Origin: an uncultured Gammaproteobacteria bacterium
Lineage (GTDB): Bacteria > Pseudomonadota > Gammaproteobacteria > JAADHQ01
Direction of reading: 5' to 3'
NCBI GenBank assembly: GCA_947258655.1
Contig: CAMYJD010000019.1
Coordinates: forward strand, 1-41,149
Length of the DNA stretch: 41,149 nt
How positions within the stretch are numbered: the stretch's first letter is position 1; each line of letters begins with the position of its first letter. Shown piece by piece: positions 1 to 41,149 of the stretch. Made by a program: the position numbers and the translations under genes. The notes beneath the pieces were generated by a model. The model was not told the origin of the DNA. It searched no databases and worked only from the letters and a program-made list of their open reading frames with translations.

Positions 1-562
1 GGGTATGGGAGGTATCGAAACGGCGCGCCACCTGCTGCAATTGAATAACCCTCCGGCAGTTATATTTACCACGGCATATGACGAACATGCCCTGCAGGCC
101 TTCGAAGCGCATGCAGTCGATTACTTGCTCAAGCCGATCAGAAAGGAAAGACTGCAGGTATCATTGAGCAAGGCCGTCAGGTTGAACCGTGTGCAATTGA
201 CGCGCGTCAGCGAGCATGAACATACAGTAAGGACGCATATCTGTGCGCGCAGTCATAACGGAGTCAGCTTGATACCTGTATCCAGCATTATTTATTTCAT
301 GGCCGACCAGAAATATATCAGTGTTGTCACGCGCGATTACGAAACCTTGATAGAGGAATCGCTGAAATCACTGGAAAATGAATTTGCCGACGGCTTCACC
401 CGTGTACATCGTAATGCCCTGGTGGCCAGGGACGCGATTGTTTCCTTGAAAAAATCTGCGGATGGTGGTTATTTTCTGGTGTTGAAGGATTGTGATAAGT
501 TGCTTCATGTCAGCAGGCGGCATGTTCCCGGTGTCAGGAAACTTATCAGGGATATGGGTTAG
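1..562 (+). CDS. algR: LytTR-family response regulator, AlgR-like (5' end missing)
   Basis: Only the end of the receiver domain and the full DNA-binding domain are present; the frame is open at the left edge, so the gene starts outside the window. The visible part begins just before the GIETA segment that follows the phospho-acceptor loop. It continues through the conserved T/S strand (FTTAYDEHALQAF) and the receiver lysine in DYLLKPI. After a linker, the last ~100 residues form a LytTR domain (YFMADQKYISVVT, then FTRVHRNALV near the end). AlgR in pseudomonads is a two-component regulator of alginate, pili and virulence genes, and it lies directly upstream of hemC. That same order is seen here, apart from an inserted minus-strand gene. 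The sensor gene (algZ/fimS) would be expected just upstream. The family assignment is firm; the ortholog name is inferred from gene order. Confidence 0.85.
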   Translation, partial: GMGGIETARHLLQLNNPPAVIFTTAYDEHALQAFEAHAVDYLLKPIRKERLQVSLSKAVRLNRVQLTRVSEHEHTVRTHICARSHNGVSLIPVSSIIYFMADQKYISVVTRDYETLIEESLKSLENEFADGFTRVHRNALVARDAIVSLKKSADGGYFLVLKDCDKLLHVSRRHVPGVRKLIRDMG

Positions 563-600
563 CCATACTTGTGACCGCGGGCATAAGCCGCTGCAATCTA

Positions 601-1137
601 TTACTTGTCGACCTGTTTATGGATGGCGAGGTGATTGTTGTCAGGACGCAGTTGCTGCAGTGAAATATCGATTGCCTCGTCAACGAGACCGCCGAACATT
701 TCTACGGTATTGATACCGAGTATGCGTTCACTCAGTTCCCGTCCATCGGAATCCAGGAACAACATGGTCGGTGTTACATAGACATCGTAGTGTTGCGACA
801 GTGTATCGGCGGTAATTCTATTGCCGTTAAAGTCATGTAACTCGGTACCTTCATCGAGCATGACCTTATAGATCAGTACCCGCTCACGATAGTCGCCACT
901 CAACAGCATGGGCTTGAGGATCTCATCCTCGAGCAGTTCACAATAAGTACAGTGATGGGCGGAAAAGACAAGCAATATAGGCAGCTTCCTGTCGCGCGCA
1001 ATATTGCCCACACTGGCGAGGTCCGTAGTTTGCGTAACCTGCAAAGTAGGTCCTTGCTTGGCCGCACCTGCTGTATAGACACCCAGTGATATGATGGCCA
1101 GCAGGAATGTCACGATATGCAGTCTTGTCTTTGTCAT
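601..1137 (-). CDS. Secreted thioredoxin-fold protein
   Basis: A 178-residue protein with an N-terminal hydrophobic signal (about residues 5-25, ending near TAGAA), so it is likely exported to the periplasm. A thioredoxin fold follows. The redox motif is C63-T-Y-C66 in the sequence SAHHCTYCELLE, and the cis-proline loop is YVTPTMLFLD. This resembles SoxW/DsbE-like single-domain thioredoxins that reduce or oxidise periplasmic cysteines; the partner is unknown. An in-frame ATG at 1215 gives a longer N-terminus, but the ATG at 1137 puts the signal peptide at the very start and is preferred. It is divergent from hemC and separates it from the algR-like gene, so this locus is not the simple algR-hemC operon of pseudomonads. 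Confidence 0.8.
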   Translation of the reverse strand: MTKTRLHIVTFLLAIISLGVYTAGAAKQGPTLQVTQTTDLASVGNIARDRKLPILLVFSAHHCTYCELLEDEILKPMLLSGDYRERVLIYKVMLDEGTELHDFNGNRITADTLSQHYDVYVTPTMLFLDSDGRELSERILGINTVEMFGGLVDEAIDISLQQLRPDNNHLAIHKQVDK

Positions 1138-1287
1138 TCCGGTATCAATATATATAATTTTCCACGGTTTATTGGACAATTGCGGCAACAATGAGTTGCA
1201 TATAAATTGCAGCAATCTAGTCGGTTATTTTGTCATAATTTTTGTTTGTATGTACAGCCAGCACAGCGCAAATCTGTTCAATTATAT

Positions 1288-1304
1288 GTTATAATTTTTA
1301 TAAC
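1288..1304 (+). promoter_or_regulatory. Probable hemC promoter with AT-rich palindrome
   Basis: A perfect -10 hexamer TATAAT lies at 1290-1295, inside a 17-base palindrome with 7-base arms (GTTATAA/TTATAAC) and a TTT centre. It lies about 35 bases before hemC. No good -35 box is seen at the usual spacing, so the promoter may need an activator. The palindrome could also be an operator. Confidence 0.4.
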
Positions 1305-1339
1305 CCATTGAGTTTTTTAATAAAATCGTAGGAAAAATG

Positions 1340-2275
1340 ATGAGCCTTGAATGTATCCGAATTGCAACACGAAAAAGCCAACTGGCCCTGTGGCAGGCAG
1401 ATTTTGTCGGTAAACGCCTGCAGGAATGCCACCCCGGGCTGCGCTACGAGCTCGTGACAATGTCGACACAGGGCGATCGTGTGCTGGATGCACCGCTGGC
1501 CAGGATCGGCGGCAAAGGTTTGTTCGTCAAGGAACTGGAGCAGAGCATGTTGCGCCAGGAAAGCGATATCGCTGTCCACTCGATGAAAGATGTGCCGGTC
1601 ACACTACCGGAAGGTCTGCATATCCCGGTCATACTCGAGCGAGAGGATCCGTGTGACGCCTTTGTCTCTAACGACTTTGACAGCCTCGATGCACTGCCCC
1701 AGGGCGCGACGGTTGGTACATCCAGTCTGCGTCGCCGTTGCCAGTTGGCAGAGATGCGCCCGGACCTGCAGATCCAGGAATTGCGCGGCAATGTGAATAC
1801 GCGCCTGGCAAAACTCGATCAGGGAGACTATCAGGCCATTATTCTGGCGAGTGCAGGCCTGAAGCGACTGGGCATGCACGAACGCATTCGTGAGGTCCTT
1901 TCACCGCAGGTCATGTTGCCCGCCATTGCCCAGGGTGCGATAGGTGTAGAGTGTCGTCAGGGTGACAGCGAGGTCGAATCCTTGTTGCAAGCGCTGGATG
2001 ATGCCAGGACGCACACCCGGGTTATGGCCGAGCGTGCAATGAATGCACGTTTGCAGGGTGGATGTCAGGTGCCCATCGGAGGTTATGCTGAAATCGAGCA
2101 GGATGTCATTGTAATCCGTGGACTCGTGGGTCGCCCGGATGGCAGTGAAGTCGTCCATGGTGTCATCAGCGGGCGCCCGGCAGACGCCGAAGAGCTGGGT
2201 GATGTCCTTGGTCAGGACCTGCTGTCACGCGGTGCCGATGCAATCCTGAAAGAAGTTTATGCGTCGCAGGATTGA
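1340..2275 (+). CDS. hemC: Porphobilinogen deaminase (hydroxymethylbilane synthase)
   Basis: Joins four porphobilinogen units into hydroxymethylbilane in cytosolic tetrapyrrole synthesis. The 311-residue length is standard. Family motifs include the N-terminal [14 protein letters not shown], the catalytic-aspartate segment SMKDVP, the arginine cluster [11 protein letters not shown] and the LRGNVNTRL segment. The cofactor cysteine sits in the [10 protein letters not shown] loop at about residue 242; it carries the dipyrromethane primer. Two ATG codons are adjacent (1337 and 1340). The AGGA at 1330-1333 sits 6 bases from the second and only 3 from the first, so 1340 is preferred. hemD follows within or just beyond its 3' end, consistent with an operon. 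Confidence 0.97.
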
Positions 2276-2294
2276 AAGCCGGAAGCATTTATTC

Positions 2295-3119
2295 ATGTCA
2301 GGCAATGATAGTACACGGACTACAGCATCGACCGCATTGTCCGGTTGGTCGGTGCTGGTAACGCGGCCACGTGAACAGGCGGAGTCCTTATGTCATCTGA
2401 TCGAGGATTCGGGTGGCACTGCCGTCCGCTTTCCGGTTATCGAAATCCTGCCCGGTAGAGACAAGCAGCGTATGCAGGATTTGATCGACGCGCATGAGCA
2501 ATACGACATTGCCATATTCATCAGCGCAAACGCAGTACAACACGCCCTGGATGCATGGCCGGATCATCGCGACCGTCCGCAGGGCCTGCATATCGCCGCG
2601 ATAGGTCGGGCAACGCTTGCCGCACTCGAACAATACGGATGGGATGCAGACCTGGTACCCGATTCGGTATTCAATAGCGAGGCCCTGCTGGCCCTGCCCG
2701 AGTTGCAGGATGTGTCCGGCAAGCGCATTATGATTATCCGTGGCGAAGGTGGAAGAGAGCTGCTCGGCGATACACTTTGCAGTCGCGGTGCGCAGGTGGA
2801 ATATGCAGAAGTCTACCGCAGGGTGCTGCCGAAGCCGAATGTAAACGAGAAATTGCAGCCATGGCTGCAGGCACAAAACAGTGCAGTGGTTGTAACCAGC
2901 CAGCAGGGCCTGGATAACCTCGTCACGCTGCTGGGTAGTGAAGGTGTCAAACAGCTCATGCACACACCGATGGTTGTTATCAGTGAGCGTATAGTGGAAA
3001 AGACGCGCGCATACGGGATTCAGGCACCCGTAATAATCGCAAGGCAGGCGAGTGATGAAGCCATCCTGGTAGCATTGATCGAACTATCAAGGCAACAGCA
3101 AAGTCTGGGTCAGCAATGA
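2295..3119 (+). CDS. hemD: Uroporphyrinogen-III synthase
   Basis: Cyclises hydroxymethylbilane to uroporphyrinogen III with inversion of ring D. The protein starts with the typical WSVLVTRPREQAESL strand. It has the central IGRATLAALEQYG segment and the late VVVTSQQGLDNL segment of the two-domain HemD fold. Length is 274 residues. An in-frame ATG at 2259 would overlap hemC by 17 bases. GGAAG at 2281-2285, nine bases before the ATG at 2295, favours the shorter form. HemX and HemY usually follow hemD in gammaproteobacteria; neither is present here. Confidence 0.93.
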   Translation: MSGNDSTRTTASTALSGWSVLVTRPREQAESLCHLIEDSGGTAVRFPVIEILPGRDKQRMQDLIDAHEQYDIAIFISANAVQHALDAWPDHRDRPQGLHIAAIGRATLAALEQYGWDADLVPDSVFNSEALLALPELQDVSGKRIMIIRGEGGRELLGDTLCSRGAQVEYAEVYRRVLPKPNVNEKLQPWLQAQNSAVVVTSQQGLDNLVTLLGSEGVKQLMHTPMVVISERIVEKTRAYGIQAPVIIARQASDEAILVALIELSRQQQSLGQQ

Positions 3120-3414
3120 GCGGACAACATCTATAAATAAATACAAGTAACAACAAGCCCAGCTTCTCAATTTGAAGTGGATATGGTAACCGTAGCGACT
3201 GCGGAGAAATATTTACAAAACCAATAGGTGCCGCAAGCACAACTCGCGTCCTGGCCTTACTGGCATTCCCGCCGATAGCTACTACTATTAATCATATATC
3301 TACAGTTCAGCAATCGCTGCTGAGTTTCAATATGCATTATTACAGTAACGTGTTCAATCAATCATGAATTATTTCAGTCCATAGACGGAATTTTTGTTGC
3401 TACAGGAGACTGCA
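3120..3414. other. Intergenic gap after hemD
   Basis: About 295 bases with no convincing gene. Stop codons are frequent in all plus-strand frames. There is a small hairpin (CAGCA/TGCTG arms) near 3310-3325. No terminator with a T-tract is seen. This is where hemX would begin in related operons. Confidence 0.5.
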
Positions 3415-3771
3415 ATGGAAGATATCGAGAAGCTGTTTGATAAAGCTGTCGCGGAAATCGAACGTATGCTAAACACCAAGACGGTTGTTGGTGAGCCGAT
3501 CACGGTTGAAGGTAATACCCTGATTCCGCTTGTTAATGTCGGGTTTGGGTTTGGGGTCGGTGGGGGCCAGGGTACAGAACCACAAAAGGGTAGCGGGCAT
3601 GGCGGCGGTACAGGCGGTGGTGGTGGTGTAAAGCCGGTAGCCCTTATTATTATCAATGCGGACGGGGTACGTGTTGAACCGATTAAATCAGGGACAGCAT
3701 CGGTGTTGGAAAAGGTGGCCGATACTATCGGCAAGGCCGCATCCGCGAAAGGCGCTAGTGCACCAGTTTAA
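3415..3771 (+). CDS. GerW/YtfJ-family protein
   Basis: A 118-residue protein of the GerW (YtfJ) family. It has an N-terminal helix (MEDIEKLFDKAVAEIERML) followed by TKTVVGEPITVEGNTLIPLVNVGFGFGVG. A glycine-rich loop comes next (about residues 45-75), then the closing strand VALIIINADGVRVEPI. In Bacillus the family member is needed for normal spore germination, but homologs occur in bacteria that do not sporulate, where the role is unknown. AGGAG lies 8-9 bases before the ATG at 3415 and decides the start over an in-frame upstream codon at 3394. The next gene, a YtfI-like protein, starts 14 bases downstream, which reproduces the Bacillus ytfJ-ytfI pairing. Confidence 0.85.
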   Translation: MEDIEKLFDKAVAEIERMLNTKTVVGEPITVEGNTLIPLVNVGFGFGVGGGQGTEPQKGSGHGGGTGGGGGVKPVALIIINADGVRVEPIKSGTASVLEKVADTIGKAASAKGASAPV

Positions 3772-3785
3772 CTACTGTTAATCCC

Positions 3786-4376
3786 ATGCTAACTGGAGTG
3801 TTAGTTTTTGTTCTGATTTTGATCGCCCTGTTGGCTGTCCCTGTTACGATTTCATTCCAGATATCATGTAAGCAGGGCTTTCTAGGTGATATTAAATTAC
3901 ACTGGCTGCTTGGCCTTGTACGCGCACGGTTTCCTCTGTTTCAATCGAAGTCCATATCAGCGGAAGATGATAGAGCAACGCAGAAAACCGCTCACGTTGA
4001 GCGCTTATCGCGTAAAAGGCAAAATGCCTTTTCGATCGTTCGGCAAAAAGTTTTTCGGCGGCGCGTTATCAGGTTTATCTGTGATATTTGGCGTGCGATC
4101 AAAAAGAGGAACGTAAACCTGCATGTACGTATTGGTCTGGGTGATCCGGCGGATACGGGGCAATTGTGGTCTGTTGTGGGGCCGGTGTCGGGTATGCTTG
4201 CCAATGCAAATAATGTCTCAATCGAGATAGAGCCAGAATTCCTCGCTGCCACATTTGAACTGAACAGCAGTGGAAGCATACGCATTATCCCATTGCAAAT
4301 TTTCTCTCTGACGATCGGACTGTTGCTGTCGCCAGTCGTCTGGCGCGGGATTAGACAAATGCGCGCAGCGGGATAA
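3786..4376 (+). CDS. DUF2953 (YtfI-like) membrane protein
   Basis: A 196-residue protein with an N-terminal membrane helix (LTGVLVFVLILIALLAVPVTI) and a basic central region (about residues 65-105). The C-terminal part ends in a second hydrophobic segment (SLTIGLLLSPVVWRGI). The layout and the LHVRIGLGDPADTGQLWSVVGP segment match DUF2953 proteins, known as YtfI in Bacillus. I infer a membrane partner of the upstream GerW-like protein because the two are adjacent here and in Firmicutes. The biochemical function is unknown. The basic region is unusually lysine/arginine-rich. Confidence 0.7.
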   Translation: MLTGVLVFVLILIALLAVPVTISFQISCKQGFLGDIKLHWLLGLVRARFPLFQSKSISAEDDRATQKTAHVERLSRKRQNAFSIVRQKVFRRRVIRFICDIWRAIKKRNVNLHVRIGLGDPADTGQLWSVVGPVSGMLANANNVSIEIEPEFLAATFELNSSGSIRIIPLQIFSLTIGLLLSPVVWRGIRQMRAAG

Positions 4377-4379
4377 TCA

Positions 4380-4658
4380 ATGGGCACTTTACGCGCCAGT
4401 GAAATATTTAATAACTCCGGAATTATCATTATTGCGCTGGAATTGGTTGACTGTCGACATAGTAAATCGGATGCTGTCTGTCAGTTATATGGGAGCATAG
4501 AATTGATCGCCGTTATCATCTGTGACGAAGATGGAGTACACGCCTTCGACACGGATATAAAGCCAGTGGCCCTTGACAGGCTGCGGCAGGGCGTTTCCGA
4601 GTTTGATACGCTGATTGCGCCTTTTATTAAAGCCATGCCTGAGAACTATATTTTCTAA
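4380..4658 (+). CDS. Hypothetical protein, third gene of the GerW cluster
   Basis: A 92-residue predicted protein starting 3 bases after the preceding stop codon, so it is likely co-transcribed with the GerW/DUF2953 pair. It begins with a short polar segment, then hydrophobic strands (GIIIIALELVD, IELIAVIICDEDG), and ends acidic and amphipathic. There are no cysteine pairs, signal peptide or motif I can name. A 73-residue frame on the opposite strand (4485-4706) is the alternative. I prefer this one because of strand, spacing and soluble alpha/beta-like composition, with moderate confidence. Confidence 0.5.
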   Translation: MGTLRASEIFNNSGIIIIALELVDCRHSKSDAVCQLYGSIELIAVIICDEDGVHAFDTDIKPVALDRLRQGVSEFDTLIAPFIKAMPENYIF

Positions 4659-4725
4659 TATTCGTATAATTGTTCTCTGCAACGGCTTTGGCAGTTTTAC
4701 AAACAATCTGGACTAAAGGAGATGT

Positions 4726-4791
4726 GTGACGCGAATAAGATTACTGAACTCATTTAGCGGTTATTTATGGTTGTATGTACAACATAAATGA
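4726..4791 (+). CDS. Possible 21-codon leader ORF before marR
   Basis: A short frame starts with GTG at 4726, behind a strong ribosome site (AAAGGAG at 4715-4721). It ends in TGA at 4789-4791, overlapping an in-frame ATG of the MarR gene at 4788 as ATGA. This could couple translation of marR to the leader. It is too short to judge by composition and may be chance; the promoter model at 4771-4799 would bypass it. Confidence 0.25.
   Translation: MTRIRLLNSFSGYLWLYVQHK
4770..4783 (+). promoter_or_regulatory. MarR-type operator O1
   Basis: Inverted repeat GTTGTA-TG-TACAAC directly upstream of the MarR gene. It covers the proposed -35 box at 4771-4776, so binding would block transcription of marR (autoregulation). 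It shares the GTTG...CAAC arms with the site at 5236-5255. Confidence 0.65.
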
Positions 4792-4799
4792 TCTATACT
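4771..4799 (+). promoter_or_regulatory. marR promoter
   Basis: TTGTAT (4771-4776), a 17-base spacer and TATACT (4794-4799) form a good sigma-70 promoter. Transcription would start close to 4806, the position of an in-frame ATG, so the message may be leaderless. The operator overlaps the -35 box. Confidence 0.5.
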
Positions 4800-4805
4800 G
4801 TAACA

Positions 4806-5219
4806 ATGTTTGAAAGGTGTCTGTATTTTAATGTCAATGCGCTGGCGCGCGCCGTGAACCGCATCTGGGATGAGGCATTCGCCGTGTTTGAGTTGTCACC
4901 GTCACATGCCTATCTGTTGCGTCTGGTTCTGGCAAGTCCAGGGCTGACGCCTAAACAAATCAGTCAGGAACTGAAGCTCGAGAAATCGACGGTGACACGT
5001 TTTTTAAATGCATTGCAGGACAGGGGTCTGCTACGCCGTCGCAAGGTTATCAGCGACGCCAGAGAGCAGGCAATCTATCCGACCAGAAAAGCGGAAAAGA
5101 TCGCTACCGACCTTGAGCACAAGGGTGATCAGCTTTACCAGAAAATGGTTGGTTCAATCGGCAAGAGCTCGATGACAGCGCTGGTAAGGCAGATGCGCGA
5201 CATCGAGAAAAATATTTGA
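4806..5219 (+). CDS. MarR-family transcriptional regulator
   Basis: A 137-residue winged-helix protein. A dimerisation helix (about residues 5-30) is followed by the helix-turn-helix LTPKQISQELKLEKSTVTRFLNALQDRGLL and a basic wing (RRRKVISDAREQAIYPT), then C-terminal dimerisation helices. MarR proteins bind palindromes as dimers and usually release DNA when a small ligand or oxidant is present. The operators at 4770-4783 and 5236-5255 suggest control of its own gene and of the SnoaL-like/MAPEG pair downstream. The ATG at 4788 is an alternative start, six residues longer. 4806 is chosen because it starts at the common MarR N-terminal position and near the predicted transcription start. Confidence 0.88.
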   Translation: MFERCLYFNVNALARAVNRIWDEAFAVFELSPSHAYLLRLVLASPGLTPKQISQELKLEKSTVTRFLNALQDRGLLRRRKVISDAREQAIYPTRKAEKIATDLEHKGDQLYQKMVGSIGKSSMTALVRQMRDIEKNI

Positions 5220-5235
5220 GTGTTTTTTTGTATTA

Positions 5236-5255
5236 ATAGTTGTATATGCAACTAT
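5236..5255 (+). promoter_or_regulatory. MarR-type operator O2
   Basis: A 20-base near-perfect palindrome with 7-base arms ATAGTTG/CAACTAT around TATATG. It lies 11 bases before the SnoaL-like gene and 16 bases after the MarR stop. It resembles O1, so the same MarR dimer probably controls the two genes that follow. Confidence 0.65.
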
Positions 5256-5266
5256 GTAGGTGATAT

Positions 5267-5731
5267 ATGCAGATAGTCGAACAGCCGATAAGCGGTGCAG
5301 AAACTATAGCGGATACTTCTTCCGCACTGGCGGCGCTGGTCAATTTTTATAGCGCTTTCAATAATCAGGATCTTGAATTGATGGAGGCCAACTGGTTGCA
5401 GTCTGAACAGGCCTCGATGTCCAATCCGCTTGGGGGACTCAAACGTGGCTGGGAAGAAATAAAGCGGGTTTACGAGAATATCTTCCTCGGCTCTGCATTG
5501 GTATATGTCGAGTTTTACGGCTATACCATACACGAGTCGGAGAAAAGTTTTTTTGTTGTTGGCCATGAGCGCGGTTCCGTGCAGATCAATAATCGGAAAT
5601 TAGAACTGGCGATACGCACATCGAGGATATATACACTGCATGATAAGCAGTGGAAACAGATTCATCACCATGGCTCGATGGACGATGCGCAATTATTGTC
5701 CCGTTATCAGCGGGCTATTATTGGAAAATGA
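5267..5731 (+). CDS. SnoaL/NTF2-like protein
   Basis: A 154-residue protein with the layout of the NTF2/SnoaL cone fold: an N-terminal helix region (ALAALVNFYSAFNNQDLELMEANW), the loop QASMSNPLGGLKRGWEEIKRVYENIF, and then a run of beta strands ending RIYTLHDKQWKQIHHHGSMDD. The fold is used by isomerases, cyclases and polyketide-processing enzymes, and also by non-enzymatic proteins, so no substrate can be named. AGGTG at 5258-5262 serves as ribosome site. It lies between a MarR operator and a MAPEG gene 12 bases downstream; I infer an inducible stress or detoxification operon. Confidence 0.75.
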   Translation: MQIVEQPISGAETIADTSSALAALVNFYSAFNNQDLELMEANWLQSEQASMSNPLGGLKRGWEEIKRVYENIFLGSALVYVEFYGYTIHESEKSFFVVGHERGSVQINNRKLELAIRTSRIYTLHDKQWKQIHHHGSMDDAQLLSRYQRAIIGK

Positions 5732-5743
5732 AAGGAGGCTTGG

Positions 5744-6151
5744 ATGAATGCTTCACTCAGTAGCGAACTGTTTTGGCTTGTACTGACCCTGATAATGACC
5801 GCTATTTTCTGGATACCCTATATTGTCAATCGCTTGCTCGAAACGGGTATATTTAAGGCCTTGTGGGATCCGTATGGCCAAACTGATACGCATAAGGATT
5901 GGGCGCTCAGGATGATGCGGGCGCATCAAAATGCGATGGAAAACCTGGTGTTGTTTGCGCCGCTCGTTATCCTGATTCAAATTACCGGCATGAATACGGA
6001 AACGACGGCGACTGCCTGTATGACCTATTTCTTTGCACGCATATTGCATTATTTCGCGTTTACGTTTGCGATTCCGCTGTTACGTGTGATTACGTTTGCG
6101 CTTGGTTTTGTCGTACCGATGGTGCTGGGAATCAGCTTGCTGGGGATATAG
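5744..6151 (+). CDS. MAPEG-family membrane protein
   Basis: A 135-residue, four-helix integral membrane protein. Helix 1 is about residues 8-30. A polar loop (KALWDPYGQTDTHKDWALRMMRAHQNAMENL) carries the conserved R-A-H-x-N-x-x-E-N motif of the family. Three further helices fill residues 65-135. MAPEG proteins include microsomal glutathione transferases; bacterial members act on lipophilic electrophiles or peroxides, but the substrate here is unknown. A strong ribosome site (AAAGGAGG) precedes the ATG. It is probably co-transcribed with the SnoaL-like gene and controlled by the MarR protein. Confidence 0.88.
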   Translation: MNASLSSELFWLVLTLIMTAIFWIPYIVNRLLETGIFKALWDPYGQTDTHKDWALRMMRAHQNAMENLVLFAPLVILIQITGMNTETTATACMTYFFARILHYFAFTFAIPLLRVITFALGFVVPMVLGISLLGI

Positions 6152-6184
6152 GTAATAGACCCGGCCGTTCATATGCTATGGATG

Positions 6185-7600
6185 TCAGGTGGCGCCACTG
6201 CCTTTGAGAACTGCCGGGATGGTTTTTAACAGGATCTGAAAGTCCAGGGATAATGACCAGTTGTCTATATATTTAAGATCGAGTTCCAGCCACTTCTCGA
6301 ATGGCAGGTCACTTCTCCCCGATACCTGCCATATACAGGTAATGCCCGGGCGAACACTGAAGCGCTTTCGCTGTATTCCTTTGTCGAACAGATTTACATC
6401 CCGAATCGACATCGGTCTGGGTCCCACCAGGCTCATATGACCACGTACGACATTCAATAATTGCGGTAATTCATCCAGGCTGGTCTTGCGGATAAACCTG
6501 CCGACCCGGGTAACGCGTGGGTCATTCTTTATCTTGAAGATGGGTCCATCGGCTTCGTTCAGGTGCTCGATATCCTTTATACGTTCTTCTGCATCCACAT
6601 ACATGGAGCGGAATTTGAGTAAAGGGAAAAGGCGCTTTCTGAGGCCAACCCGTTGTTGCACAAAAAATGCAGGGCCTGGGGAATCGAGTTTTATTGCAAT
6701 GATAATGACGAGCATTATCGGAGCCAGGAGCGGTAGTGCCAGCAGCACAAGAAACAAGTCGATAATACGTTTTATCATCAGTTTAACTTCACTTTGCGCA
6801 ACCGGTTCAAAGGTCAGTATCGGGATATCGCCTATCTCAAACAGGCGCATACGCGAAACACGTAAATCGAACATGTCTGCCATCCAGCTGAACTTGACGC
6901 CTTCCTCTTCACAGGACAAAACGATACCCTCAACATCGCTAATCATCGATCGGGGTACGGCCATAATCACCTCGTCGATAACCTGTTCTGTCAGAATATC
7001 ACTGATTTTGTCGACCGTGCCGAGTACCGGCGCATCTTTCAGTATTTGCCCGGTTCGATCGGAATCGACATCCAGATAGCCAACAATATGGATACCCCAT
7101 TCCAGGCGTTCCCTGAGTGTTTCAGCCAGGCGTGTCGCCCGCTCACCGGTGCCGATAATAATGACCTTGTGATAGTTTTCACCCTTCTGCGCAAAACGCA
7201 GGAAGTACCACCAATGCAATGCAAGGCGAACACCTACTAATACCGTGAATTCGATGATAGTAAAGGTAATCAGAAAACTGCGGCTGACAAAATCTATATC
7301 CAGCAGAAACAGAATGATTAATAGAATACCAAGACTGATACTGAGGGCCTTGATAACCTGCCAGGCAAAGGACGGCAGCGACACAATACGCAGGCCGGTA
7401 TAGGCGCCAAAATGTAACAGGAAATATCCCAGTGGTGCCCACAGGATGATGTAGACAGGCAGGTAGCGTATTAAATGCGGGTGTTTCGCGGCGAACAAAT
7501 AATGTGATATCCAAAAGGCCATTATCAACGCAATCAGCGTTAACAGGCTGTCGAGCAGGAACAGCAGTCTTCCTATATATTTGGATTTTTCATCATACAT
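6185..7600 (-). CDS. Polyisoprenyl-phosphate sugar-1-phosphate transferase (WcaJ-like)
   Basis: A 471-residue priming enzyme that starts exopolysaccharide repeat units by moving a sugar-1-phosphate onto undecaprenyl phosphate at the inner membrane. The N-terminal third has four membrane helices (first near residues 10-30). A Rossmann-like CoA_binding_3 domain (KVIIIGTGERATRLAETL) follows. A further helix (LFLVLLALPLLAPIMLVIII) leads into the catalytic bacterial sugar transferase domain: SPGPAFFVQQRVGLRKRLFPLLKFRSM, then FIRKTSLDELPQLLNVVRGHMSLVGPRP, and C-terminal RPGITCIWQVSGRS. No glycosyltransferases, polymerase or export genes lie beside it, so it is a solitary priming enzyme here. It is convergent with the MAPEG gene. 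Confidence 0.93.
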   Translation of the reverse strand: MYDEKSKYIGRLLFLLDSLLTLIALIMAFWISHYLFAAKHPHLIRYLPVYIILWAPLGYFLLHFGAYTGLRIVSLPSFAWQVIKALSISLGILLIILFLLDIDFVSRSFLITFTIIEFTVLVGVRLALHWWYFLRFAQKGENYHKVIIIGTGERATRLAETLRERLEWGIHIVGYLDVDSDRTGQILKDAPVLGTVDKISDILTEQVIDEVIMAVPRSMISDVEGIVLSCEEEGVKFSWMADMFDLRVSRMRLFEIGDIPILTFEPVAQSEVKLMIKRIIDLFLVLLALPLLAPIMLVIIIAIKLDSPGPAFFVQQRVGLRKRLFPLLKFRSMYVDAEERIKDIEHLNEADGPIFKIKNDPRVTRVGRFIRKTSLDELPQLLNVVRGHMSLVGPRPMSIRDVNLFDKGIQRKRFSVRPGITCIWQVSGRSDLPFEKWLELDLKYIDNWSLSLDFQILLKTIPAVLKGSGAT

Positions 7601-7865
7601 CGGTATGTTTCAGTAATTTTCCAGTTTTCGTAGCGGTTGCAGGCATTACGAGTATATGTACAGAATTCCCCCATGATGATCTGCAAGCACAGGCAGTTCA
7701 CAGCGCAGACTCTCATGGCTGATAATATACACGATATCGGCACTTACATCGAATGCTGAATGAACTTTCGCAGGTGTGAGCTGATATCGCGGTCACGCAT
7801 CTATGACAATATGATCATATTGCTCTTTACAGGGGCGGGATTGATGTTGCTCCATCAGGACGTTG
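7601..7865. other. Intergenic region upstream of the sugar transferase
   Basis: About 265 bases between two minus-strand genes. It should hold the sugar transferase promoter. I see no clear sigma-70 boxes, terminator or small gene. Confidence 0.4.
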
Positions 7866-8888
7866 TTAAATATCATCCATTTGTGAATTGAATTCAAAGG
7901 CATCGGAGAAGAGTTGCCTTTCGGCCACGCCGAGTTCGATAAAGCGGTCACGTGCGCTGTAAACCATTGCCGGGGGACCGCTCATATAGATATCCATGTT
8001 GCGCATGTCCGGGTAGTACTTCATGACCGTCTCATGTACCAGGCCGGTTTCTCCATCCCAGTTATCTTCGGGCTGGGGCTCGGATAAAACCGGGGTAAAG
8101 CGGAACAGTGGGTGCCGACGGGTCCATTCCACAGGCAGGTCCGGCATGTACAGGTCTCGTTTCGAGCGTACTCCCCAGAACAGGTGCATGGGTTTTTCCA
8201 GGCCGATATGAAAGGCATGCTCAAGCATTCCCTTTAATGGTGCAAAGCCGGTGCCGCCGCCCATCAGAATCATTGCCCGGGGCGACGATTCATTCAGCGT
8301 AAAACTGCCCAGGGGCGCCTCGATACGCAGGATTTCACCGATCTTCATGCGCTCAAATATGTACTGGGTATATTCGCCGCCTTCTATATGGCGGATATGC
8401 AATTCAATCAGTTCATCATCATGCGGGGCATTGGCAATCGAGAAGCTGCGATGCTCGCCATTATCCTGGATGATATCGAGATACTGGCCGGCAAAAAACT
8501 GCATGCGTATATGCTCGGGAAGTTTAAGATAGACCCGCATGACATCATGGGAAAGCTGTTCTAGCTTGGCCACCTTGGTTGGCATTTGCAAGATTTTGAT
8601 TTGCTGTAGTTTTTCTACTTCGTCGACAGCAATCTCGAGATCCGAAGCGGCGCGAGCCTGACAGAACAGGGCATAATTGTGCTGGCGCATTTCATCGCTC
8701 AGTCCGGGTGGTATTTCGTCATAGTTGACTTGCCCCTTCAGTACCTTGCCCTTGCATGCGCCGCAACGGCCGCCGCGGCAACCATAAGGCAGACTGACGC
8801 CGGCGCGCAGTGCTGCATCAAGTATGGTTTCATCCTCGGCTGCAGTAAATTCGTGCCGCGTGGTGGGTAGTTTGACTAGATACTTCAT
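7866..8888 (-). CDS. 2Fe-2S ferredoxin-NAD(P)H flavin reductase
   Basis: A 340-residue electron-transfer protein. Residues 1-90 are a plant-type 2Fe-2S ferredoxin with cysteines in GCRGGRCGACKGKV and a fourth in LFCQA. The middle is an FAD-binding ferredoxin-reductase domain (motif RSFSIANAP). The C-terminal part binds NAD(P)H (MGGGTGFAPLKGML) and ends in the usual FEFNSQMDDI-type tail. The layout matches proteins annotated as CDP-6-deoxy-delta-3,4-glucoseen reductases, and oxygenase reductase components have the same architecture. Because ubiD lies next to it, a role in supplying reduced flavin or electrons is possible but not shown. Confidence 0.85.
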   Translation of the reverse strand: MKYLVKLPTTRHEFTAAEDETILDAALRAGVSLPYGCRGGRCGACKGKVLKGQVNYDEIPPGLSDEMRQHNYALFCQARAASDLEIAVDEVEKLQQIKILQMPTKVAKLEQLSHDVMRVYLKLPEHIRMQFFAGQYLDIIQDNGEHRSFSIANAPHDDELIELHIRHIEGGEYTQYIFERMKIGEILRIEAPLGSFTLNESSPRAMILMGGGTGFAPLKGMLEHAFHIGLEKPMHLFWGVRSKRDLYMPDLPVEWTRRHPLFRFTPVLSEPQPEDNWDGETGLVHETVMKYYPDMRNMDIYMSGPPAMVYSARDRFIELGVAERQLFSDAFEFNSQMDDI

Positions 8889-9050
8889 CGGAACTTCAAC
8901 TATGTGAAAAGGGACAACATTCTCCCTTAAATAATAGTTTATTAAAACCCTTGGCTATTAAGGTTATTACATGATTTTTTTAGGGGATTGTGCGTAACAA
9001 GGCTCTGCTAGCTCTTATAGCAGCAACTGTATATTGATGGCGTGACAGTA

Positions 9051-10520
9051 TCAGTCCAGGATGCCGAGCGATTCCCAGATATCATCGATGCGTTGTTTGA
9101 CATCGGTCGACATCTCGATTGGCGTACCCCACTCGCGTTGTGTTTCACCGGGCCATTTATTGGTTGCATCGAAGCCGGCCTTGCTGCCGAGCCCCGAAAC
9201 CGGTGAGGCAAAATCGAGGTAATCGATTGGCGTGTTTTCGACCAACGTCGTGTCGCGCGCCGGGTCCATACGCGTTGTCATGGCCCATATCACATCCTTC
9301 CAGTCGCGCACGTTAACATCTTCATCGACGACAATGACGAATTTCGTATACATAAACTGGCGTAAAAAAGACCATACTCCGAGCATGATGCGCTTGGCAT
9401 GGCCGGGATACTGCTTTTTCATGCTGACCACGGCGACACGATAAGAGCAGCCTTCCGGGGGTAGATAGAAATCACAAATCTCGGGGAACTGTTTTTGCAG
9501 GATCGGTACAAATACCTCGTTCAGCGCAACACCGAGAATCGCCGGTTCATCGGGAGGTCGTCCGGTATAGGTACTATGATAGATCGGGTCCTTGCGGTGC
9601 GTGATCCGTTCTATGGTAAATACCGGGAAGCGTTCGACCTCATTATAATAGCCGGTATGATCACCAAATGGTCCTTCATCGGCCATGTCATCCGGGTATA
9701 TGTGGCCTTCAAGGACAAATTCCGCCGACGCCGGTACCTGTAGCTCGCTGCCGATACATTTGACTACCTCGGTCTTGTCGCCGCGTAACAGTCCGGCAAA
9801 GGCATATTCGGACAGTGAATCCGGCACTGGCGTGACAGCGCCCAGTATCGTCGCCGGATCGGCACCGAGCGCGACGGCGATTGGAAATGGTTCCCCGGGG
9901 TGTTGCTTGCACCAGTCCCTGAAGTCCAGTGCGCCACCGCGATGGGCCAGCCAGCGCATGATGACGCGATTCCTGCCGATCACTTGCTGGCGGTAGATGC
10001 CGAGATTCTGTCTGTCCTTGTGCGGGCCGCGGGTCACGACCAGTGCCCATGTAATCAACGGCGCTGCATCGCCCGGCCAGCAGGTCTGGATCGGTAGCCT
10101 GGCAAGGTCGACGGCATCGCCTTCAAGCACAAATTCCTGGCACGGCGCTTTCTTGACGACCTTTGGCGCCATGTTGAGGACCTGCTTGAAAACCGGCAGT
10201 TTTTCCCACGCATCCTTCATACCCTTGGGAGGCTCCGGTTCCTTCAAAAAAGCCAGCAATTTGCCGACTTCGCGCAAGGCCTGTACCGACTCCTCACCCA
10301 TACCCATCGCGACGCGCTCGGGTGTGCCAAACAGGTTGGCCAGTAGCGGTATGGACGAGCCACGCGGGTTTTCGAACAACAACGCAGGGCCTTCAGCCTT
10401 CAGTGTGCGATCACAGACCTCCGTTATTTCCAGTGCCGGGTCGAGCTCTGTGCCGATACGCTTTAACAGGCCCCTGTGTTCGAGTTGCTCGATAAAATCT
10501 CTTAAATCACGGTATTTCAT
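9051..10520 (-). CDS. ubiD: 4-hydroxy-3-polyprenylbenzoate decarboxylase
   Basis: Decarboxylates the polyprenylated benzoate ring in ubiquinone synthesis, using prenylated FMN made by UbiX. The 489-residue length is typical. Recognisable segments are the N-terminal [20 protein letters not shown] and [20 protein letters not shown]. The cofactor region has [19 protein letters not shown] and [23 protein letters not shown]. The acidic active-site loop is [12 protein letters not shown], and [19 protein letters not shown] is near the C-terminus. No ubiX is seen in the window. It shares a 60-base divergent promoter region with the glycosyltransferase on the plus strand, marked by a 10-base inverted repeat. 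Confidence 0.96.
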
Positions 10521-10527
10521 GGAAAAG

Positions 10528-10580
10528 TAATTACCGTATCTGTTAATGTCTGGCTATTATGCACTATTTGACGGTAATTA
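10528..10580. promoter_or_regulatory. Inverted repeat in the ubiD/glycosyltransferase divergent promoter
   Basis: Perfect 10-base arms TAATTACCGT (10528-10537) and ACGGTAATTA (10571-10580) are separated by 33 bases. Each arm lies close to one start codon, and the right arm abuts the plus-strand ATG. This could be a paired operator or chance. Confidence 0.35.
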
Positions 10581-11660
10581 ATGAATAAAACCCTGTATTG
10601 CACGATATCATCACATGGATTTGGCCATGTCGCGCAATCGGCGCCGGTATTGAACCGCCTGCATGAACTGCGTGCGGATATTGATATCGTCATCCAGTGT
10701 GATGCCAGGCGTGAATGGTTGCAACAGCGCCTGCATTTCCCGTTCGAACATGTGCGCCGCGACACCGAATTCGGCATGCTGATGCACGACGCCATGACTA
10801 TCGATGTCGAGGCCAGCCACGCACGCTATACGAACTTGCATCGGCGCTGGGCGGACAGGATTGCCGAGGCCGCGCAGCTGATCAGACAATATCAACCGAC
10901 GCTGGTTTACAGCAATGTCGGCTATCTTGCCAATGCCGCCGCGGCGCAGCTGGAGATTCCGGTGGTCAATCTGTGCTCATTGAGCTGGTACCATATTTAT
11001 CGGAGCTATTGTCAGGACCTGCCCGGAGCGCAACAGGTCCTCGATGATATGTTGCAGGCCTATAACCATGCGGATGTGTTTCTGGCTCCGGCACCGAGTA
11101 TGCCGATGACAGAGATTGAAGCTGTACAGGCCATCGGTCCGATAGCGAAAACAGGACAGAACCGTGGCGCTGAAATCCGCGCGCAATTTGATTTGCCGGC
11201 TCAGACAAAACTGGTGCTGGTATCACACGGCGGCGTGAATATGCCGTTGGATTTTAATCGCTGGCCGCAAACGCCGGGGGTCCGTTATCTGGTCGGTGCG
11301 CATGAGTGTCCGGATCGCAGTGACTTCATCGCCTATGAATCACTAGCGATGCCGTATATCGACATTGTCTGCTCATGCGATGTACTGGTCAGTAAACCGG
11401 GTTACGGTACCAATGCCGAGACGGCCTGTAATGGCGTATCATTACTGTATACACGCCGGCCTGACTGGCCGGAAGACCAGCACCTGGTGCAATGGTCGCG
11501 CCAGTATGCGCACAGTATTGAGCTATCCTTGCAGGATTTGCAGCGAGGGAATTTGCACAAACCGCTGCAACAGTTTGCTGATATGCCTCGACCTGCCGTA
11601 GTTGAGCCGAGCGGTATTGAGCAGGCTATAGAAATATTGTTGCACTATTTTCAGGAGTGA
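10581..11660 (+). CDS. GT-B-fold glycosyltransferase-like protein
   Basis: A 359-residue protein with the N-terminal motif ISSHGFGHVAQSAPVLNRL, which resembles the G-x-G-H segment of MurG-like enzymes and the N-terminal domain of bacterial L-arabinokinases. The C-terminal half holds a nucleotide-sugar-type site: KLVLVSHGGVN, then CDVLVSKPGYGTNAETACNGVSLLY. The overall two-Rossmann layout fits GT-B. Donor and acceptor are unknown. It is the first of four genes on the plus strand; the GFA-like gene starts 15 bases downstream behind a strong ribosome site. Confidence 0.7.
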   Translation: MNKTLYCTISSHGFGHVAQSAPVLNRLHELRADIDIVIQCDARREWLQQRLHFPFEHVRRDTEFGMLMHDAMTIDVEASHARYTNLHRRWADRIAEAAQLIRQYQPTLVYSNVGYLANAAAAQLEIPVVNLCSLSWYHIYRSYCQDLPGAQQVLDDMLQAYNHADVFLAPAPSMPMTEIEAVQAIGPIAKTGQNRGAEIRAQFDLPAQTKLVLVSHGGVNMPLDFNRWPQTPGVRYLVGAHECPDRSDFIAYESLAMPYIDIVCSCDVLVSKPGYGTNAETACNGVSLLYTRRPDWPEDQHLVQWSRQYAHSIELSLQDLQRGNLHKPLQQFADMPRPAVVEPSGIEQAIEILLHYFQE

Positions 11661-11675
11661 TGACGGGGAGGACCA

Positions 11676-12077
11676 ATGTATAAGGGGTCATGTTTATGCG
11701 GCCAGGTGCGTTTTGAGATAGACGGGCCCATCAACGATATTGTTTATTGTCACTGCTCGCTATGTCGCAAGGCACAGGGTAGTGCGTTTGCGACCAATGC
11801 CAATGTTGCGGTAAAGGATTTCACCTTCGTACAGGGAAAGGACGTGCTGCACAGCTATGAATCCAATCCGGGGCATACGAAACATTTCTGCTCTAACTGC
11901 GGATCCCCGATCATGAGCCTGAATACAGCCAGGCCGGATACGGTCAGGATACGCCTCGGAACGATCGAATCGGCAATCAGCGAACGACCGGGCTGTCATA
12001 TATTTAGCGCATCGAAGGCCAACTGGGAGCAGATAGCGGACGACCTGCCGCAATACGACGAGTATGCACCCGAATGA
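11676..12077 (+). CDS. GFA-domain (CENP-V-like) zinc protein
   Basis: A 133-residue protein with all zinc-binding cysteines of the GFA fold: GSCLCGQVRFE near the start, YCHCSLCRKAQGSAFATNA in the middle and KHFCSNCGSPI later. GFA proteins were named for a proposed role in glutathione-dependent formaldehyde metabolism; most members have no proven activity. GGGGAGG lies six bases before the ATG. It probably belongs to an operon with the flanking glycosyltransferase and MscS genes. Confidence 0.88.
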   Translation: MYKGSCLCGQVRFEIDGPINDIVYCHCSLCRKAQGSAFATNANVAVKDFTFVQGKDVLHSYESNPGHTKHFCSNCGSPIMSLNTARPDTVRIRLGTIESAISERPGCHIFSASKANWEQIADDLPQYDEYAPE

Positions 12078-12102
12078 AAATTATCGACAAAGGTGACAAT
12101 CT

Positions 12103-13215
12103 ATGAGCGCGACAGAACAGGCCGGCACACTGCATGACATCATGGACTATATCAAACCGGTCAGTGGGTTTTTTGGTGAACACCCGCTGGCCATAGCTGC
12201 GATGGTATTGTTGGTGACCATCATCGTGGCCAGCCTCGCTGTTGTCATTGTTGCGCGCGTGGCCGGACGTATTGCCCGGCAAACCCGCTTCCATTGGGAC
12301 GACCAATTGATTGCGGCATTACGCCGGCCGGTTTTCTGGACGCTGTTACTGATCGGTTTAAGGATGTCGTTGTTGCCACTGCGACCATCGCAGATCGTCA
12401 GTAATGTTTTCGAGTCTGTCGTTGCCTCTATACTTATTATTCTATGGTCACTGTTCCTGTTGCGTCTGATTCGTATTCTATTGCGCGCATTCAGTGCCAG
12501 TGCCGGTGAGCATTCGCTAGTACGCAGACAAACCCTGCCATTATTTGAAAACCTCGGCTTTATCATTGTCATTGTCGTCATGATCTACATGGTGTTTCGT
12601 TCCTGGAATATCGATATGACCGCATGGCTGGCCTCGGCCGGTATCGCCGGTATTGCGATAGGTTTTGCCGCCAAGGATACGCTGGCGAACCTGTTTTCCG
12701 GCGTGTTTATTCTCGCCGACACACCCTACAAGATCGGAGATTATGTTGTGCTCGATAGTGGCGAGCGCGGCCTGGTCACGCATATCGGTATCCGCAGTAC
12801 GCGCCTGTTAACACGCGATGATGTCGAGATCACGATCCCGAATGCGATCATGGGCAACACTCGTATCACCAATGAGTCCGGCGGCCCGCACGAGAAATAC
12901 CGTCTGCGGGTCAAGGTCGGTGTGGCCTATGGCTCGGACATCGACCAGGTCAAACAGATACTGCAACACATCGCCATGACAGAGCCCATGGTCTGCACAG
13001 ATCCCGAACCACGTGTGCGCTTCCGTACATTCGGTGGCTCAAGCCTGGACATCGAATTGTTGTGCTGGGTCGATAACCCGGAATTGCGCGGACGCGTGCT
13101 GGATGTACTGAATACAACGATTTACAAACGCTTCAATGAGGAAGGCATTGAAATACCCTACTCGAAGCACGATATATTTATCAAGGAAATGCCGCACGGC
13201 AATCAGCATGAATAA
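12103..13215 (+). CDS. MscS-family mechanosensitive channel
   Basis: A 370-residue inner-membrane channel that opens under tension and releases solutes on osmotic downshift. There are four to five hydrophobic helices: about residues 25-50, 70-90, 100-125, 150-170 and the pore helix TAWLASAGIAGIAIGFAAKDTLANLFSGVFIL. The pore helix shows the alternating Ala/Gly packing of TM3. The beta domain follows (IGDYVVLDSGERGLVTHIGIRSTRLLTRDDVEITIPNAIM). The mixed alpha/beta C-terminal vestibule runs to residue 370. AAAGGTGA precedes the ATG. Confidence 0.94.
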   Translation: MSATEQAGTLHDIMDYIKPVSGFFGEHPLAIAAMVLLVTIIVASLAVVIVARVAGRIARQTRFHWDDQLIAALRRPVFWTLLLIGLRMSLLPLRPSQIVSNVFESVVASILIILWSLFLLRLIRILLRAFSASAGEHSLVRRQTLPLFENLGFIIVIVVMIYMVFRSWNIDMTAWLASAGIAGIAIGFAAKDTLANLFSGVFILADTPYKIGDYVVLDSGERGLVTHIGIRSTRLLTRDDVEITIPNAIMGNTRITNESGGPHEKYRLRVKVGVAYGSDIDQVKQILQHIAMTEPMVCTDPEPRVRFRTFGGSSLDIELLCWVDNPELRGRVLDVLNTTIYKRFNEEGIEIPYSKHDIFIKEMPHGNQHE

Positions 13216-13292
13216 AGCATGTCGGTGCACTCGGGATGCGTTATTGGGTTATACTGGTGGCGTTGTATATGATTAATTGGTGTGTTTGTGTT

Positions 13293-14240
13293 ATGAAAAA
13301 TCTTGTTTTATTACTGATACTTGTGCCGCTATATAGCCAGGCCTGGGTGTTGCCCGGGCTGGGTGACTACTGCTTCGAAGCTGTAAACGATGGTGTCTAC
13401 ATCATGCATGGTCCATTACAGGAGCCGAGTAAACAGAACCAGGGTTTTATGAATAATCCCGGCATTGTTGTTACGAAAAACGGCGTTGTCCTGATTGATC
13501 CCGGTGGCACCTATCAGGTCGGTAAACAGGTCCTGGCCGAGATAAGGAAAATAACCCCGAAGCCGGTTCTGTCCGTGTTCAATTCCCATATCCATGGTGA
13601 TCACTGGCTTGGCAATCAGGCCGTCAGGGAAGCCTATCCGCAGGCGTTGATCTATGCACACCCGAATATGATCGCGCAGGCAAGCTCAGGCATCGGTAAG
13701 GACTGGATCAATATCATGCAACGCATGACCGAAGGTGCGAGCAAGGGCACGAAGGTCGTCGCACCGGACAAGGCCGTGCAACAGGGTGACGAGATCGTTG
13801 TCGACGGTCAACGCTTCAGGATCCATTCATTCGATCCTGCGCATACCGATACGGACGTGCTGGTCGAGCATGTCGACAGCAAGACCCTGTTTATGGGCGA
13901 TAACAGTTTTAATGGACGTATGGGGCGCTTTGATGCCAGTTCCAATATGCACGGTTCGATCAAGGTGCTGAACTATGTAAAGACGCTCGATATCAAGACC
14001 TTTATTCCGGGGCATGGTCAAAGCGGCAAGTTTGATATTGCGGTTAAACCTTTTATGGATTATCTGAACAGCCTGCAAAAGATCGTCAAACAGGGTTTTG
14101 AACAGGAGCTCGAGGATTACGAGATCAAGGAAGTCGCGGCCAAACAATTGCAGGCCTGCAAGGACTGGCATGGTTACGATGAACAGTTCGGCAAGCATGT
14201 GTTCAAGATGTACCTGGAGATTCAGGCTAGCGAATTGTAA
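13293..14240 (+). CDS. Exported metallo-beta-lactamase-fold hydrolase
   Basis: A 315-residue protein. Starting at the ATG at 13293 gives a compact signal peptide (MKNLVLLLILVPLYSQAW); an in-frame codon at 13236 would add a second hydrophobic stretch and is less likely. The zinc motif H99-x-H101-x-D103-H104 lies in FNSHIHGDHWLG. Further ligand segments are FDPAHTDTDVLV, LFMGDNSFNGRMGRFD and FIPGHGQSG. It resembles SoxH-like and quinoprotein-associated periplasmic hydrolases of the family. The substrate is unknown. It lies 77 bases after the MscS gene. Confidence 0.85.
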   Translation: MKNLVLLLILVPLYSQAWVLPGLGDYCFEAVNDGVYIMHGPLQEPSKQNQGFMNNPGIVVTKNGVVLIDPGGTYQVGKQVLAEIRKITPKPVLSVFNSHIHGDHWLGNQAVREAYPQALIYAHPNMIAQASSGIGKDWINIMQRMTEGASKGTKVVAPDKAVQQGDEIVVDGQRFRIHSFDPAHTDTDVLVEHVDSKTLFMGDNSFNGRMGRFDASSNMHGSIKVLNYVKTLDIKTFIPGHGQSGKFDIAVKPFMDYLNSLQKIVKQGFEQELEDYEIKEVAAKQLQACKDWHGYDEQFGKHVFKMYLEIQASEL

Positions 14241-14246
14241 GTTTAA

Positions 14247-14373
14247 GCAACCTCTGATTAATTAGTCATTGCGAGAAGTATGCGACGAAGCAATCTCTAA
14301 GCATATGATTTTATCTGGCAGATTGCCGCGCTACGCTCGCAATGACTCGATACTAGAATTAATCAGAGGTTGC
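14247..14373. repeat. 127-bp palindromic MITE/REP-like element
   Basis: Perfect 17-base terminal inverted repeats are seen at 14247-14263 (starts GCAACCTCTG) and 14357-14373 (ends CAGAGGTTGC). Inside, GTCATTGCGAG...AAGCAATCT on the left pairs with AGATTGC...CTCGCAATGAC on the right, so the transcript would fold into one long hairpin. It has no coding capacity and no clear target duplication. A half copy occurs at 18359-18386. Confidence 0.85.
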
Positions 14374-14415
14374 CTAGTGTTTATTGCCCCGCCTAGAGAT
14401 TCCGGCACCTGAAAT

Positions 14416-14928
14416 ATGAGCGTTATCTATAGCTTCCCACCCATCGCATCGCCTGACGCCAGAGTGCTGGTGCTCGGCTCGATGCCGGGTGTTGCATCTT
14501 TGCAGGCGCAGCAATACTACGCCCATCCGCGTAACAGTTTCTGGTATATCATCGAGAAGATGTTTGATGTGCCAGCGTCGCTGACTTATTCACGCCGCAC
14601 GCAATTACTACAGCAAAACAGGATTGCAGTGTGGGACGTATTGAAAGCCTGTGTGCGCGAAGGCAGCCTGGACTCGGCTATCGAGCGCGATACCATCGAG
14701 GTTAATGCATTCGAGGATTTTTTTATCCGCCATAAACAGATACGTGCTGTGTTTTTTAATGGTGCCACGGCCGAGAAGGAATTCACACGCCATGTCATGT
14801 CCTTGCCGCTTGTGCAGGAGCGCGGGTTTGATTTTTACAGGTTACCATCGACTAGTCCTGCCCACGCTGCAATGAATCGCGAACAAAAACTGCAGGCTTG
14901 GCGCCTGCTCGCTGACAGGGCAGGGTAG
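14416..14928 (+). CDS. DNA-deoxyinosine glycosylase (UDG superfamily)
   Basis: A 170-residue base-excision repair enzyme of the uracil-DNA glycosylase superfamily. Diagnostic segments are VLVLGSMPGVASLQAQQYYAHPRNSFWYII (active-site and stacking loop), IAVWDVLKAC, AVFFNGATAEKEF, and the DNA-contact loop LPSTSPAHA near the C-terminus. These match the family-6 (HDG) type that removes deaminated adenine (hypoxanthine). Possible activity on other deaminated bases cannot be judged from the sequence. It directly follows the palindromic element. Confidence 0.88.
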   Translation: MSVIYSFPPIASPDARVLVLGSMPGVASLQAQQYYAHPRNSFWYIIEKMFDVPASLTYSRRTQLLQQNRIAVWDVLKACVREGSLDSAIERDTIEVNAFEDFFIRHKQIRAVFFNGATAEKEFTRHVMSLPLVQERGFDFYRLPSTSPAHAAMNREQKLQAWRLLADRAG

Positions 14929-15205
14929 TTGAACCAAGAAAGGGGTCGGTGACAAATGATAATCATTCGCGATCAGGTAAACATAATCAATTACTTTGTT
15001 ACGGTTGTATGACAAAAGAACATGATTATATGTAAAGCCAGTATCCAGCTTGCACGTGATGTATTAACCAAGTACTTAAATTCTATATAGAGATAAATTC
15101 CCCTAATGTTAAGTAGGTGGAAATTATGCAAGTTTCCGCTGGACTTTATTGCATTTGTTAATTTATTCTAGCCGCCAATGGAATGGATCTGTTGGGGGAT
15201 CATCT
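14929..15205. other. Intergenic region before the repeat lipoprotein
   Basis: About 277 bases without a gene. It holds the Fur-like palindrome listed separately and AT-rich sequence that should contain the promoter of the lipoprotein gene. Confidence 0.4.
14955..14967. promoter_or_regulatory. Fur-box-like palindrome
   Basis: A 13-base palindrome, AATGATAATCATT, matches the core of the 19-base Fur consensus; the outer three bases on each side match poorly. It lies 240 bases upstream of the lipoprotein gene and just after the glycosylase gene. Confidence 0.35.
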
Positions 15206-18200
15206 TTGTTTACACAATTGCGTTACGTTTCTTATATCCTGTTAGTCCTTGTGTTTGCCGCATGTGGTGGTGGTGGCGGTGGCGGTGGTGGTGGCAGCAC
15301 CACCGTGACGGGCCTGACACTCAGTGGTAACAGCATGCAATTCGATGCGGCCCAGAATGGCGCACTGCCCGCAACGCAATCGCTGACAGCCAGTTGGAGC
15401 AGCCCCGATGTTGCCGCTATTGTTGCCGGTTATCCGACTAATATAACCCCTCCTTCATGGCTGGACCTGTCGATCCAGGGGGCGGCCAGCCCGATGTCGA
15501 TTGATGTTGCCGTCAATACCACCGCGCTATCACCGGGTAGTTATTCGACCACGGTCAGGGTCGTCAGTGTTGATATTAACGCCAATCCCATCGATGTGAT
15601 TGATGTCAACGTGACGTTAAACATACAGGCGAAGCTCGGTATCAGTGGCAGTAATGCATTAACGTTTAATATGGTCGATGGTGGTCAGGCTCCAGCGGAT
15701 CAGTCTGTAAGCCTGGTCGGTGATGGTATCAACTGGACCGCTACAACCAGTGCAGCATGGGTGCAGCTGGGCAGCACGAGTGGTACGGCGCCAGGCAACG
15801 TATCGATAGGTGTCAACCCGGTTTCATTGAATGTGGGTACACATACAGCCACGGTGACATTTACCGACAGTACCAGCTCTGACACCGTGCTTATGAATGT
15901 GACGCTGAATATTCAGAGCGGCGGTGGCTCCAATACGGGTCTAACACTCAGTGACAATACCATACAGTTTGATGCTATTCAGAATGGTGCACTGCCCGCT
16001 ACACAAACGATAATTGCCAGTTGGGGCGGCCCCGATGTGGCGGCAGTACTGGTAGGCTACCCGCCCAATGTTTCACAGCCGCCTTGGCTTGACATAGCGA
16101 CGCAGGGTAGTGCAAGTCCGGTATCGATCAACATGTCGGCTAACACTACAGCACTCTTGCCGGGTACCTATGCAACGACAGTTAGAGTCGTCAGTGTCGA
16201 TAACAATACTAATCCAATTGACACTATAGATGTCAATGTGACACTGACCGTGGAGGCGCAGCTGGGTATCGCAGGTAGTACGACATTTACCTTCAATATG
16301 GTCGATGGTGGTTCGGCACCGCAAAACCAGTCTGTCAGCCTGGTCGGCGATGGCATTAGCTGGACTGCAGTAGCCAGTGAAGCATGGGTGCAGCTCGGTA
16401 GTGCAAGCGGCACGGCACCGAGCATGGTGTCCATTGGTGTCAATCAGGCATCGCTGAATGCAGGTACTCATACCGCTACAGTTACATTTACAGATAGCGC
16501 CAGTTCTGACACCGTGGTTGTGGATGTGACACTGAATCTACAAGCGCAGCTGGATATTAACGGGGGAACTGCATTGACCTTCGATATGGTCGATGGCGGG
16601 CTTGTGCCAGTGGACCAGGTCGTCAACCTGGGCGGTGACGGTGTAGTCTGGAATGCGGTCGCCAGTGAGGCGTGGGTGCAACTTGGCAGCAGTAGTGGTA
16701 CAGCACCAAGTACAGTGTCCATTGGGGTTAATCCTGCATCACTGAATGTAGGTACACATACTGCTACAGTGACTTTTACAGACAGTTTAAATATCCAGAG
16801 CGTGGTATTGGATGTAACGCTGAATATTCAGCCAGTCCTGAGTGTAAGCGGTAGCAAGACGTTGACTTTCAATATGGTCGATAGCGGACTTACGCCACTG
16901 GACCAGTCGGTCGATCTGGTCGGTAGCGGTATAAGCTGGAATGCTGTTGCCAGTGAACCATGGGTGGTGCTTGGTACTACAACGGGTACGGCACCGGGTG
17001 CTGTGTCTATCGGTGTTGATCCGGCAGCATTGAATGCAGGGATCCATACGGCCACGGTTACATTCGCTGATAGCCTGAGTCTCCAATCAGTAACAGTGGA
17101 TGTCGAGCTGCGTATAGAGCCACACCGGCTTGTCGTCGAAGACAACGGCATCGCATTGGCGAGTATGCCGGCACTGTCAAACCTGTCGGCGACAGTGGCT
17201 GTTAGTGAAAATGCCGGTGTGACAACACCGTGGATGGCAACGAGCAATGCGGGCTGGTTGTCTGTAACGGCCAGTGGTGATACTGGTAATAACCTGTCAC
17301 TAACTGCTGATCCGGCCGGACTCGCTGCCGATACGATTTATTATACCACTGTTACACTGACATCCAGTGATGCAACGATCAGCAACAGCGAGACCATTAA
17401 CGTCGGTCTGTGGGTAGGTTCGGCCGATCCGATTGCCAGTGATTCACTGGCGCTTACCTATGTGGAAATAACAGCTGATCCGATCAGGCCCTATGTGTAC
17501 ATGCATAATCAAGGGACGGATATCGATGTCTATAATGTGCATACTGCAACACTGGTGACAACGATCAGTAATGTGGCCGCGCAACTTGGCGATATGGAAG
17601 TCAGCGCAGACGGCTCGACGCTGTATGTTGCCGATCTGACCAATTACGATATTGTACCGGTGGACCTGAATACAATGACTGCCGGCACAGCTTGGGATTT
17701 GAGCGGTACCGGCAGCCTGTGGTTGGGCTACGGTCGTGTCGATAACAAGGCACTGGTATTTGCCAGTAATGGCGGGGTCTATGACGCAGGTACAGGCGCT
17801 GCTTTACCTGCTACTCTTACGATTAGCGGCGGGTCTGTCCTGAATATCAGCCAAAATGGCGAAACACTATGTGGCGTCAGCACCGGGGTTAGCCCCTATA
17901 CTATCAGTTGTTTTACACTCGCCTATTCGGAACTGGCTTCAGGTGCATTGACAATGACAAGCACTGGTAGTGTCAGGGGGCCTGGTGGGAATGCAAAGGA
18001 CGTAGCTCTTGTGCGTGATGGTAGTCGTGCCTATGTTGCATCCGGTGCGCCGTACAATTTCATTGGTTTCGATACCACCACAATGCTACAAGATCAGACT
18101 TTGCCCGCGGACGCCTATCCGAATAGTGTCGAAATCAGTAGTGACAACCTGTTATATGGTGGAATATCCGGTCTGTATGGCCCTTTGGATACCTGGATCT

Positions 18201-18349
18201 ATGATACCGCTGGTGTTGAGCAAAACAGCTATTATGTATCAGGATATGCAAAAACAATCCGGGACCGACAATTGTGTGTCTCAGGTGACGGCTTGAGGGT
18301 GATCATCTCGGTCACCGATCCGGCGATCAAGATGCTGACAGTAAAATAA
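15206..18349 (+). CDS. Large repeat lipoprotein with BACON/Ig-like domains and a beta-propeller-like end
   Basis: A surface or periplasmic lipoprotein of about 1047 residues. TTG at 15206 behind GGGGGA (15194-15199) gives a short signal peptide ending in the lipobox LVFAAC, with Cys20 the lipidated residue. A TTG at 15149 would add 19 residues and is disfavoured. Ten glycines follow the cysteine. Two ~105-residue repeats (type A, with FDAxQNGALPATQ) and four ~95-residue repeats (type B, with TFNMVDGG and AWVQLG) come in the order A-B-A-B-B-B, then one diverged copy. The B motifs W-x-A-x-x-S-x-x-W-V-x-L-G-x-x-x-G-T-A-P resemble BACON domains. The last ~300 residues look like a YVTN propeller (VSADGSTLYVADLTNYDIVPVDL). 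Likely role is adhesion or glycan binding; not proven. Confidence 0.85.
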   Translation: MFTQLRYVSYILLVLVFAACGGGGGGGGGGSTTVTGLTLSGNSMQFDAAQNGALPATQSLTASWSSPDVAAIVAGYPTNITPPSWLDLSIQGAASPMSIDVAVNTTALSPGSYSTTVRVVSVDINANPIDVIDVNVTLNIQAKLGISGSNALTFNMVDGGQAPADQSVSLVGDGINWTATTSAAWVQLGSTSGTAPGNVSIGVNPVSLNVGTHTATVTFTDSTSSDTVLMNVTLNIQSGGGSNTGLTLSDNTIQFDAIQNGALPATQTIIASWGGPDVAAVLVGYPPNVSQPPWLDIATQGSASPVSINMSANTTALLPGTYATTVRVVSVDNNTNPIDTIDVNVTLTVEAQLGIAGSTTFTFNMVDGGSAPQNQSVSLVGDGISWTAVASEAWVQLGSASGTAPSMVSIGVNQASLNAGTHTATVTFTDSASSDTVVVDVTLNLQAQLDINGGTALTFDMVDGGLVPVDQVVNLGGDGVVWNAVASEAWVQLGSSSGTAPSTVSIGVNPASLNVGTHTATVTFTDSLNIQSVVLDVTLNIQPVLSVSGSKTLTFNMVDSGLTPLDQSVDLVGSGISWNAVASEPWVVLGTTTGTAPGAVSIGVDPAALNAGIHTATVTFADSLSLQSVTVDVELRIEPHRLVVEDNGIALASMPALSNLSATVAVSENAGVTTPWMATSNAGWLSVTASGDTGNNLSLTADPAGLAADTIYYTTVTLTSSDATISNSETINVGLWVGSADPIASDSLALTYVEITADPIRPYVYMHNQGTDIDVYNVHTATLVTTISNVAAQLGDMEVSADGSTLYVADLTNYDIVPVDLNTMTAGTAWDLSGTGSLWLGYGRVDNKALVFASNGGVYDAGTGAALPATLTISGGSVLNISQNGETLCGVSTGVSPYTISCFTLAYSELASGALTMTSTGSVRGPGGNAKDVALVRDGSRAYVASGAPYNFIGFDTTTMLQDQTLPADAYPNSVEISSDNLLYGGISGLYGPLDTWIYDTAGVEQNSYYVSGYAKTIRDRQLCVSGDGLRVIISVTDPAIKMLTVK
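15266..15295 (+). repeat. Ten-glycine codon run after the lipobox
   Basis: Ten consecutive GGT/GGC codons directly follow the lipidated cysteine codon. They form a flexible tether at the membrane and a slippage-prone tract. Confidence 0.9.
15300..17119 (+). repeat. Six coding repeats inside the lipoprotein gene
   Basis: Approximate units: A1 15300-15628, B1 15629-15917, A2 15930-16255, B2 16256-16543, B3 16544-16831, B4 16832-17119. Within a type the units share long blocks of protein sequence, and B copies repeat similar DNA, so recent duplication or gene conversion is likely. Confidence 0.85.
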
Positions 18350-18358
18350 CCTGCCTAG

Positions 18359-18386
18359 GAGATTGCCGCGCTGCGCTCGCAATGAC
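18359..18386. repeat. Half copy of the palindromic element
   Basis: GAGATTGCCGCGCTGCGCTCGCAATGAC matches the right inner arm of the element at 14247-14373 with one base change. The terminal GCAACCTCTG repeat is absent. It sits 10 bases after the lipoprotein stop. Confidence 0.8.
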
Positions 18387-18429
18387 AGGCTTAAGTAAGG
18401 GATATCTCTGTCTACAGATATATCGATAA

Positions 18430-18456
18430 AAAACCGGCAACGATGTTGCCGGTTTT
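18430..18456. terminator. Bidirectional intrinsic terminator
   Basis: A 12-base perfect stem (AAAACCGGCAAC/GTTGCCGGTTTT) with a GAT loop is followed by more T on the plus strand and preceded by A residues, so it works in both directions. It lies between convergent genes and ends both the lipoprotein gene and prlC. Confidence 0.92.
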
Positions 18457-18477
18457 TTTTGTATCAGCCTTTGTCTG

Positions 18478-20523
18478 TCAGGCGGCCAGCCCGCTATGGC
18501 GTAACAGCGCATCGATGGTCGGCTCGCGACCGCGGAAATCGATAAACAGCTCCATCGGTTCACGCGAGCCGCCCTGTTCCAGTATGCTCTGCAAGAAGCG
18601 CTGCCCGGTATGGCTGTCAAAGATATGGGTTTCCTCGAAGGCCGCAAACGCATCCGCCGACAGGACCTCGGCCCACTTGTAACTGTAGTAGCCGGCCGCA
18701 TATCCGCCGGCGAAAATGTGCGAAAAGCTGTGTGGGAAACGGTTAAATGATGGCGGCTGCATGACCGCAACCTGTTTGCGCACATCATCGAGCAGTGCAT
18801 AGATATTGGCACCCTTGTCGGCATCGTATTCCATATGTAAACGGAAATCGAACAGCGAAAATTCGAGTTGCCTGACCATTTGCATGGCCGACTGGAAGTT
18901 TTTCGCTGCCTTCATGCGCTGATACAGGTCATCCGTTATCTTTTCTCCGCTCTGGTAATGCGTTGCAAACAGATCCAGCGCTTCACGCTCCCAGCACCAG
19001 TTTTCCATGAACTGGCTTGGCAGTTCGACCGCGTCCCAGGCCACACCGCTGATACCGGAAACACTGGTATAGTCGATCCTGGTCAGCATATGGTGCAGGC
19101 CATGACCGAATTCATGGAACAATGTCTCGACCTCGTTATGGGTTAGCAGCGCCGGGTCGTCTCCTATGGGCGGGGTGAAGTTACAGGTCAGGTAGGCAAC
19201 CGGTGTCTGCACCTTACCGTCACGGGCCTTGCGGCTGATACATTCATCCATCCACGCGCCACCACGCTTGTTGGCGCGTGCATACAGGTCGAGGTAGAAC
19301 TGCCCGCGGACTTCATAGTCACTATCGATGATTTCAAAAAACTGCACGTCTTCATGCCAGGTATCGACGCCCGCATGTGGCCTGATATCAAGGCCGTACA
19401 GTTTGCCGACGACGGCAAACATGCCCTTGATGACCTGCGATGCCGGGAAATAAGGCTTCAGTTCTTCCTGGGAGATGTTGTATTCGGACTGGCGCAGCTT
19501 CTCGGAGTAATAGGGGATGTCCCAGGCCTCGAGTTCGGTCTGCCCGAATTGTGCCTTGGCAAATTCGCGCACCTGTTCCAGCTCCTTTTTCGCAATCGGT
19601 AATGAGCGCTCGGCGAGTTGCTGCAGGAACCCAACGACCTGTTCGGTCGAGATGGCCATTTTCGTCGCAATGGAGCGTTCGGCATAATTATTAAAGCCGA
19701 GCAATTGCGCGACTTCATGGCGTAACGCCAGGATCTCTTCCATGACCGGTGTATTGTCCCATTGACCGGCCGACGGTCCTTCATCAGAGGCGCGGGTGAC
19801 ATAGGCCGCGTACATTTCATGTCTGAGTTCACGATCATCGGCATAGGTGATAACCGGATAATAGGACGGGAACTCGAGGTTAAGCAGATAGCCCTGCTGG
19901 TTTTCATTTTCTGCCTGTTGGCGCATCAGCGCGATGGCGGACTCGGGCAGACCGGACAGGTCGGCCGCGTCGGTGATCAGCTTGCTCCAGGCCTGGGTCG
20001 CATCGAGCACATTTTCGCCAAACTTTGATGTCAGTTTGGACAGCCGTTGCATGATATCGCGGTAGCGTTGTTTGTCTTCGTCCGACAGGTCGATACCGGA
20101 CAGGCGAAAATCACGTAATTCGTTTTCGATGACCTTGCGCTGGGTCTGGTCCAGTTGTTGATAGGACTCATGCTCGGCAATGTATGCATAGGCCCTGAAC
20201 AGGGCCTCGTTCTGCCCCAGTTCGGTATAATAGGCGCTGAGCTTTTCCAGACAGGCATTGTAGGCATCGCGCAACGCGTCGCTATTGACGACCGAGTTCA
20301 TATGGCTGACCGGAGACCACACTGCACTGAGGCGGTCCATCATGTCTTCGAGGGGTTCGACCAGGTTCTTCCAGGTGTAATGCTCCGTTGCGGCCAGCAG
20401 GGCATCCAGTTGTTCGCGGTTTTCAGCGAGCAACTGGTCGATGGCCGCTTCAATATGCGCTGGCTTGATCTGGCTGAACGGGGGCAGGCCCTGGAAAGTC
20501 AAAAGAGGATTTTCGCTTGTCAT
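18478..20523 (-). CDS. prlC: Oligopeptidase A (M3 family)
   Basis: A 681-residue cytosolic zinc endopeptidase that degrades signal peptides and other short peptides. The catalytic motif is HEFGHGLHHML (zinc-binding HExxH) within TLFHEFGHGLHHMLTRIDYTSVSGISGVAWDAVELPSQFMENW, where the third zinc ligand (the Glu of VELPSQ) follows in the usual position. The N-terminus (NPLLTFQGLPPFSQIKPAHIEAAI) and the C-terminal GGYAAGYYSYKWAEVLSADAF segment match OpdA/PrlC. Length is as expected. It is divergent from srkA with a 76-base gap. Confidence 0.96.
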   Translation of the reverse strand: MTSENPLLTFQGLPPFSQIKPAHIEAAIDQLLAENREQLDALLAATEHYTWKNLVEPLEDMMDRLSAVWSPVSHMNSVVNSDALRDAYNACLEKLSAYYTELGQNEALFRAYAYIAEHESYQQLDQTQRKVIENELRDFRLSGIDLSDEDKQRYRDIMQRLSKLTSKFGENVLDATQAWSKLITDAADLSGLPESAIALMRQQAENENQQGYLLNLEFPSYYPVITYADDRELRHEMYAAYVTRASDEGPSAGQWDNTPVMEEILALRHEVAQLLGFNNYAERSIATKMAISTEQVVGFLQQLAERSLPIAKKELEQVREFAKAQFGQTELEAWDIPYYSEKLRQSEYNISQEELKPYFPASQVIKGMFAVVGKLYGLDIRPHAGVDTWHEDVQFFEIIDSDYEVRGQFYLDLYARANKRGGAWMDECISRKARDGKVQTPVAYLTCNFTPPIGDDPALLTHNEVETLFHEFGHGLHHMLTRIDYTSVSGISGVAWDAVELPSQFMENWCWEREALDLFATHYQSGEKITDDLYQRMKAAKNFQSAMQMVRQLEFSLFDFRLHMEYDADKGANIYALLDDVRKQVAVMQPPSFNRFPHSFSHIFAGGYAAGYYSYKWAEVLSADAFAAFEETHIFDSHTGQRFLQSILEQGGSREPMELFIDFRGREPTIDALLRHSGLAA

Positions 20524-20599
20524 GTCGCTTTGTAAGTCCGGTGTTGTCGAAAAAATGCTAATCTAACATGCTTTAAATATAAACAAAAAACGGATTCTT

Positions 20600-21586
20600 A
20601 TGCAGCCCGATCCCCATCCCTATGAATCACTTACGCCTGATATGGTTATACAGGCGGTAGAATCGCTGGGTTTCCTGTCCAATGGCAGGCAACTGGCACT
20701 CAATAGTTATGAAAACCGGGTCTACCAGGTCGGCCTTGAGCATGGCGATCCATTGATCGTCAAATTTTACCGCCCTGGCCGCTGGAGTGATCAGGCGATC
20801 CTCGAGGAGCATGCCTTTACGCTGGAGCTGGCGGGGCAGGAGCTGCCTGTCGTGGCACCGCTCGTCGATGCGCACGGACAGTCATTGCATGAATACGCGG
20901 GCTTTCGCCTGGCGCTGTTCCCGCGCCGTGGAGGGCACTGGCCGGAACTGGACAAGCCGGAGCAGCGTGAATGGATGGGGCGCTTCCTTGCGCAGATACA
21001 TAATGTCGGTGCGCGGCAGCCATTTCAGCACCGCCCGGCCATTACACTGGAGAGTTATGGCGAGGAATCCGTCGCCTACCTGTTGCAGCACGATTTTATT
21101 CCGCAAGAACTGCAGTTGGCCTACCGCACACTGAGCGAGGACCTGTTGCGGCAGATCAGACATGCCTGGCAGCGTGGCGGTGATATAAACACCATTCGCC
21201 TGCATGGAGACTGTCACCCGGGGAACATCCTGTGGACCGACAGTGGGCCACATTTCGTCGATTTTGATGATACCCGTAGTGGACCTGCAATTCAGGATCT
21301 GTGGATGTTGTTATCGGGTGAGCGCCACGAGATGAGCGTGCAAATGTCTGACATCCTCGTCGGTTACGAAATGTTTCGCGAGTTTGATCAACGCGAGTTA
21401 CAATTGCTCGAGGCCCTGCGCACATTACGTATGCTGCATTATTCGGCCTGGCTGGCCCGGCGCTGGCAGGATCCCGCCTTTCCACACAATTTTCCGTGGT
21501 TTAACACCAATCGTTATTGGGAAGAGCAGATACTGTCGCTGCGCGAGCAGGCGGCAAAACTGGATGAACCGCCGTTGATGGTGTAG
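20600..21586 (+). CDS. srkA: Stress response Ser/Thr kinase SrkA (YihE)
   Basis: A 328-residue aminoglycoside-phosphotransferase-fold kinase. In Escherichia coli SrkA protects against programmed death under stress. The ATP-lysine segment is DPLIVKFYRPGRWS. The catalytic loop is HGDCHPGNILW, and the metal-binding loop is VDFDDTRSGPAIQDLWML. The N-terminal LNSYENRVYQVGLE and C-terminal FPWFNTNRYWEEQI segments are characteristic of YihE/SrkA. GGATTC precedes the ATG. The dsbA gene that follows in enterics is not present. Confidence 0.93.
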   Translation: MQPDPHPYESLTPDMVIQAVESLGFLSNGRQLALNSYENRVYQVGLEHGDPLIVKFYRPGRWSDQAILEEHAFTLELAGQELPVVAPLVDAHGQSLHEYAGFRLALFPRRGGHWPELDKPEQREWMGRFLAQIHNVGARQPFQHRPAITLESYGEESVAYLLQHDFIPQELQLAYRTLSEDLLRQIRHAWQRGGDINTIRLHGDCHPGNILWTDSGPHFVDFDDTRSGPAIQDLWMLLSGERHEMSVQMSDILVGYEMFREFDQRELQLLEALRTLRMLHYSAWLARRWQDPAFPHNFPWFNTNRYWEEQILSLREQAAKLDEPPLMV

Positions 21587-21851
21587 CGGTATTGGAGCTA
21601 TAGCCCGCCGCAACCCGCAAAGGTAGCACAATGCCCTGATGCCGCATATATAATAATGGCTCGGCAGATCATGAGCGCCAATCGGTGCGGACCATGGTGC
21701 CCAGGCAGCACATGTCATTCGCTATTGGATTAAAATCGTGATATTAATTAATATATTTGACATTATTGACGATTTAGATAGACAGATGGCTGTTAATAAT
21801 TAATTACCATATGTAAAATAACAACAACAACTATGATACACGAGGTAAGAA
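21587..21851. other. Intergenic region, AT-rich second half
   Basis: 265 bases without a recognisable gene. The stretch 21720-21840 is AT-rich and holds a TTGACA, but no convincing -10 at normal spacing. It presumably carries the promoter of the 21852 gene. Confidence 0.4.
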
Positions 21852-22163
21852 ATGCGCTACGGCATTATGATCAATCTGGATTATGACAGCTATCCCTATG
21901 ATGATTGTCGTGATATCTGGAACCAGATTCGCAACAATATGGTTGAGGCCGGGTTTCGTATCGAGGGCCGATTGTTTACTATTGCCGCGCCTGCCACAGA
22001 GGCATGCGATCTGGCCAGGGCAGTCCTGGATAATATCAATCAGGATATGAACAACGGTGTGGACCTGTACTCCTGCATGAAGGAGTTTTATGGCTACGAT
22101 CATACGCAGACCATTAACCTGCTATTACCTCCCGCCGACGGCCTGGAGGTACAGGAAGACTGA
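21852..22163 (+). CDS. Hypothetical protein, 103 residues
   Basis: Unrecognised. It begins MRYGIMINLDYDSYPYDDCRDIWNQIRNNMVEAGFRIEGRLFTI and ends acidic. Three cysteines (CRDIW, ACDLA, SCMKE) are spread out, not in a metal motif. Predicted alpha/beta, soluble, pI acidic, no signal peptide. GAGGTAAGAA just before the ATG is a good ribosome site. The strand-helix-strand start resembles a ferredoxin-like fold, which is only a guess. A second unknown gene begins about 35 bases later. Confidence 0.7.
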   Translation: MRYGIMINLDYDSYPYDDCRDIWNQIRNNMVEAGFRIEGRLFTIAAPATEACDLARAVLDNINQDMNNGVDLYSCMKEFYGYDHTQTINLLLPPADGLEVQED

Positions 22164-22198
22164 CTGCTCCTGTGCCAGGCACCTTTCCAGTATATATT

Positions 22199-22867
22199 AT
22201 GAGTGACCCACAGTTTCTTGAGCAGCCGGGATTGCGTGAACGTCAACTACGCAGGCGTCACGGTAATCCGTTGTTTAGCGCAGAGCAGCAGAACGTAACA
22301 GCGGCGCAGCTTGACGACGCGCGTCAGCAGGACGAACAGGAGCAGCAACAATTCGCACAATCCCTGCGCGACTTGCTGACGGATGTAAGCCAGTTTGTCG
22401 GACGCGAGGAAACTGACAAAATATTGCAGACCAAGGAACGCGCCGACAAACTCTATGAACAATGCATCGGCCTGGCCGGCGACCATGAACGCGAACGCGA
22501 TGGCCTGTTAAAACTGAATGATGTGATCATGACAGCCATCCGCGCCGCGGCCGGGCAGGATCCGCTGGCACTGGATGAGCTTGAAAATGAGCAACAGGCC
22601 AGAGCTATACACCTGGCCCTGCTGGAATGTCAATTGGTAGCCGATATATTAAGCCCGGACAACGCCCTGCAAGAAGATGAGCTGCTACCGACGATTCTGT
22701 CGGAGGATGAAGAATCCATACATATGGCGATGACATTGTTCAATAATGAACAGCGCGCTTTACTCGAGCAACAGGCCGAACAGCTTAAACAGAAATTACA
22801 ACAACAAGGTGTTTTTGATGAGCTTATGCAGAAAAAAATCTCGGCGTTGTTATCGACCCGCGAGTAA
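22199..22867 (+). CDS. Hypothetical coiled-coil protein
   Basis: An unrecognised 222-residue protein, very rich in Gln and Glu and almost entirely helical. The N-terminal RLRRRHGNPLFSAEQQNVT-like basic patch is followed by a heptad-rich region (ARQQDEQEQQQFAQSLRDLL). The C-terminal coiled coil is ALLEQQAEQLKQKLQQQG. No membrane segment. The ATG at 22199 is preferred over a GTG at 22172. It is likely co-transcribed with the 103-residue gene upstream. It is convergent with the AEC transporter (6-base gap). Confidence 0.65.
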   Translation: MSDPQFLEQPGLRERQLRRRHGNPLFSAEQQNVTAAQLDDARQQDEQEQQQFAQSLRDLLTDVSQFVGREETDKILQTKERADKLYEQCIGLAGDHERERDGLLKLNDVIMTAIRAAAGQDPLALDELENEQQARAIHLALLECQLVADILSPDNALQEDELLPTILSEDEESIHMAMTLFNNEQRALLEQQAEQLKQKLQQQGVFDELMQKKISALLSTRE

Positions 22868-22873
22868 ACCAGG

Positions 22874-23785
22874 CTAGACCCAGTAGTACCATAGCGGCAA
22901 AGTAAAGAAACTCAGCGCCGTGGTTAGTGTCAATGCAGCCGCATAGATGCCGGTGTTCAGACCGAAGCGATCACTCAGTACGATTCCCAATGCCATGCTT
23001 GGTAACGCCGCTTCGACCACGAGCGCACGCAGGACCTCGCCACTGACACCGATGCTGCCGGCGACCAGCCAAACAATCAGCGGCATGATAAATAACTGGA
23101 TCAGTGCAACCGGTACAACACTTGGCAGGTTATGCCATTCCCTCAGGCCTCTGGGTAAGGCCAGGCCGGCGGCAAACAACATTAACGGAATCACCGCACT
23201 GCTCAACATATCCAGCAGACCGCCGACCCATACAGGCGAACCTATCTGGAGCAGATTCAGCGTCACGGCAAGGGCCACGGCCCATAAAGGTACGACACTT
23301 AACAGCGACAACAATACATTACCGGGTTGCGGTTTGTTGCCGAAGCGGTTGGCAATGACGATACCGACCGTCAGTACCAGCGGGAAACAGGCAAACATAT
23401 CAAATTGTATCGCTATACTTCGGGCCCAGCTGCCGAAGGTATTCTCCAGCAATGGCAGGCCGAGGTAAGTGGCATTCGGAAAGGCCGCCGCGAGCATGAT
23501 CGCACCGGTGACCTCGCGTTTGGCGCCACACATCCTGCAGGCAAAAGAAGCCAGGAGCAGGCTGACGAGAATACCGATAATTGCACTGACAGAGATCTTG
23601 ACGCTGGTCAGGTCAAGCGGTGATTGCCACAAAATGTTCAGCACCAGTGCGGGCAGGAATACATAGTAGACCGCGCTGGTCAGGGCATTGCGGATAACGG
23701 TAATGTCCATGCCACCAGGGCGCACAACAGACCAGATGACGCCGAGTCCGAGCAGGGACAGTATTTGTAGTAATGCGTCAGTCAT
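22874..23785 (-). CDS. AEC-family transporter
   Basis: A 303-residue integral membrane protein with about ten hydrophobic helices in two halves. Diagnostic auxin-efflux-carrier segments are FPNATYLGLPLLENTFG in the first half and ALVVEAALPSMALGIVLSDRFGLN in the second, both with the broken-helix proline. Family members export or take up carboxylates such as malate; the substrate here is unknown. The slyX gene lies upstream on the same strand. Confidence 0.92.
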   Translation of the reverse strand: MTDALLQILSLLGLGVIWSVVRPGGMDITVIRNALTSAVYYVFLPALVLNILWQSPLDLTSVKISVSAIIGILVSLLLASFACRMCGAKREVTGAIMLAAAFPNATYLGLPLLENTFGSWARSIAIQFDMFACFPLVLTVGIVIANRFGNKPQPGNVLLSLLSVVPLWAVALAVTLNLLQIGSPVWVGGLLDMLSSAVIPLMLFAAGLALPRGLREWHNLPSVVPVALIQLFIMPLIVWLVAGSIGVSGEVLRALVVEAALPSMALGIVLSDRFGLNTGIYAAALTLTTALSFFTLPLWYYWV

Positions 23786-23845
23786 GGTTGGAAATCTATA
23801 GGGTGTCCAGAATAATTTCCAGGATAATTCATTCAGTTCGGTCGG

Positions 23846-24043
23846 CTAATAATGTGGTGGCGGCGTTTCTTCCGATATGTGTGCGATATTGGAAAATTCG
23901 GTCAGTTGTTCGCGGATGAGCTTGATATCCCGCTGCAGGCTCTCGATCAGTTTTTCCTGTTCTAATACCGTGTTGGTAAGCTCATCAATAGAGGCCTGTT
24001 GATGGCTTATGCGTATTTCGAGATCGGTAATCCTGTTTTCCAT
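23846..24043 (-). CDS. slyX: SlyX protein
   Basis: A 65-residue coiled-coil protein with the family pattern: ENRITDLEIRISHQQASIDELTNTVLEQEKLIESLQRDIKLIREQL, then a short tail ending in the typical PPPHY. Function is unknown; in enterics slyX lies beside slyD, but here slyD is 4 kb away. The frame also allows a TTG start two codons earlier (24049); the ATG at 24043 is preferred. Confidence 0.93.
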   Translation of the reverse strand: MENRITDLEIRISHQQASIDELTNTVLEQEKLIESLQRDIKLIREQLTEFSNIAHISEETPPPHY

Positions 24044-24087
24044 AGTCAATATTCACTCATAGTCTTCGTGCGGTCATGATGGCCCGA

Positions 24088-24879
24088 TCACTGATGCAGG
24101 TAGATATCATAACGGGTATTCTTGCTGCTGACGACGGCATCCGGTTTTCTGTTCGCAATCGGCGCGGCGCCAACGGGACGTTTGACGACAACTCGTCGAG
24201 GTCGACAGCGCAGGGCCTGAATCAGCAGCCTGTCGGCATCTTCATCCTTGCCGGCCAGGGCATGAAAATAACGCATTTCCTTTTTTACCAGGGCTGATTT
24301 GCCGCGTTCGGGGTACATCGGATCGAGGTAGATGACATCAAGGCTCGTGCCTGCAGGCAGGTTTGCCAGGTATTCGATGGCATCAGCATAGATCAGCTGC
24401 ATTCTGTTTGCAATGGAGGCAGTGTCCGCGTCGTGCCTGGCCCTGACGATGCCATTGTGCAGTAACTCATACAGGACCGCCCTGCGTTCCAGTAGCGTGA
24501 CCGTGCAGCCGAGGCTGGCAAGGACAAACGCATCCCTGCCGAGGCCGGCCGTGACATCGACAACTGCCGGGTTCTGGCCCGGGCGCATGCCAACGGCACG
24601 CGCCAGCGGTTGCTTGCGTCCTCCGCCATAATGCCTGCGGTGTGCGTTCTTGCCCGCGCTGAAGTCGACAAACACGGGGCCGGGCACACGTACGCCGGTT
24701 TGTTGCAGTTGACACAGATAGCCGGGTTCGGTGGGCCACGGTTTCAGTATTAATAAAAAGTCATACGTCTCATCGCTGCGCTGTACAAGCGGCAATTGCA
24801 GTGTGTCGGCCAATTGCTGCGCTGTCTGCGATAAATTCGCGTCGCTACAGTACAGGGCAATGCTTGCAGGTGATTTCAT
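24088..24879 (-). CDS. rsmJ: 16S rRNA (guanine-1516-N2)-methyltransferase
   Basis: A 263-residue class I SAM methyltransferase that modifies G1516 of 16S rRNA. The core GGRKQPLARAVG precedes the SAM motif I segment VVDVTAGLGRDAFVLASLGC. The motif IV region is DVIYLDPMYPERGKSALVKKEMR. The end is RVVVKRPVGAAPIANRKPDA. All match RsmJ (YhiQ), and the length is normal. The M3 peptidase prlC, its usual neighbour in enterics, is also in this window but 4 kb away. Confidence 0.94.
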   Translation of the reverse strand: MKSPASIALYCSDANLSQTAQQLADTLQLPLVQRSDETYDFLLILKPWPTEPGYLCQLQQTGVRVPGPVFVDFSAGKNAHRRHYGGGRKQPLARAVGMRPGQNPAVVDVTAGLGRDAFVLASLGCTVTLLERRAVLYELLHNGIVRARHDADTASIANRMQLIYADAIEYLANLPAGTSLDVIYLDPMYPERGKSALVKKEMRYFHALAGKDEDADRLLIQALRCRPRRVVVKRPVGAAPIANRKPDAVVSSKNTRYDIYLHQ

Positions 24880-25092
24880 ATATACAGCATATACAAATCC
24901 ACACGACTTGTATCGGAAATGGCGGCCGTCAGATGCGTGGGCAGGATATAAAAATGTAACGGGGCTATACTGTTGATCGGATTGCCGGGGTTAGGAAGAT
25001 TCGCCATTTGCCGTCTGCCTGAATATCATATGCATGCAAAGTGTGTTGAATCTTTCCCTTGAATGCAACTGTTCCACACATGAGGGGTATTT

Positions 25093-25623
25093 ATGGTCAT
25101 ACGTACATCGGCTGATTCATCGCCACGCATCGATGCCAGTGCCTATGTCGATCAAAGTGCACAGATTATCGGTGATGTCGTTATTGGCCGCCACAGTTCG
25201 GTGTGGCCACAGGCGGTCATTCGCGCTGATATCCACAAGATACGTATTGGTGAGCGCACCAATATACAGGATGCATCGGTGCTGCATGTCACCCACGACA
25301 GTGACTATGCACCAGGCGGCTTTGCCTTGCTGATTGGTAACGGGGTGACGGTCGGGCATGCCTGCATACTGCACGGATGCCAGATCGGTGACCATTGCCT
25401 GATTGGTATGGGTAGTATTATTATGGACGGTGCTGTCGTCGAGCCTGAAGTCATGCTGGCCGCCGGTAGTCTGGTCAGCCCCGGCAAGACGCTGGAGTCC
25501 GGGTATTTATGGATGGGCAGGCCAGCGCAGCGGGTACGCGCACTTGACGATCAGGAGCTTCAATATCTGCTATACGCAGCCGAACATTATGTAAAATTGA
25601 AAAACAGCTACCAATCGACTTAA
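25093..25623 (+). CDS. Gamma-class carbonic anhydrase-like protein (YrdA type)
   Basis: A 176-residue left-handed beta-helix protein. Hexapeptide repeats run from IDASAYVDQSAQIIGDVVIGRHSSVWPQAVIRAD to about residue 130. The metal-ligand histidines are in LHVTHDSDY and TVGHACILHGCQIGDHCLIGMG. This pattern fits the gamma-CA/YrdA/PaaY family, whose members bind zinc or iron; some hydrate CO2 and many have no shown activity. GAGGGGTATTT precedes the ATG. Confidence 0.92.
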   Translation: MVIRTSADSSPRIDASAYVDQSAQIIGDVVIGRHSSVWPQAVIRADIHKIRIGERTNIQDASVLHVTHDSDYAPGGFALLIGNGVTVGHACILHGCQIGDHCLIGMGSIIMDGAVVEPEVMLAAGSLVSPGKTLESGYLWMGRPAQRVRALDDQELQYLLYAAEHYVKLKNSYQST

Positions 25624-25663
25624 TATTAGGTAGCTAACAAAGAAAAAACTACAGGTGTCAGAT

Positions 25664-25999
25664 ATGGATATTTTTGTTGGAAACCTGCCCGGTAAAACAT
25701 CAGTGCTGGATTTACGCAAACTGATCGGGCATATGCGCAAGGCACGTTATCGTATTTTTCATCGCCGCCATAAAGATGGGCAGACCTGCTGCTACGGGCA
25801 TGCGATCATCAATGGCAGCCAGGCGGCTGGCGAGATCATTGCGCGCCTGAACGGGTATGTATACCAGGGCAGTCAGCTGCGTGTACGCCCGTTACGCGAT
25901 CGTAGTGAATTTAACGAACGGCGCATCAAGAAGGCCTTTTGCAGAGACTGGAACGGTGTAAACCGGCGTCGTGGCGAACGTCGCACAGGTCGCAGTTAG
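25664..25999 (+). CDS. RRM-domain RNA-binding protein
   Basis: A 111-residue protein with one RNA recognition motif. RNP2 is MDIFVGNLPG at the start. RNP1 is the weaker segment CCYGHAIING, which lacks two aromatic residues. The fold ends at QLRVRPL. A strongly basic tail (about residues 80-111) would help bind RNA. Small RRM proteins in proteobacteria are poorly characterised. AGGTG at 25653-25657 is six bases from the ATG at 25664; the GTG at 25655 is part of that site and is not taken as the start. It is convergent with aroE. Confidence 0.85.
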   Translation: MDIFVGNLPGKTSVLDLRKLIGHMRKARYRIFHRRHKDGQTCCYGHAIINGSQAAGEIIARLNGYVYQGSQLRVRPLRDRSEFNERRIKKAFCRDWNGVNRRRGERRTGRS

Positions 26000-26026
26000 T
26001 CAGCGCACCCGCCTGAGCAGTAAAAT

Positions 26027-26881
26027 CTACTGATGTGCATCATCCCGCATCCGCGTACGCAGAGCCGCGATTACCGCAGCGGTCTGCGGGCGCAACTTGC
26101 GCCAGATGTAAAATGATTCGGCGGCCTGTTCGACCAGCATGCCCAGCCCATCGAAGCATTTTGCGGCACCCAGGTCCTGTGCCCAGGTCATAAACGTTGT
26201 CGCTTGCGCTGCATACATCATGTCATAGGCGCAGCTACTGTCACCGACACAAGCCTCCGGCACGGGTACTACCTCACCGTGCAGACTGGCCGCAGTGCCA
26301 TTGATAATCAGGTCGAATGGCTGTTGCGGCAGTGCATCCAGGCCCATACCTTCGATATTACCGAGATGCGCAAACAGCGCGGCAAGTTCTACTGCCTTAG
26401 TTGCGGTACGATTGCCGATAATGATCCTGCGCGGCTGTTGTTCAAGCAGCGGTGCCAGTACACCACGAACCGCCCCGCCTGCGCCAAGGACGAGGATATC
26501 CTGTCCTTGCAGTGTGAGTTGATGATTGTCCTGAAGATCGCGGACCAGGCCGATACCATCCGTGTTGTCGCCGTAGCAGTTGCCTGCGGAGAAATCGAGG
26601 GTATTGACCGCACCGGCGAGTTCGGCCCTGGGGCTGCGCTGGCTGGCTAGTGCCCAGGCCTGCTGCTTGAACGGCACGGTAATATTCAGACCGTGACCGC
26701 CAGCCTGGCGAAATTCAGCGACGGCCTGCTCGAATCCGTCCATATCGACAAGGATCGCATCATACTGCATATGCTGGCCTGTTTGTTGCGCAAACAAGCT
26801 ATGGATCAGCGGCGATTTACTGTGTGCGATCGGATTGCCCATGACCGCATAGCGCTCTGCCTTTTCGCTCCCGGTCATCAT
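26027..26881 (-). CDS. aroE: Shikimate dehydrogenase
   Basis: Reduces 3-dehydroshikimate to shikimate with NADPH in aromatic amino acid synthesis. Substrate-binding serines are in NPIAHSKSPLIHSLF, the catalytic lysine in LNITVPFKQQAW and the NADP loop in VLGAGGAVRGVLAPL. The adenine pocket is NRTATKA and the C-terminal segment is GLGMLVEQAAESFYIW. Length (284) is normal. Two start codons are adjacent (26881 and 26878) and cannot be told apart. Confidence 0.97.
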   Translation of the reverse strand: MMTGSEKAERYAVMGNPIAHSKSPLIHSLFAQQTGQHMQYDAILVDMDGFEQAVAEFRQAGGHGLNITVPFKQQAWALASQRSPRAELAGAVNTLDFSAGNCYGDNTDGIGLVRDLQDNHQLTLQGQDILVLGAGGAVRGVLAPLLEQQPRRIIIGNRTATKAVELAALFAHLGNIEGMGLDALPQQPFDLIINGTAASLHGEVVPVPEACVGDSSCAYDMMYAAQATTFMTWAQDLGAAKCFDGLGMLVEQAAESFYIWRKLRPQTAAVIAALRTRMRDDAHQ

Positions 26882-26960
26882 GATCTCTGCCAGCCGCTAT
26901 CTGTATTCATGCTTATATGCTTGTATTTTAAAGGAATATAAAAATAATCCACATATCACC

Positions 26961-26988
26961 TAAAGTTTGTTCGCAGTATAGACGCTAT
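26961..26988 (+). promoter_or_regulatory. Possible sigma-28 (FliA) promoter
   Basis: TAAAGTTT (26961-26968) is identical to the consensus FliA -35 box. Twelve bases later GACGCTAT (26981-26988) matches 5 of 8 of GCCGATAA. It lies 55 bases before the 79-residue gene, whose sequence recalls flagellar rod proteins. Confidence 0.35.
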
Positions 26989-27043
26989 ATATTAAGGTAC
27001 AGACAGATACAGTGCCAGCAGCGGCTGGTACGGGAGCACCCGC

Positions 27044-27283
27044 ATGAGTGAGATATCCGCATTAAATGCATCCATATCAGGTATACAGAAGGGACTCTCA
27101 GGGCTGCGCAAGAATGCTGCCGACATAGCCAGGGCAGGTACACAGGATAGCGGCATAACGCCAGAACAGTTAACAGACTCGATCGTTGGCATGAAGGAAA
27201 ATGCCTTGCAGGTCAAGGCGTCTGCAAAGGTGTTGCAGACCGTGAATGACACGATCGGCAGCCTGTTTGATGACAAGGCCTGA
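27044..27283 (+). CDS. Small protein resembling the flagellar rod/hook N-terminus
   Basis: A 79-residue protein. Its beginning, ALNASISGIQKGLSGLRKNAADIARAGT, matches the pattern of the N-terminal Flg_bb_rod helix found in rod and hook proteins (A-L-x-x-A-x-S-G). The C-terminal ALQVKASAKVLQTVNDTIGSLFD resembles the C-terminal helix of the same proteins. It would be a rod protein reduced to its two terminal helices. No other flagellar genes are nearby. The metalloprotease gene follows after about 27 bases, and I infer the two act together. Confidence 0.65.
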   Translation: MSEISALNASISGIQKGLSGLRKNAADIARAGTQDSGITPEQLTDSIVGMKENALQVKASAKVLQTVNDTIGSLFDDKA

Positions 27284-27310
27284 ACGGCTGCATCATTGGG
27301 TGGTCATACG

Positions 27311-27946
27311 ATGTTGATACCTCCTCCAATCACACAGATACCCATCGTTACACCGGTGCCGACAAATGTGGCCCCAGCGACGGCCGCTGACAGTGGCAAA
27401 AAATCCAGACAGCATGATCAGCAGGATGGCGCAGCGGACCATGGCTCTGGTTACGGTAGCCGGGCCACGACGACAAAGAACGCCCAACAGCTTGACAGTG
27501 AAGAGCGCGCGGAAGTGCAGCGTCTGGCGCAACGTGACCGCGAAGTGCGGGCCCATGAGGCGGCGCACAAGGGCGCGGCCGGTCCGCATGCACGCGGTGG
27601 GGCCAAATTTGAATATGAGCGCGGTCCTGACGGTCGCCAGTATGCGGTCGGCGGTGAAGTCGAAATCGATGTGTCCGTGCCGGATGATCCGCGCGCCGCA
27701 TTACAGAAAGCCTTGCAGGTACAACGCGCGGCACTGGCACCGGCACAGCCCTCCGCCCAGGACAGGGCCGTGGCCGCCGAAGCAGCGCAAATGGCAGTGC
27801 AGGCACGCGCCGATCTGCAGCAACAAAAGGCACCGGAACGTCAGGCGGCAGATGATGCGACAAGCTCAACAACAGTCAACTCCGTTGAACAGGCATACAA
27901 TACAGATTCAGGCGCCCAGGCACAGCATATCGATTTTTCCGTCTAG
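27311..27946 (+). CDS. SprA-related putative metalloprotease
   Basis: A 211-residue protein with the conserved core LAQRDREVRAHEAAHKGAAGPHARGGAKFEYERGPDGRQYAVGGEVEIDVS. This includes the zinc-type HEAAH motif at residues 82-86 and matches the putative metalloprotease family PF12118. The N-terminus is proline-rich and then low-complexity, without a clear signal peptide. The C-terminal tail is Ala/Gln-rich. The role of the family is unproven. ATG at 27311 is preferred over TTG at 27296 because GGGTGG lies seven bases before it. Confidence 0.82.
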   Translation: MLIPPPITQIPIVTPVPTNVAPATAADSGKKSRQHDQQDGAADHGSGYGSRATTTKNAQQLDSEERAEVQRLAQRDREVRAHEAAHKGAAGPHARGGAKFEYERGPDGRQYAVGGEVEIDVSVPDDPRAALQKALQVQRAALAPAQPSAQDRAVAAEAAQMAVQARADLQQQKAPERQAADDATSSTTVNSVEQAYNTDSGAQAQHIDFSV

Positions 27947-28083
27947 CAGTGCCGCTTATATAAACCGCGGCAATCATGTTGGTAAAAATGCTAAATTTTC
28001 CAAATCGACGTAAATTGTTTGGATTTTTCCCCCTTATTTAAGTATCCTTACGCTTTTCCAGTATTTCCTCATATAGGCCCCCT

Positions 28084-28569
28084 ATGCAAATTTCCAAGAA
28101 CGCAGTTGTAACCCTCGAATACACCCTGACTGATAAGGAGGGTGTGGTAATAGATAAATCCGACGGTGATGATGCCTTTGCCTTCATACACGGCATCGGT
28201 GGTATTATTCCGGGCCTTGAGAATGCGCTCGAAGGCAAGCAGGTTGATGATGCGCTCAGCGTCACCATCGAGCCGGAAGAGGCCTATGGGCCGCGCGATG
28301 ATTCACTGGTTGCCGAAGTGCCCATCGATCGTTTCGAGGGTGCCGGCGAGATCCAGGAAGGCATGCAGTTCCAGACCGCCGCCGAAGATGGTAGCGCCAG
28401 AGTAGTGACAGTCATTAAAATCAAAGATGGTATGGTAACGGTTGATGCCAATCACCCGCTTGCCGGAGTGACGCTTAATTTTGATGTCAAGGTTCTTGGT
28501 GTGCGTGAAGCAAGCGCAGAAGAACTCGAACACGGGCATGTGCACGGTCCGGGTGGTCACGAACACTAG
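28084..28569 (+). CDS. slyD: FKBP-type prolyl isomerase SlyD
   Basis: A 161-residue cytosolic chaperone and cis-trans prolyl isomerase. The FKBP domain is split by the insert-in-flap domain. Key segments are YTLTDKEGVVIDKSDGDDAFAFIHGIGGIIPGLENALEGKQVDDAL, then EEAYGPRDDSLVAEVPIDRF, and NHPLAGVTLNFDVKVLGVREAS. The C-terminus is histidine-rich (HGHVHGPGGHEH), as in SlyD, which binds nickel; it is shorter than the E. coli tail and has no cysteines. Confidence 0.96.
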   Translation: MQISKNAVVTLEYTLTDKEGVVIDKSDGDDAFAFIHGIGGIIPGLENALEGKQVDDALSVTIEPEEAYGPRDDSLVAEVPIDRFEGAGEIQEGMQFQTAAEDGSARVVTVIKIKDGMVTVDANHPLAGVTLNFDVKVLGVREASAEELEHGHVHGPGGHEH

Positions 28570-28575
28570 TCAGCG

Positions 28576-28606
28576 ATGTTATGGCCGTAGAATACGGCCA
28601 TAACAT
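28576..28606 (+). terminator. Stem-loop after slyD
   Basis: A perfect 13-base stem (ATGTTATGGCCGT/ACGGCCATAACAT) with a five-base loop lies seven bases after the slyD stop. No T-tract follows, so it may be a processing or stability hairpin as well as a terminator. Confidence 0.6.
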
Positions 28607-28843
28607 TCCACATCAACGCGTGTTTTTCCGTCGTTATGACGCGCAGTAGACGACGTTACCTTAGCTCCTGAATTTCCTCCAGGACTCGTTACGATGCTGC
28701 TTTGGCAGCGTATATTCCTATCTGTAATCCTTTGTTAAATCTGTCGCCAATTCCAACACGAAACGTCGCGAAAAGGCTATGCTATGGATGTGCCAGTAAA
28801 CAACCTGGGCTAGACTGAAATAGATATCAACGGAGGAAATCCC
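28607..28843. other. Intergenic region between slyD and dodecin
   Basis: 237 bases with no gene. Two small hairpins are seen (GCTGC/GCAGC near 28700 and a CGTC/GACG arm near 28630). The dodecin gene has a strong ribosome site (GGAGGAAA). Confidence 0.4.
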
Positions 28844-29047
28844 ATGTCCATTGCCAAAGTGACAGAAATAATCGCAGCATCGACTACCAGTTTTGATGAC
28901 GCCGTCAAGGCGGGTATTACGCGTGCAAGCAAAACCCTGGATAACATTACCGGGGCCTGGATCGCCGATCAGTCTGTCAAGGTTGAGAACGGTCAGGTGA
29001 CTGAATATCGGGTCAATATGAAAGTCACTTTTATCTTGAAGGAATAG
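28844..29047 (+). CDS. Dodecin
   Basis: A 67-residue protein that forms a hollow dodecamer binding flavin. The sequence covers the whole family fold: SIAKVTEIIAASTTSFDDAVKAGITRASKTLDNITGAWIADQSVKVENGQVTEYRVNMKVTFIL. The aromatic tryptophan that stacks on the flavin is in the GAWIADQ segment. It may store or buffer flavins. A very good ribosome site precedes it. Confidence 0.95.
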   Translation: MSIAKVTEIIAASTTSFDDAVKAGITRASKTLDNITGAWIADQSVKVENGQVTEYRVNMKVTFILKE

Positions 29048-29169
29048 CATTTGCTCGTACTGTGGTGGAACCCGCGTTGATCATTATAGTCAATATAATG
29101 AGGTATCGGTGTGCAATGGCTGTACGGCCAATGGTAAAAGCATAGTCGCAGATGAAGTGAGAGTAGAGT

Positions 29170-30711
29170 ATGAAACTGTCAGGATTGATTATTGCAGCAG
29201 TTGTTATGGCGCTCACGGGTGCGTGTAGCACCAATCCGGTCACCGGCAAGAAAGAGCTCAGCCTGATATCAGAATCACAGGAACTCAATATCGGCCAGCG
29301 CCAGTATGCACCATTGCGCCAGTCACAAGGCGGTGATTACGAGGTCGATGCGAAGGTCGCGGCCTATGTCAATGACATTGGCCAACGGCTCGCGGCTGTC
29401 AGTGACCGTAAGTTGCCTTATGAATTCAAGGTGCTGAACAATTCCGTGCCGAATGCCTGGGCATTACCGGGTGGCAAGATTGCAATCAACCGTGGTCTAT
29501 TGACAGAGTTGAACAGTGAAGCCGAGCTGGCTGCGGTGCTCAGTCATGAAATAGTGCACGCTGCCGCGAAGCACAGTGCCCAGGGCATGCAGCGCGGTAT
29601 GTTGCTGCAAGGACTGGTGGTCGCAGCCTCGATCGCGACCCAGGGGAAAAGCTACGCCAATGCCGCCGAAATCGGCGCGTCTCTCGGGGCACAACTGGTC
29701 AATCAGAAATATGGTCGCGACGCCGAACGTGAATCCGATCAATACGGTATGAAGTATATGTCACGTGCCGGCTATGATCCGCAAGGCGCTGTGGATTTAC
29801 AAAAAACCTTCGTCAAACTTTCGAAAAACAAACGACAGGACTGGTTAGGTGGTTTGTTCTCCAGTCATCCACCATCGCAAGAACGCGTGCAGAACAATAT
29901 CAGCATAGCGGCAGCGTTACCCAAGGGCGGTATCATAGGGCGTGAGCGTTACCAGAAGATGATGGCGCGCCTGAAAAAAAACAGGCCGGCCTATAAAAAA
30001 TACGACGAAGCGCAAAAGGCACTGTCGAAAGGGCAGGCCACACAGGCAAAAGGCCTGATAAAACAGGCCATCACAATGGAGCCACGCGAAGGCCATTTTC
30101 ATTCATTGCTCGGCGATATCGAACAGCGCAACAAACTTTATAGCAATGCGCGCAAGTACTATAACAAGGCGATTCAGCTAAACAGTGATTTCTTTTATTA
30201 TTACCTGCAACGCGGCCTGGTCAATAACCGTCTGAACAATAACAGCGCAGCTTCCAGCGACCTGGAAAAAAGTGTAAGCCTGTTACCGACAGCAAATGCG
30301 TACAAGGCACTTGGCGATATAGCCAGTAACGAACGGCGCTATGGTGATGCAAAAAAATACTATGCCAAGGCAGCCGGCAACGACAGTGCGGCCGGTAAGG
30401 CGGCGTATTCATCGCTGGTAAAACTCGACCTGGCAGATAATCCGGCTACGTATATCAAGGTACGCACGGGCGTTGATCGCAGCGGGCGTCTGCTTGCGGA
30501 ATTACACAATACCACACCGGTCGCGGTGACAGATATTGTATTGCAGATTCGCTATCCGGATAGCAGTGGGCGTATGCGCCAGCTGCGCCAATCCTTGCAA
30601 GGTCAACTGCGGGCAGGCGAGAAAAACCTGCTCAAGCTGAATATCAGCGTCAATCGCGCATACCTGCGCAATGTTCAGGGCAGTGTTACGGGTGCGCGTG
30701 TGGTCAGGTAG
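29170..30711 (+). CDS. M48 metalloprotease lipoprotein with TPR-like repeats (BepA-type)
   Basis: A 513-residue exported zinc protease. The signal ends in the lipobox LTGAC (Cys19), although the +2 residue Ser would favour outer-membrane sorting. The catalytic motif is HEIVH (residues 126-130) with HAAAKH after it, and the third ligand is in AERESDQYG. An NAWALPGGKIAINRGLL strand precedes it. From about residue 270 helical repeats resemble TPRs (AQKALSKGQATQAKGLIKQAITMEPREGHFHSLLGDIEQ and similar). A short beta domain ends the protein. BepA/YfgC-like proteases act in outer-membrane protein quality control, so that role is likely. Confidence 0.92.
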   Translation: MKLSGLIIAAVVMALTGACSTNPVTGKKELSLISESQELNIGQRQYAPLRQSQGGDYEVDAKVAAYVNDIGQRLAAVSDRKLPYEFKVLNNSVPNAWALPGGKIAINRGLLTELNSEAELAAVLSHEIVHAAAKHSAQGMQRGMLLQGLVVAASIATQGKSYANAAEIGASLGAQLVNQKYGRDAERESDQYGMKYMSRAGYDPQGAVDLQKTFVKLSKNKRQDWLGGLFSSHPPSQERVQNNISIAAALPKGGIIGRERYQKMMARLKKNRPAYKKYDEAQKALSKGQATQAKGLIKQAITMEPREGHFHSLLGDIEQRNKLYSNARKYYNKAIQLNSDFFYYYLQRGLVNNRLNNNSAASSDLEKSVSLLPTANAYKALGDIASNERRYGDAKKYYAKAAGNDSAAGKAAYSSLVKLDLADNPATYIKVRTGVDRSGRLLAELHNTTPVAVTDIVLQIRYPDSSGRMRQLRQSLQGQLRAGEKNLLKLNISVNRAYLRNVQGSVTGARVVR

Positions 30712-30723
30712 CGTCTCGCTTCG

Positions 30724-33252
30724 TTATCCATTGTTATTATTGTTGTCCACACGGGTCCTGTGCAGGAATGGATAACGGTAACACACATGACTGAAGCACA
30801 TCACGACCGAGATGGCCATGGCGATGATTATCGGCAATGGCAGCCAGATCAGCCACAGCAGATTGCCCTTGTAGCTCTGCGGCCAGCGCAGCAGTTTTGC
30901 ACTCCATCTTGACAGTCTGAGCCAGGACAGCTTTTTTAGTCTGTCAACGGCAGAGTAGCGATAGCTTTTGATGATTATGAGTAAAAGCATAGTAAGCAGC
31001 AACGCCGTCGACAAGGAAACAAGGTTGATGGATTGCCGACTCCAGTCGTCAGGCAGGTAAGCAAAAACTGAATGCGCCTGGCGCAGGTTGATGCTGCCCA
31101 GTGTTTGCAGCAGCGAATCAACAGACACCCGGGTATCACGGAAGAACCACAGTAAAAAGGCGGCGGGTGCAAGCGTTGCGAACCATGCTGTCATTAGCCT
31201 CATGCGTAATGCACGAAAAAAACGCTTGTCCGCAACCCTGATAGTACGCCGCACCAGTCCACTTTGCTGGCACAGTGATTCATGCCAGGGTGATAGCGCT
31301 GTGCCTTCCCAGTCTGCATTGCTGTTGTAGGGATAAGGCTGCGCACAGTACAGGTAATGATCCCTGGGATCGGGAAAATCACCACCCTCCTGACCTGGAT
31401 TCATATAGCGCCTGATATAATGATCGGCATTGGCGTAGCCCTGGTTCATCAGCGCATACATTTCGATATCGCCAAAGGCATCCAGATCGGTACGCACCCG
31501 GGCCAGCTCACTGGCCGTAACCGGGGCATTGCTGTCATCGCGTATCTCGCCCGAGTCGATGCTGAACATGGCTAGGCTATGGAGTTCATGCGTACCGTGA
31601 AAGTCTTCGAGTCTTTGCTGAATGGTGTCAAGCAGGTCCTCGCAGCCCTGCTGGCCATTGCCATTAGTCTCGGTGTCGGCACGCGCGTGTCTATTGATAG
31701 CAGCAATAAAAGCAGCTTCACGACTAAGTGCGGATGAGACACGGTAACGTTCAAGCAGGTTGTCCCTGGTCTGACTGGCTTCACGATCACTGAGAATATT
31801 GATGATCCGCGTACTCATGCCGATGCGTCCTGATGATGATCGTTGCATCGGATTAAGGGGGCCGCCGGTATCACTGACAATGACATGATTGCAGTGTTCG
31901 TCCAATAGCCCGGTAATGCCGATATTATCAAATACACCGCCATCGGTAAGGCCGAGCCGGCTGACGACAATATCGTCATAGATGCCGGTGATTTGCAGCG
32001 GCGGGAACAGCGGGGGAAAATTGGCCGACGCAGCAACTGCTTGAGCGAGGGTCAGGCTGTTCCAGTCCTTGCTGATATTCGGGGATACATTCTCTGCCAG
32101 TCTCAGTAGAAAGAGCTCGTAAGTAAAATCGAGCATCAGCTTGCAGCGTTCATCGTCAGCACGCATCCATGTGTCGATGCGGTCACGGCTTATATGACCG
32201 ATCTCGCCAATCACGGCGACCAGCTTGTTCAGGTGCTGGTCCATGCTGAGACCACCACTGACAGGCGGATCCATAAGTGTCCCCGTGCGTAGATACCATG
32301 CCGGTAGTTTGGCCATGCGTAGCTTGCCCAGGTCTGCCTTGCACATTCGCGCAATAACGGGCGTCATCAGATCATCAAACAGTGACTGCAGTCCGTCGAT
32401 AGCTTTTTCATATTTCCCTTCGCGCCACCATTTGGCCATTATGTAATAAAGCGGATCGCCTTCGGTCTTGGTCTGCTCTTCGACAGTTGCTGCGGATTTC
32501 TTGCCGGCCACTAGTGCCAATGCCTTTTTTCTTTTCAGGATGTTGTCGATTTCATCCCGGCGGATATTGCCATGGTCCCAGTCGCCGATCTCTGCGGCCG
32601 AAAACCAGAAGCGCGCACCGGAATTAAGCGACGTGGCATTGATAATCAGGCGCGTGATAACAGATCCATTCGTTTCGACCTGACGACGGTTATAGGACTC
32701 AATTCCTTCCCTGAAATGCTGGCCACCGGGGCGCATCTTGATATCATTCAGGCCGATACGTCCGGGTGCCCACCAGCGCCTGAGCCAGTTCGGCACCCAC
32801 GCTTTGCCGGTCCAGTCACTGACGCTGATGTCCTTTTCCAGTTCACGCACGGTATGCTTATAAATGCAACGTTCATACAGGCGCGACATACGCCGCCCAA
32901 GGCTGTACTCGGTCAACATCACTCTGAGAATACCGAAGGGGTTCAGAAAAAGACGTACGCGCAGATTTTTCTTGATCGCTGTGCACATACGCTGTTCGAG
33001 CTGATCGATGATGCGTAGATAGTCGGCCTTGTCGAGCCTGGCCTTTGCGTCGATTTCACGTTTGAGCAGCAGAATATACAGGGCCCCGACAATCGATCCG
33101 CCCGACACCGTCGACAGTACCTCGACGTAGCGCAGCATATCCAGCTCGGCCATCCGCCGTAACACGCCGATATGGAATAGCGAGGCGCGGAAACCGCCAC
33201 CGGCCAGCGCAAGACCGAGTTTGTCCCTGTGGGTATTATTCATTTCCGTCAT
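30724..33252 (-). CDS. Patatin-like phospholipase with C-terminal membrane helices
   Basis: An 842-residue protein. The oxyanion loop is GGGFRASLF (residues 18-26), and the nucleophile serine lies in STVSGGSIVGALY (Ser50). The motif is T-x-S-x-G instead of the classical G-x-S-x-G. The catalytic aspartate is in LTDGGVFDNIG near residue 436. The central part (about 60-420) is larger than a minimal patatin domain. The last ~150 residues hold three hydrophobic helices (TAWFATLAPAAFLLWFF, SLSTALLLTMLLLIIIKSY and LLWLIWLPLPIIIAMAISVVM), so the protein is membrane-bound. Lipase or phospholipase activity is the family expectation. Convergent with the M48 gene (12-base gap). Confidence 0.87.
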   Translation of the reverse strand: MTEMNNTHRDKLGLALAGGGFRASLFHIGVLRRMAELDMLRYVEVLSTVSGGSIVGALYILLLKREIDAKARLDKADYLRIIDQLEQRMCTAIKKNLRVRLFLNPFGILRVMLTEYSLGRRMSRLYERCIYKHTVRELEKDISVSDWTGKAWVPNWLRRWWAPGRIGLNDIKMRPGGQHFREGIESYNRRQVETNGSVITRLIINATSLNSGARFWFSAAEIGDWDHGNIRRDEIDNILKRKKALALVAGKKSAATVEEQTKTEGDPLYYIMAKWWREGKYEKAIDGLQSLFDDLMTPVIARMCKADLGKLRMAKLPAWYLRTGTLMDPPVSGGLSMDQHLNKLVAVIGEIGHISRDRIDTWMRADDERCKLMLDFTYELFLLRLAENVSPNISKDWNSLTLAQAVAASANFPPLFPPLQITGIYDDIVVSRLGLTDGGVFDNIGITGLLDEHCNHVIVSDTGGPLNPMQRSSSGRIGMSTRIINILSDREASQTRDNLLERYRVSSALSREAAFIAAINRHARADTETNGNGQQGCEDLLDTIQQRLEDFHGTHELHSLAMFSIDSGEIRDDSNAPVTASELARVRTDLDAFGDIEMYALMNQGYANADHYIRRYMNPGQEGGDFPDPRDHYLYCAQPYPYNSNADWEGTALSPWHESLCQQSGLVRRTIRVADKRFFRALRMRLMTAWFATLAPAAFLLWFFRDTRVSVDSLLQTLGSINLRQAHSVFAYLPDDWSRQSINLVSLSTALLLTMLLLIIIKSYRYSAVDRLKKLSWLRLSRWSAKLLRWPQSYKGNLLWLIWLPLPIIIAMAISVVMCFSHVCYRYPFLHRTRVDNNNNNG

Positions 33253-33499
33253 GCATATCCATCGCCATGAAATCCTTGTATGAATTTACTGATTTACGAA
33301 AACAGCCATCCGTGTGAACTTGGTCCAATATATCTATTTTGTATGTTTGAGACCAGTATTTAACGGAAAATATCATGCACGCGGGTATTGATGCCGCGCG
33401 TCAGATAATATATCGATGTGCAGAAAAAGCGCGGGCTGGCAACTATTCTGTCATTTGACAGCGATAGCGCTACCTATAGCAGCGCGTTTCATGAAAGGG
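33253..33499. other. Intergenic region after the ATPase
   Basis: 247 bases without a gene. A short palindrome CTGTCA-TT-TGACAG lies at 33448-33461, just after the ATPase stop on the minus strand; it might be a weak terminator but has no T-tract. Confidence 0.4.
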
Positions 33500-35728
33500 C
33501 TATCCTACAGAGAGTTCGTTCGTATCACGGGCGCACTGTATCGCTAATTCAAATTGGGCTGATTCCTCGAACTCCTGCGTCAGGATCCAGAACTGGCTGA
33601 TATTCCTGTCCAGGTCAGGCAGGGACTTGATCGTGTTGCGGATACGCTCGCGATCGAAAAACGCAAACGGTTCATCGAGAATCAGGAACTGTTTGCCATG
33701 CTGGCCGGCCTCGACCAGGGCCTTGGAGATAGCCAGGCGCACGGCCAGCATGATCTGTCGCTGGGTGCCGCTGGACAGTTCGTCGAGGTCGGCAAAGTCA
33801 TTTTTCTCGGTGGCAAACACGCGCACACGCAGTTTGTCATCGATCTGGATCTGTTTGTAACGCCCTTCGGTCAGTTTGGGCATGACGGTGGCGGTATACT
33901 TGCTCAGTATCTGGTTGAAATGGGTGTAGATATTACTGCATGTGCCGGCGGTCAGTTGCAGGGCCATTTCACGCACCTTTACACGCTCACGGTGATCACG
34001 TAGTGATGGCTCCATGTTGTCGATAATGGTTTCGAGTTCGACGGCTTCCTTGACCCGCGCCAGGATGTCCTCTATTTCGCGATCGAGGCGGGTGGTCTTG
34101 TCATGCAGTTCCTCGCTGAGGCGGTTCAGGGTGCCGACGCGGGTGGCGATCGTATCACGCAATGTCGCGACATTGCTGGCATAGTCATCCAGGCGGTTGT
34201 TCAGTTTCTGCTGGTGATCGGCAAAGCCCTGTTCGCTCAGGAATGTACTGCCGACGCCTTCGATATAGTCTTCGAGTGCGGTGTTCAGATTGCTGTTATC
34301 GAGTGCCAGCAGTCCTTCGTATACTTGCGGCAAGGGCCTGTCTTGGAGATGGTCAAGCAGATCGGCCTGCTGACGCGCCGTTTGCAGTTTTTCACTGACC
34401 TCGTCAATGTCCTTGCTTTCCTCGCGGATGCGCGAACCAACGCGCATGGATAGCACAAACAGCAACAGTGTAATCACTGTCGCACCTACCGCAAAGCTCA
34501 ACAGCAAGGATGTTTCCACACCTGTCAGCCATGGCTGCCCGCTGAGCCAGGTGGACAGGTTGCTGTCCGGGGCCTGTGATAGCAGACCCCAGCTCGTCCA
34601 CAGGGCCAGTGCGGCCAGTACTGCAATGAACAACGCGCCTTTCATCAGGTTTTTATACAAACGCTTCGAGAACATACGGCGTTTCAATCGGGCAAGGTGT
34701 TTTGGTAATGGTATTGCGCCTTCACGGGGTTTGCTGCCACGCTCGCCCAGTTTCGCTGCCAGTTCGTCACGCACGCCCTGGCATTGTTCGCGCACCATTG
34801 CAAATACAGCAAGGCGCTCCTGCAGTGATTCGGTGTATTTTTTCAGCTTGCCGCCTGTACGCAGTTCCGTTTCCATTTCCAGCGTGTTGACCGAATCGCG
34901 CACATTCTCGATTGCATCTTCCACATTGCCCAGATGTTCCTGCCACTTGTTGATGGAAATATCACGACCGGCGGCGCTAAGCGCATGCCCACTTTCCTGT
35001 AACTGCGTACCGGCCTCACGGATTTGTGTAGACGTGCCCTGGATGACCTTGATCTCTTCCTTGTGCACGTTGATCTGTTCGGCGTACTGCTCTTTTTCAG
35101 TCTCAATGACGGGCAGTTTGTCTTCCTGGATATCGAGGTCCTCGACACTGGTACGGATACGGTTTTGTTCCAGCTCGATGGCGCCGATACTGTCATGCTC
35201 AAGGCTGATTTCATGCCTGAGGTCATCCATGATGTTTTCGATCGGCGCAGAACCGGCAATGCCTTTGATGGTTTCGGCCTGGGATGCAGACGACGTGATT
35301 TCCATCTGTGCCAGGTACAGCGAGTCCAGGTACTGTTCGAAATCAAAGCCGCAGGCATTGATGATCTCGTCCTGTACTGCCTGTGGACCGGTCGCGAACG
35401 GTACATCCTCTCCGCTACGGAAAAGTTCGGCTGAATGCATACCGTGCTTGTCGACCGAGCGTGTTATTTTATAGCTGTTTTCGCCGGTGCCGGTAAACAC
35501 CATGTCGATCGAACAGCTCGTCTCGCCCCAGCGTATCGTTCTGGTGATGTTATCCAGGTCATTGGAGAAGGTGCGCCCGAACAATGCGAAGCAAATGGTC
35601 TCGACAATGGCGGTCTTGCCGGATTCATTGGCGCCACTGATGGCGATGATGCCCTTGGCCGGGATATTGTCCAGATCCAGGCGGGTGTATTTGAGCACAT
35701 TGCTGGCATGTATGGAGTGGATGATCAT
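33500..35728 (-). CDS. Rad50/SbcC-like ATPase with a central transmembrane hairpin
   Basis: A 742-residue SMC-type ATPase. The Walker A is GANESGKT (residues 32-39) and the Q-loop Gln is near 141. The signature motif LSSGTQRQ is at 651-658 and Walker B FLILDEP at 681-687, with FFDRER after it. Coiled-coil arms run about 165-330 and 435-595. Where Rad50 would have its zinc hook, there are two hydrophobic helices instead (about 363-382 and 406-428), with a loop of about 23 residues between them and basic residues before the first. This suggests a membrane-anchored ATPase. The layout recalls the YhaN group (COG4717), but that is usually longer and paired with a nuclease gene; none is seen here. 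The ATG overlaps the stop of a 65-residue gene as ATGA. Function is unknown; DNA-end or membrane-linked DNA repair is an inference. Confidence 0.85.
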   Translation of the reverse strand: MIIHSIHASNVLKYTRLDLDNIPAKGIIAISGANESGKTAIVETICFALFGRTFSNDLDNITRTIRWGETSCSIDMVFTGTGENSYKITRSVDKHGMHSAELFRSGEDVPFATGPQAVQDEIINACGFDFEQYLDSLYLAQMEITSSASQAETIKGIAGSAPIENIMDDLRHEISLEHDSIGAIELEQNRIRTSVEDLDIQEDKLPVIETEKEQYAEQINVHKEEIKVIQGTSTQIREAGTQLQESGHALSAAGRDISINKWQEHLGNVEDAIENVRDSVNTLEMETELRTGGKLKKYTESLQERLAVFAMVREQCQGVRDELAAKLGERGSKPREGAIPLPKHLARLKRRMFSKRLYKNLMKGALFIAVLAALALWTSWGLLSQAPDSNLSTWLSGQPWLTGVETSLLLSFAVGATVITLLLFVLSMRVGSRIREESKDIDEVSEKLQTARQQADLLDHLQDRPLPQVYEGLLALDNSNLNTALEDYIEGVGSTFLSEQGFADHQQKLNNRLDDYASNVATLRDTIATRVGTLNRLSEELHDKTTRLDREIEDILARVKEAVELETIIDNMEPSLRDHRERVKVREMALQLTAGTCSNIYTHFNQILSKYTATVMPKLTEGRYKQIQIDDKLRVRVFATEKNDFADLDELSSGTQRQIMLAVRLAISKALVEAGQHGKQFLILDEPFAFFDRERIRNTIKSLPDLDRNISQFWILTQEFEESAQFELAIQCARDTNELSVG

Positions 35729-35922
35729 GGCTTGTAGTCCTTGTTGGCGGGTTCGAGCTTGTGCAGAACCAGCTTGACGGCCTGCTGGAAAATTTCCTTG
35801 TCGAACTCCGAATCCGAGCTGCGCAGGCGTTTTTCCTCTGCCTTGGCAAATTCCTGAAATTCATCAATTGCACTCTTGCGTGTGAAGCGTTGTTTGGATG
35901 TTAACCAGGACAGAATAGCCAT
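35725..35922 (-). CDS. 65-residue protein coupled to the membrane ATPase
   Basis: A short charged protein, MAILSWLTSKQRFTRKSAI at the start, then DEFQEFAKAEEKRLRSSDSEFDKEIFQQAVKLVLHKLEPANKDYKP. It looks helical, with no membrane segment or cysteines. Its stop overlaps the ATPase start (ATGA), so translation is probably coupled. AAGGAG lies eight bases before the ATG on the minus strand. I do not recognise the family. The tight coupling suggests a subunit or regulator of the ATPase. Confidence 0.75.
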   Translation of the reverse strand: MAILSWLTSKQRFTRKSAIDEFQEFAKAEEKRLRSSDSEFDKEIFQQAVKLVLHKLEPANKDYKP

Positions 35923-36154
35923 TGTTCTACTCCTTTTCTAATATTACAGTAATTATAATCCGTTTATATCCGATGGTCATCTGCTTCTGGTTGTTGTCAG
36001 GCAACTTTTACAGTTTATTACAATACCGCGTACACGTCTTTAGCCTTCCCGGGCATATATTATGCCGGCGGGCCTGATTCGTTAATGTGGAAGGCCTTGA
36101 ATATTGGCCTTATACAGGGATATCCCGGCGAGATAGCCGGGTGGGTAGGTGTGC
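35923..36154. other. Intergenic region with three hairpins
   Basis: 232 bases between two minus-strand genes. Three inverted repeats lie in a row: CCGG/GGCATA arms near 36048-36068, AAGGCC/GGCCTT at 36091-36111 and CCCGGC/GCCGGG at 36124-36141. The last is just after the 57-residue gene. The rest is AT-rich and should hold the ATPase operon promoter. Confidence 0.5.
36124..36141 (-). terminator. GC-rich hairpin after the 57-residue gene
   Basis: A 6-base stem CCCGGC/GCCGGG with a 6-base loop lies 14 bases after the stop. It has no T-tract on the minus strand, so it could terminate weakly or block read-through. Confidence 0.35.
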
Positions 36155-36328
36155 TCAGATCTGTTCCGGCTGTGCGCCCGGATTACGGTTACGCTCGTTA
36201 TACAGGGCTCGATAACTGGTCAGTAAAAAGCCCAGCGTAGCCTCCTGCTCGCGCGTCGGCCTGGACAGGTATTCGGCAATTTTGCGATTCAGCTGCCAAC
36301 GCCACCATTCATTATCGTCATTGCTCAT
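36155..36328 (-). CDS. Hypothetical small protein (57 residues)
   Basis: Unrecognised. Tryptophan-rich start (SNDDNEWWRWQLNRKIAEYLS), then helical, with a proline-rich polar tail. No signal or membrane segment. AGGAG lies about nine bases before the ATG at 36328 and decides the start against an upstream codon at 36361. The cupin and hemB genes are upstream on the same strand. Confidence 0.55.
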   Translation of the reverse strand: MSNDDNEWWRWQLNRKIAEYLSRPTREQEATLGFLLTSYRALYNERNRNPGAQPEQI

Positions 36329-36432
36329 GGTTCTATGCTCCTGGGTTAGACACGTGCACATTTGAACAACTCGTTATGACGGTTTTATGACAGTCGGAGT
36401 AAGATTTTGTGGCCCTGCATGTAGTTCAGCTA

Positions 36433-37732
<1,300 letters not shown>

Positions 37733-37871
37733 CTAAGCCTTGAAGTTTATCATCCTTTAGCATGCATTGAACCTTTATTGCTGTATAACGCTCATATAAT
37801 AAGGTATACATGCACAGGTGGCCGCTATGCGCCTGTTGATATTGAGCCAAACCGAGGAATAGATTACCGTC

Positions 37872-38837
37872 ATGCACGCGACACTACCATTATTGCAACA
37901 CACCGACTTCCCGGCTATCCGGCGTGGCAAGCTGGAAATCGTGCAGGTCAACCTCGGCTACCTGTGTAACCAGCAATGCCTGCATTGCCATGTCAATGCA
38001 AGTCCCCAGCGCAAGGAAATCATGACCCGCGAGACCGCTCTTCAGGTTATTGAATTTATTAGAAAATCAGAAGTAACCACGGTGGACCTGACTGGGGGTG
38101 CACCGGAGCTGAATCCGCACTTTCGCTTTATCGTCGAACAGGTGCGGGGACTGGGCTGCCATGTCATCGATCGTTGCAACCTGACGGTGCTGAATGAACC
38201 CGGGCAGGAGGATACGGCCGCGTTTCTGGCGGCACATCAGGTCGAGATTACCGCATCGCTGCCGTGTTATATGGAGGAAAATGTCAATGCCCAACGCGGC
38301 AATGGCGTATTCGAATCCAGTATCCGTGCCCTGCACGCATTGAATGCGCTCGGTTATGGTCTGGATGATAGCGAGCGGGTCCTGAACCTTGTCTACAATC
38401 CCCAGGGCCCGAGCCTGCCGCCACCGCAGTGCACCCTCGAGCAGGACTACCATAAGCACCTAAAGGATGAATATAATGTTGATTTTAATCATCTTTTTAC
38501 AATAACCAATATGCCGATCAAACGTTTCGGCAGCACCCTGGTTTCGAAAGGTCAGTTCAGCGAATACATGGACCTGCTCAAGCAAAACAGCAGTAAGGAT
38601 AATCTTGTCGCAGTGATGTGCCGTAACCTGATCAGTATCGACTGGCAGGGCTATGTCTATGACTGCGATTTCAACCAGATGCTCGACCTGCCAATCCTAG
38701 GTGCGAGCAATACCAGGACACACATCAGCGCAGTTGATGGCGCGCGTCTACCAGGCCAGGCCATCGCCGTTGCCGACCATTGTTATGCCTGTATTGCGGG
38801 CCAGGGCTCCAGTTGTGGGGGTGCATTAGCGGAATAA
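37872..38837 (+). CDS. arsS: Arsenosugar biosynthesis radical SAM protein ArsS-like
   Basis: A 321-residue radical SAM enzyme. The cluster motif is C-N-Q-Q-C-L-H-C in VQVNLGYLCNQQCLHCHVNASP. The body includes VDLTGGAPELNPHFR, then LVYNPQGPSLPPPQ and LEQDYHKHLKDEYNVDFNHLFTITNMPIKRF. The C-terminal CYACIAGQGSSCGGALAE provides extra cysteines, probably for a second cluster or metal. These match ArsS, which attaches the SAM 5'-deoxyadenosyl group to dimethylarsenite in arsenosugar formation. No arsM methyltransferase or ars resistance gene is beside it, so function is inferred from the family only. Confidence 0.85.
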   Translation: MHATLPLLQHTDFPAIRRGKLEIVQVNLGYLCNQQCLHCHVNASPQRKEIMTRETALQVIEFIRKSEVTTVDLTGGAPELNPHFRFIVEQVRGLGCHVIDRCNLTVLNEPGQEDTAAFLAAHQVEITASLPCYMEENVNAQRGNGVFESSIRALHALNALGYGLDDSERVLNLVYNPQGPSLPPPQCTLEQDYHKHLKDEYNVDFNHLFTITNMPIKRFGSTLVSKGQFSEYMDLLKQNSSKDNLVAVMCRNLISIDWQGYVYDCDFNQMLDLPILGASNTRTHISAVDGARLPGQAIAVADHCYACIAGQGSSCGGALAE

Positions 38838-38938
38838 CATGTCGCCGTTGCCTGGCCGCGATTACACAATATCACTGTCTTGAAACATCACGCGTTTCAT
38901 GCAAAGGTTTAGCATCCCCGAAGCTTGCAGGTTGTTGC

Positions 38939-41080
38939 ATGAAAGATGCACTGGATTCGATAAAACCCGCTGATTTGCCGGCCCCGCCCCAGGCCGCGAT
39001 CCAGATCATGCGTGCCTGCGCCAATCCGCGCGTCAACAACCAGGAACTGGCCAAGCTCGCCGCAACCGATCCGGTGCTGTCGGCCGAATTGCTGCGCATC
39101 GTCAACTCGGCATTTTTCGGTATGGCGCGCAAGATCAGTAATATCAGCCATGCGATCAGTATCCTCGGTCACAAGGCGCTCAGGAACATGGTGTTGTGCA
39201 TATCGGTACGTGATGCGCTCGATCCGAAAAACCTGCCCGGTTTCGATGTAACCGCATTCTGGGAAGACACGCTGCGACGTGCCACGGCCGGACGCCTGCT
39301 CGCAAGCGTTGCCGGTCTGGACGAGGATGAGTGTTTTACTGCCTGCCTGTTGCAGGACTTCGGCCTGCTGGTCATGTTCCATGTCATGCGTGACAGGCAC
39401 GCAGACTGGTCGCAGTTTGTTAGACTCGATCCCGATCAGCGTTACCGTCTGGAACAACAGAACTTTGCCACAACCCATGAACGGGTATCGCTGATGCTGG
39501 CAGAACAGTGGTCATTACCACCACAATTCAGCGAGGCGATCGGTAACCATCATCATTGTCAGCAACTGCCGACCGATGCAGATGCCGATGTCACGCAATT
39601 GTGCCGGATCATGGCATGTGCCGACTGGCTGGCCGCATTGTTCAGCGCCAGCGGCAAGGCTGAAGTGCTGCAGGCCGTGCATGCAAAACTAGATGCACAG
39701 TTTGATCTGTCTGAACAGCAGAGTAACAATCTACTCAATCGTATCCCGGCACGCGTGGAAGAGGCCGCCACGGCACTGGGTCTGCATTTGCAGGAGCAGG
39801 CCGATTTCGACCAGGTCCTGCGCGAGGCCAATGCGCGCCTGGCCGAAGAGAATACCAGTTATCAGGAGCTGACCTGGCAACTGGAACAGGCCCTGAAGGA
39901 ACGTGACGAACTGGCCGCGGCTTTGGCAGAAGAACTGGAACTTGCCGCCGAGATCCAGCGCAGCCTGTTGCCGCAACAGCAGGCTGCGTGTTTTCCGGTG
40001 TACGGTGTCAACCTGCCGGCGAAGGAATTGTCCGGAGATTTTTTCGATTACTTCAGGCACAAGGATGGCAGTATCTACTTTAACCTGGGCGATGTATCCG
40101 GCAAGGGTGTCACGGCATCATTGCTGATGGCCAAGACCAGCAGCCTGTTCCATTGTCTCGGCAAGCGCGAACAGGATCTGGGTAAACTGATGGAGCAGAT
40201 CAATGCCGAGATCTGTGAAACAACGGTACGTGGCATGTTCGTTGCCATGGTCGCGGGTAAATATACACCTGACAGCGGGCGGGTGCAGATAGTCAATGCC
40301 GGTAATCCACCAGTATTGTTCCTACAGGCCGATAACAGTATCAAGCAGTTCGAGGCCGGGGCCGCACCACTTGGTATCGTCGAGGATGCGAATTTTCCGG
40401 TTGTTGAGTTCGATCTGGGCAAAGGCCATTTGTTGATGTTCTCCGATGGCGTTACCGAGGGTTATGTTGCGGAGGACGAAGAGCTGGGGATGGCAGGACT
40501 GGTCGAAACACTGAATGTAAATAAAGACAAGTCACCAAGGCAGCAATTGAATGCAATTGTTGACCGCTTCGAACAGTCCGGGACAGCACAGCGCGATGAC
40601 ATTACCGTTATGGTACTGGAGCATGCCGGCCAGGGTATGCAACAGGTTTTTAGTTATGAATTTACATCCAAGCCAGCCGAGTTGCAATGCATGCGCCAGC
40701 AGTTAAGGCAAGTGCTGGTCACGCATGATTGTAACAAGCGTTGTGTCGACCGTTTGATTCTAGCCGTCAATGAGGCCGCAATGAACATTATCCAGCATGC
40801 CTATAATTATGACAGTAATGGCAAGATTCGTCTTGAGATCCAGCGCAAGGAGGATGAAATGTTTTTCAGGTTGACCGACTTCGCCTGCCCGATCGATCGC
40901 AGCTGTGTCAAATCACGTGACCTGAAAGACATTCGTCCGGGTGGACTGGGCGTGCATTTTATCAACGAGATTATGGATGAAGTTAAATTCCAGGACGATT
41001 GCCAGAAAGCGGGTAATATACTGCTGATGCGCAAGAAGCTGGATGAGCTCTGTTTAGAAACTAAAGGAGACAAGCAGTAA
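38939..41080 (+). CDS. HDOD-PP2C-HATPase fusion regulator
   Basis: A 713-residue signalling protein. Residues about 14-210 form an HDOD domain (LAKLAATDPVLSAELLRIVNSAFFG). A coiled coil runs 290-340. A SpoIIE-type PP2C phosphatase covers 340-563, with GDFFD (366-370), GDVSGKG (384-390), FSDGVTEG (501-508) and RDDITVM (552-558) holding the metal aspartates. A GHKL kinase domain runs 575-700, with the N-box NEAAMNIIQHA (611-621) and the GGLG loop (668-671). It fuses the RsbU/RsbP-like phosphatase and RsbW-like kinase roles in one chain. The STAS gene starts on its stop codon (TAATG) and is the obvious substrate. The ATG at 38939 is chosen over an upstream start at 38780 that would overlap arsS. 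Confidence 0.93.
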   Translation: MKDALDSIKPADLPAPPQAAIQIMRACANPRVNNQELAKLAATDPVLSAELLRIVNSAFFGMARKISNISHAISILGHKALRNMVLCISVRDALDPKNLPGFDVTAFWEDTLRRATAGRLLASVAGLDEDECFTACLLQDFGLLVMFHVMRDRHADWSQFVRLDPDQRYRLEQQNFATTHERVSLMLAEQWSLPPQFSEAIGNHHHCQQLPTDADADVTQLCRIMACADWLAALFSASGKAEVLQAVHAKLDAQFDLSEQQSNNLLNRIPARVEEAATALGLHLQEQADFDQVLREANARLAEENTSYQELTWQLEQALKERDELAAALAEELELAAEIQRSLLPQQQAACFPVYGVNLPAKELSGDFFDYFRHKDGSIYFNLGDVSGKGVTASLLMAKTSSLFHCLGKREQDLGKLMEQINAEICETTVRGMFVAMVAGKYTPDSGRVQIVNAGNPPVLFLQADNSIKQFEAGAAPLGIVEDANFPVVEFDLGKGHLLMFSDGVTEGYVAEDEELGMAGLVETLNVNKDKSPRQQLNAIVDRFEQSGTAQRDDITVMVLEHAGQGMQQVFSYEFTSKPAELQCMRQQLRQVLVTHDCNKRCVDRLILAVNEAAMNIIQHAYNYDSNGKIRLEIQRKEDEMFFRLTDFACPIDRSCVKSRDLKDIRPGGLGVHFINEIMDEVKFQDDCQKAGNILLMRKKLDELCLETKGDKQ

Positions 41081-41149
41081 TGCAATACAATACAAGAGAA
41101 GAGGCCGGTTACAAGGTGCTTGAACTCAGTGGCGAGGTTGACCTGCATT
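41080..41149 (+). CDS. STAS-domain anti-anti-sigma protein (3' end missing)
   Basis: Only the first 23 codons are present. MQYNTREEAGYKVLELSGEVDLH matches the first two strands of a STAS domain (antagonist of an RsbW-like kinase), where V-L-x-L-x-G-E-V-D is typical. It overlaps the fusion gene by one base (TAATG), with AAAGGAG upstream, so it is translationally coupled. The phosphoserine and the rest lie outside the window. Confidence 0.85.
   Translation, partial: MQYNTREEAGYKVLELSGEVDLH

Follow-up and report, generated by a model that had tools for sequence, protein, structure and literature searches.

Gene pair at the locus

The stretch of DNA that we analysed (hereafter the window, an entire contig of 41,149 nt) comes from an uncultured gammaproteobacterium and carries on its reverse strand a gene for a 742-residue coiled-coil ATPase preceded by a small gene of 65 codons. 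The pair has hemB and a cupin-like gene on its upstream side and a gene for a patatin-like phospholipase on its downstream side. The features referred to below are:

33500..35728 (-), 742-aa ABC ATPase of the Rad50/SbcC coiled-coil type, with a membrane hairpin predicted at its apex
35612..35635 (-), Walker A, GANESGKT, residues 32-39
34580..34636 (-), first hydrophobic helix of the hairpin, residues 365-383, mean Kyte-Doolittle hydropathy 2.08
34451..34507 (-), second hydrophobic helix of the hairpin, residues 408-426, mean Kyte-Doolittle hydropathy 2.65; the loop between the helices is predicted to be periplasmic
33755..33778 (-), ABC signature, LSSGTQRQ, residues 651-658 (SSGTQRQ, residues 652-658)
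33653..33688 (-), Walker B and D-loop (FLILDEPFAFFD), residues 681-692
33575..33577 (-), Gln718 of the H-loop, in place of the His of Rad50 and YhaN
35725..35922 (-), gene for the helical 65-aa partner, sharing 4 nt (ATGA) with the start of the ATPase gene
35930..35934 (-), Shine-Dalgarno sequence AGGAG of the 65-aa gene, read from the sequence
35952..35980 (-), candidate sigma-70-like promoter upstream of the pair, ATGACC-17-TATAAT, matching at 10/12 positions

The shared ATGA holds the stop codon of the 65-aa gene and the start codon of the ATPase gene, and a Shine-Dalgarno-like sequence stands before each of the two. Sigma-70-like sites at the pair showed no enrichment over shuffled sequences.

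The ATPase has Rad50-type heads with an altered H-loop

A first-pass annotation of this DNA had claimed complete ATPase motifs at both ends of the protein, and this held: we found Walker A, a Q-loop (Q141), the signature, Walker B (FLILDEP, with catalytic glutamate E686) and the D-loop (D692). Among NCBIfam models the best matches were to Rad50 (best E-value 8e-23), and Rad50 heads were also the top matches in the PDB, with E-values of 1e-21 for the single sequence and 4e-44 for the family profile, matching at both ends. Across Pfam and NCBIfam the hits were to Rad50/SbcC/RecF-type heads, under every family cut-off save those of the generic AAA_23 and of FliD_C, and nearly all members of the ATPase family matched the Rad50/SbcC/RecF families. 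The FliD_C match falls in the coiled coil, occurs in 2/34 members and looks like coiled-coil similarity. Judged by these searches and motifs, the window ATPase belongs to the Rad50/SbcC-type coiled-coil ABC ATPase superfamily, its split head being closest to that of Rad50.

Motif counts come from an alignment of six YhaN proteins with 36 family members of the window's own class and 20 from a second class. In the family the glutamate corresponding to catalytic E686 was invariant (56/56 homologs), and the H-loop position was occupied by Gln in 52/56, where Rad50 and all six YhaN proteins have His. In ABC ATPases the H-loop His contacts the gamma-phosphate, and since Gln stands here in its place while the catalytic glutamate is retained, it is fair to infer that hydrolysis is slow or gated, which suggests that the protein is a switch or a tether and not the motor of a nuclease. 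One long-branch homolog (L051:7998-9848 (-), 616 aa, genome G305) has KAEVQRE where the others have the signature SSGTQRQ; it still has both Walker motifs and the hairpin, has a small gene with it, and is possibly a degenerate or repurposed ATPase.

A conserved hydrophobic hairpin at the coiled-coil apex

A hydropathy scan (19-residue windows, mean Kyte-Doolittle) located the two hydrophobic helices that the first-pass annotation had placed at the apex of the coiled coil, both at mid-chain, at residues 365-383 and 408-426. The helix pair was present in 54/56 homologs and always mid-protein, though total length spans 597 to ~890 residues; the other 2/56 have a single strong hydrophobic segment. 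No CxxC zinc hook was seen at the apex of the homologs examined. In homologs with the hairpin, Lys and Arg averaged 4.4 in the 15 residues before it and 3.9 in those after it, as compared with 1.1 within the loop of ~29 residues, a charge pattern that fits heads in the cytoplasm and a loop in the periplasm. The predicted periplasmic loop was 20-35 residues long where the hairpin is conserved, and two divergent ATPases of ~720 aa (L049 and L071, in genomes G106 and G222) have shortened hairpin loops of 6-11 residues.

How surprising such a hairpin is depends on how many sequences share it. Whole-sequence shuffles of a single sequence produced a comparable helix pair in 312/5000 trials (6%), so that one sequence alone is only moderately surprising and the force of the argument lies in the conservation. 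An AlphaFold model of the ATPase, run with 4 sequences, put both segments inside long helices (residues 341-385 and 406-459); since its heads were poorly modelled (pLDDT mostly 25-60, pTM 0.39), it supports helicity only. It is conceivable that the segments form a buried helical apex domain that never enters a membrane, as the 6% of shuffled trials and the two homologs with only one strong segment would allow, but position, hydrophobicity and positive-inside bias are conserved over two classes despite sequence divergence, and we consider a buried apex extremely improbable. The membrane reading of the first-pass annotation thus stood against that of a soluble fold, given a positive-inside hairpin in 54/56 homologs, and the ATPase is predicted to be an integral inner-membrane protein with both termini in the cytoplasm.

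No nuclease partner

No metallophosphoesterase gene was found on the window contig, in keeping with the earlier observation that none lies on either side of the ATPase, and no homolog examined had an SbcD-type nuclease adjoining it. The counter-case named in the first-pass annotation, a nuclease-paired family in which this one locus had been rearranged, was thus not borne out. On whether a nuclease is encoded elsewhere, the answer was divided. SbcD was absent by genome search from the window genome (G000) and from G002, G003, G291, G064, G210, G299 and G018; what the search of G000 returned was a generic phosphoesterase of 274 aa that scored far below the cut-off, and the metallophosphoesterases found in that genome are generic and lie on other contigs. 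SbcD was present at unrelated loci in 5/21 genomes tested, and in six ATPase-carrier genomes a YhaO-like (SbcD-like) gene lies at a separate locus beside a true YhaN.

These YhaN proteins allowed a direct comparison with the window ATPase. The first-pass annotation had described the YhaN group as longer, nuclease-paired and equipped with similar helices; the first two points were right (~1160 aa, beside an SbcD-like gene), and the third failed for this phylum, as all six lack hydrophobic helices. At the H-loop they have His, and their Walker B reads DD where the window ATPase has DE. YhaN from Bacillus subtilis is membrane-associated, and the C-terminal head of YhaN/SbcE is related to that of the window ATPase (hhalign 97%). 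We rejected YhaN/SbcE membership: the window ATPase matched AAA_27 with an E-value of 0.08 only (weak AAA_27 matches occur in 12/34 family members), it has no adjacent YhaO-like gene, and real YhaN-YhaO pairs exist elsewhere. Because SbcD is at unrelated loci or absent, and YhaO-like genes sit beside their own YhaN, we regard the ATPase family as distinct from both SbcCD and YhaN.

The same data bear on the proposal that this is an SbcC/YhaN-type repair ATPase that has lost its linkage to a nuclease, with SbcD or YhaO acting in trans. Head homology to SbcC/Rad50 is what it would predict, and so is the SbcD or YhaO-like protein that some carriers encode elsewhere in the genome. However, SbcD is missing from the window genome, its two relatives and others, where the remaining phosphoesterases are generic and on other contigs; the YhaO-like proteins already adjoin an ATPase of their own; and H-loop residue, hairpin and partner all differ. 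Genome searches rule the proposal out for most carriers, and overall we consider it, already disfavoured, very unlikely.

A 65-residue protein encoded only with the ATPase

The 65-aa protein had no match in Pfam, NCBIfam or the PDB and no significant fold match; its predicted structure consists of three helices (pLDDT 73), and its family follows the pattern EF..FC.AE.ERR.NSD..FDE..Y..AV.LVL.KL. A profile of the small protein found it in 34/369 genomes of the class, all of them within the 36 ATPase carriers and at adjoining coordinates, so the gene adjoins the ATPase in nearly all homologs; among the 333 class genomes without the ATPase the profile found it in 0. In the second class it lies directly upstream of the ATPase in 18/20 loci (E-values of 3e-4 or less), one of the other two copies being degenerate and one cut by a contig end. 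The exceptions within the window's class (2/36, G106 and G222) are divergent and belong to one family; their ATPase genes stand, as we read the sequence, beside an hslR-type gene. At one of these loci, L049, another gene of 100 aa overlaps the ATPase start and may have taken the partner's place. Close to the window, conservation is higher for the small protein (72-86%) than for the ATPase (61-72%). The exclusive co-occurrence of the 65-aa gene with the ATPase is the strongest functional evidence that we have; being near-perfect, it implies functional coupling of the two genes, and leaves aside the role of the small protein, which the first-pass annotation had put forward as a possible effector.

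Distribution and inheritance

A profile search identified ATPase homologs in 36/369 sampled genomes of Gammaproteobacteria and in 33 genomes of the second class, which is probably Magnetococcia. In a tree of the ATPases built with a quick method, nearly all genomes fell together with others of their family, while the second class formed one clade with 99% support. Since the tree largely follows taxonomy, the ATPase looks inherited, and for the most part vertically, rather than part of a mobile defence system. Searches of plasmids and phages gave only partial head matches, with no relative spanning most of the ATPase, and viral contigs held no relatives. A pair on a contig labelled Desulfobulbaceae (L004, CALZHP010000050.1) nests inside the window's genus in the tree, which may reflect a binning error or a transfer. 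The genes beside the ATPase loci include housekeeping genes (hslVU, lysA-dapF, hemB, rimO), and when all neighbours were clustered, the 65-aa gene was the only one common to both classes.

These observations weigh on a role in anti-phage defence of the Lamassu or MADS type, in which the ATPase would be a sensor, the small protein an effector and membrane damage the output. The ATPase resembles Lamassu LmuB and MADS Mad3 in its Rad50-type heads and its size, with profile matches to 1e-22, and its presence is patchy (36/369). The LmuB and Mad3 matches are, however, generic head homology; we saw no LmuA/LmuC or MADS genes, no known effector and no near-full-length relative on phages, plasmids or viral contigs, and the family clustering in the tree and the housekeeping neighbours also speak against defence. 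The hook motif, carried by many LmuB proteins (PMC10586767), is missing, and a conserved hairpin and taxonomy-following inheritance set the window ATPase further apart. We rejected Lamassu/MADS membership, as there are no companion defence genes and no mobile or defence-island context and the 65-aa gene is the sole cross-class neighbour, and a defence role of this type seems to us quite unlikely.

A putative membrane-anchored clamp

The picture is wider than in the first-pass annotation: this is a conserved two-gene system that spans two classes and departs from Rad50 in three diagnostic features (the hairpin, the Gln H-loop and the 65-aa partner). ATPase and small gene look like an undescribed, old two-protein machine that ties ATPase heads to the inner membrane. 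Keyword searches of the literature turned up no account of a system like this, a negative that carries little weight.

The reading that we favour, and to which we give about an even chance, is a membrane-anchored Rad50-like clamp or switch with a dedicated small partner, whose heads would clamp a substrate, most likely DNA. It builds on the sequence family, the motifs, the conserved hairpin, the missing nuclease partner, the co-occurrence of the small gene and the pattern of inheritance, and from these we infer membrane insertion, partner binding, a clamp cycle and DNA as the substrate. A Rad50/SMC-type pair of heads would sit on a coiled coil that ends, on the side away from them, in a transmembrane hairpin, and the heads would hang ~15-28 nm into the cytoplasm from the inner membrane (an estimate from arm length). 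The helical 65-aa protein would be an obligate partner, most likely at the heads or the coiled-coil base, which is where Mre11, SbcD and kleisins bind in the relatives. On ATP binding the heads would close as a clamp on a substrate held at the membrane, and the 65-aa protein would set the loading or release of the clamp. DNA is the default substrate, since the nearest characterised relatives (Rad50, SbcC, SMC and RecF) act on DNA.

Known systems share parts of this arrangement. Like Rad50/SbcC, the window ATPase has a head split over the N- and C-terminal ends, a Q-loop, signature and Walker B, with coiled coil between; unlike Rad50/SbcC in the MR and SbcCD complexes, it has a predicted membrane hairpin for the zinc hook, no Mre11/SbcD gene, short arms, Gln for the H-loop His, and a dedicated 65-aa partner. 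SMC proteins (MukB, Smc) with their kleisins likewise combine heads, a coiled coil and a small non-ATPase partner, but we rejected membership of this group: the apex is a hydrophobic hairpin rather than a hinge, there is no kleisin or KITE gene, and the ~65-aa partner has no detectable homology and no Pfam match. SMC/Rad50 proteins are taken to be soluble, with an apex closed by a hinge or zinc hook and a nuclease or kleisin to serve them. Exchange of the hook for a membrane hairpin, of the nuclease for a 65-aa protein and of the H-loop His for Gln would be a new use of Rad50-type heads, and the family would give a direct way to ask if dedicated ATP-driven chromosome-to-membrane tethers exist in bacteria. 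The partner, lacking a Pfam or NCBIfam family, is a clean genetic marker.

Genomic neighbourhood and a possible link to the envelope

One finding goes against a clamp on DNA and points to the envelope instead. In the second class a gene for a PstS-family periplasmic phosphate-binding protein lies directly downstream of the ATPase in 18/20 loci (among L111-L130), mostly at a spacing of -4 to +15 nt; pstCAB was not noticed in the fetched neighbourhoods of these loci. An ATP-grasp-like gene, identified by one weak Pfam match, precedes the pair in 13/20 loci, and an MFS-like gene, read from the sequence, is near it in 8/20. None of these genes, PstS included, was found near the gammaproteobacterial ATPase loci. 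We rejected PstS as a general partner, as its closest gammaproteobacterial relatives are in ordinary pst operons and its co-occurrence is uninformative; we take the PstS neighbourhood as no more than a pointer, within one lineage, to a connection with the envelope or with phosphate.

The main rival to the clamp draws on this lead. In it the ATPase cycle would be relayed through coiled coil and hairpin to the periplasm, much as in FtsEX/MacB, where a cytoplasmic ATPase is likewise coupled to few membrane helices, and would act on an envelope process (in Magnetococcia, phosphate binding by PstS) without involving DNA. The conserved hairpin, with its predicted periplasmic loop of 20-35 residues, and the operon-like position of PstS agree with such a relay. 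The FtsEX/MacB ATPases are, however, transporter-type ABC domains whereas the heads here are of Rad50 type, a transmission device might be expected to have more than two helices, and no PstS gene lies near the gammaproteobacterial loci, the closest PstS relatives in that class being in ordinary pst operons; we consider this relay unlikely. A broader reading, which we hold tentatively and as rather less probable than the clamp, is that of an undescribed class of integral-membrane Rad50-like ATPases under the control of an obligate 65-aa subunit. Their coiled coil would join the cytoplasmic heads to the periplasmic loop as a lever or a tether, and they would link chromosome or nucleotide state to the envelope (in Magnetococcia, through phosphate binding by the operonic PstS).

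At the window itself, a 68-aa ORF upstream of the pair (36155-36361 (-)) had no family match, and a 59-aa counterpart occupies the same place in L006. The patatin-like phospholipase of the window (30724-33252 (-), 842 aa) has hydrophobic segments in its C-terminal part, and in L006/L053, as here, a gene of this kind follows the ATPase gene on the same strand.
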